The notes under the pieces were generated by a model. The model did no database searches. It was not told the origin of the DNA and was given only the letters and a program-made list of their open reading frames with translations. A DNA stretch of 64,000 bases from NCBI GenBank assembly GCA_018449715.1, contig JAAVVA010000001.1, positions 248,001 to 312,000 of the forward strand. The letters run 5' to 3'. A program made the translations under genes and the position numbers. This DNA is from Acidobacteriaceae bacterium dw_441 (GTDB lineage: Bacteria; Acidobacteriota; Terriglobia; Terriglobales; Acidobacteriaceae). Of the stretch, positions 1-64,000 are shown piece by piece (the stretch's first letter is position 1; every line of letters starts with the position of its first letter).

Positions 1-824
1 TGATGCTGAAGAGCTTCCACGAAGCCATACGGTTCGAGCATGTGAGCTTCGGGTACGTAGCCGAGGACGGCTCAATGACGAAGGTGCTGCACGACATCAA
101 CCTCGACGTGACTCCGGGCGAGTTGATCGCCTTTGTGGGGCCGAGCGGCGCGGGCAAATCTTCGCTGGTGAACCTGATTCCGCGGTTCTTCGATGTGACG
201 GAGGGAAGGATCGTGATCGATGGGCATGACCTTCGCGACGTCACGCTGGCTTCGCTTCGCGCACTGATCGGCAAGGTGACGCAGGAGACGGTGCTGTTCA
301 ACGACACGGTGCGGAACAACATCGCCTACGGACAGCCGGATGTTCCCTTTGAGAGAGTCGAAGAGGCGGCGCGAATGGCGCTGGCGCACGACTTCATCAT
401 AGCGATGCAGGACGGCTACAACACGAAGATCGGCGAGAAGGGCACGCGTCTGAGCGGAGGCCAGCGGCAGCGGCTCGCGATTGCGCGGGCGATCCTGAAG
501 AACGCTCCGGTGCTGATTCTCGACGAGGCGACCAGCGCGCTCGACACCGAGAGCGAACAGTTTGTGCAAGCCGCGCTGGCGAACCTGATGCAGGGACGCA
601 CGGTCTTCGTGATTGCGCACAGGCTTTCGACGGTGCGCAGGGCCACGAAGATCGTCGTGCTGGAGCAGGGAAGAATCACCGAGGTTGGAACGCACGAGGA
701 GCTGATGCGAAGCTCCGGAATGTACCGCAGGCTTTACGACATGCAGTTCGGCGAAGAAGGATTGCCCGCGTCGGCAGGCGAAGAAGTTACCTTGCAGACG
801 GCGGAGCTGGAGGGATTTGCTTGA
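1..824 (+). CDS. ABC transporter, ATP-binding C-terminal part (MsbA-like exporter), 5' end outside window
   Basis: C-terminal nucleotide-binding half of an ABC exporter; the reading frame is open at the left edge, so the membrane domain lies upstream. Visible motifs in order: Walker A GPSGAGKSS, Q-loop VTQETVLFND, signature LSGGQRQR, Walker B VLILDEATSALD, and switch histidine AHRLST. The order and spacing match the half-size MsbA/lipid exporter type, which flips lipids across the inner membrane using ATP. The stop codon overlaps the TTG start of yicC (TTGA), suggesting translational coupling. The MsbA-type call rests on the NBD only; another multidrug-type half transporter remains possible. 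Confidence 0.85.
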   Translation, partial: MLKSFHEAIRFEHVSFGYVAEDGSMTKVLHDINLDVTPGELIAFVGPSGAGKSSLVNLIPRFFDVTEGRIVIDGHDLRDVTLASLRALIGKVTQETVLFNDTVRNNIAYGQPDVPFERVEEAARMALAHDFIIAMQDGYNTKIGEKGTRLSGGQRQRLAIARAILKNAPVLILDEATSALDTESEQFVQAALANLMQGRTVFVIAHRLSTVRRATKIVVLEQGRITEVGTHEELMRSSGMYRRLYDMQFGEEGLPASAGEEVTLQTAELEGFA

Positions 825-1726
825 GTCTGATCTATTCGATGACAGGGTTTGCGAGCGCGAGGAGCGCCGCGGATGACAGCGTTGGTTTCTCACTGGCGAT
901 TAAGAGCGTGAATCATCGCTTTCTCGATCTGCACCTGCGGCTGCCTTCGTACTGCGATGCGCTAGAGGTCCAGCTGCGGAGGCTTCTGAAGGAGTCGCTG
1001 AAGCGCGGCCACATTGAGTTGACGTTGCAGGTGGAGCGCAAGGCGAGCGCGCAGATTCAGCTCAACGCGGACCTGCTGGGGGCTTACGTCACGGCCTTCG
1101 ATAAGGCAGCGGAGATCTACAACCTGCAGGGGCAGGCGGACCTGAACGCGCTGCTGCGGATTCCGGGTGTGATGAGCGCGGAGACGACGATCGGTGTCGA
1201 AGGGATTCCTGAGCTGGACCAGGCGGTGATGGCGCAGATGCCTGGGCTGATCGAAAAGCTGAACGAGGCGCGTGCGCTCGAAGGCGCGGTGCTGGGCTCG
1301 GAGCTGCGCGCTTCGATGGTGCGGCTGCATGGTTTCGCCGAGGAGATGGTGGGGCTGCGCAACGGCGTGCGCGAGGCGCAGTTCGAGCGGCTGCGGTCGC
1401 GGCTGGCGGAGCTGACCTCTGGAACCACCGTGAGCGAGGAGAGGATTCTCTCTGAGGCCGCGGTGCTGGCGGAGAAGAGCGACATCGAAGAGGAGATTGT
1501 GCGGCTGAAGACGCACATCGACCGCTTCCTCGCCATGTTGGACGAGGGCGGCGAGCTGGGCAAGCGGTTCGACTTCCTGTTGCAGGAGCTGAACCGCGAG
1601 GCGAATACGATGCTCTCGAAGACGAGCGCGGCCTCGGGAGAGAACAGCCTCCGCATTACCGAGCTGGGACTTGAGATCAAGGCCGAGATCGAAAAAGCGC
1701 GCGAGCAGGTACAGAACCTCGAATAG
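821..1726 (+). CDS. yicC: YicC/YloC family endoribonuclease
   Basis: 301 residues, the usual length for the YicC family, whose E. coli member is an endoribonuclease acting on structured RNA. The family N-terminus SMTGFASARS and the motif SVNHRFLDLHLRLP are both present, and the C-terminus has the conserved FLLQELNREANTMLSKT stretch. It starts at TTG 821, overlapping the upstream ABC gene stop by 4 nt. It precedes gmk and rpoZ, a neighbourhood shared by many bacteria (yicC-gmk-rpoZ), which supports the call independently of the motifs. Confidence 0.93.
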   Translation: MSLIYSMTGFASARSAADDSVGFSLAIKSVNHRFLDLHLRLPSYCDALEVQLRRLLKESLKRGHIELTLQVERKASAQIQLNADLLGAYVTAFDKAAEIYNLQGQADLNALLRIPGVMSAETTIGVEGIPELDQAVMAQMPGLIEKLNEARALEGAVLGSELRASMVRLHGFAEEMVGLRNGVREAQFERLRSRLAELTSGTTVSEERILSEAAVLAEKSDIEEEIVRLKTHIDRFLAMLDEGGELGKRFDFLLQELNREANTMLSKTSAASGENSLRITELGLEIKAEIEKAREQVQNLE

Positions 1727-1776
1727 CCACGGGTTACACTGGCAGGGATTACCAACACAGGCAGAACAGGGAGCAG

Positions 1777-2433
1777 ATGGCGGGAATTCTTTTCATTATT
1801 TCGGCGCCCTCCGGGTCGGGCAAATCGACGCTGGTGAGCCAGCTTCGGACGCTGGTAGAGGGGCTGGATTTTTCGATCTCGTATACGACGCGGGCGCCGC
1901 GCGGGTCGGAGGAGAACGGGCGCGAGTACTACTTCACGACGCGTGAGGAGTTCGAGCGCATGGTGAAGGCAGACGACTTTCTGGAGTGGGCGGAGGTCTT
2001 CGGCAACTACTACGGCACGGCGGTCTCGGCGCTGAGACACGCGAAGGAGCAGGGCAAGGACCTGCTGCTCGACATCGACGTGCAGGGCGCGTTGCAGGTG
2101 ATTCACAAGATGCCGCAGGCGGTCTCGATCTTCATTCTTCCTCCAAGCCCGGAGGTTCTGGAGAAGCGGCTGAAGAACCGGAGCGTGGCCGAGAAGATGA
2201 CCGACGAATCGGTGATTCAGAAGCGGCTGGCGGGAGCCAGGGGCGAGCTGAAGCAGGTGTGGGAGTACAAGTACGCCCTGGTGAACGATGTTCTGGAGAA
2301 CGCCGTCGAGGAGATGAAGGCTATTGTTCTTTACGAGCGCGGCGAGCAGGATTCCGCCGAGCTGGCGGCGAGCTGCCGGACGGATGCAGCCTCGGCGAAG
2401 CTGAAGGCTGTGCTCGAAGCCTTTCAGGAATAA
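1777..2433 (+). CDS. gmk: Guanylate kinase
   Basis: 218 residues. Phosphorylates GMP to GDP using ATP in the cytoplasm, feeding GTP and dGTP pools. P-loop SAPSGSGKSTL lies near residue 10, followed by the GMP-binding region SYTTRAPRGSEENGREYYF and the LLDIDVQGA strand. The ATG is preceded by AGGGAG at a good distance. It sits between yicC and rpoZ in the common bacterial order and is transcribed with them. Confidence 0.96.
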   Translation: MAGILFIISAPSGSGKSTLVSQLRTLVEGLDFSISYTTRAPRGSEENGREYYFTTREEFERMVKADDFLEWAEVFGNYYGTAVSALRHAKEQGKDLLLDIDVQGALQVIHKMPQAVSIFILPPSPEVLEKRLKNRSVAEKMTDESVIQKRLAGARGELKQVWEYKYALVNDVLENAVEEMKAIVLYERGEQDSAELAASCRTDAASAKLKAVLEAFQE

Positions 2434-2511
2434 GGGCCGCGATTTCCACTGTTAATTTCTGATGTACATTTTCTCGGGCTGCGATACATTCGACCACAAG
2501 GAGGGAACACC

Positions 2512-2715
2512 ATGATGGATGAAAGCGCACTGCACAACAAGTACAGCCTCGTAAAGGGCGCTGCGAGACGGGCACGTCAGCTTCAATCAGGAGCGCCTCC
2601 GTTGATCGCGGCCAAATCGAGCAAAGCATGCCGCGTAGCGCAGGACGAGATCCAGCAGGGATATGTGAAATATGTCCTGCTGCCGAAGCAGGCTTCGAAG
2701 CCGCAGGTCCACTAG
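2512..2715 (+). CDS. rpoZ: RNA polymerase omega subunit
   Basis: 67-residue protein with the omega-subunit core NKYSLVKGAARRARQLQ and the following helix ACRVAQDEIQQGYVKY, matching the RpoZ pattern in which an N-R/K-Y/F-L-V motif is followed by ARRARQ. Omega binds the beta-prime C-terminus and helps RNA polymerase assembly. A strong AAGGAGGG site lies 6 nt before ATG 2512; a second ATG follows immediately at 2515. Position directly after gmk is typical and decides the call for so short a protein. Confidence 0.9.
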   Translation: MMDESALHNKYSLVKGAARRARQLQSGAPPLIAAKSSKACRVAQDEIQQGYVKYVLLPKQASKPQVH

Positions 2716-2754
2716 CGTTCGCGAGCCGCAGCGTCGGCGCGATAGCATAGAACT

Positions 2755-3690
2755 ATGGCAGGAGAAGCAGAACAACAGCTGCGCGCCTATGTCGAATACT
2801 TCCGCGACATGGGCGTGTACGATCTTTATCGCCGGGGCGAGCCGGTCTTCGACGCGATCGCTGTCGCGGAGACGGAGACCGTTGTAGAGGCTGAGGCCCC
2901 TGCGCCGGTCGTTGCGGCTCCGGTTGTGCCGGAGATTGCGCAGGTTGCTGCCGAAATTGTTGCGCCCATCAGGCAGGCGGTTGCTCCGACGAGTCCGACC
3001 CCTGTTCCTCCCCCGGCGTTCCCGCCATCAAGAGATTTTGCGGAGCCTCCGATTCCAAAGCTGGTAAGTTTCGATAACCTTGCGCCTCTGCCGGAGGTGC
3101 GCGTTGCCCCTGCGGAGAAGTACACCGCTCTCGAGGTCATTCGCGAAGAGATTGGCGATTGCACGCGGTGTCCGCTGGCGTATGCGGGGCGGCATAAGAT
3201 CGTCTTCGCCGACGGCGACCCGAATGCTCGCCTGATGTTTGTAGGCGAAGGCCCTGGAGCGGATGAAGATATGCAGGGGCTTCCGTTCGTCGGCAAGGCG
3301 GGGCAGCTGCTGAACAACATGATCGGCGCGATGGGGCTGAAGCGCGAGCAGGTCTACATCGCCAACATCGTGAAGTGCAGGCCTCCGGGGAACCGCGTTC
3401 CCGAGCCCGTGGAGGCGAACACCTGCACGCAGTTCCTTCTGCGCCAGATCGACATTGTACAGCCCGAGGTGATCGTCGCGCTGGGCTCGACCGCGGCGAC
3501 ATACCTGATGGGTGTGAAGCGTTCGCTGAGCGGGCTGCGCGGAAGCTGGCACACGTGCCGAGGCTCGAAGCTGCTGGTCACCTATCACCCCGCCTTCCTG
3601 CTGCGCGATCCGCGGCAGAAGGGCGAGGCGTGGAAGGACCTCCAGATGGCGATGAAAGAGCTTGGCCTGAAGATGCCTTCCAAGGGCTAA
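2755..3690 (+). CDS. Family 4 uracil-DNA glycosylase, Fe-S type
   Basis: 311 residues. The C-terminal two thirds is a family 4 UDG, which removes uracil from DNA in base excision repair. Seen: cluster-ligand cysteines in CTRCPLA, motif A GEGPGADEDMQGLPFVG, further cysteines in NIVKCRPPGNR and ANTC, and the C-terminal TYHPAFLLR histidine motif. Residues about 40-110 form an Ala/Val/Pro-rich, probably disordered linker after a small N-terminal helix (YVEYFRDMGVYDLYRRG), making the protein longer than the usual 200-240 residues. The role of this extension is unknown. Confidence 0.92.
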   Translation: MAGEAEQQLRAYVEYFRDMGVYDLYRRGEPVFDAIAVAETETVVEAEAPAPVVAAPVVPEIAQVAAEIVAPIRQAVAPTSPTPVPPPAFPPSRDFAEPPIPKLVSFDNLAPLPEVRVAPAEKYTALEVIREEIGDCTRCPLAYAGRHKIVFADGDPNARLMFVGEGPGADEDMQGLPFVGKAGQLLNNMIGAMGLKREQVYIANIVKCRPPGNRVPEPVEANTCTQFLLRQIDIVQPEVIVALGSTAATYLMGVKRSLSGLRGSWHTCRGSKLLVTYHPAFLLRDPRQKGEAWKDLQMAMKELGLKMPSKG

Positions 3691-3736
3691 AGCGGGGTCA
3701 CGATCGATTCGATGTTGTCCTGAGTCAGGAGGAGTT

Positions 3737-4306
3737 ATGTCGGACGAAGGCAGCGTCACAGGATCACGCGTAACCTTGCACGTGGTCTCAAGCCTCGACG
3801 GATTCATCGCGAAGAAGGACAACAGCGTCTCCTGGATGGACATGCCGGGAAGCGTCTACGAATCCGGGGCTTCCGTTACGGAGGAAGAGGCTGCGGCCTT
3901 CGTCAAAGCCATCGACTGCTATGTGCTTGGCGCTCGCACGTATGAACACGCGTTGGAACTGGGCTGGCCCTATGGCGATACTCCAACCGTCGTGGTGTCG
4001 AGCAGGGAATGGCCGTCGGCGAGGGGGAGTGTCGAGTTCTACGCGGGCGATCTTGAAGCTCTCATCAAAACAAAGCTCGCGCCACGATTTCGCAACATCT
4101 GGCTGGTGGGTGGAGCCATGTTATGTCAGCGTTTTCTCGAATTCGGACTGGTGGACGAGATCAGGCTGATGGTCGCCCCTGTTCTGCTGGGCGACGGACT
4201 CCGGCTGTTCGGCAGCCTCCCAACAGAAGAGCAGTGGCATTTGAAGAACGTGGTCGCCTACAGGAATGGTTTTGTCGAGCTGACCTACGCCGCTCCCGCA
4301 AGGTGA
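3737..4306 (+). CDS. Dihydrofolate reductase family protein (RibD C-terminal-like)
   Basis: 189 residues with the DHFR-like/RibD-C fold signatures: N-terminal strand VVSSLDGFIA, YVLGARTYEHAL, PTVVVSSREW and IWLVGGAMLCQRFLEFGLVDEI. Such stand-alone proteins are NADPH-dependent reductases of uncertain substrate and are usually annotated only by family. The start is fixed by AGGAGG a few bases upstream of ATG 3737. The stop codon lies in the loop of a strong hairpin shared with the convergent RNase T2 gene. Confidence 0.85.
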   Translation: MSDEGSVTGSRVTLHVVSSLDGFIAKKDNSVSWMDMPGSVYESGASVTEEEAAAFVKAIDCYVLGARTYEHALELGWPYGDTPTVVVSSREWPSARGSVEFYAGDLEALIKTKLAPRFRNIWLVGGAMLCQRFLEFGLVDEIRLMVAPVLLGDGLRLFGSLPTEEQWHLKNVVAYRNGFVELTYAAPAR

Positions 4307-4320
4307 GAGCGGCGTAGGTC
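4282..4320. terminator. Strong hairpin between convergent genes
   Basis: A 14-bp perfect stem (arms 4282-4295 and 4307-4320, left arm GACCTACGCCGCTC) encloses the TGA stop of the DHFR-like gene in its 11-nt loop. It lies between two convergent genes, so it can act as a bidirectional 3' end, although the following T-tract is weak on the plus strand. Confidence 0.6.
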
Positions 4321-4329
4321 TCAGGCTGT

Positions 4330-5046
4330 TTAGTTCGACCGTCCCGGCGGCGGAATGCGTACCGCATTGGCGCGGCAGGAGCGCAGCTTGCCGCAGGAGG
4401 TGGCCTTGCCCTGTTTATCGAGGCAGACCTCGACGGCGGTGAGGTAGTTATTGCCGCAGCTCAGGGCCAGGCTGTTGGACTGGATCGACGGGTTGGCCTT
4501 GGTGAAGATGCTCAGAATCTTCGCCGGTGTCATGGAGGTCTGCTTCGTCAGACCCGCAAGCTCGGGCGGGACCGTGATGGAGCGGAAGGCCGAGCGGGCA
4601 AGGTTGAAGTAAGCGTCGGGCGCGAGACCGGAGCAGGTGCCGTGCGTCTTCCACTCGTGTTGCAGCAAGCCCTGGTCGGGGTAGACGTCGCTGTACTGCG
4701 AGGGGTCGGAGGGACCGGGCGCGTTGCTGCAATCTTCCGGGTAGGAGCCGTCGTTGCGCTCGGGCCACAGGCCATGCAGCACGAAGGCGGGGTGCGAGGA
4801 GCACTCGTTGGCAGTAGGGTGCGAGTGGCAGTATTCCGGCGACCAGGAAAGGTTGAGCAGATAGTAGTCGAACGATGCGTTGGCCGCTGCGGGGATCGCG
4901 GCTTCGGCGCGGGGCCGGGTCGTGGCTCGTGACTGGGCCGCTTTTGGCTGGGGCGTACTGCTCGGCTGCGCGGTCTGCGTGCCCGTATTGCATGCCAGCA
5001 GAGGAAGCAGGAGGGACAGGGGGAGAAGGAATCTCTTCCGCATCAT
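4330..5046 (-). CDS. Ribonuclease T2 family lipoprotein
   Basis: 238 residues. Both catalytic T2 signatures are intact: CAS1 FVLHGLWPE and CAS2 HEWKTHGTCSG, each with the active histidine; cysteines spaced for disulfides are also present. RNase T2 enzymes cleave single-stranded RNA outside the cytoplasm through a 2',3'-cyclic intermediate. The N-terminus MMRKRFLLPLSLLLPLLAC is a type II signal peptide with lipobox LLAC, so the enzyme is probably membrane-anchored and faces the periplasm. A Ser/Thr/Pro/Ala-rich linker separates anchor and enzyme. Likely role: RNA scavenging for phosphate and nucleosides. Confidence 0.92.
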   Translation of the reverse strand: MMRKRFLLPLSLLLPLLACNTGTQTAQPSSTPQPKAAQSRATTRPRAEAAIPAAANASFDYYLLNLSWSPEYCHSHPTANECSSHPAFVLHGLWPERNDGSYPEDCSNAPGPSDPSQYSDVYPDQGLLQHEWKTHGTCSGLAPDAYFNLARSAFRSITVPPELAGLTKQTSMTPAKILSIFTKANPSIQSNSLALSCGNNYLTAVEVCLDKQGKATSCGKLRSCRANAVRIPPPGRSN

Positions 5047-5121
5047 GCGGGAAGAATAGCAGGAGAAGATGAGAAGAGTTTGACTGGCGCAAGTTGGGCT
5101 GGTTGTGGTTCACTTTTGGGC

Positions 5122-5634
5122 ATGAAAAATGTAAAGTCTCGCCGCAACTTCCTGCTGACGGCTCCTCTGGCCGCTGCCGCTATCCCCCTGACCGATACGC
5201 TGCTTCATGCCGCCGCCGCAGGGCAGGAGACGACCCCGTCGTCGGAGATTCAGGTGTTTTCCGCTGCCGAGGTCGCCGGGGTCGTATCGGATGTAAAGGC
5301 TTCGCACGGCACGAAGAACCTGATTACCTCGAAGGCCACGAAGATGACGATCGCGGTCAACGAGGAGACGAACAAGATCGCGAAGGAGTTCGAGTACCAT
5401 CTGCACCGCGACCACGTCTTTCAGGTGCTCGATGGCGAGACGAAGTACGAGCTGGGCGGAACCCCGAAGAACGCCCGTCAGACTGGCCCGGGCGAGTGGC
5501 TGGCCCCGGATTCGGAGGGGTATACGACGGTGACGCTGAAGAAGGGCGACTATCTCTCGATTCCGCGCATGACTCCGCACAGAAGGATCACCGAGGGCAG
5601 CGTGACGCTGATGCTGATCGCGGCAGCGTCTTAA
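5122..5634 (+). CDS. Secreted cupin-domain protein with Tat-type signal
   Basis: About 170 residues from ATG 5122, chosen because the protein then starts with a twin-arginine signal (KSRRNFLLTAPLAAAAIP). An upstream in-frame ATG at 5080 would add 14 non-signal residues. The mature part is a single small beta-barrel cupin: metal-ligand-like EYHLHRDHVFQVLDG, then a second motif around SIPRMTPHRR. Substrate is unknown; Tat export suggests a folded, metal-loaded protein in the periplasm. A similar cupin is encoded at 27439. Confidence 0.75.
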   Translation: MKNVKSRRNFLLTAPLAAAAIPLTDTLLHAAAAGQETTPSSEIQVFSAAEVAGVVSDVKASHGTKNLITSKATKMTIAVNEETNKIAKEFEYHLHRDHVFQVLDGETKYELGGTPKNARQTGPGEWLAPDSEGYTTVTLKKGDYLSIPRMTPHRRITEGSVTLMLIAAAS

Positions 5635-5676
5635 ATTTCCCACGGGAGCCGCGCCCTGACGTCTTTCAAGAAAAAT

Positions 5677-5762
5677 TAACGGTCTGTTCACCTGATAGGC
5701 CCGCACTGCTTTCTAGCATCGGCGGGACCGCCAAAGGCGGCTTTCAGGAGAACAGACCGTTA
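5677..5762 (+). promoter_or_regulatory. Candidate structured leader (three-stem) over the start of the phytase-like gene
   Basis: A perfect 13-bp inverted repeat (TAACGGTCTGTTC at 5677-5689, its complement at 5750-5762) closes an 86-nt element. Inside are two further stems: CCCGC/GCGGG around the ACTGC loop, and CCGCC-AAA-GGCGG near 5729-5741. The right outer arm runs from the last base of the AGGAG ribosome site (5746-5750) to the A of ATG 5762, so pairing would bury translation initiation. A miniature mobile element with 13-bp ends is an alternative. Confidence 0.5.
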
Positions 5763-7222
5763 TGACGAAGACAGTTTTGCGAGCGGCTTTTGTTGCGCTG
5801 GTGTGCGGAGGTGCAGTTTCGCAGCCGGTGCAGGCGCAGGTTTCTCTTATTGCGAAGGGAACTTTAACCAGCTCCGCGGCTGGGCCGTACCGCGATCTTT
5901 CGGGCCTGAACTACACGCTGGAGAATGGGGCTCCTGCCAATCTTCTGGGCGGGCTGGGCTCGGGCATCGCGTATGTCGGGGGAGACACCTTCCTCGCGCT
6001 TCCGGACCGCGGGCCGAACGCCATCAGCTTCAACTCGCTGATCGACGATACCGTGACATACATTCCCCGCGTTCATACGGTTCGCATGAACCTTGAGCCC
6101 AACCACAAGTCCGGGCTTCCTTACACGATCACTCCGAAGCTGGTGGACACCACGCTGCTGTCGAGCGCGACGCCGCTGGTCTACGGCACGGGCGACGCCT
6201 ACAACGTAGGATCGGGCAAGCCGAAAGAGAACAACTTCTTCCGCTACTATCTCTCGGGCCGCTCGGACAACTTCGATGCGGACCGCAGCTCCGGCGATCC
6301 ACAGGATGCGCGCTTCGATCCGGAGAGCATCCGCCTGTCGAACGATGGCCAGACCTTCTTCATCTCCGACGAGTACGGACCGTATGTCTACCAGTTCCTC
6401 CGCAGCAACGGAACCCGCATCCGCACCTACACGATGCCGGAGGAGTTCTACGTGGCGCACCCCGCTCCCACGACCGATCTGGAGACCTCGATGAACACGA
6501 TTGGCCGAATCGCGAACAAGGGCATGGAGGGCTTGGCGATTACTCCCGATGGACGGACGCTGGTCGGCATTCTGCAGACCGCGACGCTGCAGGATACGGC
6601 CGAGGGCGGCGATGCGGCGAACCTGCTGCGGATGGCGGTGGTGGACGTGGCTTCGGGCAGGGTACTGCACGAGTATGGCTACCTGCTGACGACCGGCAGC
6701 GGCGTGAGCGACCTTGTGGCTCTGAACGATCACGAGCTGCTGGTGGACGAGCGCGATGGCAAGGGACTGGGCGATGGAAGCAAGGCCAACGTGAAGCAGG
6801 TCTTCAAGATCGACCTGAAGAACGCAACCGATATCCGCGGCATGGATGGAACCTCGGCGGCAAAGGTTGCGGTCGACAAAACGCTCTTCCTCGACATCGT
6901 GAAGGTACTTGAGGACAACGGCTTTACCGCCGCGCAGATTCCTTCGAAGATCGAGGGGCTGGCCTTCGGTCCCGATGTGAAGGAGAAGGGCAAGACGATC
7001 CACACGCTGTGGGTCGCCAACGACAATGACTTCCTGCAGGACTACGAGGGGACCGGAACGAACCCCAACCTGTTCTTCGTCTTCGGGTTCACCGACAAGG
7101 ATCTGGACGGGTCGAGGTATATTCCGCAGGGGGAAGACCACGGGGGCCCGTTCGGAGGAGGTCCGTTCGGCCACGGCGGACCGTTTGGACAGGGCAACCC
7201 GTTCGGCAATGGCTGGTTCTAG
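5762..7222 (+). CDS. Secreted esterase-like activity of phytase family protein
   Basis: 486 residues with a Sec signal peptide (cleavage after SQPVQAQ). The body has the phytase-like esterase domain organisation: GGLGSGIAYVGGDTFLALPDRGPNA near residue 60, RFDPESIRLSNDGQTFFISDEYGPYVYQF, MEGLAITPDGRTL, and IEGLAFGPDV near the end. These repeated strands suggest a beta-propeller. The last about 30 residues are Gly/Phe/Pro-rich repeats (PFGGGPFGHGGPFGQG). Catalytic specificity is not established for this family. Translation may be controlled by the leader structure at 5677-5762. Confidence 0.82.
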   Translation: MTKTVLRAAFVALVCGGAVSQPVQAQVSLIAKGTLTSSAAGPYRDLSGLNYTLENGAPANLLGGLGSGIAYVGGDTFLALPDRGPNAISFNSLIDDTVTYIPRVHTVRMNLEPNHKSGLPYTITPKLVDTTLLSSATPLVYGTGDAYNVGSGKPKENNFFRYYLSGRSDNFDADRSSGDPQDARFDPESIRLSNDGQTFFISDEYGPYVYQFLRSNGTRIRTYTMPEEFYVAHPAPTTDLETSMNTIGRIANKGMEGLAITPDGRTLVGILQTATLQDTAEGGDAANLLRMAVVDVASGRVLHEYGYLLTTGSGVSDLVALNDHELLVDERDGKGLGDGSKANVKQVFKIDLKNATDIRGMDGTSAAKVAVDKTLFLDIVKVLEDNGFTAAQIPSKIEGLAFGPDVKEKGKTIHTLWVANDNDFLQDYEGTGTNPNLFFVFGFTDKDLDGSRYIPQGEDHGGPFGGGPFGHGGPFGQGNPFGNGWF

Positions 7223-7244
7223 CTTCGGATCGCCAGTAAACAGG

Positions 7245-7276
7245 GGCGGCTCACTGGCTTCAGTGGGCCGCCTTTT
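7245..7276. terminator. Intrinsic terminator between convergent genes
   Basis: Stem GGCGGC-T-CACTG / CAGTG-G-GCCGCC with a GCTT loop, followed on the plus strand by TTTTCCTTT. It serves the phytase-like gene and overlaps the last codons of the convergent serine hydrolase. Confidence 0.75.
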
Positions 7277-8726
7277 CCTTTGCGATCTCGGAGCAGAGTC
7301 GCTCGATGATGGACCGGGCCCGGTCGCGGGTCGGCATCAATGCGAGTGTCTTTTCGTAGCAGGCGAGGGCAAGCTCTTTTTTGCCCGCGACGGCGTACGC
7401 CTCGCCGAGATTCGCATTCGCGTCGGGGGAAGAAGGGTATAGCTCGACCTTGCGCTGGAAGACGGCGATCGCATCGTCGGTCTTCTTTTGTTCGTAGAGC
7501 AGAAGGAAGCCTGCGGACTCGATGGCCTCCTCGGGGATGGTGTGGTTCTGAAGCTCTGCGGAGTGCGTGGCGAGAGCCTTCGCTCCGTCGTGCGCGATGT
7601 CGAGCGTGAAGCGCAGGGAGGGCGAATCGTAAGCGTCGTAGTGAATCCACGAGAAGGCAGGATGGTCGCCGCCGATGGCGTCGCGCACCACGGCAGGGGC
7701 GATGGAAAGGCCGCTCTGGCTGTTCGCGAAGAAGACGAGGGCGCGGCGGCGGGTGAGGTCGATGATGGTAAAGGCCTTGTAAGAGGGGTTGTCGCCCCAG
7801 TGCCAGAGGTATTTGCCGGTCGGGGTCTGCTCGATGCCCCAGCCCAGTCCCCAGAAGAGATCGGTCGAGAGCTTTCCGGAGGCGCGCGTGGTGCAGTTGG
7901 TGCAGGCGGGATCGACGGCGATCTGCGGTGTCTCCATCTGGCGAAGCGTGGAGGGCTTGAGGCTGCGGCCCTTGAGGATGGCCTGGAGGAAGAGGGCGTA
8001 GTCGTGCGCGTTGATCAGGAGGCTGGCGGCGGCGTTGCCGTCCTTGCTTCCGATGGGGCCGCGCGGTTGTCCGCCGAGGGAGTAGCCGGAAGTGACATTG
8101 GGGCCGGGTTGAGAGATATAGGTTGAGTCGTTCATCCCCAGTGGCAGGAAGACGAGCTGCCGCATGATCTCATTGAGCGGTTTGCCTTCGATGTGCTCGA
8201 TCGTGTGTTGCAGGTAGACAAAGCCTTCGCCGGAGTAGCTGAAGCGCTCGCCGGGAGGGAGAAGAATTCGGAGCGGCTCGCCGTCGGGACGCCAGTTGGG
8301 AAAGCCGGTGCGATGGCTGAGAACGATGCGGGCGGTGATCTTGTCGAGGCGCGAATCGTCGGCGGGGGAGACGACGCGCTCAGGCCAGTAGTGCGTCAGG
8401 GGAGTGTCGAGGTCGAGCTTGCCCTGATCGACGAGCTGCAGGACGGCGTAGGTGAAGACGGGCTTGCTGAGTGAGGCTGCGCTGAAGAGGGTGTGATCGG
8501 TGACGGGCTGGCCGGTGGCGGGATCGACCGTGCCGAAGCTGTGGACCCAGATGGGATGGTCCCGGTCGACGAGTGCGATGGAGAGGCCGGGGATTGCGGC
8601 CTGCTGCATGAGGGAGGGAAGCTCGCGTGTGAGGGTGTCGATAGCTGTGCGTTCGCCGGTCTGCTGTGCATGCGATGCGAAGACGCTGAAGAGCGCGAGG
8701 CTAAGTGCGGCAAGCGTACGGTGCAT
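7260..8726 (-). CDS. Serine hydrolase, class C beta-lactamase-like, with C-terminal TPR repeats
   Basis: 488 residues from ATG 8726, which places a Sec signal (MHRTLAALSLALFSVFASHAQ) at the N-terminus. The penicillin-binding/esterase fold is shown by the nucleophile motif FSAASLSKP (SxxK), the YSGEG tyrosine motif, and LSHRTGFPNW. Residues about 400-488 carry tetratricopeptide-like repeats (DAIAVFQRKVELYPSSPDA, ELALACYEKTLALMP), so a partner-binding role is likely. Such proteins act as esterases, peptidases or beta-lactamase relatives in the periplasm; substrate cannot be told. Divergent from priA with only about 36 bp between starts. Confidence 0.85.
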   Translation of the reverse strand: MHRTLAALSLALFSVFASHAQQTGERTAIDTLTRELPSLMQQAAIPGLSIALVDRDHPIWVHSFGTVDPATGQPVTDHTLFSAASLSKPVFTYAVLQLVDQGKLDLDTPLTHYWPERVVSPADDSRLDKITARIVLSHRTGFPNWRPDGEPLRILLPPGERFSYSGEGFVYLQHTIEHIEGKPLNEIMRQLVFLPLGMNDSTYISQPGPNVTSGYSLGGQPRGPIGSKDGNAAASLLINAHDYALFLQAILKGRSLKPSTLRQMETPQIAVDPACTNCTTRASGKLSTDLFWGLGWGIEQTPTGKYLWHWGDNPSYKAFTIIDLTRRRALVFFANSQSGLSIAPAVVRDAIGGDHPAFSWIHYDAYDSPSLRFTLDIAHDGAKALATHSAELQNHTIPEEAIESAGFLLLYEQKKTDDAIAVFQRKVELYPSSPDANANLGEAYAVAGKKELALACYEKTLALMPTRDRARSIIERLCSEIAKEKAAH

Positions 8727-8762
8727 GAGGCTCCTCAAGCGGAAGAGATTTATCCTGACTAT

Positions 8763-11255
8763 GTGTCTCGTTACGCCGATATCGCGCTGCCGGTTCCGTT
8801 GGATCAGACGTTTACCTACAAGGTGAACGGAGTGGTCCCGCCGGTAGGAGCGCGGGTTCTGGTTCCGTTCAGCGGACAGAAGCTGATGGGCGTGGTGATG
8901 CGGGTGCATGATGACGCTCCCTCGGAAGAGTTTGAGCTTAAGCCGATCCAGCAGGTGCTGGATGATGCCGCCCTGTTGCCGGACGAGTTGATGGAGCTGG
9001 CGCGGTGGATCGCGCAATACTACGTGGCTCCTCTGGGCGAGGTGCTGCGCGGGATGCTTCCGCTGATGGCGGAGGTGAAGCGGCACTTCGTCTATCGCAT
9101 CACTGAGACGGGCCGCAAGGTGCTGTACGAGGGTGCGGCGAAGGGGGCCTCGCGAAGATCGAAGCTATCTCCCGAGGAGCAGAACCGGGAGTATGCAGTG
9201 TTGAACTACCTCGAAAGCGGAGAAACTGCCAAGCTGACGGCGTTGCGCTCGGCCACGGGCGCGGGGAAGCCTCTGCTCGAAGGGATGGTGAAGAAGAAGT
9301 GGCTGGTGCGCGAGGCGGTCGCGGAGGAGCGCGATGCGCGGCGGTTGGAGAAAGTCGCTGTGCTGGTCGAGGATGCCCGCCTGCCCAAGCTGAACGCGAA
9401 CCAGACGGCGATTCTCGCGGAGCTGGCCGCTGTGGGCGGTCGGATGCGTGTGCAGGATCTGAAGGAAAAGCTTTCGCAGGGAGGCGTTCCGGAGTCGACG
9501 CTCTCGACGCTGGTGAAGCGTGAGCTGGTTCGCCTGGAAGAGGTCGCGGAGGCCTTCCACTTCGGCGGAGTCGCCGCGCACGGCAAGAAGCACGCGCACG
9601 AGCACACGCTGAACGAGGTCCAGATGGAGGCCCTGAGCACGATCGCGGCAGCGATGTCCAAGGGCAGTTTCGCGCCGCACCTGCTGTACGGAGTGACCGG
9701 CAGCGGCAAGACGGCGGTGTACTTCGCGGCGATGCGCCGGGCTCTCGATGCGGGTAAGTCGGCGCTGCTGATGGTGCCTGAGATCGGTCTGACTCCCGCG
9801 ATGACCGGGCAGCTTGTCGCCGCATTCGGGGACGAGGTGGCGCTGCTGCACTCGCAGCTGACCCCCGACGAACGCGCCGAGCAGTGGCACAGGATTCGCC
9901 GGGGCGAGGCTCGCGTGGTCGTGGGGACGCGGTCGGCGGTCTTTGCCCCGGTGCGCGAGCTTGGGCTGATCATCGTCGATGAAGAACATGACGGCAGCTA
10001 CAAGCAGGAGGAGACGCCGCGCTACCACGGTCGCGACGTCGCCGTGATGCGGGCGAAGCTGAACGATGCGGTGGTGGTGATGGGGTCGGCGACGCCCTCG
10101 CTCGAAAGCTGGTCGAACGCCGAGAAGGGGCGCTATGCGCGGATCGAGATGCGATCGCGTGTGGCGGACCGACCGCTGCCCGCAGTTGAGCTGGTCGATA
10201 TGAAGAACGAGTTCCGCGAGACCGGGCAGGAGCAGATCTTCTCGCGGCGTCTGATCGAGGAGACAGAGGCGACGCTGGCGCGCGGGGAGCAGGCGATCAT
10301 CCTGCTGAACCGGCGGGGCTACTCGTTCGTGGTGATGTGCCGAAGCTGCGGCGAGAAGATCGAGTGCGAGAACTGCGCGATCTCGATGACGTACCACAAG
10401 CCGGTCAACGGAAGCGACGATATCGCGCAGCCGGGGCAGCGGCTGGAGTGCCACTACTGCGGCTTCCGGCGCGGTGTTCCAAGCAAGTGCCCGAAGTGCG
10501 ACAGCGAGCACCTGTACTACATGGGGGCGGGTTCGCAGCAGGGCGAGGAGCGGCTGCAGGAGATCTTTCCTCATGCCCGCATCGGCCGCATGGACCGCGA
10601 CACGGTGCGCGGACGAAGTGACATGGAGCGCCTGCTGGCGCGGTTGCACGGGGGCGAGATCAACCTGCTGGTGGGGACGCAAATGATCGCCAAGGGACAC
10701 GACATTCACGGCGTCACCCTGGTCGGGGTGGTCGGGGCGGACTTCGCCCTGGGGCTGCCGGACTTCCGCGCCGCCGAGCGCGTCTTTCAGCTGCTCACGC
10801 AGGTCTCAGGGCGAGCGGGCAGGGGAGAGCTGCCGGGCAAGGTGCTGGTCCAGACCTACCACCCGGACCACTACGCGGTGAAGTTCGCCGCCGAGCACGA
10901 CTACCCCGGCTTCGTCGCCAAGGAGATGCAGTACCGTCGCTGGATGCACTATCCGCCCTACAGCGTGCTGGCTAACGTGGTGGTGCAGAGTGAGCAGCTG
11001 CAGGAAGCAACCGGTTGGTCGGCGGAGTTGGGGCGCTGGTTCGCGAAGACGAAGCTCGAAAAGGTGCGGGTGCTGGGACCGGCTGCGGCTCCGTTGTCGA
11101 GGCTGAAGAGAATCTACCGCTACCACTTCGTGATGAAAGGCGAGACGAGGAAGGCTCTGAGCGAGGCCTTGCGAGGGATGCTTCGATTCGCGGGAGAGAG
11201 GGAGATTCCGCGGCGCAATCTCGTGGTGGATGTGGATGCGCTGCACCTGATGTAG
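8763..11255 (+). CDS. priA: Primosomal protein N' (replication restart helicase)
   Basis: About 830 residues from GTG 8763, chosen because family homology begins at RYADIALPVPLDQTFTY; no ATG is near. Walker A GVTGSGKTAVYF, Walker B box IIVDEEHDGSYKQEETPRYHGRD, and paired zinc-ligand cysteines (CRSCG, CENC, CHYCGFRRG, CPKC) are all present. PriA reloads the replisome at stalled forks. Between the CENC and CHYCG pairs there is an insertion of roughly 12 residues (KPVNGSDDIAQPGQRLE). A winged-helix-like segment follows the N-terminal domain. A GGAAGAG lies about 15 nt before the start. Confidence 0.95.
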   Translation: MSRYADIALPVPLDQTFTYKVNGVVPPVGARVLVPFSGQKLMGVVMRVHDDAPSEEFELKPIQQVLDDAALLPDELMELARWIAQYYVAPLGEVLRGMLPLMAEVKRHFVYRITETGRKVLYEGAAKGASRRSKLSPEEQNREYAVLNYLESGETAKLTALRSATGAGKPLLEGMVKKKWLVREAVAEERDARRLEKVAVLVEDARLPKLNANQTAILAELAAVGGRMRVQDLKEKLSQGGVPESTLSTLVKRELVRLEEVAEAFHFGGVAAHGKKHAHEHTLNEVQMEALSTIAAAMSKGSFAPHLLYGVTGSGKTAVYFAAMRRALDAGKSALLMVPEIGLTPAMTGQLVAAFGDEVALLHSQLTPDERAEQWHRIRRGEARVVVGTRSAVFAPVRELGLIIVDEEHDGSYKQEETPRYHGRDVAVMRAKLNDAVVVMGSATPSLESWSNAEKGRYARIEMRSRVADRPLPAVELVDMKNEFRETGQEQIFSRRLIEETEATLARGEQAIILLNRRGYSFVVMCRSCGEKIECENCAISMTYHKPVNGSDDIAQPGQRLECHYCGFRRGVPSKCPKCDSEHLYYMGAGSQQGEERLQEIFPHARIGRMDRDTVRGRSDMERLLARLHGGEINLLVGTQMIAKGHDIHGVTLVGVVGADFALGLPDFRAAERVFQLLTQVSGRAGRGELPGKVLVQTYHPDHYAVKFAAEHDYPGFVAKEMQYRRWMHYPPYSVLANVVVQSEQLQEATGWSAELGRWFAKTKLEKVRVLGPAAAPLSRLKRIYRYHFVMKGETRKALSEALRGMLRFAGEREIPRRNLVVDVDALHLM

Positions 11256-11279
11256 GTGCGGCTTTACGATGCGATTGAA

Positions 11280-11361
11280 GGCTCCCGGTACGCGGCCGGA
11301 GGACAAAACTGCGTTCTCCCATCTGAGGGAGGGATTGCGGTACGCAGTCGTAGCGGGAGCC
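11280..11361. other. Convergent intergenic stretch with long-range inverted repeat
   Basis: Between priA and the HU/IHF gene. GGCTCCCG (11280-11287) is complementary to CGGGAGCC (11354-11361), and a shorter CTCCC/GGGAG pair lies inside near 11317-11333. The arrangement could fold as one 82-nt structure serving as the 3' end of both convergent transcripts. There is no clear T-tract. Function not established. Confidence 0.35.
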
Positions 11362-11369
11362 CGAACCGG

Positions 11370-11639
11370 TTAAGTTAACAAGTGAAGTTCTTTTCCGGGC
11401 TTAAAGCGAACCGCTTTTCCTGGGGCAATGGTGACCTCAGCCCCGGTCCGTGGATTACGGCCGATTCCGGTCTTTCTCGGTTTGACCGTGAAGACGCCGA
11501 AGCCTCGCAGCTCGATGCGGTCGCCCGCTACCAGTGTCTGCTTCATGCTCTCGAAGATTGCATCCACCGCTGCTTCAGCTTTCGTGCGAGGAAGGCCGGT
11601 GCGCTCAACAACCCTCTGTATAAGATCCTGCTTTATCAT
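11370..11639 (-). CDS. HU/IHF family DNA-binding protein
   Basis: 89 residues, the standard HU/IHF length. N-terminal dimerisation helices MIKQDLIQRVVERTGLPRTKAE, then LVAGDRIELRGFGVFTVKPRK and the DNA-intercalating arm GRNPRTGAEVTIAPGKAVRFKPGKEL with its conserved proline. These proteins bend DNA and organise the nucleoid. Whether it acts as HU or IHF cannot be decided from one subunit. Similar AACCGGTT-containing motifs occur just beyond both ends of the gene (see findings). Confidence 0.93.
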   Translation of the reverse strand: MIKQDLIQRVVERTGLPRTKAEAAVDAIFESMKQTLVAGDRIELRGFGVFTVKPRKTGIGRNPRTGAEVTIAPGKAVRFKPGKELHLLT

Positions 11640-11866
11640 TCTGGGCCGCCATCCTTAGGCTGGAGATTTTTTTCTAAAAGAAGCTTAATGAAACCGGTTT
11701 AAGTAACGTCGATGGTAGAAATTCGGAACCCTGTTGTCAACGGAACACCGCTCCCGCTAAGATGAAGAATCTAATGACGCAAATCAGCGCCAGCGGAGTA
11801 CCGGGGTTATTTTGCCACAAGCGGGGCCGGGACGCGCGATAAATTATTAGACGAAACCAAGAAACG

Positions 11867-11893
11867 ATTGCTCAGCAGCAGCAATTATTTTTT
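11867..11893 (+). promoter_or_regulatory. Possible weak attenuator hairpin in dcd leader
   Basis: ATTGCT (11867-11872) pairs with AGCAAT (11880-11885) across a CAGCAGC loop, followed by TATTTTTTT. It lies about 45 nt before the GTG chosen for dcd. The 6-bp stem is weak; it may be only the 3' end of an upstream transcript or chance. Confidence 0.3.
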
Positions 11894-11937
11894 GGGTGAA
11901 GGCGTATCGAACTCGCCCAGAAGGGAACCAGAGCCGA

Positions 11938-12492
11938 GTGGCTATTAAAAGCGACCGTTGGATTCGCCAGCAGGCGAAGGAAAACGGAATGATCTCTCCG
12001 TTCAGTGAAAAGCAGGTCCGCGAGGGCGTGATCTCCTATGGTCTGTCGTCGTATGGGTACGATCTCCGCGTCTCCGACGAGTTCAAGATCTTTACCAATG
12101 TCAACAACGCTATCATCGACCCCAAGGCCTTCGACGAGCGTTCGTTCGTGACGGTGGTGGCGGACAGCGTCATCGTCCCCCCGAACTCCTTTGCGCTGGC
12201 GCGGTCGATCGAATACTTCAAGATTCCCCGCGACGTGCTGACGATCTGCGTTGGCAAATCGACCTACGCGCGCTGCGGCATTATCGTAAACGTGACGCCC
12301 TTTGAGCCTGAGTGGGAGGGCTTCGTGACGCTGGAGATCTCGAACACGACTCCTCTTCCCGCGCGCGTTTATGCGAACGAAGGTCTGTGCCAGATTCTCT
12401 TCTTCCAGTCGGATGAGCCCTGCGAAGTCAGCTATGCTGACCGCAAGGGCAAGTACCAGAATCAGCAGGGCATCGTTCTTCCGAAGTTGTAG
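11938..12492 (+). CDS. dcd: dCTP deaminase
   Basis: 184 residues from GTG 11938; family homology begins at [12 protein letters not shown], so an upstream in-frame GTG at 11896 is less likely. Converts dCTP to dUTP (some members also hydrolyse dUTP to dUMP) for thymidylate synthesis. Seen: [13 protein letters not shown], the phosphate-binding [26 protein letters not shown] with the nearby catalytic glutamate in LEISN, and the C-terminal GKYQNQQGI lid. Which of the two reaction types it performs is not decidable from the motifs alone. It lies about 50 nt upstream of a LuxR-type regulator. Confidence 0.94.
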
Positions 12493-12541
12493 CAGGCCGG
12501 GTCCCGTACAAGACGAGATAGTACAAAGAGCGTCCGAGGCC

Positions 12542-13186
12542 ATGAAAGAGACTGCACAGGAAGATGTATTTCGTATAGGTCTGATTGCGACCGACCCCCT
12601 GCGAGCGCTGGGTTTGCAGACGATTGTGGCGGAGGGCGGACAGGCGGAGGTGGTCGCCCTGGACGGCCCCGGCGCTCTGGACACGACCGGCGTCTCGATG
12701 GTCTTGATCGATGCAGCCTGCACGGACCACCTGTTCGAGCTGCTGGACACCTTCCGGCGGGCGCGTCCTTACCTGCGGCTGGTCGTGATTGGCCTGCAGG
12801 AGGACCACGACTATATCCAGAAGGTGATCGGCGCGGGAGCAAAAGGCTATCTGGCCCACTCCGCTCGCGAGAACGAGATCCGGCTGGCGATTGAGATTGT
12901 GCGCGACGGCTCGGTGTGGGCTCCGCGCAAGGTGCTGGCGCGGCTGCTTGAGGCCTCCTCTGCCGAGCGCTACAACGGTCCTCCGGAGCCGAAGTTTACC
13001 GAGCGCGAGACGGAGGTGCTGCAGCTTCTGGTGGCAGGACGACCGAACCGCGAGATTGCGGAGGCGATGGGGATCGACGCGGCGACCGTGAAGGCGCATG
13101 TGGGCCGCCTGATGCGCAAGATGGGGGTGGACAACCGCATCGCTCTCAGCGTGCAGGCAGTGAATCGTAACCTTGTAACCAAGTGA
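12542..13186 (+). CDS. LuxR/NarL-type response regulator with degenerate receiver
   Basis: 214 residues from ATG 12542. N-terminal receiver-like domain (residues about 8-125) and C-terminal LuxR helix-turn-helix TERETEVLQLLVAGRPNREIAEAMGIDAATVKAHVGRLMRK. The phospho-acceptor aspartate appears kept (SMVLIDAAC), but the N-terminal acidic pair is reduced to IATD and the conserved lysine of the GYLLK motif is replaced (GYLAHSA). Phosphotransfer may therefore be weak or absent. No histidine kinase is adjacent. Regulated targets are unknown. Confidence 0.87.
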   Translation: MKETAQEDVFRIGLIATDPLRALGLQTIVAEGGQAEVVALDGPGALDTTGVSMVLIDAACTDHLFELLDTFRRARPYLRLVVIGLQEDHDYIQKVIGAGAKGYLAHSARENEIRLAIEIVRDGSVWAPRKVLARLLEASSAERYNGPPEPKFTERETEVLQLLVAGRPNREIAEAMGIDAATVKAHVGRLMRKMGVDNRIALSVQAVNRNLVTK

Positions 13187-13229
13187 TTCCAAAGCCTGTC
13201 TTGCGATCCCACGGTAGAAACTTTTTGCG

Positions 13230-13249
13230 CGGAGGTCTACATACCTCCG
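13230..13249. promoter_or_regulatory. Small palindrome, possible operator
   Basis: CGGAGGT-CTACAT-ACCTCCG, a perfect 7-bp inverted repeat with 6-nt spacer, about 45 bp after the LuxR-type regulator and upstream of the leader hairpins. It could be a dimeric protein site or the start of the structured leader. Confidence 0.3.
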
Positions 13250-13281
13250 TACCGTTGTATCGATTCCGGCTCTAGGGCATT

Positions 13282-13367
13282 CTTTCTACAAGCAACACAG
13301 ACCTGGGAGAGGGTTGTAGAGAGCGCGCCTGGCGATCCAGGCACTTCTCTACAACCCCCATTTTTTT
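13282..13367 (+). promoter_or_regulatory. Candidate attenuator: antiterminator arm plus intrinsic terminator upstream of SYLF gene
   Basis: Within the 308-nt gap 13187-13494. GGGTTGTAGAGA (13311-13322) pairs perfectly with TCTCTACAACCC (13346-13357); an inner stem GCCTGG-CGAT-CCAGGC sits between them, and seven T residues follow (13361-13367). An upstream segment CTTTCTACAA (13282-13291) can pair with 13314-13323, which would prevent the terminator. The element may end the regulator transcript, attenuate the SYLF gene, or be a small RNA. The rest of the gap, 13368-13494, is AT-rich with nothing further recognised. Confidence 0.55.
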
Positions 13368-13494
13368 AATTCTTCATATACTTTCAGGCTCGGAGCAACG
13401 CGCCCGCTTCGGGAGCCATCATAATATGTTATTGGAAACAATATATTTATGTGTTTCCCTTCACATCGAAGAATGAAATACAAGGATGGTCCGG

Positions 13495-14208
13495 ATGAAA
13501 AGTTGGATGAAGCATTGGTCAGTGATTGCTTGCGGTGTGGCGGTTTCCGTCAGTTCTACGATAGCGTCTGCTGCGACGGATAAGGCAAAGCTGGTGGAGC
13601 GTCTGCAGGACGCCCAGGCAGTGGTGACGCAGATTATGGCGACGCCGGACAAGAGCATCCCTTCGAGCATTCTGTCGAGCGCAACCTGCCTGGCGGTGAT
13701 TCCCAGCTTCAAGAAGGCGGCCTTCGTGGTCGGCGGTCAGTACGGTCAGGGAGTCGTGACCTGCCGGACGTCGAAGGGATGGAGCGCGCCGGTCTTCGTG
13801 CAGCTCGCCGGCGGCAGCTTCGGTTTCCAGATCGGCGGACAGGCGACCGACCTGATTATCGTGGCGATGAACCAGCAGGGTCTGCAGGACATGCTGAAGA
13901 ACAAGTTCAAGCTCGGAGCGGATGCGGCGGCCTCGGCTGGTCCGGTGGGTCGCAACGCCCAGGCTGGAACCGACTGGAAGCTGAACGCGGAGCTTCTGAC
14001 CTACTCGCGTAGTAAAGGCCTGTTTGCCGGAATCGATCTGGACGGCACGGTTCTGTCGCAAAACGAGGACGATACGCGCGTGATGTATGGCAATGCGATT
14101 CCGTTCGAGACGATCCTGAAGGGCAATCAGGCGACTCCCGCGGAGGCGCGTCCCTTCGTGCGGACCGTGGCGAAGTACTTCGTCCAGGCGCGTGAAGAGA
14201 ATAAGTAA
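13495..14208 (+). CDS. Secreted SYLF-domain (Ysc84-type) lipid-binding protein
   Basis: About 237 residues from ATG 13495, selected because AAGGA lies 8 nt upstream; an in-frame ATG at 13486 overlaps that site. A Sec signal precedes the cut after TIASAAT. The SYLF domain is seen as IPSSILSSATCLAVIPSFKKAAFVVGGQYGQGVVTCR, then WSAPVFVQLAGGSFGFQIGGQATDLIIV and LLTYSRSKGLFAGIDLDGTVL. In eukaryotes the fold binds phosphoinositides; bacterial secreted forms are of unknown function, probably envelope-associated. Preceded by a candidate attenuator. Confidence 0.88.
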   Translation: MKSWMKHWSVIACGVAVSVSSTIASAATDKAKLVERLQDAQAVVTQIMATPDKSIPSSILSSATCLAVIPSFKKAAFVVGGQYGQGVVTCRTSKGWSAPVFVQLAGGSFGFQIGGQATDLIIVAMNQQGLQDMLKNKFKLGADAAASAGPVGRNAQAGTDWKLNAELLTYSRSKGLFAGIDLDGTVLSQNEDDTRVMYGNAIPFETILKGNQATPAEARPFVRTVAKYFVQAREENK

Positions 14209-14225
14209 CCAGCATCCAGTATTGA

Positions 14226-14265
14226 AAGAGAGGGCGGCCTTCGGGCTGCCCTTTCTCTGTCTGTA
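14226..14265 (+). terminator. Intrinsic terminator after SYLF gene
   Basis: Stem AGAGA-GGGC-G-GCC with a UUCG tetraloop and GGC-T-GCCC-TT-TCTCT on the other side, followed by a GTCTGT tract. Lies 20 nt past the stop codon of the SYLF gene. Confidence 0.7.
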
Positions 14266-14310
14266 GGGAAATATTCAGGCTCCATTTAGACTGGAGACTT
14301 GAACGACGCG

Positions 14311-15243
14311 ATGGAGAAAGAGTCGGCGCTGAGCACGGTGAGCGTTCGCGAGAGAGCGGAGTTCGCCGCTGTATGGGTCCTGGTTCACCTGCTGGGAGCG
14401 CTTCCGCGCGGGCTGGCGCGGACCGTGGGGGCTGCGATCGGCAATCTGGCTTATTCCGTGTTGTCGCGCCTGCGCCGGGTGGGAGCACAGAACCTCGCGA
14501 TGGCCTTTCCAAATCTCAACAACGCCGAGCGAGAGCGCATCCTCAAGACGGAGTATCGCAACTTGGGCCTCCTGCTGGCGGAGTTCTGCCAGATGTCGCG
14601 CTACACCCCGGAGCAGGCAAGCCGATTCATTCGTTATGAGGGGCTTGAGAATTATCTGCGGGCGCGGGAGCGGGGGCAGGGAGTGCTGGTGTTGACCGGC
14701 CACCTGGGTGCGTGGGAGCTTTCGAGCTTCTATCACTCGCTGATGGGCTATCCGATGGGGATGGTGATTCGGCGGCTGGATAATCCTCTGGTGGATCGCT
14801 TTGTGAACCGTATCCGTTGCTTGCACGGCAACCGGGTGATCCACAAGGACGACTTTGCGCGAGGGCTGATTGCGTCTATGCGGGCGGGTGAGACGGTCGG
14901 CATTCTGATGGATACGAACATGACGCCTCCGCAGGGGGTCTTCGTGCCGTTCTTCGGAAGACAGGCCTGTACGGCCAGCGGCATGGCCCGCGTGGCCCAG
15001 AGGACCGGCGCGGCGGTCGTGCCAGGGTTCCTGCTGTGGGAGGAGAGGGAGCAGAGCTACGTTCTACACTTCGGCGAGGAGCTTCCGGTTGTCTGCACCG
15101 GCGACACCGAGGCCGATGCTCTGGAGAACACCGCAAAATTTACTGCGGTGATTGAAGATTATGTGCGGCGGTATCCTGAGCAGTGGCTGTGGATGCATCG
15201 CCGATGGAAGACAAGGCCCGCAGGAGAAGAGGGGATCTACTGA
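14311..15243 (+). CDS. Lysophospholipid acyltransferase family protein (LpxL/HtrB-like)
   Basis: About 310 residues from ATG 14311 (GGAG 14 nt upstream); TTG 14299 is an alternative adding four residues but is too close to the GGAG. Family motifs: [16 protein letters not shown] with the catalytic Hxxxx[56 protein letters not shown], and a C-terminal [16 protein letters not shown]. These enzymes add secondary acyl chains to lipid A at the inner membrane. The stop is 1 nt before the ATG of lpxD, so the two are co-translated. Confidence 0.88.
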
Positions 15244-15244
15244 G

Positions 15245-16177
15245 ATGGCTAAGGGAAACGAGATCGCAGCCTGGGTGGGCGCGGACGGGGGAATGACGGA
15301 CAGCGAGATCGTCCGGGTTTCGGGGATTGAGGACGCGGACGGCGACGCGGCGGTCTTCGCGGTGGACCGGGGAGCTCTGGACGCGGCGGTGGAGTCGGGG
15401 GCGGGGCTGATTCTTGCGAACGCGAAGCTGAAGGATGCTTCGTCGGACGACCGCATCGTGTGGGTGCGCGATGCGCGGTATGCGTTTTCGGTGGTAGCTC
15501 GCGGGCTGGCGGGGAAGACGCACGAGGCCGGGGTGCATCCCACGGCGATTCTCGGCAAAGATGTTGTGCTGGGCGAAAGGACGTCGATTGGCCCCGGAGT
15601 GGTGCTGGGGGACAGCGTGCGGATCGGCCGTGATTGCAGGCTGGATGCGCGGGTGACGATCTATCCCGGCGTCGTGATCGGCGACGAGGTGACGGTGCAG
15701 GCCGGGACGGTTCTCGGCTCGGCGGGCTTCGGTTATGCGCGCAGCCCCGAGACGGGGGAGTACGTGCTTTTTCCACAGCAGGGGCGGCTGGTGATCGAGG
15801 ACCGGGTGGAGATCGGGGCAAACACGACCATCGACCGCGGGGCGCTGGGCGAGACGAGGATCGGGCAGGGAACGAAGATCGACAACCTGGTCCACATCGG
15901 GCATAACTGCGTGATCGGAAAGAACGTCGTGATCGCCGCGCAGACGGGAATCTCCGGCTCGAGCGTGGTGGAGGACGGAGCGATTCTGGGTGGGCAGGTC
16001 GGCATTGGGGAGCACGCGACGGTGGGCGAGGGCGTGATTCTCGGCGGCGGGGCGGGGGTGCTCAGCGGCAAGAAGATGCATGGCAAGGGAGAGGTGTTCT
16101 GGGGGCGCCCGGCGAGGCCGCTCAAGGAGTATCTGCGCGACCTGGCCCGGCTGAAGCGCGGTGGAGACCGCTCGTAG
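15245..16177 (+). CDS. lpxD: UDP-3-O-acylglucosamine N-acyltransferase
   Basis: 310 residues from ATG 15245, 1 nt after the previous stop. Third enzyme of the Raetz pathway: N-acylation of UDP-3-O-acylglucosamine. Left-handed parallel beta-helix hexapeptide repeats run from about residue 100 ([22 protein letters not shown]...), with the LpxD core [16 protein letters not shown] and the catalytic-histidine region [16 protein letters not shown]. The N-terminal uridine-binding domain is present, and the C-terminal helix ([13 protein letters not shown]) is typical. Together with the LpxL-like gene this indicates a diderm envelope with lipid A. Confidence 0.94.
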
Positions 16178-16221
16178 GGGAAGGTGTGGCATGGCGCTCG
16201 TCTCTCTCAAGACCGCGCTGA

Positions 16222-16344
16222 TGCTGTGCTGATCTGATCCTGCAGGATCAGATTGAAAGACCGGGGCTGGAAGGAGTCTCTTTGAGGCTGGCAGAGGGAA
16301 CCCTGGTGCTGGAGACGCGTCCTCCCGAGTTACGTTACCGCTGA
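16222..16344 (+). pseudogene. Possible C-terminal coding remnant
   Basis: Part of the 367-nt gap 16178-16544. An open stretch of about 40 codons without a start, ending at TGA 16342, reads DQIERPGLEGVSLRLAEGTL then VLETRPPELRYR and looks protein-like. I do not recognise it with certainty. It may be a decayed gene end or chance. It contains the perfect palindrome at 16232-16253. The remainder of the gap up to 16544 holds a T-rich segment at about 16449-16458 and nothing else I can name. Confidence 0.25.
16232..16253. repeat. 22-bp perfect palindrome
   Basis: ATCTGATCCTG followed by its exact complement CAGGATCAGAT, no spacer, 55 bp after the lpxD stop. There is no T-tract, so it is not an obvious terminator. 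A symmetric protein site or cruciform are options. Confidence 0.6.
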
Positions 16345-16544
16345 ATTACTAAGGTTTGTGCGGTTATGTCTGGGCTTTGACGCGAGATTTTAAAAACATT
16401 TCTCATTGGAAAGCGCTCCTTTCGCGTTTATGCTTCTGCGTTCAGCGTATTTTTTTTCTTTCTGCCAGCCGGACGGAGGTGCCGCCGGTTGGTTACAGGT
16501 GGTTTGAGACAGGGAAACGGCTTCGGTTTTTAAGGTGCGGGCCA

Positions 16545-17759
16545 ATGGATACGACAACGCTGGTGTTCGTGAACGTCCTGTTGTTTGTGCTGTATGCCAG
16601 CGTTGTCCTTGTGAACGCCAGGGTGGTGGGAGGCATGAAGGAGGCGCTGTGGTTTGCCGGGGCGAACCTGTGCCGGGGGCTGTCCATGCTGCTGGTGGGG
16701 GTGGAGTGGCTGCATCTTGAACCGGTGCGATGGGTAGACGCCTTCAGTGGCACGCTGGCGATGGTGGGGGTACTCCTGCTGCACAAAAGCTTCGCCGAAC
16801 TGCTGGAGCAGAAGGCGATTCTGCAGCGTCTACAGTTCGTACTGGTGGGCCTGATGGTTGCTGTGTTGTTCTGCTTCATCTTCTTCCCGGCCCGGTCGTT
16901 ACAGCCATTCATCGCGCTCTACGCTACTTTGGGCATGCAATATGCTCTGGTCGCTGTGTTGGTTTTTCGTTTTTCCCCCAAAGACGCGGGAATAGGAGGA
17001 TGGCTGACCAGTCTTATCCTGATCGCCTACGCCTTCATCTTCTTCTTCCGGGCGGCCATGGTGATCGGGTGGCAGTCGCAGGATTACCTCACGATGAAGC
17101 GGCATCTCTTCCCGATATGGCTGACGGCCTGCCTGGTGACGACAACGGGGACGGCCTTCGGATTCGTCGTCCTGTCCTCGGCCAAGCTGCGGATGGAACT
17201 GTTGCGGAGGGCGCAGGTGGATGACCTGACGGGGCTTCTGAACCGTTGGGCTCTGCGCAAGACCGCACTGCGCGAGGTGCAGCGTTGCCTGCGGGGGAGA
17301 CATTCGCTGGCCGTGGTCACACTCGACCTCGACGGCCTGAAGCATGTGAACGACACCAAGGGGCATAGCTGCGGCGACGTCATCCTGCAGGCCGTGGCAG
17401 GGGTGCTGCAGGACGTGCTGCGCGGGCACGACTCCGTGGCGAGGATGGGAGGCGATGAGTTTTGCGTTCTGCTGCCCGAGACCTCGATGGACGAGGCGAT
17501 GCGCGTCGCTGAGCGGCTGCGACTGGAGATCGGTGAGATGACGGTCCGTTTCCGGGGACAGATGGTGCGGACCTCCGCGAGCCTCGGAGTTGCCTGCTCT
17601 GACATCTCGGGGCTGGAGTGGCAAAATCTGATCGACGACAGCGACGCCGCGCTCTACCGAGCCAAGCACGAGGGCAGAAACCGGGTCATCGCGGCGGTGG
17701 CTGGAGCAGGACAGACCGTCCCCGGAAAGTTCGGGGTCGAGGCTGAGGGGATGGTTTAG
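16545..17759 (+). CDS. Membrane diguanylate cyclase (GGDEF)
   Basis: 404 residues from ATG 16545 with AAGG 9 nt upstream. About six or seven transmembrane helices (residues 5-215), then a GGDEF domain from LLRRAQVDDLTGLLNRWALR. The active motif ARMGGDEFCVLL is intact, and the inhibitory I-site RGHD lies five residues before GGDEF, so product feedback by c-di-GMP is expected. It makes c-di-GMP from two GTP. The membrane part has no sensor domain I can name. A c-di-GMP-binding-family protein (YajQ) is encoded at 25819. Its stop overlaps that of convergent bshB1. Confidence 0.92.
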   Translation: MDTTTLVFVNVLLFVLYASVVLVNARVVGGMKEALWFAGANLCRGLSMLLVGVEWLHLEPVRWVDAFSGTLAMVGVLLLHKSFAELLEQKAILQRLQFVLVGLMVAVLFCFIFFPARSLQPFIALYATLGMQYALVAVLVFRFSPKDAGIGGWLTSLILIAYAFIFFFRAAMVIGWQSQDYLTMKRHLFPIWLTACLVTTTGTAFGFVVLSSAKLRMELLRRAQVDDLTGLLNRWALRKTALREVQRCLRGRHSLAVVTLDLDGLKHVNDTKGHSCGDVILQAVAGVLQDVLRGHDSVARMGGDEFCVLLPETSMDEAMRVAERLRLEIGEMTVRFRGQMVRTSASLGVACSDISGLEWQNLIDDSDAALYRAKHEGRNRVIAAVAGAGQTVPGKFGVEAEGMV

Positions 17760-18472
17760 ATCGACTGCACGGGAAGCAGCATCAGGTCGTCCACAAGGCC
17801 GACCTCCTTCTGGACAAAGGGCTCGGCATAGCGAACGCCCGTCAGCAGGCCATAGTGCCGCGCCGTAGCGAAAGTGCGCTCGCGGATATCGTCTTCGGGA
17901 ACGAAAAGCCCGCCTCCCGCCGACTGGTTCGCATACTGCGAACGGTAGGCAAGGAGCGATTGCAGCCGCTGCTCTGCGTAGGGTGTGATATCGACCACGA
18001 AGGAGGGGCGCACGTCCGCGTAAAGCGAGGCGTAGAGAATCTTGTACGGACGGTGCGGCGCGGCGGTGCTGCCGGGAATCTCCAGCTTGCTGAGGCCGCT
18101 GATGAAACAGGCCTCATAGCCGAGCGTCGCGGTGGTGTAGTGATCCGGGTGGCGGCCCTGCCAGTAGGGAAGGATGACGACGCGCGGACGAAGGCGACGC
18201 AACACCTCTGCGACCTTGATGCGGTTGGCCTGCGTATTCTCCACGTTGCCGTCGGGAAGGTCCAGCGCTTCGCGGTGCGCGACGTTGAGGATGCGGGCGG
18301 CAGCTTCGGCCTCGGCACGGCGCTCTTCGGCGGTGCCTCGCGTGCCGGACTCGCCCTGCGTCAGGTCGAGGATTCCGGTCTTCCATCCACGGGCGTGCAT
18401 CGCCAGCAGCGTGCCCCCGCAGGTCTGTTCCACGTCGTCACGGTGCGCGGCAATAGCGAGAATATCGAGCAT
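17756..18472 (-). CDS. bshB1: Bacillithiol biosynthesis deacetylase BshB1
   Basis: 238 residues, LmbE-like zinc deacetylase. Motifs: IAAHRDDVEQTCGGTL (zinc site; canonical members have AHPDD, here arginine replaces the proline), LTQGESGTRGTAEERRAEAEAAARIL, ALDLPDGN, and LPYWQGRHPDHYTT. The GTRG and GRHPDH signatures match BshB1, which removes acetyl from GlcNAc-malate in bacillithiol synthesis. bshA and bshC are not in this window. Convergent with the diguanylate cyclase, overlapping by 4 nt. Confidence 0.88.
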   Translation of the reverse strand: MLDILAIAAHRDDVEQTCGGTLLAMHARGWKTGILDLTQGESGTRGTAEERRAEAEAAARILNVAHREALDLPDGNVENTQANRIKVAEVLRRLRPRVVILPYWQGRHPDHYTTATLGYEACFISGLSKLEIPGSTAAPHRPYKILYASLYADVRPSFVVDITPYAEQRLQSLLAYRSQYANQSAGGGLFVPEDDIRERTFATARHYGLLTGVRYAEPFVQKEVGLVDDLMLLPVQSI

Positions 18473-18502
18473 GGTTCTTATACGTCCCGAGGCCTTAAAG
18501 TC

Positions 18503-18532
18503 TTCGAGGAGGAAGCAATCTTCCTCCTCGAA
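18503..18532. repeat. 13-bp perfect hairpin upstream of bshB1
   Basis: TTCGAGGAGGAAG-CAAT-CTTCCTCCTCGAA, lying between the bshB1 start and the end of the upstream same-strand lipoprotein gene. On the minus strand the stem is followed by AAGACTTT, a poor U-tract. It may terminate the lipoprotein transcript inefficiently or, since it is purine-rich like a ribosome site, shape the bshB1 leader. Confidence 0.5.
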
Positions 18533-18552
18533 AAAGTGGTGATGATGAACCG

Positions 18553-20016
18553 TTAGTTGGCGGAATTCGTCGCCGCGTCCATATAGGCCACGTCGAGCGC
18601 CGTTCCCTGCACGGTGATCTGGCTGTTATCCATCTCGGAGCCGTCGGCGGTCTGGAAGGCGTGAATCTGGCCGCCGTAGGCCGTGTACATCTTATGGAGT
18701 CCCTGCACCCAGCAAAGTCCGGTGAGATCGCCGTAATAGTACTGGTTCTCATTGGCGTTGGGGTAGGGCACATGCGAGTTGGGGTCACCAGGGCTGACCT
18801 CGGGAAGCACCCTGGTGGTCTTCGCGCCGATGTCGTACCGCGTGAGGCAGTTGTAATTCTGGTTGTTGTGGGCGCGCTCACCCGTGGCGCACTGCTGCGA
18901 TCCGATCCAGAGCGTGTTGTCGTCGCCCAGCAGCAGCTTGGAGTGATAGCCGTCGGAGATGGAGTACTGGCCCGTAACAGTGTTCGTGTTCAGGTCCATC
19001 GTCGAAAGGAAGCCGGCGAAGTATCCGTCAGGCTGTAGCTGTTGTCCGGCCAGGTAGAGCGTAGTCCCGTCCGCAAGCGCTGTGGTGACTCCCCCCGGCA
19101 CGGCGACATTGCCCTTGACCGGCGAAGGATACGGCGTGGAGGTGGGGTAGCTGTCGACGCGCAGGGCATCCTGCGACAGCATGGTGATGCCGGAGGTCGC
19201 GCCGCCGCACTCGCGTCCGCAGTTCAGAACGTAAGCCGTGGTCCCATCGAGCGAGAAGTAGGCTCCAACAGGACGATCGAGGCTGGGGCTCGAGCTGCTG
19301 TCCGTTACCGGAACAACGCACCAGACCGGCACGTTGAAGGGTTGGCAGTCTGTCGCGCCCGGAACCGCGGGCTGGTTCTGGTTGAGCCGGATCAGGCGAT
19401 AAAGCGTATCCGAGTTCCGCACCATCGCCAGAATGACCGAGTCGCCCTGGTTGACCGCCACACGATAGACGTTCGGAAGGTTCAGAGCGTAGGTTTGGCC
19501 ATTGGTGCTGTCTACGACAACGATCACGCCGCTCGTCGAAGACGCCGCATAGATGTGCCGGAAGCCCGGGGGGACCGCAACAGAGTCCGACCGCGGGGCC
19601 AGCGTGCCAGCAGGGCCTGCGGAGGCCTCGGTGGAGTAGTTGATCCTGGTGAGGCTTCCGTCCGAGTTCGAGTAGACGTACCCGCTCGTCTGCTCCGGGA
19701 AGTTGAAGATCATGTTCGGGTAGCCCGCGGCGTATCCCGAGATCGGGAAGGTCGAGTTGGCGTCGAAGATGGTGTGGCGGATGTCGCGCTGGGAGTCGAT
19801 CATCTGCAACGCGCCCTGGGTTCCATTCACCGTAAGGCTGACCATCACGCGCGAGGCGAGGCGGCTGGGCGGAGTGGGACGACCAGCGAAGTTGTACTGC
19901 GGAAAGTCATAGTAGCGCCGATCGCAGGATGTCAGCCCGAGAGCAACAATGGCGAGCATGAGGCCACAGAAGAACTGGGCGCAGAACGAGTGGGAAAGGG
20001 GACTTCTATTCTTCAA
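18553..20016 (-). CDS. Surface lipoprotein, probable beta-propeller, unknown function
   Basis: 487 residues from TTG 20016. The N-terminus is a type II signal with lipobox LGLTSC, so it is an exported lipoprotein. The body repeats strand-rich units such as GYVYSNSDGSLTRINY, RHIYAASSTSGVIVVVDS, AYFSLDGTTAYVLNCG and GTTLYLAGQQLQPDGYFAG, reminiscent of YncE/NHL-type propellers. I do not recognise a specific family. Divergent from the BHMT-MetF gene across about 150 bp that must hold both promoters. Confidence 0.75.
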   Translation of the reverse strand: MKNRSPLSHSFCAQFFCGLMLAIVALGLTSCDRRYYDFPQYNFAGRPTPPSRLASRVMVSLTVNGTQGALQMIDSQRDIRHTIFDANSTFPISGYAAGYPNMIFNFPEQTSGYVYSNSDGSLTRINYSTEASAGPAGTLAPRSDSVAVPPGFRHIYAASSTSGVIVVVDSTNGQTYALNLPNVYRVAVNQGDSVILAMVRNSDTLYRLIRLNQNQPAVPGATDCQPFNVPVWCVVPVTDSSSSPSLDRPVGAYFSLDGTTAYVLNCGRECGGATSGITMLSQDALRVDSYPTSTPYPSPVKGNVAVPGGVTTALADGTTLYLAGQQLQPDGYFAGFLSTMDLNTNTVTGQYSISDGYHSKLLLGDDNTLWIGSQQCATGERAHNNQNYNCLTRYDIGAKTTRVLPEVSPGDPNSHVPYPNANENQYYYGDLTGLCWVQGLHKMYTAYGGQIHAFQTADGSEMDNSQITVQGTALDVAYMDAATNSAN

Positions 20017-20163
20017 CGGTGACTGACTCCGAACAGCGCTCCAGGCGTGGGGATAGCGGCCACGACTCTACGGCAAAGTATAACAAAGCGGAGTGACCTG
20101 ACGCTGATTTGGTCCGCCTTGATGCCGTGGCTTACGATACAAAGATACGGATACGAGAAGAAC

Positions 20164-22089
20164 ATGAATCAGAGTGCAGAGCAGACAAGTCGGGATTCAA
20201 TGGGAGTAAGGCGGCTTTTTAAAGGTTCTCCGGTCCTGTGCGATGGGGCGATGGGCACGATGCTCTATGCTCGCGGTGTCTTTATTAATCGTTGTTACGA
20301 CGAGTTGAATCTCTCGCAGCCCGAACTGGTGCGCGAGGTTCACGCGGAGTATCTTCAGGCCGGAGCCGAGGTGATTGAAACCAACACCTTTGGCGCGAAC
20401 GCCTTCCGGCTGGAGCATTTCGGGCTTCGCGACAAGGTTCGTGAGATCAACCTGGCCGGGGTGCGGCTGGCCCGCGAGGCTGTCAACCAGATTCGCGAGA
20501 AGCAGGCTTCGGAGGCCTTTGTCGCCGGGGCCATCGGCCCGCTCGGAGTGCGCCTGGAGCCTTTGGGGAAGGTTGGCCTGGACGAGGCAAGAGCCGCGTT
20601 TGCGGAACAGATTGCCGCTCTGGTCGAAGGTGGACCGGGAGTCGGCGCGGATCTGCTCTCAATTGAGACGATGACCTCGCTGACCGAGGCCGAGCAGGCC
20701 GTCGCCGCTGCGCGTGAGGTCGCGCCGGGAGTTCCGGTAATTGTGATGGTAACGGTCGACGAGGAGGGCAACTGCCTCGATGGAGCCTCTGCGGAGACGG
20801 CGGCGAAGAGGCTGACCGCAACCGGAGCCGACGCCATCGGCTGCAACTGCAGCTCCGGCCCGGCGACGGTGCTGAGTGTGATTGAGCGGATGCGTCCGCA
20901 CACCTCGCTGCCGCTGGCGGCGATGCCGAACGCGGGAATCCCGCGCGCGGTCGAGGGGCGCACGATCTATCTGACCTCGCCCGAGTACATGGCGAGCTTC
21001 ACCCGCAAGCTGGTGAAGGCCGGGGCGGCGCTTGTGGGAGGCTGCTGCGGAACCACACCAAGCTACACCCGCGCCATGCGCAGCGCTCTGAGGGCGATGG
21101 ACGCGATGGAGACCGGGGCGCAGGTGATGGAGAGCCGCACGACCGAGGCTCCGTCTGCCCCGAAGATTGCGCCGCCTCCGCTGGCGCAGCGCTCGAAGAT
21201 CGGATCGATGATTGCCGCAGGCAAGTTCATCTCGATGGTGGAGATTATTCCGCCGCGGGGAATCAACTGCTCGCAGGAGATCGACGCGGCGGCGCGCCTG
21301 CACCAGCTTGGTGTTGATGTCATCAATGTGCCGGATTCGCCCCGCGCCAGCGCGAGGATGAGCGCGCAGAGCCTGTGCGTGCAGATTCAGCAGCACGTCG
21401 GTGTCGAGACGCTGCTGCACTATACCTGTCGCGACCGCAACGTGCTGAGCATCCAGAGTGACCTGCTGGGAGCGTCGTCCATTGGTCTGAAAAATGTTTT
21501 GTGTGTCACGGGTGATCCTCCGAAGCTGGGCAACTACCCGGACGCGACGGCGGTCTTCGATGTCGATGCGATTGGGCTGGTGAACATCGTCCGCAACCTG
21601 AATAACGGTCTCGATATTGGTAAAAACTCCATCGGTGAGTCGACGGGCTTCACCATCGCGGTCGCCGCGAACCCCGGAGTGCCCGACATCGACCAGGAGG
21701 TTCGCCGCTTCGCCTACAAGGTCGAGGCAGGCGCGGAGTACGCGATCACGCAGCCGGTCTTCGATCTTCGCGTGTTGGAGGAGTTCCTCCGCCGCATCGA
21801 GGGTTTCCGGATTCCGGTCGTCGCGGGCATCTGGCCGCTGACCAGCCTGCGGAATGCGGAGTTCATGAAGAACGATCTTCGCCTCGCGATGCCGGACTCG
21901 ATCATGGCGCGGATGGCGAAGGCTGATTCTCCCGAGTCCGCTCGCGCCGAGGGTATCCGCATCGCGCAGGAGATGCTGGCCGAGGCAAGGCCGATGGTGC
22001 AGGGAGTTCAGGTCAGCGCCCCGTTCGGCAAGGATAAGTATCTTGCTGCGTCGCAGGTTCTGGGACTCGCGGAAGGCGTGGGGGTCTAA
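20164..22089 (+). CDS. Bifunctional homocysteine S-methyltransferase / methylenetetrahydrofolate reductase
   Basis: About 641 residues from ATG 20164. The N-terminal half (to about 300) is a zinc-dependent homocysteine methyltransferase: CDGAMGTMLYARG, ETNTFGANAFRLEH, and zinc ligands in IGCNCSSGP and GGCCGTTP. The C-terminal half (from about 345) is MetF-like: SMVEIIPPRGINC, HYTCRDRN, CVTGDPPKLG and YAITQPVFDL. Same architecture as Bacillus YitJ (about 612 residues). It couples reduction of methylene-THF to methionine-cycle methylation. No SAM riboswitch was recognised upstream. The stop overlaps the xseB start (TAATG). Confidence 0.93.
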   Translation: MNQSAEQTSRDSMGVRRLFKGSPVLCDGAMGTMLYARGVFINRCYDELNLSQPELVREVHAEYLQAGAEVIETNTFGANAFRLEHFGLRDKVREINLAGVRLAREAVNQIREKQASEAFVAGAIGPLGVRLEPLGKVGLDEARAAFAEQIAALVEGGPGVGADLLSIETMTSLTEAEQAVAAAREVAPGVPVIVMVTVDEEGNCLDGASAETAAKRLTATGADAIGCNCSSGPATVLSVIERMRPHTSLPLAAMPNAGIPRAVEGRTIYLTSPEYMASFTRKLVKAGAALVGGCCGTTPSYTRAMRSALRAMDAMETGAQVMESRTTEAPSAPKIAPPPLAQRSKIGSMIAAGKFISMVEIIPPRGINCSQEIDAAARLHQLGVDVINVPDSPRASARMSAQSLCVQIQQHVGVETLLHYTCRDRNVLSIQSDLLGASSIGLKNVLCVTGDPPKLGNYPDATAVFDVDAIGLVNIVRNLNNGLDIGKNSIGESTGFTIAVAANPGVPDIDQEVRRFAYKVEAGAEYAITQPVFDLRVLEEFLRRIEGFRIPVVAGIWPLTSLRNAEFMKNDLRLAMPDSIMARMAKADSPESARAEGIRIAQEMLAEARPMVQGVQVSAPFGKDKYLAASQVLGLAEGVGV

Positions 22090-22349
22090 TGGCAGACTTT
22101 GAGCGCAAGCTGACGGACCTTGAAACCGTCGTCGAACGTCTGGAGCGTGGCGACCTTTCACTCGAAGAGTCAGTGCGCCTGTTCGAGGAGGGCATGAAGC
22201 TCTCGGAGAGCTGCAAGCAGGAGCTTGAGGCTGCCGAAGGAAGGATTCAGGTCCTGATGGAGCAGGGAAAGGGCCAGATGAAGACTCGGGATCTTGAGGT
22301 CGCGACGGAGAGCGACGAAGAAGGTTTCGAGACGGAGGAAGAGGAATAA
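22089..22349 (+). CDS. xseB: Exodeoxyribonuclease VII small subunit
   Basis: 86 residues. The family core FERKLTDLETVVERLERGDLSLEESVRLFEEGMKL is complete, followed by the second helix and a poly-acidic tail (ESDEEGFETEEEE). XseB binds the large subunit XseA to form exonuclease VII, which degrades single-stranded DNA. xseA is not in the window. Overlaps the upstream stop by one nucleotide (TAATG). Confidence 0.92.
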   Translation: MADFERKLTDLETVVERLERGDLSLEESVRLFEEGMKLSESCKQELEAAEGRIQVLMEQGKGQMKTRDLEVATESDEEGFETEEEE

Positions 22350-22378
22350 CTCCCTGACATTTAGTTCATACGCTGCAA

Positions 22379-22407
22379 CGGACTCCTATCGGGAGTCCGT
22401 TTGCTTT
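22379..22407 (+). terminator. Intrinsic terminator after xseB
   Basis: CGGACTCC-TATCG-GGAGTCCG followed by TTTGCTTTT. It overlaps the last codons of the convergent VWA pseudogene. Confidence 0.75.
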
Positions 22408-23440
22408 TGCGGCGAGTCCTCCGGGCCGCTCAGCCAGTAACTGGATCGGGAGGAGACGGACAGCTCCGGGTGTTGCGGAAGGCGTACCTGAATCGGATGA
22501 AGCCCCGGCTCTTTTGAGGTCGGCGTGAAGCTGAGCGTGTAAAGGTTGCGGATGTGGTTGTTGATGGTAGACAGGCCGCTGTCCAGTTGGCTCTGGTCGG
22601 TAAAGCTGGCGGCCTCGCCTCCTGAAAGAGAAGCCATCTCCGCAGGGACGTTCTTTTTCATCGCGTTCAGAATCATCCCCAGAGGCTTGCCCAGCTCGAA
22701 GTAGGCTACATAGCTTCCGTTTCCAACGTTAATTGGTGGATGCGGTTGCCCTCCATTCTTCAAGGCATCCTTTAACTCTGTCAGCTGGGGAGAGAAGGTC
22801 AAGGTATAGATGGCGGTGTTGGTCTCGCCCGAGATGCGCAGAATCTCCTTTGCATCCGTTTTGCTGCCGGAGTCCTGCGGCTGGGAGATCAGCAGGATGG
22901 CGCGGCGGTTGGTGGCGGGTTGCTTTGCCAGCAGGTCGAGCGCGAACTTCAGGCCATCCATGATTGCGGCTCCACTGTCGCCGGGGTCGGGATGATTGAT
23001 CGCATCGGTCCACTGGGCGATGTCGGAGGTGAACGGGGAGGCGGCCTCGGGTTTGCTGTCGAAGTTGACGATGGAGACCTGGTTCGGAGCCTTTCCAAGA
23101 ACTCCGGCCAGCATGGTTTCGAGGTTCCGATACTTCGGGAACTCGCGGATGGCCGACCCTCCGGTCTGCATCAGCACGCGGTCTGCATCAGCACGACGAG
23201 CGAGAGAGGCTGGTGTGTCTCGTCGTCGAGGTGGATCAGCTGTGGGATGCCTTTGTCTGTGAGCAGGAAGTCGTCGGTCTGGAGGGAGTAGACGATCTCG
23301 TGCGTGGGAGTCTGGACGAGAGTGGGTACGACCACCAGCTTTGTCGTCGTCTGAAGGGTGGATTGTTCCGGAGGTTTGCCCTGCGCGAGGAGGACTCCCG
23401 CGCTGAGGGACAGGACGGCCATGAAGGACCGGCGCATCAT
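22386..23440 (-). pseudogene. VWFA-related acidobacterial-domain secreted protein, frameshifted by 17-bp tandem duplication
   Basis: Read from ATG 23440 the protein begins MMRRSFMAVLSLSAGVLLAQ (signal peptide) and continues through TKLVVVPTLVQTPTHEIV to LVVLMQTAC-stop at 23171. The remaining VWA domain (LMQTGGSAIREFPKYRN, ending SPQKQTDSR) is in another frame from 23177 to 22386. At the junction a 17-nt unit (CGGTCTGCATCAGCACG, 23162-23178) is perfectly repeated at 23179-23195. Removing one copy joins both parts into one frame of 345 codons plus stop. Of the acidobacterial VWFA-related type; role unknown, secreted. It follows the polyprenyl synthase gene by 22 nt. Confidence 0.85.
23162..23195. 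repeat. Perfect 17-bp tandem duplication
   Basis: CGGTCTGCATCAGCACG occurs twice head-to-tail with no mismatch; flanking bases differ. Seventeen is not a multiple of three, so it shifts the VWA reading frame. Confidence 0.95.
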
Positions 23441-23462
23441 GCGCCTAATTGTAAGCCTGAAG

Positions 23463-24464
23463 CTAGCGGTCGCGGGTGGTGACGAAGCCAGGAACCCAGA
23501 GCAGAGCGCGCTTGGCGTCCGAGGGAGGCAGATCGGCGATCGACTGGCGGGCGGCCTCGGCGTAGGCGCAGGCCGTGTCCATCGCGTACTCGATGGAGCC
23601 GTGACGCTGGAGCACTTCAAGAATCTGCGGGTGGGTGACGTGGGCAAAGCTGCGGTCGGCCAGAACCATGCGGATGGCCTCGCGGTCGGCTCCCGTGCCG
23701 CGCTCGAGGGCGTGGATTACGGCGAGGGTCGCCTTGCCTTCGCGAAGGTCGCTCGCGACGGGTTTGCCGAGCACATCCTCTGCGGCGGTCAGGTCAAGCA
23801 CATCGTCGACGATCTGGAAGGCGAGGCCGAGGTTGCGACCGTACTCTCCAAGCTGCGCTTCCATTACGTCGGCGTCGCCGAACTCGTGCGGCGTGATCGC
23901 CGCGCCAAGCTGCATCGAAACCTGGAAGAGACAGGCGGTCTTGCGATAGATCAGGTCGAAGTACTCTTCCTCATTAATAAGGTGGCCAAGTTTTTCGATC
24001 TGAAGAAGCTCGCCTTCGACCATCTGCTGGGTCAGTGAAATCAGCAGGTCGAGGACGTGAAAGTTGCGCTCCTCAAGGGCCGAGGAGAAGGCCTGCATGT
24101 ACAGCCAGTCACCCGCGAGCACGCACTTGGAGTTGCCCCAGGTGGTGTTCGAAGAGGGGCGTCCGCGGCGGGTATCGGCCTCGTCGATGATGTCGTCGTG
24201 GACCAGCGTCGCGGTGTGGAGCATCTCGACGACCGAGCCGAGCCGGATGCGGCTGTGGTTCGTCGAGCCGAGAGCCTTGGCCGCGAGCAGCAGCAGCAGG
24301 GGACGGATGCGTTTGCCTCCACCCGCGATGAGGTAGTGCGCGATGTCGGTGATGACGGCGACGTTGGAGGCGGACTGGCGGGAGAACTCCTGCTCGATAG
24401 CGGCGAGGTCGTCACGAAGAAGGTCGAAGACCTCGGCTGCGGTCGCGATGGAAAGAGTGCTCAC
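23463..24464 (-). CDS. Polyprenyl diphosphate synthase
   Basis: 333 residues, trans-isoprenyl diphosphate synthase family. First aspartate-rich motif LVHDDIIDEADTRRGRP, second GLAFQIVDDVLDLTA; GGGKRIRPLLLLLAAKA near the N-terminus binds IPP. The pattern fits long-chain (octaprenyl/solanesyl-type) synthases supplying quinone side chains, but chain length cannot be read with certainty. The first gene of a minus-strand pair with the broken VWA gene. Confidence 0.92.
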   Translation of the reverse strand: MSTLSIATAAEVFDLLRDDLAAIEQEFSRQSASNVAVITDIAHYLIAGGGKRIRPLLLLLAAKALGSTNHSRIRLGSVVEMLHTATLVHDDIIDEADTRRGRPSSNTTWGNSKCVLAGDWLYMQAFSSALEERNFHVLDLLISLTQQMVEGELLQIEKLGHLINEEEYFDLIYRKTACLFQVSMQLGAAITPHEFGDADVMEAQLGEYGRNLGLAFQIVDDVLDLTAAEDVLGKPVASDLREGKATLAVIHALERGTGADREAIRMVLADRSFAHVTHPQILEVLQRHGSIEYAMDTACAYAEAARQSIADLPPSDAKRALLWVPGFVTTRDR

Positions 24465-24556
24465 GTAATAGTTAGAGTATCAGGACATGATCGGTTCGGG
24501 GATACCTGTCTGAAGCGGAAGAGCGGGCTGGCCAAAAGATAGCTTCCGGAACACGC

Positions 24557-25747
24557 CTATGCCTCCGTCGGCTGAGGGGCTGGACGCTTCCGGGTCCAGC
24601 GGTCCTTCAGGTTGATGAAGTAGGACTCGAACCCGTAGTAGCTGGCGGAGGCGATCAGAAGGGTGTAGAGAAAGGCGAGGATCGCAGTGGGGATACCGGG
24701 GTTCTGGAAGTGGGGGCGCAGAAGATTCGGGATGAGATGGATCGGAAGCTCGTGGAAGACATACGCTCCGTAGGAGATTCTTCCCAGCCAGCGCAGCGGG
24801 CGTATCGTCAGAATCCGGGCGAGAGGAGAGGTGTTTTGAATCGCCATGAGGATGATGCAGGCGGAGATGAGGTCGGCGAGCGAGATGCGCGCACTGAAAA
24901 GCCAGAGCGGATCGGCGTGAAGATGATTTGTCAGAAAGGTGATTCCGCCCCAGAGTGAAAACATAAAGGCGATCAGAAGAAGGCCGACCGGCGTGCTGAT
25001 GGAGAGACGTCTGGCAGCCGGTCCGCGCAGCAGGAGGGCGATGAGCGCTCCAAGAAGCAGGGCGTCGATGCGGAAGGGAGCTGCCTTGCTGACGACCTCA
25101 GCGGCGATGAACGACGGAGGAAGATAAAAATCAGCCAGGGCGCGGGCGAGAGGGCACAGCACAATCGCGGCGAGGCAGATCGTGATGAGCCGCTGGCGGT
25201 TTCGGACCCCGAAGACGACCCAGGGCCAGACCAGATAGAACTGCTCTTCGACGCAGAGGCTCCAGAAGTGCCCGAAGTTGATCTCCAGCCATGGCCACCG
25301 CTGGCTAAGGATAGTTCCCTGCATGACCTCGAAGGGCGGATGGGGAAGCAGGAACGCCGAGTTTCCAAGGTAAGCGGGCCACAGAAGCCAGAGTTGGTTC
25401 CAGTTCCAGTGGACGACAAAAGAGGCAAGGAAAAGGAGCAGGAAGACCGCATAGTAGAGCGGAAAGATTCGCAGCGTGCGGCGGATGTAGAAATTGCGGA
25501 CGCGGAAGGGGTGGTCCTGTGTGTCGTAGAGGATTCCGGTAATCAGGAATCCTGAGAGGACGAAGAAGATATCGACGCCCGCCCATCCAAAGCTGACGGG
25601 AAGGTAGCTGTGAAGATAGTGAAGCTCAAAGACCATCAGGAACGCCACCGCCCGAAGCCCGTCGAGGGCTGGATAGTAGGCGTTCTGGGCAGGGCGGGCT
25701 TCCGGAAGAGTGGCACTGGGAACAGAGGGGAGGGTATGTGCGCTCAA
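24557..25747 (-). CDS. Membrane O-acyltransferase (acyltransferase 3 / OafA family)
   Basis: 396 residues from TTG 25747 (GGAG about 9 nt upstream). Family start YYPALDGLRAVAFLMVFELHY with the conserved arginine and histidine, GVDIFFVLSGFLITGIL, and about ten hydrophobic helices ending near YGFESYFINLKDRWT. These inner-membrane enzymes transfer acyl groups, usually acetyl, to sugars of LPS or exopolysaccharide. The acceptor is unknown, and no glycan cluster is adjacent. Confidence 0.88.
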   Translation of the reverse strand: MSAHTLPSVPSATLPEARPAQNAYYPALDGLRAVAFLMVFELHYLHSYLPVSFGWAGVDIFFVLSGFLITGILYDTQDHPFRVRNFYIRRTLRIFPLYYAVFLLLFLASFVVHWNWNQLWLLWPAYLGNSAFLLPHPPFEVMQGTILSQRWPWLEINFGHFWSLCVEEQFYLVWPWVVFGVRNRQRLITICLAAIVLCPLARALADFYLPPSFIAAEVVSKAAPFRIDALLLGALIALLLRGPAARRLSISTPVGLLLIAFMFSLWGGITFLTNHLHADPLWLFSARISLADLISACIILMAIQNTSPLARILTIRPLRWLGRISYGAYVFHELPIHLIPNLLRPHFQNPGIPTAILAFLYTLLIASASYYGFESYFINLKDRWTRKRPAPQPTEA

Positions 25748-25818
25748 AAAAATAACTCCGGGTTCCTTGTCCTGGGGAGGAACGCCTTTTAAGGTAGCAT
25801 GGCGTTTCTCCCCGAATA

Positions 25819-26319
25819 CTAGTTGGAGCGGTAGTTGGTGAACTGCAGCTCGACACCGTAGTCTCCGGCGCGCAGCTTGGCCATGATCTGTTGGAGGATG
25901 TCGCGGTCCTTGGAGACGACCCGGACGGTGTCGCCCTGGATGCTGGCCTGGGCCTTCAGCTTGGAGTCCTTGATGGCGGCGACGATCTTCTTCGCGTTCT
26001 CGGAAGCGATGCCCTGCTTGAGCTTGATCTTCTGCCGGACGGAGGAGCCGGAGGCGGGCTCGATCTTCTCGTACTCGAGGTTCTTGAGCGAGATGCCGCG
26101 CTTGACCAGCTTCTGCGAGAGGATCTCCTTGACGGCGTCGAGCTTGTACTCGTCCTGCGAGGCGAGCTGGATGGTGTCGGTGCCTTCGAGATCGATCTTC
26201 GATTTGGAGTCCTTCAGGTCGAAGCGCGCGCCGACCTCTTTCGAGGCCTGGTCGATGGCGTTCTTGACCTCCTGAATATCTACCTTGCTGACTACGTCGA
26301 AGCTGTTATCGGCTGCCAT
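25819..26319 (-). CDS. YajQ family nucleotide-binding protein
   Basis: 166 residues, full-length family member: SFDVVSKVDIQEVKNAIDQASKEV, RFDLKDSKSKIDLEG, KLVKRGISLKNLEYEK, and the C-terminal VRVVSKDRDILQQIMAKLRAGDYGVELQFTNYR. Some YajQ proteins bind c-di-GMP and act as effectors with transcription factors; this has been shown in Xanthomonas and is only inferred here. A diguanylate cyclase is encoded 8 kb away. Upstream and downstream gaps are short. Confidence 0.93.
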   Translation of the reverse strand: MAADNSFDVVSKVDIQEVKNAIDQASKEVGARFDLKDSKSKIDLEGTDTIQLASQDEYKLDAVKEILSQKLVKRGISLKNLEYEKIEPASGSSVRQKIKLKQGIASENAKKIVAAIKDSKLKAQASIQGDTVRVVSKDRDILQQIMAKLRAGDYGVELQFTNYRSN

Positions 26320-26378
26320 AATTGTTTTCCTTCTCGATGGTTTTCGGGTTCTATTATTTCAGTTCTCTCGGTGAAGCT

Positions 26379-27242
26379 CTACGCCTGTCCGGTTTCGCTG
26401 GTCGAGGGGAAGAGGCGGTGGAAGTTCTCTGTCGTGAGATTTTCAAGTTCTTCCGTTGAGATGCCGCGCAAGGCCGCAAGGGCTGCCGCGGTGTGGGCGA
26501 CGAGCGCGGGTTCGTTGCGCTGGCCACGGTGCGGGATCGGAGCCAGGAAAGGCGCGTCAGTTTCGATCAGGATGCGGTCGGCGGGGGCGAAGGCCGCAGC
26601 GTCGCGGATGCCCTGGGCCTTTGGGTAAGTCAGATTTCCGGCGAAGGAGAGATAGAAACCGAGGTCGAGCGAGCGGCGCGCCTCCTCGATAGTGCCGGAG
26701 AAGCAGTGCATGATCCCGGCGACGCCGGAGGGCTGGAGGTGCTCGGCGACAAGAGCGAGGGTGTCGGCCCAGGCGTCGGCTGTGCCGTATCGCTGCTTCG
26801 CCTGCGGGGTGGCTAGCTCGGAGGTCCGGCAGTGGATGAGGATGGGCTTGCGGACCTCGACGGCGATCTTCATCTGGGCGATGAAGGCCTCCTGCTGAAT
26901 GGAAATATCGGGGTTTTCGAGGTGGTAGTAGTCGAGGCCGATCTCGCCGATGGCGATGCAGCGGGGGTGCTGGGCGAGGCGGGTAAGCTCGGCGAGAGCC
27001 TCGGGGGTGGCGTTGTTGGCCTGCTCGGGGTGGATTCCGGCGCTGGCGAAGAGGCGGGGGAGGTGGTCGCCGGTGACGGAGGTGGCGAGGTCGAGCGCCT
27101 GGTGCATCTGGGAAGGATTCTCGCCGATGCCGATGGCGAGGATGGTGCGGACACCGGCCTCCCAGGCGCGGCGAAGGATTTCGTCGCGCTCGGCTGGGTG
27201 CGTGGTGTAGAAGTCGAGGTGCGCGTGGGAGTCGATGAGCAT
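26379..27242 (-). CDS. TatD family metal-dependent DNase
   Basis: 287 residues from ATG 27242, where family homology starts (MLIDSHAHLDFY, the HxH metal site). Further ligands: IGEIGLDYYH, KPILIHCRTS, GIMHCFSGT and RILIETDAPFLAP. TatD-type TIM-barrel hydrolases are 3'-5' exonucleases acting in DNA repair and degradation. In-frame sequence continues upstream but is not conserved-looking. Confidence 0.93.
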   Translation of the reverse strand: MLIDSHAHLDFYTTHPAERDEILRRAWEAGVRTILAIGIGENPSQMHQALDLATSVTGDHLPRLFASAGIHPEQANNATPEALAELTRLAQHPRCIAIGEIGLDYYHLENPDISIQQEAFIAQMKIAVEVRKPILIHCRTSELATPQAKQRYGTADAWADTLALVAEHLQPSGVAGIMHCFSGTIEEARRSLDLGFYLSFAGNLTYPKAQGIRDAAAFAPADRILIETDAPFLAPIPHRGQRNEPALVAHTAAALAALRGISTEELENLTTENFHRLFPSTSETGQA

Positions 27243-27438
27243 GGTGTTTCTGCTGGCCCTTTCGGGTAAGGTCTTCAAACGAAATGGGTTGATGTTTTGG
27301 GTTTTCTTCTTGCGCCCTGTCTTTATTCTACCGAATGGGGAAGGGAGACGCTGTTTGTTTTGTGAGGGATGAGCTGGAACGGAATGTTTCGAGTAAGTTG
27401 CGGGATAAGAGGTGTGCTTTTGGGATAGGATGACGGGC

Positions 27439-27906
27439 ATGAAAAATTTCAACCGTCGTGATCTTTGTATCGCTCTCTCGGCTTTGGCTGCCGTTGGGAG
27501 TCAGGCTTCGGAGTCGCAGGCCCAGGCGAGGACGAAGGACGTCCTTTCGAAGTCGAAGGCGTGGACCTTCGACGAGCTTCCGGTGAAGCCGAACGAGAAC
27601 GGCGGAGCCAGCAGGGCTGTCGTGCAGGGCGTGCTCGCAACCGGGGAGCCGGTCGAGGTGCATGAGACAACGCTGGCTCCAGGCAAGATGCCGCATCCGC
27701 CGCACAAGCACCGCCACTCGGAGTTCCTGTTTATCCGCGAGGGGCAACTGGATTACATCAACGATGGAAAGCCGGAGCGCGTGGGTCCGGGGTCGGTGGT
27801 CTTCACCGCCTCAAACGTGATGCACGGGCTGAAAAACGTCGGGACGACACCCGCAAACTATTTTGTGATCGCGATTGGGTGGGCGGACGAGAAGGGACCG
27901 GCGTAG
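27439..27906 (+). CDS. Secreted cupin-domain protein, Tat-like signal
   Basis: About 155 residues from ATG 27439 (AGGA 8 nt upstream; ATG 27430 overlaps it). The N-terminus MKNFNRRDLCIALSALAAVGSQA has a twin arginine before a hydrophobic core. One cupin domain: metal site PHPPHKHRHSEFLFIREG, second motif PGSVVFTASNVMHGLKNVG. Histidines and glutamate for a metal are present. Substrate unknown. Similar in plan to the cupin at 5122. Confidence 0.82.
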   Translation: MKNFNRRDLCIALSALAAVGSQASESQAQARTKDVLSKSKAWTFDELPVKPNENGGASRAVVQGVLATGEPVEVHETTLAPGKMPHPPHKHRHSEFLFIREGQLDYINDGKPERVGPGSVVFTASNVMHGLKNVGTTPANYFVIAIGWADEKGPA

Positions 27907-27936
27907 TCGGTTCGTTGTTCTCTTTGTCAAAGATTG

Positions 27937-27965
27937 CGGGTGGGATGAGGAAATCATCCCACCCG
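27937..27965. terminator. Hairpin between convergent cupin and ADH genes
   Basis: CGGGTGGGATGA-GGAAA-TCATCCCACCCG, 12-bp perfect stem, no long T-tract. Its right arm resembles the TCATCCCACCC segment of the dispersed hairpin repeat at 32168. Confidence 0.55.
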
Positions 27966-27996
27966 TTGCTATGTCCGAAACAACGGCGAGGTCCGT

Positions 27997-29007
27997 CTAG
28001 TCGCGGACGCGGATGACGATCTTGCCGAAGGCTCCCTCTTCGAGGCGCTCGAGGGCCTTGGGGGCGTCGTTGAAGGCGTAGACCGAGTCGATGACGGGGT
28101 GGATCTTCAACTCGTCGAACCTGCGCAGCATGTCTTCGAGGGCGCGGCGGGGGCCGACGGAGATGCCGCGCAGAATCCCGTGCTTCTGGATGAGTGAGAA
28201 AAGCGGGAGGGTGGCGTCGAAGCCGTCGATGATGCCGATGATGGAGATCTGTCCCTCAGGCCGCAGAGCCTTGATCGAGCGGGCGAGGTTGGAGCCGCCG
28301 ACGACCTCGAGGATCTGGTCGACGCCCTGCTTGTTGGTGAGGCGAAGGGCCTCCTGCTCCCAGTCGGGGTTGTTTTTGTAGTTGATGGTGTGGGTAGCCC
28401 CGAGGGTTTTGGCGCGCTCGAGCTTCTCGTCGCTGGAGGAGGTGACGATGGTCGTGGCTCCGAGGGCGGAGGCGATCTGGAGGCCGAAGAGCGAGACGCC
28501 GCCGGTGCCTTGAAAGAGGACGGTCTGGTCGGGAGTGAGGCCACCCTTTTCGACGAGGGAGTACCAGGCGGTCAGCGCGGCGCACGGGAGTGCAGCGGCT
28601 TCGTCGTCGGAGAGGTAGGCGGGCGCGGCGACGAGGGCCTGCTCGGTGAGGACGAGATACTCGGCGAGGGCACCGGGGGTGGTATTGCCGAGGGTGTAGA
28701 GGGATTCCTTGGAGGTGGGGTGGCCGTCGATCCAGCGGGTGCAGTAGTTGGTGACGACGCGGTCGCCGACCTTGAAGCGGGAGGTGTCGGGGCCGAGGGT
28801 GACGATCTCGCCGACGGCATCGGCGACCTGCGTCATGGGGAACTCGAGGTGCGGGTTGTAGTTGCCGTCGTAGAGGAGCTTGTCGCGATAGTTGAGCGAG
28901 ACGGAGGAGATGCGGACGAGCGCCTCGCCGGGGCCGGGGGTGGGCTGGGGGATGTCGTTGAGGACGAGGTTTTCGCGGCCAAAGGCCGTGAGCTGCCATG
29001 CTTTCAT
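27997..29007 (-). CDS. NAD(P)-dependent alcohol dehydrogenase / quinone-oxidoreductase-like MDR protein
   Basis: 336 residues, medium-chain dehydrogenase/reductase. N-terminal GroES-like part (PGPGEALVRISSVSLNYRDKLLYDG) has Asn-Tyr-Arg where zinc MDRs have a cysteine, and there is no structural-zinc cysteine cluster. The Rossmann motif is VLFQGTGGVSLFGLQIASALGA. This suggests a zinc-free reductase of the quinone/zeta-crystallin side, though automated names often say zinc-binding. It is transcribed divergently from the ArsR-ogt pair and may be its regulatory target. Confidence 0.85.
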   Translation of the reverse strand: MKAWQLTAFGRENLVLNDIPQPTPGPGEALVRISSVSLNYRDKLLYDGNYNPHLEFPMTQVADAVGEIVTLGPDTSRFKVGDRVVTNYCTRWIDGHPTSKESLYTLGNTTPGALAEYLVLTEQALVAAPAYLSDDEAAALPCAALTAWYSLVEKGGLTPDQTVLFQGTGGVSLFGLQIASALGATTIVTSSSDEKLERAKTLGATHTINYKNNPDWEQEALRLTNKQGVDQILEVVGGSNLARSIKALRPEGQISIIGIIDGFDATLPLFSLIQKHGILRGISVGPRRALEDMLRRFDELKIHPVIDSVYAFNDAPKALERLEEGAFGKIVIRVRD

Positions 29008-29032
29008 TTCGGGTTCCCTCTCTCGATATTCA

Positions 29033-29069
29033 ATTCGAATAAAGTCGAACTATCGTACAATCGAACTAT
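29033..29069. promoter_or_regulatory. Repeated TCGAA motifs in divergent promoter (putative ArsR operator)
   Basis: Between the divergent ADH (start 29007) and ArsR (start 29111) genes: palindrome ATTCGAAT at 29033-29040, then a direct repeat TCGAACTAT at 29045-29053 and again at 29061-29069 (16-bp period, about 1.5 helical turns). Position and repetition suggest an operator for the adjacent regulator. Confidence 0.5.
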
Positions 29070-29110
29070 GGACGAGCCGGGACGGCTTTGTCAAATGCGA
29101 GGAGCGCGAT

Positions 29111-29413
29111 TTGCCCGTATTTTTACCCAAAGAGCCGAAGAGAAAAGAGCTTGCGCTGACGGCGGTGCTGTATGCTCTGAGCGATGAGGCGCGGCTGGGG
29201 ATCGTGCGCCAGCTGGCGGAGCGGGGAGAGCAGCCTTGTGGGGTATTCGAGGTGGACAGGCCGAAGTCTTCGCTGTCGCACCATTTTCGGGTGCTGCGGG
29301 AGTCGGGGGTGGTCACGACTCGGCGAGAGGGCAAGCTGCTGATGAATACGCTGCGGCAGGAGGATCTGGATGCGCGGTTTCCGGGACTGCTGACAGCCGT
29401 GCTGGGGGAGTGA
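29111..29413 (+). CDS. ArsR-type winged-helix transcriptional regulator
   Basis: 100 residues from TTG 29111, fixed by AGGAG six nucleotides upstream. Winged-helix order: ALSDEARLGIVRQLAERGEQ, then recognition region DRPKSSLSHHFRVLRESGVV and wing TTRREGKLLMNTL. No metal-binding cysteine cluster is obvious, so it is more like the SdpR/metabolite branch than a metal sensor. TGATG overlap with the downstream methyltransferase gene indicates coupling. Probably represses itself and the divergent reductase through the TCGAA repeats. Confidence 0.85.
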   Translation: MPVFLPKEPKRKELALTAVLYALSDEARLGIVRQLAERGEQPCGVFEVDRPKSSLSHHFRVLRESGVVTTRREGKLLMNTLRQEDLDARFPGLLTAVLGE

Positions 29414-29910
29414 TGAGTCTGTTTTGCAAAGAGATGGATTCGCCCGTGGGAAGGCTGAAGCTCGTTGCGAGTGAGATGGGGCTGGTGGCGATTCTGTGGG
29501 AGAACGAGAGTCCGCGACGGGTTCCTCTGGGGGAGATGGTGGAGGAGGAAGGCCGGGAGGTTCTGGTGGAGACCGAGCGGCAACTGGCGGAATACTTCGC
29601 GGGGAAGAGGCAGAGCTTTGAGCTGCCGCTGGAGATGCGGGGGACGCTGTTTCAGAAGAGCGTGTGGGAGGCTCTGCTTTCGATTCCGTTCGGTGAGACG
29701 AGGAGCTATCAGGAACTGGCGAACCAGCTGGGAAATCCGTGGGCGAGCAGGGCGGTGGGAGCGGCGAACGGACGGAATCCGATCTCGATTGTGGTGCCCT
29801 GTCATCGGGTGATTGGGGCCTCCGGCAAGCTGACGGGCTTTGCCGGAGGTCTGGAATCGAAGGCGAGGTTGCTGGAACTTGAGCGTGGAAAGACCACGCT
29901 GTTTGGCTGA
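29413..29910 (+). CDS. ogt: Methylated-DNA--protein-cysteine methyltransferase
   Basis: 165 residues from ATG 29413 (overlaps the ArsR stop). The suicide-cysteine motif IVVPCHRVIG and the helix-turn-helix YQELANQLGNPWASRAVGAANGRNP are intact. It removes alkyl groups from O6-alkylguanine by irreversible transfer to its own cysteine. The N-terminal Ogt-type domain is short. Its coupling to an ArsR regulator and a divergent reductase suggests a response to reactive electrophiles. Ends just before convergent metG. Confidence 0.93.
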   Translation: MSLFCKEMDSPVGRLKLVASEMGLVAILWENESPRRVPLGEMVEEEGREVLVETERQLAEYFAGKRQSFELPLEMRGTLFQKSVWEALLSIPFGETRSYQELANQLGNPWASRAVGAANGRNPISIVVPCHRVIGASGKLTGFAGGLESKARLLELERGKTTLFG

Positions 29911-29912
29911 GC

Positions 29913-32129
29913 CTACTTGAGGCGGGAGCCCAGCTCGATCTCGTCGCCTTCAGCGAAGGTGGCGAGGATAGGTTTGCCGTCTTCGCCGTGCGAGGCGGCC
30001 AGCAACATGCCGTGGGACTCCAAGCCACGCATCTTGCGGGGGGCGAGGTTGGCCACGATGATGATGCGGCGGCCGATGAGGTCTTCGGGGGCGTACCACT
30101 GGGCGATGCCGGAGAGGATCTGGCGCTTCTCGTAGCCGAGGTCGACCTCGAGGCGGAGGAGCTTGTCGGCCTTGGGGATGCGCTCGGCGATCAGGATGCG
30201 AGCGACGCGGAGGTCGATCTTTACGAAGTCGTCGATGGCGATTGTTGGAGTGGTTTCTGTAACTTCTTCCGTGGCGGGCGCGGGCGCGGGAGCGGCTTCA
30301 ACTGCGGCGGTGGGCTGCTCAGTCGCTACAGCCGTCTCTTCGGGCTTCGGAGTGGTTCCGTTCTGTTCGGTGTCGGTCATGATCTGGATGAGTCCTTTGT
30401 CGGCGCGGGGGAAGATGGGGCCGAGGGGGCCGAGTTTCGTTCCGGGCTCTAGGCCGCCCCAGGTGAGGTTGCTGAGGGTGCCGTTCTTCGCGGCGGCTTC
30501 GATGTCGCCGAGGCCGAGCTGCTCCCACACCTTCGCGGTGGAGTAGGGAAGGATGGGGTAGAGCAGCGCGGTGATGATGCGGATGGCCTCGGCGGTGGTC
30601 GCGAGCACGGCGCGGAGGTCTTCGCGGGCGGTGAAGTCTTCGCTCTTGGCGAGCTTCCACGGAGCGCTGAGCGAGAAGAAGCCGTCGACCTCGGTGATGA
30701 AGGCCGCAACGTTGGTGAGGACGCGGGTGAGGCGGGTTGCGCTGAAGTCGTCGGCGATGGAGGCGACGAGTGTAGTAGCGGAGGCTTCGAGCTTCTGCGC
30801 GGCCTCGGAGAGCGTGGTCGTTTCGGGGAGGCGCAGCGCGGGGTGCGTGCCTTCGAGATTCTTTTCGATCATCGACAGCGTGCGGCTGACGAGGTTGCCG
30901 TAGCCGTTGGCGAGGTCGGAGTTGTAGCGCTGCACGAGGGCGTCGAAGCTGAAGGAGCCGTCCTGGCCGAAGGGAATCTCGCGGAGGAGGAAGTAGCGGA
31001 GGACGTCGGAGGCGAAGAGGTCCTGCTCGCGCTTCCAGACGTCGTCGTTCAACTCGGGGCCGGGGGCGTCGATGGGCTTGGGCTTCAGCGAGCCGAAGGC
31101 GTCGAGGATGGTCTCGGTGCGGACGATGTTGCCGCGCGACTTCGACATCTTCGACTCTTCAAACAGCAGCCAGCCGTGGGCCTGCACCTTCTTCGGCAGG
31201 GGAACTCCCGCTGCGAGGAGGAAGGCGGGCCAGTAGACGCAGTGGAAGCGGATGATCTCCTTGCCGACGAGGTGGAGGTCGGCAGGCCAGAACTTCTGGA
31301 GCTGCGCGATGTCTTCGGGCTTGTCGCTGCCGTAGCCTACGGCGGTCATGTAGTTGGCGAGGGCGTCGAGCCAGACGTAGATGACGTGCTTCTTCTGCGT
31401 GGTGCTGGCGGCGGGCTCGGGGACGGGGATGCCCCAGTCGAAGGAACTGCGCGAGATGGAGAGGTCTTTCAGAGCGCCGGAAACGTAGGGGTTACCTTTG
31501 GCTGAGAGCTTCGTTTCGGCTCCGCTGTTGAGGTCGCCGCGCAGGAAGCTGAGGACCTCGTTGCGGCGGGCTTCGGGCTCGACGCAGAACTCGCCGGACT
31601 CGATTAGGTCGATGATCTGGCTCTGGAACGCGCTGAGGCGGAAGTAGAAGTTTTCTTCGGTAACGGTCTCGGTGGGCTTGCCGTCGGGGCCAATGGTGCC
31701 GGGGGGGCCGTCGACGAACATCTCCTCGCCGACGGAGTACTGGCCGGTGTAGGTGTCGAGGTAGATGTGGCCGCGCTCGTAGAGGTCGGCGAAGAGCTTC
31801 TGGACGCCCCGGGTGTGGCGCGGCTCGGTGGTGCGGATGTAGTCGTCGTAGGTGATGCCCATGCGCTGCCACAGGCCGCGGAACTGCGCGGAGACCTCAT
31901 CGGTGAACTGCTGCGGGGTGATGCCCGCGGCCTCGGCGGAGCGCTGCACCTTCTGGCCGTGCTCGTCGGTTCCGGTGAGGAACCAGACGTTCTCTTTGCC
32001 CAGAAGGAGGCGCTGGCGGCGCGCGATGACGTCGGCCGTGATGGTCGTGTAGGCATGGCCGATGTGGGGCCGCGCGTTGACGTAGTAGATCGGGGTCGTC
32101 AGGTAGAACTTTTTCGCTGTGTCGGACAT
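29913..32129 (-). CDS. metG: Methionine--tRNA ligase
   Basis: 738 residues. HIGH motif RPHIGHAYTTITAD near residue 20, KMSKS motif EESKMSKSRGNIV near 330, anticodon domain after it. The zinc-knuckle cysteines of the E. coli type are not evident in the region after residue 120. An Ala/Pro/Thr/Glu-rich linker (about 585-630) leads to a C-terminal tRNA-binding (EMAP/Trbp111-like) domain, IDDFVKIDLRVARI to GMLLAASHG, which dimerises many MetRS. Convergent with ogt. Downstream-of-start repeats lie in the gap before the GntR gene. Confidence 0.95.
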   Translation of the reverse strand: MSDTAKKFYLTTPIYYVNARPHIGHAYTTITADVIARRQRLLLGKENVWFLTGTDEHGQKVQRSAEAAGITPQQFTDEVSAQFRGLWQRMGITYDDYIRTTEPRHTRGVQKLFADLYERGHIYLDTYTGQYSVGEEMFVDGPPGTIGPDGKPTETVTEENFYFRLSAFQSQIIDLIESGEFCVEPEARRNEVLSFLRGDLNSGAETKLSAKGNPYVSGALKDLSISRSSFDWGIPVPEPAASTTQKKHVIYVWLDALANYMTAVGYGSDKPEDIAQLQKFWPADLHLVGKEIIRFHCVYWPAFLLAAGVPLPKKVQAHGWLLFEESKMSKSRGNIVRTETILDAFGSLKPKPIDAPGPELNDDVWKREQDLFASDVLRYFLLREIPFGQDGSFSFDALVQRYNSDLANGYGNLVSRTLSMIEKNLEGTHPALRLPETTTLSEAAQKLEASATTLVASIADDFSATRLTRVLTNVAAFITEVDGFFSLSAPWKLAKSEDFTAREDLRAVLATTAEAIRIITALLYPILPYSTAKVWEQLGLGDIEAAAKNGTLSNLTWGGLEPGTKLGPLGPIFPRADKGLIQIMTDTEQNGTTPKPEETAVATEQPTAAVEAAPAPAPATEEVTETTPTIAIDDFVKIDLRVARILIAERIPKADKLLRLEVDLGYEKRQILSGIAQWYAPEDLIGRRIIIVANLAPRKMRGLESHGMLLAASHGEDGKPILATFAEGDEIELGSRLK

Positions 32130-32167
32130 GGGCGCTAAGGGCCAGTTTATCAGGGAGGGGAGAGTGC

Positions 32168-32220
32168 GGTGGGCGGACGGGATTCATCCCACCCTTCGCG
32201 ATAAGGCCGCGAAGGATGGG
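32168..32220. repeat. Dispersed double-hairpin repeat, family 2, copy A
   Basis: Upstream of metG. GGTGGG...CCCACC (32168-32193) is followed by CCTTC-loop-GAAGG (loop GCGATAAGGCCGC, 32198-32210) and then ATGGGG. The loop is nearly the same as in copy D (60395-60407) while the stems differ. Confidence 0.7.
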
Positions 32221-32255
32221 GGCCCTGGCTGTTTGTGGCGGTATGGAAGAAAGAC

Positions 32256-32300
32256 AGAAGCAGATTCCTCCGCTTCGCTACGGAAGGACAGGTTCTAAAG
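32256..32300 (+). repeat. REP-like repeat, family 1, copy 1
   Basis: Starts AGAAGCAGATTCCTCCGC and ends GGTTCTAAAG; the most diverged of six copies (CTACGGAAGGACAGG instead of CTGCGGAATGACAAG). Lies between the starts/ends of metG and the GntR gene. Confidence 0.85.
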
Positions 32301-32330
32301 AGGGAGAAGAACTGAATCCGTGGCGACCGA

Positions 32331-33080
32331 TTACTCGGTGAGAGCTTCGGCGGGCTCGGACTGGGAGGAGGATCGCTCGATCTCGGCAGCCTGCGCGGTC
32401 CGGGCGAGGTTCAGGTGCTTCTCCATCGTCTGGCGAGCGAGCGCGGGGTTATGCGAGCGGATGGCGCGGTAGATCTCGCGGTGCAGCTCGGCGGATTCCT
32501 TGAGGTCCTGCGCGTTCTCGACCGTCTTCGAGCGGTACTCGTAGAGGTTGGCGGTGACGGTCTCCATCAAGGCCCCGAGAATGGGGTTGCCGGCGGCGCG
32601 GGCGACGGTGCGGTGGAAGCGAACGTCGTGGATGAGATACTCCTGCGGGTCGTCGAGCGAGGCGTACATCTCGGCGACCTCCTCGGCCAGCTCGGCGATG
32701 TGCTCGTCGGTGGCGCGCTCGGCGGCGAGGGCCGAGATGGAGGACTCGAGGACGAGGCGGGCCTCGAACATCTGCCATGGAAGGAAGCCGTGGAGCGCTC
32801 CGAGGACCGAGAAGGAGCTGGAGTCGAGCGCGGGAGGACCGCTGGAGACGAAGGTTCCGGCGCCGTGGCGGCTTTTGAGCACGCCCATCGCGGAGAGGAA
32901 GCCGATGCCTGCGCGGAGGCTGGAGCGGCTGATCTTGAGATTGCGGGCCAGCTCGCGTTCGGGAGGGAGGCGGTCGCCCGGTTTCACCTCGCCGCTGGCG
33001 ATGAGGGCGCGGACGTGCTCGACGACCTGCATGGTGAGCTGGCTGTGCGGGGTTGCGTCGGTGGCGGCCTCTTTTTTCAC
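32331..33080 (-). CDS. GntR family (FadR/FCD subfamily) transcriptional regulator
   Basis: 249 residues from GTG 33080. N-terminal winged helix QVVEHVRALIASGEVKPGDRLPPERELARNLKISRSSLRAGIGFL, C-terminal FCD ligand domain with metal-site histidines in HDVRFHRTVARAAGN, LHREIYRAI and MEKHL. FCD regulators usually sense carboxylic or sugar acids. No obvious catabolic target is adjacent; the divergent neighbour encodes a secreted protein of unknown function. The C-terminus is Ser/Glu-rich. Confidence 0.9.
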   Translation of the reverse strand: MKKEAATDATPHSQLTMQVVEHVRALIASGEVKPGDRLPPERELARNLKISRSSLRAGIGFLSAMGVLKSRHGAGTFVSSGPPALDSSSFSVLGALHGFLPWQMFEARLVLESSISALAAERATDEHIAELAEEVAEMYASLDDPQEYLIHDVRFHRTVARAAGNPILGALMETVTANLYEYRSKTVENAQDLKESAELHREIYRAIRSHNPALARQTMEKHLNLARTAQAAEIERSSSQSEPAEALTE

Positions 33081-33167
33081 TGCGAAACGGACTCCTTCGA
33101 GTGGGAGAAGGGTAACACGGAGGCCGGGCGTTGCTGAAGAGGAGCGAGGCTGGTCCGTGTTGGTTCA

Positions 33168-33209
33168 GGGCGGGATTCATCCCGCCCTTCACTGTGTGAA
33201 GGATGGGGC
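33168..33209. repeat. Dispersed double-hairpin repeat, family 2, copy B
   Basis: GGGCGGGA-TTCA-TCCCGCCC then CCTTCAC-TGT-GTGAAGG then ATGGGGCAGCC. Same layout as copy A, with different but still complementary bases in both stems. Located between the divergent GntR and secreted-protein genes. Confidence 0.7.
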
Positions 33210-33273
33210 AGCCGGTCATCGGTGGTGGAGAGGATGTACTAGACTTGAGGTCGTTGCAGGAGGATGCGTGAGG

Positions 33274-34308
33274 ATGGTTCGTTGCGGTCGAGTTGCGGGG
33301 CGTTGGGGAGCGGTGGCTCTGGCGGCGGCGCTGGTGTGTGGCGTGGCCCGTGGGGAGACCTGCACGACGCAGTCCGCGATGACCGCGAGCGATCGTGATG
33401 CGCTGGTGAATGCGGCACGAAATATGGCGGGGAAGGTAGTGGCCAACGACGCTGCCGGGTTGCAGACGGTGACGATTGCGGAGTACGCGAAGGACTTCGG
33501 AGCAATCCAGAACGCGGTGGCGGATGCCTCGTCGAAGGTAAAGGGAGCGACGCCGACGGTGGAGCAGGTGTATCTGCTGGATGCGAGCGACCTGAAGCCG
33601 GGGACAGATGGCAAGCCGGGCAACGCGCAGTTTCTCTGCACGCTGAACCGCTCGATTGCGGAGACGGACTTTTCGATTCCTTCGCTGCCCGCGGGGAAGT
33701 ATGGATTTGCGATTATGGAGGCGCGGGGGATTGCGGCTCCGTGGAGGCTGTCGTTCCTGGTGCAGCAGGTGCAGGGACAGTGGCAGATGGCGGGCTTCTA
33801 TCCCAGGCCGATGACAGCGGCGGGGCATGACGGCCTGTGGTACTGGACCGAGGCTCGCACGATGGCAAAGGGCAAGGAGCAGTGGAACGCGTGGCTCTAC
33901 TATCAGCAGGCCGAGGCTCTGCTGAACCCCACGGAGATGATTCAGAGCACACACCTGGAGAAGCTGCATGATGAGAGGAACGCTGCGGCTCCTCCGCAGC
34001 TCTCGAGTGGCATCAGTGTGGAGACGCCGCTGGTGGTGAAGGGAACCGATGGCGCGGAGTATCACTTCGTCGGGCTGGGCGTGGACGATTCGCTCTCGAA
34101 GGAGAAGGTGGACGTGACGGCGCACCTGAAGGTCGATCAGATCGGCGATCCGGTGGTGGCGAGGAAGCGCAACGTGGATGCGATGAGCGCTCTGGTCGCC
34201 GCGTATCCCGAGCTGCGGAAGGCGTTTCATGGAGTGTGGGTGTTTGCGGAGGTTCCGGGGCAAAACTCTCCTTATGCCACGGAACTGGCGATGAGTGAGA
34301 TTCACTGA
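33274..34308 (+). CDS. Secreted protein of unknown function
   Basis: 344 residues from ATG 33274 (GGAGG 10 nt upstream; in-frame GTG 33268 also possible). A Sec signal is present (VALAAALVCGVARGETC). The mature part includes TASDRDALVNAARNMAGKVVANDAAGLQTVTI, QFLCTLNRSIAETDFSIP, WRLSFLVQQVQGQWQMAGFYPRP, and HEKL-type charged stretches. I do not recognise a family. Composition matches its neighbours, so recent transfer is not indicated. Confidence 0.78.
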   Translation: MVRCGRVAGRWGAVALAAALVCGVARGETCTTQSAMTASDRDALVNAARNMAGKVVANDAAGLQTVTIAEYAKDFGAIQNAVADASSKVKGATPTVEQVYLLDASDLKPGTDGKPGNAQFLCTLNRSIAETDFSIPSLPAGKYGFAIMEARGIAAPWRLSFLVQQVQGQWQMAGFYPRPMTAAGHDGLWYWTEARTMAKGKEQWNAWLYYQQAEALLNPTEMIQSTHLEKLHDERNAAAPPQLSSGISVETPLVVKGTDGAEYHFVGLGVDDSLSKEKVDVTAHLKVDQIGDPVVARKRNVDAMSALVAAYPELRKAFHGVWVFAEVPGQNSPYATELAMSEIH

Positions 34309-34430
34309 CAAGGTTTTTACCGGAGAGAGATCGAGATTTTTCTTCGGGATGCTATCTTGAAGACGCCTTTTGTCTTTGCGGCAAAACAGCAGAGGCGACA
34401 TCCTAAGTCTTGAAGAACACAAAGAGGACG

Positions 34431-35078
34431 ATGGCGAAGATTACGAAGACACTGCCCCAGGCAATTATGGAGCGCAGGGCGACGCCCAGCTTCGATGGAG
34501 CTCCGATTCCGACGGAGGATCTGAAGCAGATTCTCGACGCGGGACTTCATGCGCCCAGCGGATACAACATGCAGCCGTGGCGGTTTGTGGTGGTGCAGTC
34601 GCCCGAACAGAAGAAGAAGCTGCGCGCGGCAAGCTACAACCAGGCCAAGGTGGAAGAGGCCTCGGCGGTGATTGTGGCCTGTGGTGACGCCGATGGATGG
34701 CGCAAGGATCTGGATCTGATGCTGCAAATGGGCCGCGAGGGCGGGATGCCGGAGAGCTATGCGGCGCAGGCGAAGACCAGTGTTTCGAACTTTCTTTCGA
34801 GCTTTACCCATGAGCAGAGCCATGCGTGGCTGAACAAGCAGGTCATGATCGCGCTGACGCACATGATGCTGATGGCTGAGGTGATTGGCTACGACACGGC
34901 TCCGATGGAGGGGTTCGAGCAGGACAAGGTGCATGAGGTGCTGCGCCTGCCGATGAGTTACTGGGTGGTGGCTCTGCTGGCGGTGGGACATCTGAACGGA
35001 CCGGACAAGTACTACGGCGGGCGCTTCGAGATGAGCCACACGGTCTTCGGAGAAGAGTTCGGCAAGCCGCTGAAGTGA
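34431..35078 (+). CDS. Nitroreductase family protein
   Basis: About 215 residues from ATG 34431 (AGAGGA just upstream; TTG 34410 is an alternative). FMN-dependent nitroreductase fold: AIMERRATPSFDGAPIP, ILDAGLHAPSGYNMQPWRFVVVQ (FMN contacts), and C-terminal RLPMSYWVVALLAVGHLNG. Such enzymes reduce nitro compounds, quinones or other small molecules with NAD(P)H. First gene of a three-gene overlapping operon with a Nudix hydrolase and an alpha/beta hydrolase. Confidence 0.9.
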   Translation: MAKITKTLPQAIMERRATPSFDGAPIPTEDLKQILDAGLHAPSGYNMQPWRFVVVQSPEQKKKLRAASYNQAKVEEASAVIVACGDADGWRKDLDLMLQMGREGGMPESYAAQAKTSVSNFLSSFTHEQSHAWLNKQVMIALTHMMLMAEVIGYDTAPMEGFEQDKVHEVLRLPMSYWVVALLAVGHLNGPDKYYGGRFEMSHTVFGEEFGKPLK

Positions 35079-35578
35079 GCGCGGGAGTGGGGACCACAGA
35101 CTTGGGCGACGGAACTGCGCGGAGCGGACGGGAGTATCCAGTGGCTCCGATTGTGGGAGTGACCGCGGTGGTGGTGCGTGGCCCCGACGTGTTGTTGGTG
35201 CGGCGTGGGCGCGAGCCGATGCTTGGCGCGTGGTCCTTGCCCGGAGGCGCGCTGGAGTTGGGGGAGACGACCGCGGAGGGCGTGATCCGCGAGATCTTTG
35301 AAGAGACAGGCGTGCGGGCAAGGGTGGTTGAGATTATCACCGCGCTCGACCGCATTGTGCGCGACGACGACGGGCGCGTGCGGTTTCATTACGTGCTGGC
35401 CGAGTGGCTTTGCGTGGCTGAAGACGATGCTGTTGCTGAGCCGGTGTGCGGGGATGATGCGATGGAAGCGCGATGGGTGTCGGGGGAGGCGGTTTTCTCC
35501 TCGGACTATGATCTGGATGCGCCTGCGGTAAGCGTGATCGAACGGGCGCTGAAGATGGTGGAGACGATAACACGATGA
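35075..35578 (+). CDS. Nudix hydrolase
   Basis: 167 residues from GTG 35075 (GTGA overlap with the upstream stop). The Nudix box is complete: GGALELGETTAEGVIREIFEETGV (G-x5-E-x7-REUxEExGU). The WSLPGG motif precedes it. Hydrolyses a nucleoside diphosphate linked to another group; the ADP-ribose/NADH-like branch is plausible from its mid-domain layout but not proven. The stop overlaps the next start (ATGA). Confidence 0.9.
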   Translation: MSAGVGTTDLGDGTARSGREYPVAPIVGVTAVVVRGPDVLLVRRGREPMLGAWSLPGGALELGETTAEGVIREIFEETGVRARVVEIITALDRIVRDDDGRVRFHYVLAEWLCVAEDDAVAEPVCGDDAMEARWVSGEAVFSSDYDLDAPAVSVIERALKMVETITR

Positions 35579-36549
35579 AGACGGTGCTTCGGGCCCTGCT
35601 GGTGATTGTGGTGATTGCGGTTGCTGCCGGAGCGTTCTTCTACTGGAATCCATTGTGGGTGGCCGACAATCTGGTGCAGCTTGGGCTTTGGCGCGCAGGC
35701 GTGAAGAGCGAGTACGTCGAGGCAGGTGGGTATCGGCTGCATTATTTTGAAGCGCAGCCTGCGGGCGGCGGTGGCGAGCCTCTACTGCTGATTCACGGCC
35801 TGGGAGCGCGCTCGGAGGAGTGGGCGAAGATGATTCCCGCAATGGCGCAGCGTGGGTTTCATGTGTATGCGCCGGACCTTCCGGGCTATGGACGGTCTTC
35901 GCGGCCTGCGGATGCGGACTACTCGATTGCGATGGAAGAGAACGCGATGGTCGCGTTTGCGAAGGCGGTCGGATTACAGCGGACCTTCGTCGGCGGGTGG
36001 TCGATGGGAGGATGGATCGCGGCGAAGCTGACGCTCGATCATCCGGAGATGGTGGAGCGGCTGGTGCTCTACGACAGCGCGGGGCTTTACTTCCCGGCGG
36101 AGTTCGGGGCGGACCTGTTTCTTCCATCCGATGCCGCAGGTGTGGTCAATCTGATGAAGGTGCTGTCGCCGCATCCGCATGTGTTGCCGGACTTCGCGAT
36201 GCGAGCGGTGCTGCGAAGGATTGCGGCGAATGGGTGGGTTGTTCAACGCAGCATGAGTTCGATGATGGGTGGGAGTGAGCTGCTCGACTTCCGGTTGCAG
36301 GAGATTCGTTCGCCGGTGCTGCTGGTGTGGGGCGCGGAGGATCGACTGATTCCGTTGATCGTAGGACGAAGGATGCACGAGGAGATCGCGGGCTCGTCGC
36401 TGAGCGTGATTGCGGGGTGTGGGCACCTGGCTCCACGCGAGTGTTGGAGGCCGGTGGTGGAGACGACGGCGGAGTTTCTTCAAGAGAATCCACCGATGCG
36501 CGGAGCGGAGAAGACGCTGGCGGATCAGTCTTCGTCGGCTCTCCACTGA
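35575..36549 (+). CDS. Alpha/beta hydrolase, membrane-anchored
   Basis: 324 residues. One N-terminal hydrophobic helix (VLRALLVIVVIAVAAGAFFYW) anchors or exports it. Alpha/beta-hydrolase motifs: LLLIHGLGARSEEW (oxyanion), nucleophile elbow VGGWSMGGWIA, acid VWGAEDRLIP, and histidine AGCGHLAPRE. Esterase or lipase-like activity is expected; the substrate is unknown. Overlaps the Nudix stop by 4 nt and the convergent ubiX 3' end by 25 bp. Confidence 0.88.
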   Translation: MKTVLRALLVIVVIAVAAGAFFYWNPLWVADNLVQLGLWRAGVKSEYVEAGGYRLHYFEAQPAGGGGEPLLLIHGLGARSEEWAKMIPAMAQRGFHVYAPDLPGYGRSSRPADADYSIAMEENAMVAFAKAVGLQRTFVGGWSMGGWIAAKLTLDHPEMVERLVLYDSAGLYFPAEFGADLFLPSDAAGVVNLMKVLSPHPHVLPDFAMRAVLRRIAANGWVVQRSMSSMMGGSELLDFRLQEIRSPVLLVWGAEDRLIPLIVGRRMHEEIAGSSLSVIAGCGHLAPRECWRPVVETTAEFLQENPPMRGAEKTLADQSSSALH

Positions 36550-37130
36550 TAGGCGTTGGGCTGCGGTAGGCCGATGTGCGCGAGCACGCGGTCGACGAAC
36601 TGGCGGGCCATTTCCGTGGTGCTCTGCGGGTGGTTGTAGAGCGTGGGGATCGTGGGGAAGATGGTGGCTCCGGCCTCGGCTGCAAGCTGCATGTTGCGAA
36701 GGTGAATGCGGCTGAAGGGAGTCTCGCGCACGCAGAGGGTGAGCGGGCGGCGCTCCTTCAGGCAGACGTCGGCGGCGCGCTGGATGAGGTTCGACGCGAG
36801 GCCGTTGGCGATGGCCGCGAGGGTTCCCATCGAGCAGGGAAGGACGATCATGCCGGAGGTGGGGTAGCTTCCGCTGGCGATGCTGGCGCCGATGTCGGAT
36901 TCAGTGTGCTGGCGGAGCTTTTCGCAGGGCGCGCCGAGGAGCTTTTCAGCGAGGCCGTTGCGTCCGCTGAGATTGAGTTCTTCGGCGAAGACGCGCAGCG
37001 AGTTTTCGGACGCGAGGAAGTGGATGTGTGAGACGCGGTCGTCGGAGGCGAGAGCGCGCAGCATCTCGGCGGCATAGATGCTTCCGCTGGCTCCGGTGAC
37101 GGCGAGGATGATTCGGCGAGGTTCGGTCAC
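36525..37130 (-). CDS. ubiX: Flavin prenyltransferase UbiX
   Basis: 201 residues from GTG 37130. Family motifs: LAVTGASGSIYAAEMLRAL, LASENSLRVF, SGSYPTSGMIVLPCSMGTLAAIANGLASNLIQRAADVCLKERRPLTL, and RETPFSRIHLRNM. UbiX makes prenylated FMN, the cofactor of UbiD decarboxylases used in quinone synthesis. ubiD is not in the window. Eight nucleotides after the YkgJ-type gene; last gene of a minus-strand set. Confidence 0.93.
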   Translation of the reverse strand: MTEPRRIILAVTGASGSIYAAEMLRALASDDRVSHIHFLASENSLRVFAEELNLSGRNGLAEKLLGAPCEKLRQHTESDIGASIASGSYPTSGMIVLPCSMGTLAAIANGLASNLIQRAADVCLKERRPLTLCVRETPFSRIHLRNMQLAAEAGATIFPTIPTLYNHPQSTTEMARQFVDRVLAHIGLPQPNAYQWRADED

Positions 37131-37138
37131 AGAGTTGA

Positions 37139-37759
37139 TTATCGCTTACAGGCGCGAAGAGCGCAGGCGACGATGGTTTCGCCGTGGGTGTGGTGCGCGG
37201 CGTCGAAATCCTCGTTGCTGGCGGCTTCCTGCTCGGGGATGCTCGGGTCGAACTCACAGGAGGCGATCTGCTCGGTGGAGGCGGTGATGTAGCAGAGCTC
37301 GCAGGTGGCGAGGTCGCCGTCGGGCGTGCGCATAGGCGGGCCGAAGGTGCGGCAGACGATGGGGCGGTGCTGGTAGAGGTCGCAGGTTCCGGTGGTGGGA
37401 TCGAGCACGGGGCAGGGCTCGTTCTCGCCGAGGGCTTCTTCGGATTCGTCGGCGAAGAGGAGGGAGTCTTCGTAGTCTTCGGCAAGGATGCCGGTGGCGA
37501 GGTCTCCGGGGAAGAGAGGGGCGATGCGGGAGAGTGTTTCAGCTACGCGAGTACGGATGCGTGCGTAGCGTTGCGGGTCATGTTGCTGTAGCTCAGCGAA
37601 GCCTGCGCGGATGCGATGTGCGTCCTGCTGCGAGATGGGGAAGATGCCGTGGCAGCACTGCGTGCAGCCGGGATGGCACACGAGGTGTGCGCCGCTGCGT
37701 TCAACGGAAGAGGCGAGGGCGGCATCGACGATGGGGAGAAGGTCGGAAGGATTGTTCAT
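37139..37759 (-). CDS. YkgJ family cysteine cluster protein
   Basis: 206 residues. The cysteine pattern CHPGCTQCC, then CPVLDPTTGTCDLYQHRPIVCRTFGPP, is the zinc/iron-chelating CxxxCxxCC family. Further cysteines near CELC and CEFD. Function is not established; probably binds a metal or Fe-S cluster. The next gene downstream is ubiX (8 nt gap). Its start abuts the stop of the GIY-YIG gene with no gap. Confidence 0.85.
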   Translation of the reverse strand: MNNPSDLLPIVDAALASSVERSGAHLVCHPGCTQCCHGIFPISQQDAHRIRAGFAELQQHDPQRYARIRTRVAETLSRIAPLFPGDLATGILAEDYEDSLLFADESEEALGENEPCPVLDPTTGTCDLYQHRPIVCRTFGPPMRTPDGDLATCELCYITASTEQIASCEFDPSIPEQEAASNEDFDAAHHTHGETIVACALRACKR

Positions 37760-38131
37760 TCAGATTGTCCTTCCATTTTTGAACTTGTCATTCCGCAGCG
37801 TAGCGGAGGAATCTGTTTCTGTATTTTCTTCCGATGCCAACCATTCTTCCGAGAGGTCAGCCCATGAAAGATTGTCCTGTTCGATCAGGTCGATCTTCTT
37901 TTGCCTATTCCAGTCTTTCAGCTCTTTTTCTCGTGCAATGGCATTGAGAACGTAAGCGGAGCGCTCAAAATACACCAGTCGGGTGATTTTGTACTTCGCG
38001 GTGTAGGTATTCGGGCGAAGCTCCTGGTGTTGGAGGACTCGGGCAGCAAGATTATTGGTGACACCGATGTACAGATTCCGCGAGCGACTGGCGAGGATGT
38101 ACACGTAAAAAGTATTTTCGCGATTTGGCAC
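37760..38131 (-). CDS. Stand-alone GIY-YIG endonuclease
   Basis: 123 residues. A single GIY-YIG nuclease domain of the small YhbQ/COG2827 type: FYVYILASRSRNLYIGVTNNLAARVLQH (tyrosines and arginine of the active site), then AIAREKELKDWNRQKK with the metal-binding glutamate. The last about 20 residues (SSATLRNDKFKNGRTI) are encoded by a copy of the dispersed REP-like repeat, so the natural end of the domain has been replaced or extended by repeat sequence. A second copy lies just upstream in opposite orientation. Base composition is more AT-rich than neighbours, suggesting mobility. Confidence 0.88.
   Translation of the reverse strand: MPNRENTFYVYILASRSRNLYIGVTNNLAARVLQHQELRPNTYTAKYKITRLVYFERSAYVLNAIAREKELKDWNRQKKIDLIEQDNLSWADLSEEWLASEENTETDSSATLRNDKFKNGRTI
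37774..37820 (-). repeat. REP-like repeat, family 1, copy 2 (inside GIY-YIG 3' end)
   Basis: 47 bp on the minus strand, AGAAACAGATTCCTCCGC ... GTTCAAAAATG. Identical to copy 3 at 45 of 47 positions and inverted relative to it. The two copies bracket the GIY-YIG gene body. Confidence 0.92.
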
Positions 38132-38157
38132 GCCTCAGCATAACAAGGGTGGGAGGG

Positions 38158-38204
38158 AGAAGCAGATTCCTTCGCTACGCTGCGGAATGACAAGTTCAAA
38201 AATG
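38158..38204 (+). repeat. REP-like repeat, family 1, copy 3 (upstream of GIY-YIG)
   Basis: 47 bp, AGAAGCAGATTCCTTCGC ... GTTCAAAAATG, in the 5' region of the GIY-YIG gene. Shares the GTTCAAAAATG ending only with copy 2; copies 4 and 6 end GTTCTAAAAG. Confidence 0.92.
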
Positions 38205-38244
38205 TCGGGAGATAAAATAAGCAATTGTGGGATGACAAATATTG

Positions 38245-38706
38245 CTATGGAACATTTAGTGTTTTTTCATCTACAGCGATGACATCTCTTACCGAAATCG
38301 TATACACACCGCCGCAAGCAGCTTTCCACTGGCTATAGCCTTCAAGCGTAGGGACAGTATTGTCCGTCCTTAGAAGATTCTTTGTACTTTGAAGCAGAGC
38401 ATCTCGGGTAAAAGGCATGTGGCCGATAGAGGTCAGTACATTGCCGTTTGGGGCATTTAGTTTTATCCCGTCAATTCGAATATGAACTATGGTCCCGAGT
38501 TTTTCTGAACGATCAATCTGCAAAATGGTGAGGGTTGACGAAGTTTCGCTGGGGCGCGTGGCGTAAGCCCATACCTGCCCAGGTTTGAATTTCTGGTCTG
38601 CTACATTGGTTTCCAGTGCGGGACATGGTTTCTTTTGCTGCCATGCAAAAACATGGCAGCAAAAGGACAACAACACTGGAAGAACCCACGTGGGCAATCT
38701 CCGCAT
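38245..38706 (-). CDS. Small secreted protein of unknown function
   Basis: 153 residues with a Sec signal (MRRLPTWVLPVLLSFCCHVFAWQ). The mature part, for example KFKPGQVWAYATRPSETSSTLTILQID and GTIVHIRIDGIKL, looks like a small beta-rich domain; I do not recognise it. GC content is clearly lower than in purB next to it. The signal-peptide codons contain a 14-bp perfect inverted repeat that would fold the mRNA near its start. Ends 40 nt from repeat copy 3. Confidence 0.65.
   Translation of the reverse strand: MRRLPTWVLPVLLSFCCHVFAWQQKKPCPALETNVADQKFKPGQVWAYATRPSETSSTLTILQIDRSEKLGTIVHIRIDGIKLNAPNGNVLTSIGHMPFTRDALLQSTKNLLRTDNTVPTLEGYSQWKAACGGVYTISVRDVIAVDEKTLNVP
38632..38665. repeat. 14-bp perfect inverted repeat inside signal-peptide codons
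   Basis: CTTTTGCTGCCATG (38632-38645), 6-nt loop, CATGGCAGCAAAAG (38652-38665). Forms a strong hairpin about 40 nt after the start codon of the small secreted protein on the minus strand. Confidence 0.85.
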
Positions 38707-38707
38707 A

Positions 38708-40009
38708 TTAGATCTTCAGAACCCGCTCGAAGATGGCATCGACGTTCGCCAACTGGCGGTTGTAGTCGAAGGCGTGGGCCAGCTTCTCGGGGGAGAGGCG
38801 CGAGGTGATCTCGGGGACCTTCGCGATCTCGTCGCGGAAGACGAGGTCGTTCTTCCACGCGTTCATCGCGTGCGTCTGGACGAGGCGGTAGGCGTCCTCG
38901 CGGCTCATACCGGACTCGGCGAGGTCGAGCAGCAGTTGGCCCGAGAAGACCAGGCCTCCGGTGGACTCGAGGTTCTTCAACATGCGCGCCGGGTAGACCA
39001 GCAGCTTGTCGATCAGGTTCGTCGTCTTCGACAGCAGGTAGTCGGCGAGGATGGTCGAGTCGGGAAGGATGACGCGCTCGGCGGAGGAGTGCGAGATGTC
39101 GCGCTCGTGCCAGAGGGCTATGTTCTCGAGAGCCGTCTGCGCGTTCGAGCGCATCACGCGGGCAAGGCCGGAGATCTGCTCGGAGGTGATGGGGTTGCGC
39201 TTGTGCGGCATTGCGCTTGAACCCTTCTGCTTCTCGCTGAAGAACTCCTCGGCCTCGCGGACTTCGGTGCGCTGGTAATGGCGGATCTCGGTGGCGATCT
39301 TGTCGAGCGTGCTGGCGAGCACGGCGAGCGTCGAGATGTACGCCGCGTGCAGGTCGCGCTGGATGACCTGCGTGGCGATGTCCACGGGCTTCAGGCCAAG
39401 CTCGGCGCAGATGGATTCTTCGTGCTCGGGCTTGAGGTGGCCGAAGGTTCCGACGGCTCCCGAGAGCTTGCCCACGCGGAGGTCTTCGGCGGCAGCGTCG
39501 AAGCGCTTGAGGTTGCGCTGCATCTCGGAGTACCAGAGCAGGAGCTTCAGGCCGAAGGTGGAAGGCTCGGCGTGGATGCCGTGTGTGCGGCCGATGATGG
39601 GGGTGTTCTTGAACTCGAGGGCGCGGCGCTTCAACACCTCGGAGAGGGAGACGATGCCGTCGCGGATGATCGCGGAGGCTTCGTGGATCTGGAGCGCCTG
39701 TGCGGTATCGACCACGTCGGTCGAGGTGAGGCCGTAGTGGAGCCAGCGCGAATACTCGGGGTTGGCGATGTGCTCGGCGACGGTGGTGGTGAAGGCGATG
39801 ACGTCGTGGCGGACCTCGGCCTCGATGGCGTTGATGCGCTCGACGGTGAAGTCGCCCTTGTCGCGGATGGCGTCGGCGGCCTCCTGCGGCACGAGACCGA
39901 AGCGGGCGAGCGCCTGCGAAGCGGCGGCCTCAACCTTGAGCCAGCAGCGGTATTTGTTCTCGTCGGACCAGATGCGGCCCATGGCAGGACGTGTATAGCG
40001 GGGGATCAA
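38708..40009 (-). CDS. purB: Adenylosuccinate lyase
   Basis: 433 residues from TTG 40009; the family N-terminus IPRYTRPAMGRIWSDENKYRCW supports this over the internal ATG. Signature loop GSSAMPHKRNP and the catalytic regions HYGLTSTDVVDTA and IIGRTHGIHAEP are intact. Acts twice in purine synthesis, cleaving SAICAR and adenylosuccinate. One nucleotide separates its stop from the start of the downstream small secreted gene. Confidence 0.95.
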   Translation of the reverse strand: MIPRYTRPAMGRIWSDENKYRCWLKVEAAASQALARFGLVPQEAADAIRDKGDFTVERINAIEAEVRHDVIAFTTTVAEHIANPEYSRWLHYGLTSTDVVDTAQALQIHEASAIIRDGIVSLSEVLKRRALEFKNTPIIGRTHGIHAEPSTFGLKLLLWYSEMQRNLKRFDAAAEDLRVGKLSGAVGTFGHLKPEHEESICAELGLKPVDIATQVIQRDLHAAYISTLAVLASTLDKIATEIRHYQRTEVREAEEFFSEKQKGSSAMPHKRNPITSEQISGLARVMRSNAQTALENIALWHERDISHSSAERVILPDSTILADYLLSKTTNLIDKLLVYPARMLKNLESTGGLVFSGQLLLDLAESGMSREDAYRLVQTHAMNAWKNDLVFRDEIAKVPEITSRLSPEKLAHAFDYNRQLANVDAIFERVLKI

Positions 40010-40149
40010 GTGCGCTCCAGAGAGGGAAAGATAGTTGGGTTTACCTCTTTATTTTACTAACGGGTGGTGTGTTCCTGCGCTCTATGTGGGGAAATCCTTT
40101 GAAACAAATAGGTTTTGGAAGGAGTGTCTAACATGCGCCGGGCCGTGAA

Positions 40150-40180
40150 TGTCGTATAGCGATATAATCGTGATACGACA
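40150..40180. promoter_or_regulatory. Palindromic operator overlapping TATAAT box of marR-clc
   Basis: TGTCGTAT (40150-40157) and ATACGACA (40173-40180) are perfect complements; inner CGAT/ATCG is also symmetric, giving a 31-bp near-perfect dyad. A TATAAT at 40163-40168 lies at its centre, and the MarR ATG is 7 nt after the dyad. This geometry fits autorepression by the MarR protein. Confidence 0.7.
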
Positions 40181-40186
40181 TAAATT

Positions 40187-40651
40187 ATGACTCTGACAAA
40201 AAAGTTGAAGACTACGAGCATGCAGCCAGAGCGTCTGGCCGAGCTGGTGGAGTTTCGCTACCGCCTGCGGTGTTTTCTGAACTTCAGTGAGATGGCTGCG
40301 GAGGCCGAGGGAATCTCGGCGCAGCAGTATCAGTTGCTGCAGGTGGTTGCGGCTGCTCCGGAAGAGCGCGGATGCTCGATTACGTACATCTCCGAGAGGA
40401 TGCTGCTGCGGCATAACAGCGCGGTGGAGCTGGTGGATCGTGCGGGGAGGTCGGGACTGGTGCGGCGTGTGGCGGATGAAGAAGATCATCGCCGCTCGCT
40501 GGTCGAGGTGACGGACAAGGGAAATCGTCTGCTGATAACGCTGGTGGACGCGCACCTGCGGGAGATCGACGCGGAGGGGCCGGAGCTGGTGCGCGCCTTG
40601 CAGAAGGTGATTGACAGCTGCCCGACGACGAAGAGGAACGGAACGCGATGA
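40187..40651 (+). CDS. MarR family transcriptional regulator
   Basis: 154 residues from ATG 40187 (no clear ribosome site; ATG 40220 is possible). Winged helix: ISAQQYQLLQVVAAAPEERGCSITYISERMLLRHNSAVELVDRAGRSGLVRRVADEEDHRRSLVEVTDKG, with the DxRR-type wing. MarR dimers release DNA on binding small ligands. The stop overlaps the ClC start (ATGA), so it very likely controls the channel gene through the palindrome at 40150-40180. Confidence 0.9.
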   Translation: MTLTKKLKTTSMQPERLAELVEFRYRLRCFLNFSEMAAEAEGISAQQYQLLQVVAAAPEERGCSITYISERMLLRHNSAVELVDRAGRSGLVRRVADEEDHRRSLVEVTDKGNRLLITLVDAHLREIDAEGPELVRALQKVIDSCPTTKRNGTR

Positions 40652-42585
40652 GCGCGACGATGGATCGGCTGCGCGACTACTCGGTAGACGCGCGCGTGTT
40701 GTATGTCAGCCTGCTGGCCGGACTGCTGGGAGCAGTAAGCAGTGTGCTTGCATGGGTGCTGCTGGAGATGATCGGTCTGGCGACTAATCTCTTCTATTAC
40801 CACCAGTTTTCTTTTAAAGAGATCGAGCCTGCAGGGCATCACCTGGGATGGTTCGCCGTTTTTGTGCCGGTGGTCGGCGGTCTGCTGGTGGGGTTGATCG
40901 CGCGGTTCGGCTCGCCCAAGGTGCGCGGCCACGGTATGCCGGAGGCGGTCGAGGTGATCGTCTTTCAAGGCGGTCGGGTGCAGCCGAGGGTAGCGATTCT
41001 GAAGCCGCTGGCGACGGCGATCTCGATTGGCTCGGGCGGGCCGTTCGGAGCGGAAGGCCCGGTGATTATCACGGGCGGAGCGGTGGGCTCGGTGCTGGGG
41101 CAGTTGCTTCCGGTGACGGACTCGGAGCGCACGGTGCTGATGGTCTCGGGAGCTGCGGCGGGAATGGCCGCGGCGTTCAGCTGCCCGATGGCCGCGGTGC
41201 TGCTGGCGGTGGAGCTGCTGCTGTTCGAATGGAGGCCGCGCAGTCTTGTTCCGGTGGCGATTGCGTGCGTTACGGCGGGAGCGATTCGTCACCTGCTGCT
41301 GGGGCCGGGGCCGATCTTTCCCATGCAGCCGACGGTCGGGCCGATGCACCATGCGGCGATGCTGGGTGCGCTTGCCGTAGGTGTGCTTGCGGCACTGCTT
41401 GCGACTGGCCTGAGCCGGGCGATGCACTTCTTTGAGATGCAGTTTGAGCGCCTGCCGATCCACTGGATGTGGTGGCCTGCGATTGGCGGCATCGTTGTCG
41501 GGGTGGGTGGCCTGATCTTTCCTCCGGCACTGGGCGTGGGCTACGACGTCATCCGTCAGCTGCTGAACGAGCAGGTGACGTGGAAGGTGCTGGTAGGGGT
41601 GCTGCTGGTCAAGACGACGATCTGGGTGGTGGCGCTGGGGTCGGAGACGGCGGGCGGTGTGTTTGCTCCTCTGCTGATGATCGGAGCGGCGATGGGAGTG
41701 GCGGCAGGGCACTGGCTAACGCCGATCTCTCCCGGAGCCTGGGCGGTCGTGGGAATGACTTCGATCATTTCGGCTGCTCTTGGGGCGCCGTTGACGGCGG
41801 CGATGTTCGCGGTCGAGCTGACGCATAACGGCGGCCTGTCGATCCCGGTTCTGCTGGCCTGCATTACGTCCTACGCGCTCAGCGTGTTGTTGCAGCCGCG
41901 CTCGCTGGTGACGGAGGGCCTGAGCCGCAAAGGGCTGCACCTGTCGCGCGAGTATGGGGTCGATCCTCTGGAGACGGTGATCGTGCAGGCGGTGATGCAC
42001 ACCAGCGTCTTCGCTCTGCCGGAGAATGCGACGCGGCAGGATGCGATCGACTGGCTGGAGAAGATGAACCATCGCGGAGGAGAAGCGTGGGCGCACTGGC
42101 AGCGCATCTTCCCGCTGGTGGCTGAGGACGGCGGCATGAAGGCGATCCTGACGAGGGGGCAGATGATTGCGGCGGCGAAGGAGGGTGATCCGGCTGCTCC
42201 GTTGATCGCGTACGGAATTACCGCCCCCGTGGCCGTGGGGCCGTGGCAGACGCTGCGCTTTGCTGCCGAGGTGATGGGCGAGAAGAAACTACGCTCGTTC
42301 CCCGTGGTGGAGGACGACGGCAAGCTGGTCGGCATCCTGAACATCGAGGATCTGCTGGAGGCGCGTAATAAAGCCAGCCTGCGCGACCGGGAGCGCCGCA
42401 GGGTTCTGCGGCTGCGCTGGCCGTTCAGGCGGCACGAAGCAGCCGCGTCGAAGCCGTCAAATGCTGTGAGGTCGTCCGGCGACTCGATGTTGGACCCGCT
42501 GGTGGACCGGGCCTTCGACAGTGCGATGAAACGGGAGAAGGTGAAGCCGGAGTCAGAGGCTACGGCGGAACATTCGGAGAAGTAA
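40648..42585 (+). CDS. ClC-family chloride channel/antiporter with CBS domains
   Basis: 645 residues. ClC membrane core with the anion-path motifs GSGGPFGAEGPVI (containing the gating-glutamate position), GMAAAFSCPMAAVL and LGSETAGGVFAPLLMIGAAMG. Cytoplasmic C-terminus from about 440 with a CBS pair (TSVFALPENATRQDAI ... LRSFPVVEDDGKLVGILNIEDLLEA). Moves Cl- (or another halide) across the inner membrane, perhaps with H+. Coupling to a MarR regulator hints at acid or toxic-anion stress; the ion is not decided by the motifs. The extreme C-terminus is charged and disordered. Confidence 0.92.
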   Translation: MSATMDRLRDYSVDARVLYVSLLAGLLGAVSSVLAWVLLEMIGLATNLFYYHQFSFKEIEPAGHHLGWFAVFVPVVGGLLVGLIARFGSPKVRGHGMPEAVEVIVFQGGRVQPRVAILKPLATAISIGSGGPFGAEGPVIITGGAVGSVLGQLLPVTDSERTVLMVSGAAAGMAAAFSCPMAAVLLAVELLLFEWRPRSLVPVAIACVTAGAIRHLLLGPGPIFPMQPTVGPMHHAAMLGALAVGVLAALLATGLSRAMHFFEMQFERLPIHWMWWPAIGGIVVGVGGLIFPPALGVGYDVIRQLLNEQVTWKVLVGVLLVKTTIWVVALGSETAGGVFAPLLMIGAAMGVAAGHWLTPISPGAWAVVGMTSIISAALGAPLTAAMFAVELTHNGGLSIPVLLACITSYALSVLLQPRSLVTEGLSRKGLHLSREYGVDPLETVIVQAVMHTSVFALPENATRQDAIDWLEKMNHRGGEAWAHWQRIFPLVAEDGGMKAILTRGQMIAAAKEGDPAAPLIAYGITAPVAVGPWQTLRFAAEVMGEKKLRSFPVVEDDGKLVGILNIEDLLEARNKASLRDRERRRVLRLRWPFRRHEAAASKPSNAVRSSGDSMLDPLVDRAFDSAMKREKVKPESEATAEHSEK

Positions 42586-42586
42586 A

Positions 42587-42608
42587 GGCGTCAGGAGTTG
42601 CTGACGCC
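42587..42608. terminator. Hairpin between clc and glutaredoxin genes
   Basis: GGCGTCAG-GAGTTG-CTGACGCC, 8-bp perfect stem starting 2 nt after the ClC stop and covering the last codons of the convergent glutaredoxin gene. Confidence 0.55.
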
Positions 42609-42848
42609 GAACAACTCCGCCATCTCGTCGTGAAGGAAGCCTTCGCCGGGGCGGTAGGGCTGGACCCATTTGCCGTCGATGACGAACTGCGGGATGGCGC
42701 GCTTGCCTACGTTCTCAAGGACGAGGTCGGCAGCGCCAGGAGTGGTCTCGATGTCGACTTCGTTATAGGGGATGCTGTGGGTTTCGAGAAAACGCTTTGC
42801 CTCGCGGCAGTCGCGGCACCATGCCGCGGTGTAGACGGTCAGTTCCAT
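42591..42848 (-). CDS. Glutaredoxin-like protein
   Basis: 85 residues, full glutaredoxin length. Active site YTAAWCRDCREAKRFL (CxxC as CRDC), cis-proline region KRAIPQFVIDGKWVQP and the GEGFLHDEM end. Thiol-disulfide reductase; because the organism encodes bacillithiol synthesis (bshB1), a bacilliredoxin-like partner role is possible but the CxxC is not the CGC type. Twenty-three nucleotides from the downstream-transcribed SDR gene start side. Confidence 0.87.
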   Translation of the reverse strand: MELTVYTAAWCRDCREAKRFLETHSIPYNEVDIETTPGAADLVLENVGKRAIPQFVIDGKWVQPYRPGEGFLHDEMAELFGVSNS

Positions 42849-42871
42849 ATTTCTATTTTACGTGAATGGAA

Positions 42872-43645
42872 CTACTGCTCGTGGTAGTTGACCATCAGGC
42901 CGCCGTCGATGACGTAGGTGCTACCTGTGATGTAGGCCGCCTCCTCCGAAGCGAGAAATGCGGCCACCGAGGCGACTTCGTTGGAGTTGCCGAGGCGTCC
43001 CAGTGGGATGTTTCTGAGCAGGGCATCGAGCTTCGGCTTGTCTTCGAGCAGGGAGGCGTTGATGGGTGTCGCGATGGCTCCCGGTGCGATGTTGTTGATG
43101 GTGATGCCGAGCGGGCCGAGCTCGACCGCGAGGTTGCGCGTGAGCATGCGCATGGCTCCCTTGGAGGCGCAGTAGGTGGAGAAGTGCGGGAAGGCCATCT
43201 CTTCGTGGACGGAGCTGATGTTAATGATGCGTCCAGGGCGTTTGGCCTCGCGCAGGCGGCGGACGAAGGCCTGGGTGAGGAAGAAGGCTCCCTTGAGGTT
43301 GACGTTGAGCACGGCGTCGAAGTCCTGCTCGGTGACATCCCAGAAGTCCGCTCCCTTTTCGATCCCGGCGTTGTTCACGAGGATGTCGCAGGAGCCGAGC
43401 TGTTGCCACGCCTGCTCGACGAGGTTCTGCGTGTCTTCAAGCCTGGATACGTCTGCCTTGAGGACGATAGCCTTGCTGCCCGCGGCCTCGATCTGATGGA
43501 GCGTATCGCTCGCGCCGTCAGGATTGCTGCGGTAGTCGACGACGATGCTGGCTCCCTCGGAGGCGAGGCGGACGGCGATGGACTGGCCGATCCCGGAGGA
43601 ACATCCTGAGACGATGGCTACTTTTCCGGAGAGACGGCCGGGCAT
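42872..43645 (-). CDS. SDR family oxidoreductase (glucose 1-dehydrogenase-like)
   Basis: 257 residues, classical short-chain dehydrogenase. Cofactor motif VSGCSSGIGQSIA, VVVDYRSN (arginine after the second strand suggests NADP acceptance), LVNNAGIEKG, catalytic ISSV and YCASKGAM, and C-terminal YITGSTYVIDGG. Resembles glucose 1-dehydrogenases in length and ending, but substrate is not determined by this. Precedes the glutaredoxin gene on the same strand. Confidence 0.9.
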   Translation of the reverse strand: MPGRLSGKVAIVSGCSSGIGQSIAVRLASEGASIVVDYRSNPDGASDTLHQIEAAGSKAIVLKADVSRLEDTQNLVEQAWQQLGSCDILVNNAGIEKGADFWDVTEQDFDAVLNVNLKGAFFLTQAFVRRLREAKRPGRIINISSVHEEMAFPHFSTYCASKGAMRMLTRNLAVELGPLGITINNIAPGAIATPINASLLEDKPKLDALLRNIPLGRLGNSNEVASVAAFLASEEAAYITGSTYVIDGGLMVNYHEQ

Positions 43646-43675
43646 AGGTGTCCTTTCCTCAGAGGCTCGCTGCGG

Positions 43676-44591
<916 letters not shown>

Positions 44592-45944
44592 CTAGTTCTG
44601 CGGAGGCGTGTTGGGCACCAGCTCGCCGTGGTGGTAGACGGCGGCGATACGGCGCGTGTTGCGGACGTCCCTCAGCGGGTCGGCGGAGAGCACGATGAGG
44701 TCGGCCTGGTAGCCGGACTGGATGATGCCGACGCTGATCTTCGAATTGATCTCGTGCAGCAGGCGTCCGTTGTCTCCTGTGGCGGTGGTGATGGCCTGCA
44801 GGGGAGTGAGCCCGGCGGCGACGAGATCTTCAAGCTCGCGGTGCTCGGTGAAGCCGGGGATGCGGCCCATGACCGCGCCGGAGTCGGTACCGAAGCCAAC
44901 GTTCACGCCCGCATCGTAGAGGGTCTTGAGGTTCTTGAGAGCGATGGCGTGGTCCTTCTTCGCCTGATCGGTCGAGGCCAGCGTCTTTTCAGCGTAGTCA
45001 GGAGCCTGAAGCTTTGCGAGAAGCTGCGGTCCGGCTGCCTGCTGGAAGAAGTTTGAGCGCATCACGTCCGGATCGGCGGCGTAGAGATAGAAGGCCTCGT
45101 CGAGCGTGAGCGTGGGGATGTACCAGATCTTGTGCTGGAGGAGCGATTGCGCAAAGCCGGGATCGACGGCCTCGTCGCGGACGGAGTGGGCGAAGATGTC
45201 GATTCCAGCTTCGACCAGTTTGCGCGCGTCGGCGAGGTCGTAGATGTGTGCGGCGACCTTCAGGTGGTGTTTGTGGGCCTCGTCGATGACGGCGGTGTAG
45301 ACGGCGGGGTCCATCGGGGGCAGCTTGCCGTGTCCGTTTTCGATCCAGATTTTGATGAGGTCGACATGATGGCTGGCCATCTCGTCGACGGCTTTGCGGG
45401 CCTCGTCGGCGCTGGCGGGCTTGTAGATCTGGTCGGGGGAGACGTTGAGGCCGGGGGCTCCATTGGGAACGCCGATGCCGCGGCCCGCGGTGAGGAGGGT
45501 CGCGCCGCCGAGTTTGCCCGCGCGCTGCTGGTCGCGCAGCTCATAGACGAGGTCGCGGTTCACGCCGAGCGAGACGACGGTCGTGACTCCGTAGCGCTCG
45601 TACTGGTTGAGCGCGGAGGTGACGTTCTCGGTGGTGTAGGCGTTAGGTGAGGCCTCGGCGTTATTGAGCAGAACGCCGAGGTGCGAGTGCGCGCTGATGA
45701 GGCCGGGAATGACGACCTTGCCGGTGCAATCGACGATATCGGTGTGCTTCGGGATGTCACGGTCCTTGGTATAGGCGTCGCGGACGCTCTCGATGTATCC
45801 CTTGTGCAGGGTGATATCGACGTGGGGGCGAACTTGCGCTCCGGTGCCGTCGACGAGAGCGGCGTTGTGCAAAAGGATGGGCTGCTGCTGGGCATTGGCG
45901 GCGAGGGCCGCGGAAAACAAAAAAGCGCAGGCGATGGATCGCAT
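44592..45944 (-). CDS. Secreted amidohydrolase family protein
   Basis: 450 residues with a Sec signal (MRSIACAFLFSAALAANAQ). Metal-dependent amidohydrolase: HxH motif GLISAHSHLGVLL, DLIKIWIENGHG with a possible carboxylated lysine, AAHIYDLADARKLVEAGIDIFAH, and the aspartate VGFGTDSGAVMG followed by LTPLQAITTAT. Related to imidazolonepropionase/prolidase-like secreted enzymes. Likely acts on small amides or dipeptides in the periplasm; substrate unknown. Confidence 0.87.
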   Translation of the reverse strand: MRSIACAFLFSAALAANAQQQPILLHNAALVDGTGAQVRPHVDITLHKGYIESVRDAYTKDRDIPKHTDIVDCTGKVVIPGLISAHSHLGVLLNNAEASPNAYTTENVTSALNQYERYGVTTVVSLGVNRDLVYELRDQQRAGKLGGATLLTAGRGIGVPNGAPGLNVSPDQIYKPASADEARKAVDEMASHHVDLIKIWIENGHGKLPPMDPAVYTAVIDEAHKHHLKVAAHIYDLADARKLVEAGIDIFAHSVRDEAVDPGFAQSLLQHKIWYIPTLTLDEAFYLYAADPDVMRSNFFQQAAGPQLLAKLQAPDYAEKTLASTDQAKKDHAIALKNLKTLYDAGVNVGFGTDSGAVMGRIPGFTEHRELEDLVAAGLTPLQAITTATGDNGRLLHEINSKISVGIIQSGYQADLIVLSADPLRDVRNTRRIAAVYHHGELVPNTPPQN

Positions 45945-46012
45945 CGGGTCTCCCGAGATGGATTTGCGAAAAACGTAACGGCTAGGTTGGATGCCGGCTT
46001 TGGCGGATCAGT

Positions 46013-47095
46013 TTACGCGGGCTCCTGTTGCGTCATGCAGTGTAGCGCGCCGAGGCCCCAGATGAAGTCGGTGCAGTGAATTCCAGCGACGCGACGAGTG
46101 GGGAAGGCTTCGGCGATGATGTTCAGCGCGATGCGGTCGTTGGGGTCGTTGAAGGTGGGGACCAGGACCAGGTCGTTCGCGATGTAGAAGTTCGCATAGC
46201 TGGCCGGGAGGCGCTGGTTGTCGAAGACCACGGGCGAGGGCATGGGCAGCTCGACGATGCGGAAGGGCTTGCCGTCGAGGTTGCGGGCCGAGCGCAGGCG
46301 GTCGAGGTTTTCGGCCAGCGGAAGGTGATTCTCGTCGTGGGTGTTCGGCTCGACGCAGGTGAGGATGGTGTCCTCGGAGACGAAGCGGGTGATGTCGTCG
46401 ACGTGGCCGTGGGTGTCGTCACCGGCGGCGCCGCGGTGGAGCCAGATCACCTGCTCGATGCCGAGGTAGTCGCGGAAGGCCTGCTCGAGCTGCTGCTTCG
46501 AGACGCCGGGGTTGCGCTGCTGCACCTCGGAGAGGAGGCACTCTTCCGTCGTGAGGAGGACGCCCGCGCCGTTGGTGTCGATGGAGCCGCCCTCGAGGAC
46601 GAGGCGGTGCTCCTTGCCGTCTTCACCGACGATCTTCGGCTGGAACTCTTCCATCGCGTAGAGCTTGCTGACATGGTGCGGGATCTGGTCGTCGCGGTGC
46701 CAGTTGGGGTACTTGGCCCAGGCGTTGAAGTGCCAGTTGGTGATGGCCAGCTCCCCCTGGGGGTTCTTGACGGAGCCCTCAGCCTTGATAAAGATGGGGC
46801 CGGAGTCGCGGAGCCAGACGCGGTCGGTCTGCCAGGGGTGGAAGTGCAGGCGGGCCAGGTTGGCTCCGGCGCGGAGAAGGATGCGGCGGGCGCGCTTCTC
46901 GGCGGCCTCGTCGTTGACGAGGATGTGGACGTCTTCGACTCCGGAGAGGTGGCGGACGATCTCGGCGTAGACCCAGGGGATGGGCTGGAACTTTCCGGGC
47001 CAGTCCTCGGCATTGTGCGGCCAGGCGATCCAGGTGGCGGAGTGAGGGGCCCATTCGGCGGGCATGCGGAAGTTCCGTTCGCGAGGTGTAGTCAT
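46013..47095 (-). CDS. aguA: Agmatine deiminase family protein
   Basis: 360 residues from ATG 47095, where homology starts (MPAEWAPHSATWIAWPHNAEDW). Guanidine-hydrolase motifs: RDSGPIFI, EGGSIDTNGAG, THGHVDDITRFV and the nucleophile cysteine in WGLGALHCMTQQEPA. Converts agmatine to N-carbamoylputrescine. The partner amidase is encoded at 52397 on the same strand, 5 kb away. An in-frame ATG at 47170 would add 25 unconserved residues. Confidence 0.92.
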   Translation of the reverse strand: MTTPRERNFRMPAEWAPHSATWIAWPHNAEDWPGKFQPIPWVYAEIVRHLSGVEDVHILVNDEAAEKRARRILLRAGANLARLHFHPWQTDRVWLRDSGPIFIKAEGSVKNPQGELAITNWHFNAWAKYPNWHRDDQIPHHVSKLYAMEEFQPKIVGEDGKEHRLVLEGGSIDTNGAGVLLTTEECLLSEVQQRNPGVSKQQLEQAFRDYLGIEQVIWLHRGAAGDDTHGHVDDITRFVSEDTILTCVEPNTHDENHLPLAENLDRLRSARNLDGKPFRIVELPMPSPVVFDNQRLPASYANFYIANDLVLVPTFNDPNDRIALNIIAEAFPTRRVAGIHCTDFIWGLGALHCMTQQEPA

Positions 47096-47379
47096 CTGGC
47101 TCTTCTTTATCTGGATTGGTGCGCCCGACGAGGATACCCCCTCCTCGTCAAAGATGCGTAAAGTCTTCAAAGCAGGAAGCTTGAACCGGGAGTTGCTGGT
47201 TGGGCTTCGTCTTTTCGCTTTCGGCTTAAGTATAGCGGGTGGAATTTGCCCGCTGTCATTCTTCGTTGCGTCTCAGAATGCGTTGGTGGGGAGAGGTGCC
47301 ATCCGTCACAAAGGCGTAAGATAACGTGGGCGGATTTGTTCGTTTTGTAACGGACGGCGTCCCCGAGGTTTCGCTGATT

Positions 47380-48690
47380 ATGGCAATTGGAGCAGGGGCA
47401 GCAACGGGTACACCGCACTCCGGGGCGCAGAAGACCGACGTTCGGGCCATGAGCATCGCTACGATGCTCTTTTTCATGTGGGGATTTCTGACGTGTCTCA
47501 ACGACATCCTCATCCCCCACCTGAAGGGCATCTTCGACCTGAACTACGCGCAGGCCATGCTGGTGCAGTTCTGCTTCTTCTCGTCGTACTTCCTCTTCGC
47601 CCTGCCCGCCGGAAAGCTGGTGGAGTGGCGCGGATATAAAAGCACGATGGTGACCGGCCTGCTGGTGATGGCGACCGGAGCGTTCCTGTTTCTTCCGGCC
47701 GCGGGGCTGGCCTCGTTCGGAGTGTTTCTTTCGGCGCTGGTGATTCTGGCGGCGGGCATTACCTGTTTGCAGGTTTCGGCCAACCCCTATGTCGTGAACC
47801 TTGGACCGGCGGAGACGGCGGCCTCGCGGTCGAACCTGGCGCAGGCGTTCAACTCGTTCGGTACGTTCGTGGCTCCGTTCTTCGGCAGTGCGCTGATTCT
47901 GGGCTCTACCCCGGTGGCGGTGGAGAAGATGCAGTCGTTCTCGTCGGCGGCGTTGCAGTCGTATCGCGCGGAACAGGCTTCTTCGGTACGGCTGCCGTAC
48001 CTGGGCATCGGGCTGATGCTGGTGCTGCTGGCGACCGCGCTGGCCCTGGTGAAGCTGCCGACGATGGACTTTACCCGCGACATCAGACCGGGTGAGATGT
48101 CCGAGGGCTCGAACGACAGCATCTGGAAGCATCCGGTGCTGCTGGCGGGCGCGCTGGGAATCTTCGTCTATGTGGGCGCGGAGGTTTCGATCGGGAGCTT
48201 CCTGGTGAACTACTTCGGTCTGCCAGAGATTGCGGGCTTCACGGAGAAGACGGCTGCCCGGTATGTCTCGCTGTACTGGGGCGGGGCGATGGTGGGAAGG
48301 TTTATCGGCTCGTGGCTGCTGACGAAGGTGCGGACAAGCCTCGTGCTTGGTACGGCGGCGGTGGTGTCGGGCGGTCTGGTGGTGACGTCGATCCTGACTC
48401 ACGGGCACACGGCGATGTGGGCCATTCTGGCAGTGGGGCTGTTCAACTCGGTGATGTTCCCGAGCATCTTCGCGGTGGGGCTGAGCGGGCTGGGGCCGCT
48501 GACGAGCAAGGGCTCGAGCCTGATGGTGGCCGCGATTGTGGGAGGCGCGCTGATTCCGCTGGGTGAAGGGCATCTGGCCGATAAGGTCGGCGTGCAGCAT
48601 GCGTTTGTGGTCCCGGTGGTTTGCTATGTGTACATCGCGCTGTTCGGGTACATCGGTGGACGAAGATCTGAGCGGGAGAGCGGTCTTTAG
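47380..48690 (+). CDS. Sugar MFS transporter, FucP family
   Basis: 436 residues from ATG 47380 (GAGG 11 nt upstream). Twelve hydrophobic helices. FucP-type motifs: MLFFMWGFLTCLNDILIPHLKGIFDLNYAQAMLVQFCFF and the loop GITCLQVSANPYVVNLGP with the key asparagine, plus QAFNSFGTFVAPFFG. These are proton-coupled importers of L-fucose, glucose/galactose or related sugars. No catabolic genes are adjacent, so the substrate is open. Confidence 0.92.
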   Translation: MAIGAGAATGTPHSGAQKTDVRAMSIATMLFFMWGFLTCLNDILIPHLKGIFDLNYAQAMLVQFCFFSSYFLFALPAGKLVEWRGYKSTMVTGLLVMATGAFLFLPAAGLASFGVFLSALVILAAGITCLQVSANPYVVNLGPAETAASRSNLAQAFNSFGTFVAPFFGSALILGSTPVAVEKMQSFSSAALQSYRAEQASSVRLPYLGIGLMLVLLATALALVKLPTMDFTRDIRPGEMSEGSNDSIWKHPVLLAGALGIFVYVGAEVSIGSFLVNYFGLPEIAGFTEKTAARYVSLYWGGAMVGRFIGSWLLTKVRTSLVLGTAAVVSGGLVVTSILTHGHTAMWAILAVGLFNSVMFPSIFAVGLSGLGPLTSKGSSLMVAAIVGGALIPLGEGHLADKVGVQHAFVVPVVCYVYIALFGYIGGRRSERESGL

Positions 48691-48705
48691 GTCCGCTGCA
48701 GTGTC

Positions 48706-48741
48706 GCAAAAGGGGAGGCCATGCGCCTCCCCTTTTGCTTT
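48706..48741 (+). terminator. Intrinsic terminator after sugar transporter
   Basis: GCAAAAGGGGAGGC-CATGC-GCCTCCCCTTTTGC, 14-bp perfect stem, followed by TTT. Starts 15 nt after the transporter stop. Confidence 0.8.
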
Positions 48742-48814
48742 GAAGATTAGAGGCTTCACAGCGAGGGTGGGTTTGTTTGGCTTGCGAGGTGCTTGGCGGT
48801 CGGAGAGGACTTTT

Positions 48815-50383
48815 ATGGCTGACTATCTAATCTCTATCATTCGCCCCAACGGTTACCTGCACAGCTCCTGCTTTCAGGAGGTCGCCGAGACGATGGAGCT
48901 TGCCCTGCGCAGGCTTGGCCATCGCGCGGCGATTGTCGAAAACACGGTTGACCGTCAGGCGACGAACATTGTGCTGGGGTCTCACCTGCTGAGCGAAGCC
49001 GAGATGGGGATGCTGCCCGAGGGCACGATTCTCTACAACCTCGAGCAGCTGGGAGCGGAGCACCTGACCGATGCCTACTACCGGCTGGCGGAGAGGATCG
49101 TGGTGTGGGATTACTCGCCGGTCAACATTGCAAAGTGGGCAGAGAAGGGTGTGGATGCCCGTCTGGTGGAGATCGGCTATGTGCCGGAGCTGCGGAAGAT
49201 TGCGGCGGCCCCGGTGCAGGATATCGACGTGCTGTTCTACGGCTCGATCAACGAGCACAGGCGCGAGGTTCTGCTGCGGCTGGAGAAGGCAGGGGTGAAG
49301 GTTCACTGTGTCTTCGGGGTGTATGGCCGGGAGCGCGATGCGCTGATTGCGCGGGCGAAGATTGTGCTGAACGTCCACGCCTACGAGACGAACCTGTTCG
49401 AGATTGTGCGGATGAGCTACCTGCTGGCGAACTCGAAGGCGGTGGTGAGCGAGGCCTCGCTGGATATGGGCGGGTATGCGGAGGCCGTGGCGGTGGCTTC
49501 GGTGGAGGAGATGGCCGAGGTATGCCTTCGGCTGCTGCGGGAGGAAGAGGAGCGGCGCGAGCTGGAGCAGCGTGGGTTTGCGTACTTTTCGCAGAGGTCG
49601 GAGGTGGGGATTCTGGAGAAGGTGCTGCCGAGGGACGCGGGGCGCGAGATGCGGGGGCTTTATCTGGACATGGTGCAGCGGTGCCTGATCAACGTGATCT
49701 ACGAGGACCCGAACCATGATCGCTGGTCGCCTCCGGTATTCCAAGGGCAGCTGCGGGAGTTTGGGCGGGACTGGCCTTCGCAGGCGCACAGCATGATCGG
49801 CAATGCGAGGATGACGAATCTGCGACGCATTGCGGAGCACGTGCTGGAGCAGGGAGTTCCGGGGGACTTTATCGAGACGGGAGTGTGGCGCGGAGGGGCG
49901 TGCATCATGATGCGCGCGGTGCTGAAGGCCTATGGCGTGACCGACAGGAAGGTGTGGGCGGCGGACTCGTTCTGCGGGCTGCCGAAGCCGAAGCCGGGCG
50001 TGGCGGCGGATGAGGGGGATGTCCACCATACGTTTTCGGAGCTGGCGGTTTCGCTGGAGCAGGTGAAGGAGAACTTCGCGAAGTATGACCTGCTGGATGA
50101 TCAGGTGCGTTTTCTGAAGGGGTGGTTCTCGGAGACGCTGCCGACGGCTCCGATTGAGCGGCTGGCGGTGCTACGGCTGGATGGAGATATGTACGAGTCG
50201 ACGATGGACGCACTGGAGAGCCTGTACGACAAGGTTTCGCCGGGAGGTTTTGTGATCGTCGATGACTATGGGGCCGTGGCAGGATGTCAGAAGGCGATCG
50301 AAGATTTCAGGGCGAGCCGGGGGATTGAGGCTCCGGTGCAGCCGATCGATGGGTACGGGGTGTTCTGGCAGAAGGTGGCGTAA
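48815..50383 (+). CDS. Fusion: N-terminal glycosyltransferase-like domain with C-terminal TylF/MycF-type O-methyltransferase
   Basis: 522 residues from ATG 48815. Residues about 1-300 resemble CgeB-like glycosyltransferases: YLISIIRPNGYLHSSCFQEVAETM, ILYNLEQLG, VWDYSPVNI, IDVLFYGSINEHRREVLLRL, and KIVLNVHAYETNLFEIVRMSYLLANSKAVVSE. Residues about 330-522 match macrocin O-methyltransferase (TylF) proteins: GDFIETGVWRGGACIMMR, VWAADSFCGLPKP and the metal-site LRLDGDMYESTMDALE ... GGFVIVDDYG. A single polypeptide could glycosylate and then methylate a sugar or glycan. It shares no gap with the next convergent gene. Confidence 0.82.
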   Translation: MADYLISIIRPNGYLHSSCFQEVAETMELALRRLGHRAAIVENTVDRQATNIVLGSHLLSEAEMGMLPEGTILYNLEQLGAEHLTDAYYRLAERIVVWDYSPVNIAKWAEKGVDARLVEIGYVPELRKIAAAPVQDIDVLFYGSINEHRREVLLRLEKAGVKVHCVFGVYGRERDALIARAKIVLNVHAYETNLFEIVRMSYLLANSKAVVSEASLDMGGYAEAVAVASVEEMAEVCLRLLREEEERRELEQRGFAYFSQRSEVGILEKVLPRDAGREMRGLYLDMVQRCLINVIYEDPNHDRWSPPVFQGQLREFGRDWPSQAHSMIGNARMTNLRRIAEHVLEQGVPGDFIETGVWRGGACIMMRAVLKAYGVTDRKVWAADSFCGLPKPKPGVAADEGDVHHTFSELAVSLEQVKENFAKYDLLDDQVRFLKGWFSETLPTAPIERLAVLRLDGDMYESTMDALESLYDKVSPGGFVIVDDYGAVAGCQKAIEDFRASRGIEAPVQPIDGYGVFWQKVA

Positions 50384-51883
50384 TTATTTCCTGATGTAAA
50401 CGCGGTACGAGTAAGGCTGGGCCAGGGTGGAGGCCCAGCGGATCGTCTCGGGTGGTGTGACCTGCTTCTCAAGGCGGTATTGCGAGGCGATAAGGTCGGC
50501 GAGGGCGGGCCAGCGGTCTACCTTGGCGAAGCTGTGGGGGCGGCCGCAGTCCTGATCGCTGAGGACGAGGACCTGCGGGGTGCGGGCGGTCAGGGCTGTC
50601 CAGAAGGCTTCGCGGTAGCGGCGAACTGTGTCGGCGGCTGGAGTGTCTGCGTCTGCCGGTTGGAAGAGGTAGCAGTCGTAGAGGTAACCGGTGCTCTGTT
50701 CGAGCCTCATGCGGTAGAGGGTGGTGACGCAGCCTGCGGTGAAGTCGATGCACTGGATGTTCTTGTCGAGTGCGTGGCCTCCGAGTGAGGCTAGATCACT
50801 TTGCAGGAGGCCGCTGAAGTCGGTGGGGCTGGCGCGGAAGTGCAGGGTCTTCAGGAGACACTGCGGGGCGAGCACGACTGCGGTGAAGATCAGACCGGTG
50901 GCGGCGATGGCTTTTGTTGCGCGTGCTTGATGCTGAAGGGCGCGGCTGAAGGTGAGGATCATGAGCAGGAGGAGGAAGGCGTCCGCCGGGTAGCGGTGGT
51001 AGGGGAGAGCCTTGCGCTGGAGGAAGAAAGAGGCGAGTCCGCAGAGGAAGCCGAGGAAGAGAAGGGTTTCGGTGGGAGTGAAGCGTTTTTTGAGGAAGAG
51101 CAGGAGGGCGAGCCAGAGGACGAAGAGAGGGAGGAGTGTCGAGGGGAGCGGATGGAGGAGGTAGTAGCTGGCGGGGACGCGGAGAAGCTGGTTGTGTAAG
51201 GCGATGAGTCCGATGGTGGAGTGGAGGAAGTCGCCGAGTGCGCCGGAGCGGAGGAGGGTGAGCGCGGTGATCGCGGGGGGCAGGAGGAGTCCGGCGAGGC
51301 TGAGGGCGGCGGTGCGGAGGCGTTGCTGCCTGGTTTGCCAGAGGGTGAAGGTGAGCATTGCGATCCAAAAGAGGATGGCGGTGGGCTTGATCGTGATGGC
51401 CATGCCTGCGGCGAGGCTTGCGAGGGCAGAGTAAAGAGCCGGGCGGTGGCGGAGGGCGCGGAGGAAGAAGGCCGTGGAGGCGAGGAGAAGGACCGTCATC
51501 ACGAGGTCGCGCTGGCCCAGCTCGCCCATGCCGTCGCGTCCGTGGAGGAGGAAGAAGGTGCTTCCGGCGAGGAGGCCTGTGAGTGGGGTGGCGATGTCGA
51601 TCATCGCGAGGGTGGCGGCGATGCCTAATGCGATGTCGAAGAGACGCCATGCGAGGGAGGTGTCGCCGAGGGTGTGGATGACGAGGCGCTCGACGAGGTA
51701 GGTGCCGGGGAGGTTGACGTCGGCGATCTCTTTGTAGGGGACATGGCCGCGGTCGATGAGGAAGGAGACGTAGTGCATCAGGGATGCGTCGCTGACGAGG
51801 GGCCAGTGGAAGGAGGTGACGCAGAAGATGGCGGCGCAGAGGAGAGCGAGAAAGGCGCTGATGCGGAGGGTCCACTGGGGCAT
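50384..51883 (-). CDS. Multi-pass membrane protein, glycosyltransferase 39/PMT-like
   Basis: 499 residues, at least ten hydrophobic helices. The first loop has SDASLMHYVSFLIDRGHVPYKEIADVNLPGTYLVE, with an aspartate in the position used by GT-C (PMT/ArnT) enzymes; LHGRDGMGELGQRDLVM follows, and a soluble C-terminal domain comes after KNIQCIDFTAGC. A lipid-linked-sugar-dependent mannosyl-type transferase is likely. Convergent with the fusion gene, whose product might modify the same glycan. Confidence 0.78.
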   Translation of the reverse strand: MPQWTLRISAFLALLCAAIFCVTSFHWPLVSDASLMHYVSFLIDRGHVPYKEIADVNLPGTYLVERLVIHTLGDTSLAWRLFDIALGIAATLAMIDIATPLTGLLAGSTFFLLHGRDGMGELGQRDLVMTVLLLASTAFFLRALRHRPALYSALASLAAGMAITIKPTAILFWIAMLTFTLWQTRQQRLRTAALSLAGLLLPPAITALTLLRSGALGDFLHSTIGLIALHNQLLRVPASYYLLHPLPSTLLPLFVLWLALLLFLKKRFTPTETLLFLGFLCGLASFFLQRKALPYHRYPADAFLLLLMILTFSRALQHQARATKAIAATGLIFTAVVLAPQCLLKTLHFRASPTDFSGLLQSDLASLGGHALDKNIQCIDFTAGCVTTLYRMRLEQSTGYLYDCYLFQPADADTPAADTVRRYREAFWTALTARTPQVLVLSDQDCGRPHSFAKVDRWPALADLIASQYRLEKQVTPPETIRWASTLAQPYSYRVYIRK

Positions 51884-51951
51884 GTGCGAGGTTCGTCCTA
51901 CTTAGGACTGTAACGGGGTGGATGGGGGAAGGGGAATGGGCGGCTCGCGGG

Positions 51952-51997
51952 GGAAGCAGATTCCTTCGCTTCGCTGCGGAATGACAAGTTCTAAAAG
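51952..51997 (+). repeat. REP-like repeat, family 1, copy 4
   Basis: GGAAGCAGATTCCTTCGC ... GTTCTAAAAG. Lies in the 228-nt gap before the small hypothetical gene; followed at 52056 by a family 2 hairpin. TTTGTGGCGGTA nearby is also present before copy 1. Confidence 0.9.
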
Positions 51998-52055
51998 GAG
52001 TGGAGGAGGTTGGATTTTGTGGCGGTACGGGAGAAAGCGGTCGAGCTTCGCTCGA

Positions 52056-52100
52056 TACCCACTCATGCCACGATGAAGCTGTGTCATGAATGGGGCACCC
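52056..52100. repeat. Dispersed hairpin repeat, family 2, copy C
   Basis: TCATG (52063-52067) and CATGA (52085-52089) enclose a 17-nt loop, followed by ATGGGGCACCC. Third stem sequence in the family with the same tail. Confidence 0.6.
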
Positions 52101-52111
52101 AGCATCAATAA

Positions 52112-52393
52112 TCAATTCGCTTGGATTTTCTTCAGTAACTTCTCAGCCTTGGACAAGTGGTATCCAGTTCGAGTTTGAAATTCTGTTCCTAGCTCTTCAA
52201 CCGTTTTCTGGATTACCTCAGACCGAAGAGGTATATCTTCTATGCCCTTGAGCGTTTGTAAACGAGCGTACTCTTTAGCGAGTGTTGCTTCCGAGACAAG
52301 GAAAATGCGCTCAAATTCAGCGGTCTTAAAACCGTGCAGGACTTCATTCATGCATTGCAGATATAGCGTCAGCTCTTCAGCGTGGAGTTTCAT
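52112..52393 (-). CDS. Small protein of unknown function
   Basis: 93 residues, mainly charged helices (EELTLYLQCMNEVLHGFKTAEFERIF, LRSEVIQKTVEELGTEF, LSKAEKLLKKIQAN). Starts 3 nt after the stop of the aguB gene, so it may be co-transcribed. GC content is noticeably lower than the surrounding genes, and it sits next to repeats, both suggesting recent acquisition. I do not recognise a family. Confidence 0.55.
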   Translation of the reverse strand: MKLHAEELTLYLQCMNEVLHGFKTAEFERIFLVSEATLAKEYARLQTLKGIEDIPLRSEVIQKTVEELGTEFQTRTGYHLSKAEKLLKKIQAN

Positions 52394-52396
52394 GAC

Positions 52397-53359
52397 TTAG
52401 TCGAGGAAGCGCTTGGCGATGCCCTCGTAGGCGTCGATGCGGCGGTCGCGGAGGAAGGGCCAGTGCTGGCGCGTGACCTCGATCAGCCTGGGGTCGAGGT
52501 CGGCGATCAGGATCTCTTCCTTGTCGGCGCTGGCCTGCGCGATGATGCGGCCGAACGGGTCGGCGATGAAGCTGCCGCCCCAGAACTCGAGGCCTGCGCC
52601 TTCGGGGCCCTTGAGGTCCACCGTCGCGGGGTTGCCGTCGGCGGCGGGAGCCTTGAACTTCACGTCGCCGTGCTCGTGGCCGACGCGGTTGACCGCGCAG
52701 ACATAGACGCCGTTGGCGATGGCGTGGGCGCGCTGGGCGGTCTGCCAGGCGGAGTACTGGGCCTCGCCGAACTCCTCCTTCTCGGAGGGGTGCCAGCCGA
52801 TGGCCGTGGGGAAGAAGAGGATCTCCGCGCCCTTGAGCGCGGTCAGGCGTGCGCCCTCGGGATACCACTGGTCCCAGCAGACGAGCGTGCCGATGGGGCC
52901 CTGCGTGGTCTGGGTGGACTTGAAGCCGAGGTCGCCGGGAGTGAAGTAGAACTTCTCGTAGTAGAGCGGGTCGTCGGGGATGTGCATCTTGCGGTAGACG
53001 TCCGCGATGCTGCCGTCCTTCTCGAGCGTGACTGCGGTGTTGTGGTAGAGGCCGGGGGCGCGGCGCTCGAAGAGTGAGGCTACGAGGACGACGCCGGTCT
53101 CGCGGCAGACCTGCGAGAGCTTTTCGGTCGAGGGGCCGGGGATGGACTCGGCGATGCCGAAGAGGTCGTGGTCTTCGCGCTGGCAGAAGTACTGGGCGCG
53201 GAAGAGCTCCGGCAGGCAGACGAGGGTGGCACCCTGACGGGCGGCCTCGTAGACGCGCTCGGCGGCCTTGTCGAGGTTGAGCTGCGTGTCGGGATCGCAG
53301 GACATCTGGATGAGGGCGACGCGCTTGATGCCGGTATTTTTGTTTGTGTTGATCGTCAT
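52397..53359 (-). CDS. aguB: N-carbamoylputrescine amidase-type carbon-nitrogen hydrolase
   Basis: 320 residues. Nitrilase-fold catalytic triad visible: LVCLPELF (Glu), YRKMHIPDDPLYYEKFYF (Lys) and GTLVCWDQWYPEGAR (Cys). The HIPDDP..EKFYF and WYPEGAR motifs match N-carbamoylputrescine amidases, which release putrescine, CO2 and NH3. It completes the agmatine route started by the product of the gene at 46013. Both lie on the minus strand. Confidence 0.92.
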   Translation of the reverse strand: MTINTNKNTGIKRVALIQMSCDPDTQLNLDKAAERVYEAARQGATLVCLPELFRAQYFCQREDHDLFGIAESIPGPSTEKLSQVCRETGVVLVASLFERRAPGLYHNTAVTLEKDGSIADVYRKMHIPDDPLYYEKFYFTPGDLGFKSTQTTQGPIGTLVCWDQWYPEGARLTALKGAEILFFPTAIGWHPSEKEEFGEAQYSAWQTAQRAHAIANGVYVCAVNRVGHEHGDVKFKAPAADGNPATVDLKGPEGAGLEFWGGSFIADPFGRIIAQASADKEEILIADLDPRLIEVTRQHWPFLRDRRIDAYEGIAKRFLD

Positions 53360-53466
53360 GGCGTCCTTTATTTTACAGGCGTTTCAGCACAGTTTGTGAG
53401 CGCGAGGGGATGCTGCCGCGCTTATTTGCACGGGGTTAATCTTGGCGGCTTCGAGAGGAGTACAGG

Positions 53467-53487
53467 ACACCGGCAGAGAGCCGGTGC
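53467..53487. repeat. Short hairpin downstream of aldo/keto reductase
   Basis: CACCGGC-AGAGA-GCCGGTG, 7-bp perfect stem, 15 nt past the reductase stop and before the aguB start. No T-tract. Confidence 0.4.
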
Positions 53488-53501
53488 CCTGCTGTCGGAG
53501 G

Positions 53502-54563
53502 CTAGTTTTTGTCTTCCACACGCGGCAGGGCGCGAGGGACCGGAGCGAGGCGGCTGGCTCCCTGGAAGGGAAGCATCCAGCCGGGGTACTCGGGAGGAAG
53601 GGCGCTGACCTCGTCGAGCTGCTTCATCTCGTCGGGGGTGAGCTGCAGATCGACGGCGGCGATGTTGTCTTCGAGCTGGTCGAGGCGTTTCGCTCCGATG
53701 ATGACGGAGGTGACGAAGGGCTTCGCCAGGACGTAGGCCAGGGCGATGCGCGCCGCGCTGCAGTCGTGCGCCTTCGCGATGGGAGCGATGACGTCGAGGA
53801 TGCGCCAGGTGCGCTCCTTGTCGACGAGCGGAAAGTCGAACTCGGAGCGGCGGGAGTCGGCAGGCTTCTGGTTCTCGCGGGAGAACTTGCCGGAGAGAAG
53901 GCCGCCAGCCAGCGGGCTCCAGACGAGGAGGCCGGTCTTCTCGGCTTCGAGCAGGGGAACGAGGTCGCGCTCGAGGTCGCGGCCCGCGATGGAGTAGTAG
54001 GCCTGCAGGGTGTCGAAGCGGGCGAGGTTCTTGAACTCGGAGATGCCGAGGGCCTTGGCGATCTTCCACGCCTGCCAGTTGGAGACGCCGATGTAGCGGA
54101 CCTTGCCCTGCTGGACGAGGGCGTCGAGGGCGCGAAGGGTCTCCTCGACCGGGGTGACGGAGTCGTTGCCGTGGATCTGGTAGAGGTCGATGTGGTCGGT
54201 CTGGAGGCGTCGGAGGCTGGCCTCGACGGCGTCCATGATGTGTCCGCGGGAGGCTCCTACGTCGTTGCGGCCGGGGCCGGTGCGACCGAAGACCTTGGTG
54301 GCGATGACGACCTCGTGGCGGCCGAGGTTGAGGTTCTTCAGCGACTGGCCGAGAATCTTTTCGCTCTCGCCCTCGGAGTAGACGTCGGCGGTGTCGAAGA
54401 AGTTGATTCCGGCGTCGAAGGAGGCCTTGATGAGCTGGTCGGCTCCGGCCTGGTCGACGGTGCCGACGGCGCGGAACATGCCGGTGCCGCCATGGAAGGT
54501 CATGGTGCCGAAACAGAGGGTGGAGACGAGCAGTCCGGTATCGCCAAGGGTCTTGTATTGCAT
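53502..54563 (-). CDS. Aldo/keto reductase
   Basis: 353 residues, TIM-barrel AKR. Active-site tyrosine and aspartate in DTADVYSEGESEKILGQSL, lysine in VVIATKV, histidine in IDLYQIHGND, and the NADPH-binding end SVIIGAKRLDQLEDNIAAVDLQLT. YajO/Tas-type. Reduces aldehydes or ketones with NADPH; substrate unknown. The start ATG 54563 has a 339-nt gap to glnA. Confidence 0.9.
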   Translation of the reverse strand: MQYKTLGDTGLLVSTLCFGTMTFHGGTGMFRAVGTVDQAGADQLIKASFDAGINFFDTADVYSEGESEKILGQSLKNLNLGRHEVVIATKVFGRTGPGRNDVGASRGHIMDAVEASLRRLQTDHIDLYQIHGNDSVTPVEETLRALDALVQQGKVRYIGVSNWQAWKIAKALGISEFKNLARFDTLQAYYSIAGRDLERDLVPLLEAEKTGLLVWSPLAGGLLSGKFSRENQKPADSRRSEFDFPLVDKERTWRILDVIAPIAKAHDCSAARIALAYVLAKPFVTSVIIGAKRLDQLEDNIAAVDLQLTPDEMKQLDEVSALPPEYPGWMLPFQGASRLAPVPRALPRVEDKN

Positions 54564-54902
54564 TTGGAGTTTCCTCTGGGCCGAGAGAATCGGCAGATGT
54601 GGATTAGATGGTGAGAGACAAGGGTGTGATTCGAGGAAGCGTTGGATTCCCGGCTGCGGGAAGTGGGATTTGCAGGATCTTCATCGAGCGAGGAGCTGCA
54701 CCGCGTAGGACAAATGACATAAAGCGGAAAAAGCCACTCCATTTTAGGCCTATACGTCTTTTTCCCTGTGTAAAATTCTGATACGGTGAACATAGGATTC
54801 TCTGCCCACGCCGCCAGAGCGATCCGCTTCCAATTTATCCCCCAGATTACTGTCATCCGACCATGCCAGTCGTGTATTTCATTGCCGAAGGAGCTAAAGA
54901 CG
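54564..54902. other. 339-nt divergent intergenic region (AKR / glutamine synthetase)
   Basis: Holds the promoters of both genes and the glnA leader. An AT-rich block at about 54720-54785 (CATTTTAGGC, TGTAAAATTC) is the likeliest promoter zone. No sigma-54 GG-N10-GC box or known glnA riboswitch was recognised. Confidence 0.4.
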
Positions 54903-56330
54903 TTGAGCGATTTTCGTGATTTCCTGGAACTTCCCTATGCTGAACTCGAGGACCTGAACCTGCAGGCGAAGGAGCAGCGCAAGAAGCGCGTTGCCGCCGA
55001 TGTCATCCAGGAAGAGCGCCTCAAGTACCTGACCGACGAGCGTCGCATCAAGGCCGTCACGGTGCTGTTCAGCGATCTCGAAGGTCGGCTGCACATGCTG
55101 GACTACGACAAGAAGTTCCTGGTGAAGAGCTACGACAACCTCACGTTCGACGGCTCTTCGATCCGCGGCTTTACGGCGCAGCGCGAGAGCGACCTTCGGC
55201 TTGGAATCGACTGGAGCGCGTTCTACTGGGCTCCCGCCGATGTCTTCGGCCCCGGCAAGGTGCTGGTCTTCGGCGAGGTGATCGACAAGAACGGCGGAAC
55301 CTACTCGGCTGACATCCGCGGCGTGCTGAAGCAGTTCGCCGACGAGCAGTATGCGCAGAACGGGTACACGCTGAACGCCGCGAACGAGATCGAGGGCTTC
55401 CTGTTCGAGGGCATCGACGCCGAGCGCAACTTCCATCTGACGGGCAAGTTCGATTACGTCAACCAGGGCGGCTACTATCACTCGCTGCCGGGCGACCCGC
55501 TGCGCGAGTTCATCGATTCGGCCGCTGAGGTTCAGCGTGCGATGGGCTTCGAGAACGAAAAGGATCACCCTGAGGTTGCTCCTTCGCAGTTCGAGATCAA
55601 CTACACCTACGGCGACGTCGTTGCCGCTGCCGACCAGATCCAGCTCTACAAGCTGATCTGCCGCCAGATTGCGACCCAGATGGGCATGACGGCCAGCTTC
55701 CTTCCGAAGCCGGTGACCGGCGTGAATGGCTCGGGCATGCACACCAACGTCTCGATCACCAAGGGCGGAAAGAACCTGTTCTGGGACCCCAAGGGCGAGG
55801 AGAAGATCTCCAAGCTGGCGTGGCAGTTCACCGACCGCATCCTGACGCATGGCAACGACCTTTGCCTGCTGTTGAATGCCAGCGTGAACTCGTACCGCCG
55901 TCTCGATCCTCACTTCGAGGCTCCGAACCAGATCAAGGCTTCGGCGACGGATCGCGGCTCGATGGTGCGTATCCCGATCGGCAACGAGAAGTCAGCGCGT
56001 GTCGAGGTTCGCTCGGTCGGACCGGACGCGAACCCGTACCTGGTGCTGTACTCGATCTTCAAGACCGGCCTGCAGGGCGAGATCTCGAAGATCAAGAACC
56101 TTCGCCAGGCGGATCGTTACCTGCCGGACAACATCTACACCGCCATCGAGAACTTCCGTGGAGCCGACTGGGCCGGAAAGATGCTGGGTGAGGATGTGAA
56201 GGGCCGCTATGCGGATCTGAAGCAGGCCTCGGCCGATCGCTGCCCGCGTCTGCTGGGAACGATCGTCAAGTCCTCGGAGGTCCAGTTCCACCACGATGTT
56301 TACAACCAGCTTCTGTGGAACATCTTCTAA
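54903..56330 (+). CDS. glnA: Glutamine synthetase
   Basis: About 475 residues from TTG 54903, fixed by AAGGAG 9 nt upstream. Joins glutamate and ammonia with ATP. Core motifs: DGSSIRGF, the glutamate cluster ANEIEGFLFEG, QFEINYTYGD, GVNGSGMHTNVSI, NSYRRLDPHFEAPNQIKAS and VEVRSVGPDANPYLVL. The usual adenylylation-site tyrosine loop near the C-terminus (NLYDL-type) is not evident (LRQADRYLPDNIYTAIE), so control by adenylylation is doubtful. N-terminal 50 residues (KEQRKKRVAADVIQEERLKYL) are an additional helical extension. Confidence 0.93.
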   Translation: MSDFRDFLELPYAELEDLNLQAKEQRKKRVAADVIQEERLKYLTDERRIKAVTVLFSDLEGRLHMLDYDKKFLVKSYDNLTFDGSSIRGFTAQRESDLRLGIDWSAFYWAPADVFGPGKVLVFGEVIDKNGGTYSADIRGVLKQFADEQYAQNGYTLNAANEIEGFLFEGIDAERNFHLTGKFDYVNQGGYYHSLPGDPLREFIDSAAEVQRAMGFENEKDHPEVAPSQFEINYTYGDVVAAADQIQLYKLICRQIATQMGMTASFLPKPVTGVNGSGMHTNVSITKGGKNLFWDPKGEEKISKLAWQFTDRILTHGNDLCLLLNASVNSYRRLDPHFEAPNQIKASATDRGSMVRIPIGNEKSARVEVRSVGPDANPYLVLYSIFKTGLQGEISKIKNLRQADRYLPDNIYTAIENFRGADWAGKMLGEDVKGRYADLKQASADRCPRLLGTIVKSSEVQFHHDVYNQLLWNIF

Positions 56331-56350
56331 GAGAGTTCTTTAGGGATCAA

Positions 56351-56387
56351 AGAGAGGCCGGTACCAGTACCGGCCTCTCTTTTTTTA
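56351..56387 (+). terminator. Intrinsic terminator after glutamine synthetase
   Basis: AGAGAGGCCGGTAC and GTACCGGCCTCTCT form up to 14 bp, followed by a run of seven T. Confidence 0.92.
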
Positions 56388-56427
56388 ACATTGAATTTTG
56401 TGAGGGAGACGTTATTGTCGTCTAACG

Positions 56428-57378
56428 ATGAGAACGTGGCTTTCCCTATTTGTAAGTTTTGGAGTGTTTCTGCTGCTTGGAGGGTGCGGGAGTAGTAGGC
56501 CTGTGCCGGTTGCAAAGGCACCCGATTCGAGCCCGTTGGTGGGCAACTGGCTTTTGACGGAGAAGATGCCGAGCAGTGTCGTTTCGCCGGGCGTGGATCC
56601 AGGGGTGCGGCTGGCTATGACCTTAGATGTAGAGGGGAATGTCATCTCCGCAGTGGGGGAAGGGGAGGATGGCTGCGATGGGAATATAACCGTCGGGTTT
56701 GATCTGCCTCCTCTCAATGCTGGTGCGGTTGCTGCCTATGGCTCTTTCGAGATTCAGTCCTCTTCCAATGTAGGGACAGGTTTTGTAAAACGTTTTTCCG
56801 TTCAGGGACACCTTCCACAGGAAGCGGGTGGAGCATGGTCGGGCAATTATTCGATGGATATCGAGGTCGATCTCCTCTCTTCGTCAGGACAGCCGAAGTG
56901 TAAGGTAAGCCGTTCCGGGGCTTTTACGGCGACTTACTTTCCTCTACTGGATGGGACCTACGAGGCGAAGGTGGATGGATTAGCCACTTCGGGTAGCGAT
57001 ACCGACTCCCGCCCGCCTGCTCCTACGAGCCTTCAGGTGACCCTGAAGCAGGGTGGGGATGCCGCCAGCACGGCGACTCCTTTGCGCGTTACGGAAGCAA
57101 TCATTCCCGGTGCGGCGATTCTGACGGGAAGCATTCGAGCGGAAGGCTCGGAGTGTTTTGCATCGGGAGAAATATCATCTGGAAATATGGTGGGTAACCA
57201 CATTGCGGCTATGTTTTTGATGGATGATGGCTCGCAATTGCAACTTAGTACCACGGTGACCGATGTAACTGAGCAGCACCTTGAGCGAGGTGTCGCGACG
57301 GTTCATGGAGGGAAGTGTGGCGGAGATGCATCTGCTCCGTACATCTTCTCCTTCGCAGAGTCCGACCGGAAGAGCTAG
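56428..57378 (+). CDS. Lipoprotein of unknown function
   Basis: 316 residues. Type II signal MRTWLSLFVSFGVFLLLGGC with lipobox LGGC. Mature protein is beta-rich: LVGNWLLTEKMPSS, LAMTLDVEGNVISAVGEGEDGCDGN, SGNYSMDIEVDLLSSSGQPKC, LLDGTYEAKVDGL, ILTGSIRAEGSECFASGEISSG. Two similar halves (about 35-165 and 180-310) suggest an internally duplicated domain. I do not recognise a family. GC is slightly lower than neighbours. Confidence 0.75.
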   Translation: MRTWLSLFVSFGVFLLLGGCGSSRPVPVAKAPDSSPLVGNWLLTEKMPSSVVSPGVDPGVRLAMTLDVEGNVISAVGEGEDGCDGNITVGFDLPPLNAGAVAAYGSFEIQSSSNVGTGFVKRFSVQGHLPQEAGGAWSGNYSMDIEVDLLSSSGQPKCKVSRSGAFTATYFPLLDGTYEAKVDGLATSGSDTDSRPPAPTSLQVTLKQGGDAASTATPLRVTEAIIPGAAILTGSIRAEGSECFASGEISSGNMVGNHIAAMFLMDDGSQLQLSTTVTDVTEQHLERGVATVHGGKCGGDASAPYIFSFAESDRKS

Positions 57379-57399
57379 CGGCTTGACGCTGAGGAACAG

Positions 57400-58206
57400 G
57401 TGCCTCATGCTTTTCGTGTCGTGAAGGAGGAGCGGTTGGAGTCTTCGGAGCAGGATTTGTTTCGTCCGGCAGTAGTGCTTGGTGGATGCCTCGCGTTGGG
57501 GCTGGTGCTGGGAGGTTGGCTGCTGGGCAACCAGATCAAGGAGACGCGGCTGGCGGATCGCTATGTGACCGTGAAGGGGCTGGTCGAGAGGACGGTGAAG
57601 TCCGACAGCGCGGTGTGGCCGGTGACCTTCAAGGAATCGGGGAACGATCTGCAACAGGTCTACGCGAAGAGCGAAGAGGACCGGAGTGCGGTGTTGAAAT
57701 TTTTCACCGAGCAGGGGATTACCTCGCAGGAGATCTCGGTCGGGCAGATTCAGGTGACGGACAGACAGGCCGTGGAGTATGGCAACGCGCAGGCCGGGCC
57801 ACGGTATATCGTGCAGCAGACTGTGACGGTGAACTCGAACGACGTGGACAAGATTGCGAAGGCGGGGCAGAAGACCGCGGCCCTGTTGCAGGCGGGGATC
57901 ATCGTCGTCGGAGGGTACGGGCAGGGGATTCGGTATGTCTTCAACGGCCTGAATGCCCTGAAGCCGGACATGATTACCGAGGCGACGAAGAATGCGCGGG
58001 CCTCGGCGGACCGGTTCGCGGCGGACTCCGGGAGCCAGGTGGGGTCGATCCGGTCGGCGAACCAGGGAGTGTTTTCGATCTCGGCGGCGGATGCGGGGAG
58101 CGGAGCGCCGGGAGAGGATGGCGGCGGTGGTGGGTCGAGCCCTGACGCGAGCATTATGAAGAAGGTCAGGGTGGTGTCTACGGTGGACTACTACCTGGTG
58201 AAGTAG
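57400..58206 (+). CDS. SIMPL-domain envelope protein
   Basis: 268 residues from GTG 57400 (GAGG 5 nt upstream). One N-terminal transmembrane helix (VVLGGCLALGLVLGGWLLG), then the SIMPL (DUF541) fold: DRYVTVKGLVERTVKSDSAVWPVTF, VLKFFTEQGITSQEISVGQIQVTDR, VTVNSNDVDKIAKAGQKTAALLQAG and ATKNARASADRFAADSGSQVGSIRSANQG. A Gly/Ser-rich loop (GAPGEDGGGGGSS) precedes the last strand. Function unclear; E. coli relative YggE is linked to oxidative stress. Confidence 0.87.
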   Translation: MPHAFRVVKEERLESSEQDLFRPAVVLGGCLALGLVLGGWLLGNQIKETRLADRYVTVKGLVERTVKSDSAVWPVTFKESGNDLQQVYAKSEEDRSAVLKFFTEQGITSQEISVGQIQVTDRQAVEYGNAQAGPRYIVQQTVTVNSNDVDKIAKAGQKTAALLQAGIIVVGGYGQGIRYVFNGLNALKPDMITEATKNARASADRFAADSGSQVGSIRSANQGVFSISAADAGSGAPGEDGGGGGSSPDASIMKKVRVVSTVDYYLVK

Positions 58207-58214
58207 CGGGCAGA

Positions 58215-58284
58215 ATGAACGATTGAGAAAATTGAGGAAGGTTTGCTAACCTACCGCTAAATTTCTCAATCGAGGGCAGTTCAT
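58215..58284 (+). promoter_or_regulatory. Candidate start-burying leader hairpin of Myb-like gene
   Basis: CGATTGAGAAA (58220-58230) pairs with TTTCTCAATCG (58262-58272); inside, AGGTT/AACCT can form a second stem. Outside, ATGAAC (58215-58220) complements GTTCAT (58279-58284), which includes the first two bases of the start codon, leaving GAGGG (58272-58276) in or near a bulge. It may control translation or be a protein operator. Confidence 0.45.
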
Positions 58285-58672
58285 GTCGAGTTCCACTGCT
58301 GCAGTGAATCGTCGGGAGGCATTGAGGATTATTAATTGCCTCGCGCAAGGATATGACCCTGACCATCCAGAGGGTGAAGTCAGTTCCGATGTATTGCATC
58401 GTCCTCATATCATTCGCGCTCTCTTTTTGGCTGCGGAGATCCTCGAAGGAAGCAATTCCGATACAGAGAGCCCGAAGGCTCCTCGGGTGGGGAAACCTTG
58501 GACCAAGGACGAAGACGATGAACTTCGCTTTGCTATCACTCAAAGGGAAACACTTGCAGCAATCACTGAGCGGCATCAACGCTCGACCGGGGCAATTATC
58601 GCGAGGATGTCTCACCTTGGGATTGTGGAGGATAGAAACGCTGCTCGCGCATTCTTTCGTCACGTGGAATGA
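58283..58672 (+). CDS. Myb/SANT-like small DNA-binding protein (hypothetical)
   Basis: 129 residues. N-terminal helical part (NRREALRIINCLAQGYDPDHPE), then KPWTKDEDDELRFAITQRETLAAITERHQRSTGAIIARMSHLGIVED, a Myb-like helix-turn-helix pattern with three helices and a W-T-x-D/E-E-D start. Such domains occur in small bacterial regulators and helicase tails. No partner is evident. Lower GC than neighbours. GAGGG lies 6 nt upstream of ATG 58283 within a hairpin. Confidence 0.72.
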   Translation: MSSSTAAVNRREALRIINCLAQGYDPDHPEGEVSSDVLHRPHIIRALFLAAEILEGSNSDTESPKAPRVGKPWTKDEDDELRFAITQRETLAAITERHQRSTGAIIARMSHLGIVEDRNAARAFFRHVE

Positions 58673-58680
58673 ATCCTGGG

Positions 58681-58893
58681 CGATATCCGGTCGGCGTCGG
58701 CGGATATCGTGCCAGCGGTGAGCGGCGCAAAGTATCATGGATGCGAAGACGCGCGGACCTCGCGCCACACTTACGGCGTGAGATGCCGGTTTCGACGTCA
58801 ATATTTTAGAGAGAACCTGGCAGGCGCTGGGCGGCGGAAGCAGCCGGGCGCATTGCGCTCCATGCGTCTGCCGCACGAGGTTGAGAGAAGAAG
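58681..58893 (+). other. GC-rich intergenic leader of mqo with several possible stems
   Basis: After the Myb-like gene: CGATATCCG (58681-58689) pairs with CGGATATCG (58701-58709). Further on, GGCAG near 58819 complements CTGCC at 58868-58872, with GCTG/CAGC and GCGC-ATT-GCGC inside. It does not match a riboswitch that I know. Could be a structured leader or just composition. Confidence 0.3.
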
Positions 58894-60372
58894 ATGGGGA
58901 TCGGTCCCGGCGAAGAGTTTGACGTAGTGCTGATTGGCGCGGGCATCATGTCCGCTACGCTTGGAACGCTGCTGCGGTATCTGGCTCCGGAACTTTCGGT
59001 TGCGATCTTCGAGAGCCGCGACACGGTGGCCTCGGAGAGCTCGGAGGCGTGGAATAACGCCGGGACCGGCCATGCCGCGCTGTGCGAGCTGAACTATACA
59101 CCCGAGAAGCCGGACGGCACGGTCGGGATCGACAAGGCCGTCAATATTAACGAGCAGTTCCAGGAGTCGCTGGCCTTCTGGACGTATCTCGTGGAGCAGG
59201 GCAAACTGGCGGAGCCGGAGGGGTTCATCCGCCGGGTTCCGCACATGAGCTTCGTGACCTCGGAGAAGAATGCGGCGTTTCTGCGCGCGCGGTACGAGGC
59301 GATGAGCAGGCACCCGCTGTTCAGCTCGATGCAGTACACCGAGGACCCGGCGAAGATTGCCGAGTGGGCTCCGCTGCTGATGGATGGGCGCGCCGGGGGA
59401 GAGAAGCTGGCGGCGACGCGTGTGGAGCGCGGGACGGACGTGAACTTCGGCAGCCTGACGCGCAAGCTGCTGGCGAACTTCAGCGACTCGCTGCATCTGC
59501 GGCACAAGGTGGTGAAGGTGCGTCGGGCGAGCGATCGCCGCTGGCATGTGACGGTGATGAACGAGGCGACCGGGGTGAGCGCGGAGATCGTGTCGCGGTT
59601 CGTCTTCATCGGCTCGGGCGGAGCGGCGCTGCTGTTGTTGCAGGATGCGGGGCTGAAGGCCGGTGTGGGGTATGGCGGGTTTCCTGTCAGCGGGCAGTGG
59701 CTTCGCTGCACGAACCAGCAGGTGATCGAGCGTCACGCCGCGAAGGTGTATGGCAAGGCCTCGGTGGGTGCTCCGCCGATGTCGGTGCCGCATCTTGATA
59801 CGCGCGTGATCGACGGGAAGAAGGAGCTGCTGTTCGGGCCGTTTGCTGGCTTCTCGACGAAGTTTTTGAAGAGCGGGTCGTATCTTGACCTGATCAAGTC
59901 GGTAACGCCGGGGAACCTTTATCCGCTGCTCAAGGCCGGGTACGACAATATTCCGCTGACGAAGTACCTGATCGGCGAGGTGATGCAGACGCCGGAGCAG
60001 AGGCTGGAGTCGTTGCGGGTGTTTATGCCGACGGCGCGGAGAGAGGACTGGGAGCTGGCGATTGCGGGGCAGCGCGTGCAGATCATCAAGCCGCACCATG
60101 AGAAGGGTGGCGTGCTTGAGTTCGGGACCGAGGTGATCCGCGAGGGTGATGGAAGCATCGCGGCTCTGCTGGGAGCTTCGCCGGGGGCCTCGACCGCGGT
60201 GAGCATCATGCTGGGGATGATTGGGAACGGCGTGAATGTTCTGGAGGGGCGTGAGGATGTGGCCGCGAAGCTGCAGGCGATCGTGCCTTCACTGGGGAAG
60301 AAGCTGGCCGAGGAACCTGCGCTGCTGGAGGAGATTACTCGCCGGTCGAATGCGGCTTTGGGGCTGGGGTAG
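58894..60372 (+). CDS. mqo: Malate:quinone oxidoreductase
   Basis: 492 residues, full length. FAD motif VVLIGAGIMSATLGTLLRYL, then SSEAWNNAGTGHAALCELNYTPEKPDGT, FIRRVPHMSFVTSEKNAAFLRARYEAM, VFIGSGGAALLLLQDAG, and C-terminal GASPGASTAVSIMLGMIGNG. Oxidises malate to oxaloacetate at the membrane, passing electrons to quinone, as an alternative to NAD-malate dehydrogenase. Preceded by a 221-nt GC-rich leader; followed immediately by repeat sequence. Confidence 0.95.
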   Translation: MGIGPGEEFDVVLIGAGIMSATLGTLLRYLAPELSVAIFESRDTVASESSEAWNNAGTGHAALCELNYTPEKPDGTVGIDKAVNINEQFQESLAFWTYLVEQGKLAEPEGFIRRVPHMSFVTSEKNAAFLRARYEAMSRHPLFSSMQYTEDPAKIAEWAPLLMDGRAGGEKLAATRVERGTDVNFGSLTRKLLANFSDSLHLRHKVVKVRRASDRRWHVTVMNEATGVSAEIVSRFVFIGSGGAALLLLQDAGLKAGVGYGGFPVSGQWLRCTNQQVIERHAAKVYGKASVGAPPMSVPHLDTRVIDGKKELLFGPFAGFSTKFLKSGSYLDLIKSVTPGNLYPLLKAGYDNIPLTKYLIGEVMQTPEQRLESLRVFMPTARREDWELAIAGQRVQIIKPHHEKGGVLEFGTEVIREGDGSIAALLGASPGASTAVSIMLGMIGNGVNVLEGREDVAAKLQAIVPSLGKKLAEEPALLEEITRRSNAALGLG

Positions 60373-60385
60373 GAATCCTGCAAAC

Positions 60386-60423
60386 CCACATCTGGCGATA
60401 AGACCGTCAGATATGGGGCACCC
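60386..60423. repeat. Dispersed hairpin repeat, family 2, copy D
   Basis: ATCTG-GCGATAAGACCGT-CAGAT then ATGGGGCACCC. Loop matches copy A at 11 of 13 positions although the stem is different. Confidence 0.75.
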
Positions 60424-60444
60424 ATTTGGGTGGTGGTTCAAAAG

Positions 60445-60490
60445 AGAAGCAAATTCCTCCGCTACGCTGCGGAATGACAAGTTTGAAATA
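60445..60490 (+). repeat. REP-like repeat, family 1, copy 5
   Basis: AGAAGCAAATTCCTCCGC ... GACAAGTTTGAAATA, directly after family 2 copy D. The junction TAGGAATCCTGCAAA at the mqo stop recurs, with one change, at the stop preceding copy 6. Confidence 0.9.
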
Positions 60491-60502
60491 AGTGAGAAAA
60501 GA

Positions 60503-60540
60503 AAAGGCCTTCGCAAATATACTCGCGAAGGCCTTTCGTT
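60503..60540. terminator. Bidirectional terminator between mqo and cyclophilin
   Basis: AAAGGCCTTCGC (60503-60514), 10-nt loop, GCGAAGGCCTTT (60525-60536), followed by CGTTTTG on plus and preceded by A-rich sequence on minus. Serves convergent genes. Confidence 0.85.
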
Positions 60541-60571
60541 TTGCTTGAAAGCTGATTGCCTGAAGCAGTTA

Positions 60572-61093
60572 TTACGCGACGCGCTCGATGACGACCGACT
60601 CGAGGACGATCGGGGTCTTGGGGCGGTCCATGCCGTCGCGGGAGACCTTGCTGATCTTCTCGACGATCTCGTAGCCTTCGACCACCTGACCGAAGATGGT
60701 GTGGCGGCCGGTGAGCCAGGTCGTCGGGGCCACCGTGATGAAGAACTGCGAGCCGTTGGTGTTAGGACCGGCGTTCGCCATCGCGAGCTTGCCGGGCTCC
60801 TGGAAGCCGTGGCGCGAACCGCGGGTCTCGTCCTCGAAGCGGTAGCCGGGGCCGCCCATGCCGGTGCCTTCGGGGTCGCCGCCCTGGATCATGAAGTCAG
60901 GAATGACGCGGTGGAAGACTGTTCCGTCATAGAGCTTGTCGCCCTTCTTGCTGCGGCTCTCCCACGACTTGGTGCCCTCGGCGAGGCCGATGAAGTTCTC
61001 GACTGTCTTGGGGGCGTCCTGCGGGAAAAGCTCGACGACGATCTGTCCCTCGGTCGTATTGAAGATTGCGTAGGTTCCGGTCGTTCTTGCCAT
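60572..61093 (-). CDS. Peptidyl-prolyl cis-trans isomerase, cyclophilin type (cytoplasmic)
   Basis: 173 residues from ATG 61093, complete cyclophilin. Active-site region FHRVIPDFMIQGGDPEGTGMGGPGYRFEDE, ANAGPNTNGSQFFITVAPTTWLTGRHTIFGQVVEG. No signal peptide, so cytoplasmic. Catalyses proline isomerisation in protein folding. Sits 67 nt downstream of a second, exported cyclophilin on the same strand. Confidence 0.94.
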   Translation of the reverse strand: MARTTGTYAIFNTTEGQIVVELFPQDAPKTVENFIGLAEGTKSWESRSKKGDKLYDGTVFHRVIPDFMIQGGDPEGTGMGGPGYRFEDETRGSRHGFQEPGKLAMANAGPNTNGSQFFITVAPTTWLTGRHTIFGQVVEGYEIVEKISKVSRDGMDRPKTPIVLESVVIERVA

Positions 61094-61160
61094 GTTTTTG
61101 TCTCCTAGGATTGGAAGGTTGTGTTGTGGCCCCTCGAAGAAAATCGCGAGAGACAAGCTT

Positions 61161-61970
61161 TTAGTGCGCGGGGGCAGCCGGGGGTGCCGGAGCGGGAGCC
61201 GAGGCGGGAAGCACGGGCTCGGGCGGCATGGGCTGGCCGTCGCGGACGATGGTGATCTTGTTGACGACGACAGGGGTGACGGGCTTGTCGTTGTCGTCGC
61301 GCTGCACGCGAGCGATGGAGCTGACGAGCAGGATGGTGTGGGTGTCGCACTGGCCGAAGATGGTGTGCTTACCATTGAGGTGCGGTACGGGGGCTTCGGT
61401 GATGAAGAACTGCGAACCGTTGGTGCTGGGGCCAGAGTTCGCCATGGCGAGACGGCCGGGCTCGTCGAAGGTGAGGGTGGGATCGATCTCGTCCTGGAAG
61501 AGGTAACCGGGGTCGCCGCGTCCGTCGCCGAGCTTGTCGCCGCCCTGAATCATAAAGCCGGGGATGACGCGGTGGAAGACGGTGCCGTTATAGAAGGGCT
61601 GGCCGTGGACTTTCTTGAGATTGGTAGGGTCGGTCCAGTCTTTGGTGCCTTCGGCTAGGCCGATGAAGTTGGCGACGGTGACGGGGGCCTGCGTGTCGTA
61701 GAGCTTGCAGGTGAGGCGGCCCATCGTGGTGTCGATGACGGCGGTGGGGCCGGTGGGAGGCACGGGAGGCTTCGCCTGCGAGGTGGTGCTGGGGGCGTCG
61801 GGAAGATCCTGCGATGCGGGAGCCTGGGACGCGGGGGTGATCTGCGGGGCCGGGGTCTGCGAGGCTGGCGTCTGCTGCTGTTGCGTCGGCTGCGATTGAG
61901 GCTGCGATTGAATCTGGGCGAGGGCCGGGCCGCCGAGCGCCAGGGTAAGTGCAAGAAGACGAAGCGTCAT
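61161..61970 (-). CDS. Exported peptidyl-prolyl isomerase, cyclophilin type, with Gln/Pro-rich linker
   Basis: 269 residues from ATG 61970, giving a Sec signal (MTLRLLALTLALGGPALAQ). A Gln/Pro/Ser-rich spacer (about 20-75: QSQPQSQPTQQQQTPASQ...) precedes a cyclophilin domain with FHRVIPGFMIQGGDKLGDGRGDPGY and ANSGPSTNGSQFFITEAPVPHLNGKHTIFG. A short Pro/Ala-rich tail ends the protein. Periplasmic or surface-tethered folding helper is likely. It shares its domain with the following cytoplasmic cyclophilin, apparently a tandem duplication with different localisation. Confidence 0.92.
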   Translation of the reverse strand: MTLRLLALTLALGGPALAQIQSQPQSQPTQQQQTPASQTPAPQITPASQAPASQDLPDAPSTTSQAKPPVPPTGPTAVIDTTMGRLTCKLYDTQAPVTVANFIGLAEGTKDWTDPTNLKKVHGQPFYNGTVFHRVIPGFMIQGGDKLGDGRGDPGYLFQDEIDPTLTFDEPGRLAMANSGPSTNGSQFFITEAPVPHLNGKHTIFGQCDTHTILLVSSIARVQRDDNDKPVTPVVVNKITIVRDGQPMPPEPVLPASAPAPAPPAAPAH

Positions 61971-62127
61971 GCGTAGCTGAACTCCATAAAACAGGCTATC
62001 GCAGACGGGGGGATGGGGCAATTCTGGCCGGGAGCGCGGGAGGCCGCAAAAAAGAAGCGATGAATTTTGCGTGAAGCTAGTGACCGGGGCGGAAAGAGGA
62101 CATCCAACGGGTAAAGAGGAGGCTGCG

Positions 62128-62427
62128 ATGCCAAAGTTTGCGCTGTATGCTCCGTTGAAACCGAAGCCGGGAAAAGAGGCTGCCCTGGAGGAGTTCCTCA
62201 GGCAGGGAGCCGAGATGGCTGCACAGGAAGAGGCGACCGTGACCTGGTATGCCCTGAACGAAGGAGAGGGACGGTACGCCATCTTCGACACCTTCGAAGA
62301 TGAGGCGGGACGCGAGGCTCATCTGAACGGGCCGATTGCCAAGGCCCTGATGGCGAAGGCAGACGAGCTGTTGGATGCCCCGGTGCAGATCTACAAGCTG
62401 GGCGTTCTTGCTACCAAGGCTGACTGA
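62128..62427 (+). CDS. ABM-domain monooxygenase-like protein
   Basis: 99 residues from ATG 62128 with AGAGGAGG five nucleotides upstream. Ferredoxin-like alpha/beta ABM domain: FALYAPLKPKPGKEAALEEFLRQGAEM, TWYALNEGEGRYAIFDTFEDEAGREAHLNGPIAKAL. Typically a cofactor-independent quinol monooxygenase or of unknown role. Stands alone, with a strong terminator behind it. Confidence 0.87.
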   Translation: MPKFALYAPLKPKPGKEAALEEFLRQGAEMAAQEEATVTWYALNEGEGRYAIFDTFEDEAGREAHLNGPIAKALMAKADELLDAPVQIYKLGVLATKAD

Positions 62428-62447
62428 AATTTCTGGATTGTTGAAGT

Positions 62448-62500
62448 GTGAGGGCGTTGGGTTCTTCCTATTGAGAGGAGCCCAACGCCCTCACCTTTTG
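62448..62500 (+). terminator. Intrinsic terminator after ABM gene
   Basis: GTGAGGGCGTTGGG (62448-62461) and CCCAACGCCCTCAC (62481-62494), 14-bp perfect stem, then CTTTTG; a further T-run follows at 62509. Confidence 0.8.
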
Positions 62501-62574
62501 ACACTGCTTTTTTCGCTTGCTAGTTTGGCTGGGTTATCTCATTTCATAGCAGGCGTAAGAGAAGGAGCGGCAGC

Positions 62575-63378
62575 ATGGAGACAGGGCTGGGGGGCAGGAC
62601 TGTACTGATTACAGGTGGAGCGAACGGCATCGGGCGCGCGACGGCGCTGGCCTTCGCGAAGGAGGGAGCGCATGTGGCGCTGCTCGACCATGATGCTGCG
62701 GCTCTGGAAGAGGCCGCATCGCTGATACGGGAGCTTGGGGTGAAGGCCTTCACTGTGAAGGTCGACCTGAGCTACGCCGCAGGGGTGAGGATGGGGCTGG
62801 ATGAGGCGCTCTCGAAGCTGGACGACGGGCTGGATGTACTGATCAACAACGTCGGGTATGGCGATCCGAAGCCGTTCGAGGAGATCACGGACGAGCAGTG
62901 GGAGAAGACCTTTCAGATCAACTTTATGTCTGCCGTGCGGGTGACGCGCCACCTGCTTCCGGTGCTGCGGAAGAAGGAGAAGGCGGCGATTGTGAATAAC
63001 ACTTCGGACCTTGGGAGGCAGCCGGAGGCGGCTCCTGCGGACTATGGCGCGATGAAGTCGGCGCTACTTTCGCTGACCAAGAGTCTGGCACGTTCGGAGG
63101 CTCCGAAGATTCGGGTGAATGCAGTGGCTCCAGGGCCTATCTGGAGTACGTTCTGGTCGCGGCCCGGGGGATTTGCGGAGGGGCTTTCGTCGATCCACAA
63201 GATGCCTCCGCGACAGGCGGTGGATCACGAGATGAAGCTGCGGAAGCTGCCGCTGGAGCGGCTGGGGGAGCCGGAGGAGGTCGCCAGCATTATGGTGTTT
63301 CTGGCCAGCGACCTTGCCTCGTATGTCACGTCGTCGGTGTGGGGCGTGGACGGCGGGAGTATTCGTAGTTTGATTTAG
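62575..63378 (+). CDS. SDR family oxidoreductase
   Basis: 267 residues, AAGGAG upstream. Short-chain dehydrogenase motifs: VLITGGANGIGRATALAFA, LLDHDAAAL (aspartate suggests NAD), LINNVGYGD, catalytic NTSDLG and YGAMKSALLSLTKSLA, and the end ASYVTSSVWGVDGGS. Oxidises or reduces a hydroxy/keto group; substrate unknown. The TAG stop is immediately followed by GGAGTCCTGCAAA and repeat copy 6. Confidence 0.9.
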   Translation: METGLGGRTVLITGGANGIGRATALAFAKEGAHVALLDHDAAALEEAASLIRELGVKAFTVKVDLSYAAGVRMGLDEALSKLDDGLDVLINNVGYGDPKPFEEITDEQWEKTFQINFMSAVRVTRHLLPVLRKKEKAAIVNNTSDLGRQPEAAPADYGAMKSALLSLTKSLARSEAPKIRVNAVAPGPIWSTFWSRPGGFAEGLSSIHKMPPRQAVDHEMKLRKLPLERLGEPEEVASIMVFLASDLASYVTSSVWGVDGGSIRSLI

Positions 63379-63391
63379 GAGTCCTGCAAAG

Positions 63392-63437
63392 AGAAGCAGA
63401 TTCCTCCGCTGCGCTGCGGAATGACAAGTTCTAAAAG
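63392..63437 (+). repeat. REP-like repeat, family 1, copy 6
   Basis: AGAAGCAGATTCCTCCGC ... GTTCTAAAAG, 14 nt after the SDR stop. The rest of the gap up to 63542 holds nothing else that I recognise. Confidence 0.92.
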
Positions 63438-63542
63438 TTTGTGGCTGAAGGAAGGTTCCCTCAGTGGTTGAAGCCGCTCGTCTACGGGAGAGTCTGAATG
63501 GAGTGGCTAAAGCCGCGCCCTCTTCAGGACCTGCTATGGCGT

Positions 63543-64000
63543 TTACTGTTCGGTGAAGGAGTCGTCGGACTCGGCTCCGGGGCGGGGCTTCCAGGCGATG
63601 CTGTAGTACTCGCCGCGAGAACGCGCCCAGGGATCGAAGGCGTTGACGACGTTGTCCAGCTCCGGGGCCAGTTCGGGGATGTTGCGCAGCAGAACGCGCT
63701 TCATCGGCGAGATGGGCTGGCGGTGGCCGTTGGGCGAGCCCTTCTCCATGCGGGCGGGGCCGGGGCCGTTGTTGTTCACCCAGTTGACGCCGAGGGTCGT
63801 GTAGAACTCCGGGCGGAAGGACGAGGTGAAGAAGCGGTCGCTGAAGAGGCGGCGCGAGGCGTTCAGGATGAAGACGACGAACTGCGTCTCGGAGATGGCG
63901 AAGCCATGCGGGCGGCGGTACTCGGCGAGGTAGCCGACGGTAGTGTCGACGTCTTCGACGTTATCGACGAGGGTGCGGTTGGGGTGGCCGAGGCAGTCGT
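63543..64000 (-). CDS. Animal-type heme peroxidase family protein, C-terminal part (5' end outside window)
   Basis: The frame is open to the right edge, so only the last about 151 residues are seen. They include RPHGFAISETQFVVFILNASRRLFSDRFFTSSFRPEFYTTLG and KRVLLRNIPELAPELDNVVNAFDPW, the pattern at the C-terminus of bacterial members of the animal heme peroxidase/alpha-dioxygenase family (SRRL.SDRFFT, NAF.PW). Such enzymes are heme-dependent peroxidases or fatty-acid oxygenases. Catalytic histidines lie outside the window. Confidence 0.75.
   Translation of the reverse strand, partial: DCLGHPNRTLVDNVEDVDTTVGYLAEYRRPHGFAISETQFVVFILNASRRLFSDRFFTSSFRPEFYTTLGVNWVNNNGPGPARMEKGSPNGHRQPISPMKRVLLRNIPELAPELDNVVNAFDPWARSRGEYYSIAWKPRPGAESDDSFTEQ

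Follow-up and report, generated by a model that had tools for sequence, protein, structure and literature searches.

Small stand-alone GIY-YIG nuclease genes of the Slx1-like type are found, throughout the genus investigated here, between dispersed copies of CGTC-tagged REP sequences, and the pairing of this nuclease family with this class of repeat is close to certain. Taken as a whole, the observations are best read as a system resembling the RAYT-REP pairs, in which an Slx1-like nuclease would serve as the dedicated REP enzyme; we would give this reading a probability of about 0.6.

The nuclease locus

The window, a stretch of 64,000 nucleotides, comes from a genome of 4.92 Mb (G000, C1:248001-312000) with only two GIY-YIG genes: the stand-alone gene considered here and one within a frame of 720 amino acids, whose length and domain position mark it as a presumed UvrC. 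The stand-alone gene (37760..38131, minus strand) has a GTG start and encodes 123 amino acids; PF01541 (E = 7.5e-12) is its only Pfam match, genes with the RAYT domain PF01797 being situated elsewhere with other repeats. Downstream, a REP-like repeat copy on the plus strand (37774..37820) is inverted relative to the gene and overlaps its last codons, and upstream a second copy (38158..38204, minus strand) has the orientation of the gene. A preliminary description of this DNA had reported the two as an inverted pair around a GIY-YIG gene, and its coordinates and identity are confirmed: the arms are 47 nt long and 96% complementary (45/47), with a spacer of 337 nt. Just upstream of the full copy is a degenerate 5′ half-copy (TTTGTCATCCCACA...; motif positions about 38220..38240, minus strand). 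The window's four further copies, at about 32261, 51957, 60450 and 63397, are all on the minus strand (32250..32311, 51953..51996, 60440..60488 and 63392..63436).

The TGA stop of the nuclease gene directly abuts the ATG of its downstream neighbor, which encodes a ykgJ-like CxxCxxCC protein (PF03692; 37139..37759, minus strand), again as first described. Two other points of that description held in part. The repeat does provide the 3′ codons of the window's gene, but this is not a general feature, and since most homologues terminate ahead of the repeat these codons are incidental. Likewise, the gene is AT-richer than ykgJ, ubiX and purB (48% against 65% GC) but not than its upstream neighbor orf153 (38245..38706, minus strand; 47% GC), a gene with no assigned function and no Pfam match, so that the AT-rich stretch extends beyond the repeat-nuclease unit. 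Homologues of the AT-rich orf153 occupy the same place in genomes G005 and G024, there without the nuclease unit.

The protein belongs to the Slx1-like/UPF0213 family and to the repeat clade we designate “3c.” In alignment A1 the residues Y11, Y21, G23, R31 and E68 are invariant, and the catalytic Tyr, Arg and Glu of the GIY-YIG fold are thereby kept (Y11, Y21, R31, E68); the conserved core spans about residues 1-97, and it is the tail of the window's protein that the repeat encodes. An AlphaFold2 model predicts one compact domain (pLDDT 92.5). Structures of the UPF0213 family are recovered by sequence (1zg2, E = 3e-11; 1ywl, E = 1e-6), and among solved folds UPF0213 1zg2 and Slx1, a nuclease of branched DNA, come closest. 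With a single compact domain and an intergenic gene, the features of homing endonucleases are missing. Prokaryotic relatives had been placed in the Slx1 group, with mostly vertical descent inferred, and the same study asked whether other members might be molecular parasites (Dunin-Horkawicz et al., PMC1564403).

Repeats beside the nuclease genes across the genus

From 60 genomes of the genus we took nearly all stand-alone GIY-YIG genes together with their flanks. The first motif used, GTCATYC, occurs in the 200 bp upstream of 62/70 genes and in the 200 bp downstream of 56/70; its frequency is at background beyond about 250 bp from the nuclease genes. Seven genes without GTCATYC carry a tag variant (CGTCATCTCGACC-like, and partly degenerate in one), and the motif was widened because of these apparent exceptions. 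The widened motif is found upstream of 71 and downstream of 69 of the 79 genes with both flanks, on either side of 78 and on both sides of 62; in far-flank control windows of the same loci it occurs in 24/177 and 12/145 (8-14%; Fisher p about 1e-33 per side). A check suggested by the preliminary description, namely that repeats should lie beside GIY-YIG genes more often than expected, is therefore borne out. The nearest upstream copy is in the gene's orientation for 57/70 genes, mostly less than 150 bp from the start.

Other genes do not share this association. The [C/T]GTCAT tag is at background at RAYT loci (2/22); it occurs near 3/20 UvrC genes, there in longer stretches, and beside 1/5 genes of other GIY-YIG types. 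In these genomes the RAYTs lie between repeats of a different sequence and show no tag beyond background, which indicates two repeat systems coexisting unmixed. The earlier exclusion of RAYTs stands to this extent; RAYTs do occur in the window's genome. One such RAYT gene of G000, at C7:42841-43176, is flanked by inverted 57-nt palindromes (GGGTGCCCCAT...), a separate repeat system.

Correspondence of nuclease clades and repeat types

Sorting the nucleases by protein similarity also sorts their repeats. Clade 1 is accompanied by the type ...GAAGGATCCCGA and clade 2 by ...GTCGAAGGACCTGCGGTTGC, with a variable stem; the types for clades 3a, 3b and 3c (that of the window) are GTCATCCTTCGCGAAGCGGAGGATCTGC, GTCATTCCCGAAGGGAATCTGCGTTT and GTCATTCCGNAGCGNAGCGNAGGAATCTGCTTCT, respectively, and clade 4 has ...GAATCCCCGCATTT and relatives. 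Distances between proteins and between repeats are correlated (Mantel r = 0.485, against a maximum of 0.100 in 5000 permutations). In genomes with several nucleases, the repeat is closer to that of the best homologue in another species than to that of the genome's own paralogue in 104/106 comparisons, and shared genome ancestry alone is thus insufficient for this matching.

Copy number follows the same correspondence. For four repeat types across the 60 genomes, median copy numbers are 41.5, 39, 11 and 16 when the matching clade is present, against 0-10.5 for non-matching combinations (joint permutation p = 5e-5, a value that is not free of phylogeny, the genomes being related). The total number of repeats is only weakly related to the total number of nucleases (Spearman rho 0.22, p = 0.13); genomes without a nuclease have up to 72 repeats, and genomes without a RAYT match up to 87 copies. 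Equal repeat density in the absence of the nuclease, which the preliminary description would have counted against its reading, is hence partly observed for total repeats but not for the matching type.

Decayed nuclease genes are found in some of the nuclease-less genomes (G027 and G043, with a frameshifted gene in G033), and gene turnover with persisting repeats may explain genomes that have repeats and no matching nuclease. The 3c repeat is abundant in two genomes, G021 (305 copies; genome 88% complete) and G016 (91), in which we could find no 3c nuclease. A search of both for a relic of this nuclease found none, and a decayed matching nuclease was rejected as the source of the 305 copies in G021.

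Copy number and strand polarity

The window's genome contains 111-117 repeat copies, far above chance given that a reversed-pattern control finds 0. About 45 of them fall in C6:1-200 kb, where their orientation switches from plus to minus at about 82-83 kb. GC skew changes sign at about 82 kb on this contig, and the interval 83-87 kb contains rsmG and parA-like and parB-like genes, which identifies the cluster with the replication origin region. With skew measured leaving out 400 bp around each copy, repeat orientation agrees with local skew for 40/45 copies in the origin region and 19/22 elsewhere in this genome, and likewise in G058 (51/52), G050 (15/15), G041 (10/10) and G001 (5/7); several of the exceptions are members of inverted pairs. 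Gene direction was rejected as the cause of the polarity, the origin-region genes being balanced (81/156 leading).

Polarity is not specific to the nuclease-repeat system, because the GTAG-type repeats of G058 are polar as well (38/42); what it reflects is dispersal or retention tied to replication in general, not the GIY-YIG enzyme. On contig C1 of G058, GTAG-type repeats (GGGTAGGTCCGGGCTTTAGCCCG) are close to CGTC-type repeats, many copies lying within TTGCCGTTGC-like tracts. A dense series of clade-2 repeats, in one orientation among the copies listed, leads to a clade-2 nuclease gene at 1128271 in G050 (C1:1077000-1128000).

Possible signs of movement

Genome G058 has 171 copies, and among those listed nearly all are of one variant (GTCATTCAGGAGCG... 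/ GTCATTCAGGAGCGAAGCGGAGGAATCTGCT), which also precedes the nuclease gene of this genome. To judge by their near-identity, this is a recent burst of repeat copies.

At the ykgJ locus of G024 and G005 the unit is missing: orf153 there overlaps ykgJ or all but touches it, and the segment 37760..38244 of the window (about 485 bp) has no counterpart at this orthologous junction. Such empty sites, named beforehand as a check, are thus present in two relatives. The purB gene adjoins ykgJ in G033, G059, G032 and G048; a related nuclease gene is upstream of ykgJ in G018 and G044, nearby in the opposite orientation in G039, and broken in G002. The presence or absence of the unit at this locus is clear, and the change may have gone in either direction.

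Truncated 5′ half-copies ending in the hairpin precede 12/45 full copies in the 200-kb origin region of G000, as against 1 case of a 3′ half, and this predominance of 5′ halves suggests breakage or template switching within the hairpin. Arrays of half-copies are also found ahead of the nuclease gene in G018 and G056. The preliminary description had suggested 37774-38204 as one element. The 430-bp repeat-nuclease block itself is not multi-copy: the gene occurs once, and the repeats are dispersed without it.

Distribution in other phyla

One scan of named genomes gave 80 relatives from many phyla, whose ranking by similarity to the query makes the sample non-random. Among Acidobacteriota genes with two flanks to examine, 22/22 have the tag beside them; in other phyla it is present on at least one side of 45/53 genes and on both sides of 32/53, with control windows at about 12%. 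In all of the nuclease-bearing genomes probed (40/40), GTCATYCY...RGRAYCY sites outnumber those of the reversed control (301 versus 3 in G084 and 255 versus 0 in G091, for instance). The E. coli gene yhbQ, which we take to be a member of the same GIY-YIG family, is annotated as a DNA damage response nuclease; its flanks contain no such repeat, the single motif match falling inside yhbS.

Comparison with known systems

CGTC-tagged REPs were described as hairpins of 20-40 nt with a CGTC or TGTC tag and AT at the stem base, present as multiple families per genome; according to that study they “apparently lack a dedicated transposase” and are never found beside genes for tyrosine transposases, and Acidobacteria are not among the listed hosts (Di Nocera et al., 2013; PMC3733652). 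The repeats found here have the tag and A/T first stem pairs, CGTCAT/TGTCAT...AT(T/C)C pairing with GGAAT in most families, and they too show no association with tyrosine transposases (background level, 2/22 RAYT loci). The published form has a stem of 8-9 bp, a loop of 4-5 nt and a CCA-like tail; a Flavobacteriaceae copy agrees with this (8 bp, 5 nt, CCA), whereas in Acidobacteria the stems are shorter, longer or weaker, with many of them longer or variable. The published families came without a dedicated enzyme, whereas those here lie beside GIY-YIG genes.

The resemblance to RAYT-REP systems (REPtrons; PMC2817692, PMC3733652) lies in a single-copy enzyme gene between inverted dispersed REPs, in tagged high-copy hairpins, and in the co-variation of enzyme and repeat type. 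The defining features of enzyme and tag fail, however: RAYTs are Y1 (HUH) transposases of the IS200/IS605 type with a GTAG tag, here replaced by a GIY-YIG nuclease and a [C/T]GTC(AT) tag, and the RAYTs present alongside it are accompanied by other repeats. The nuclease-repeat system is therefore not a member of that group. The nuclease shares its minimal single-domain form, fold and sequence family with the prokaryotic Slx1-like proteins (UPF0213, COG2827, YhbQ; PMC1564403; PDB 1zg2, 1ywl); these were described as mostly vertical in descent, whereas the genes here have a patchy distribution, frequently show decay and are accompanied by repeats. In Penelope-like retroelements and GIY-YIG homing endonucleases a GIY-YIG nuclease drives the spread of DNA, as is proposed here, but reverse transcriptase, intron and an extra DNA-binding domain are all missing here, and in place of the one cognate allele of homing endonucleases there is dispersal to many unrelated sites. 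Within the open literature, most subscription papers and preprints being outside this scope, we found no paper linking GIY-YIG with REP or RAYT in bacteria. We know of no transposition chemistry with a stand-alone GIY-YIG nuclease.

Proposed mechanism and alternatives

We propose that the gene is the dedicated nuclease of a REP family, kept in single copy between copies of its own repeat. The Slx1-like GIY-YIG nuclease would recognize and cut the [C/T]GTCAT-tagged hairpin of this repeat, probably on single-stranded DNA at replication forks, and cutting would enable this repeat to reach further sites and give rise to tandem half-copies; in its way of working the system would be like RAYT-REP, with an unrelated enzyme. 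It is quite probable that the nuclease acts on the repeat, and somewhat less so, with the scales still tipping in favor, that it drives the spread. Against this reading weigh the weak relation between total repeats and nuclease number, the abundance of 3c repeats in G021 and G016, the repeat-free flanks of E. coli yhbQ, the polarity shared with GTAG-type repeats, and the fact that no transposition chemistry is known to employ such an enzyme on its own. As to the full proposal, that CGTC-tagged REPs are mobilized by a stand-alone Slx1-like GIY-YIG nuclease acting on hairpins at forks, and by neither transposase nor reverse transcriptase, we consider the odds to be even. The preliminary suggestion that a GIY-YIG nuclease, not a RAYT, mobilizes the repeats has gained from the systematic framing of GIY-YIG genes and the co-variation of types, while mobilization itself is something we infer.

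The alternative that survives best, though we consider it unlikely, is that the nuclease is a hairpin-processing enzyme like Slx1, and maybe like E. coli YhbQ, which cuts fork-stalling hairpins and co-evolves with them while moving nothing, the repeats spreading by slippage or by another enzyme. The Slx1-like fold fits this, as do the DNA damage annotation of yhbQ, the persistence of repeats in nuclease-less genomes, and the tandem half-copies, which resemble slippage or hairpin breakage; yet a housekeeping role does not explain a gene between repeat copies in 62/79 cases, the presence of several clades with different repeats in a genome, or the frequent loss and decay of the gene.

Much less probable is that repeats and nuclease gene are both passengers of another mobilizer, such as a RAYT acting in trans, with the repeats marking the ends of moved DNA. 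RAYTs are present in most of these genomes, and the repeats of G058 lie close to GTAG-type repeats; against this, RAYTs carry other repeats (tag at 2/22 loci), up to 87 copies occur in genomes without a RAYT match, and it would be left unexplained why nuclease clade and repeat type match. A RAYT as the mobilizer was rejected on the ground that RAYT loci carry other repeats. Slightly less credible still is that the flanking repeats act as operators or terminators through which the nuclease regulates its own expression, their dispersal elsewhere being incidental: the orientation of the nearest upstream copy (57/70, mostly within 150 bp of the start) fits this, but hundreds of copies are dispersed away from such genes, with strand polarity and clustering at the origin, and there are bursts of near-identical copies. 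Chance placement of dense repeats, some of which would fall beside a nuclease gene given a background of 8-14% of windows, is practically negligible at 78/79 genes (p about 1e-33) and was rejected by the far-flank, UvrC and other-GIY-YIG controls.

Significance

What is new here is a likely enzyme partner for a class of repeats thought to have none. Di Nocera et al. (2013) left the origin and spread of CGTC-tagged REPs open, and the matching nuclease, whose gene lies beside its own repeat in a dozen or so phyla, offers a simple bench test. Were mobilization by the GIY-YIG nuclease proven, the mechanism would be categorically new; it would give a role to a common family of small bacterial nucleases, and add a second, chemically different class of enzyme to REP biology.
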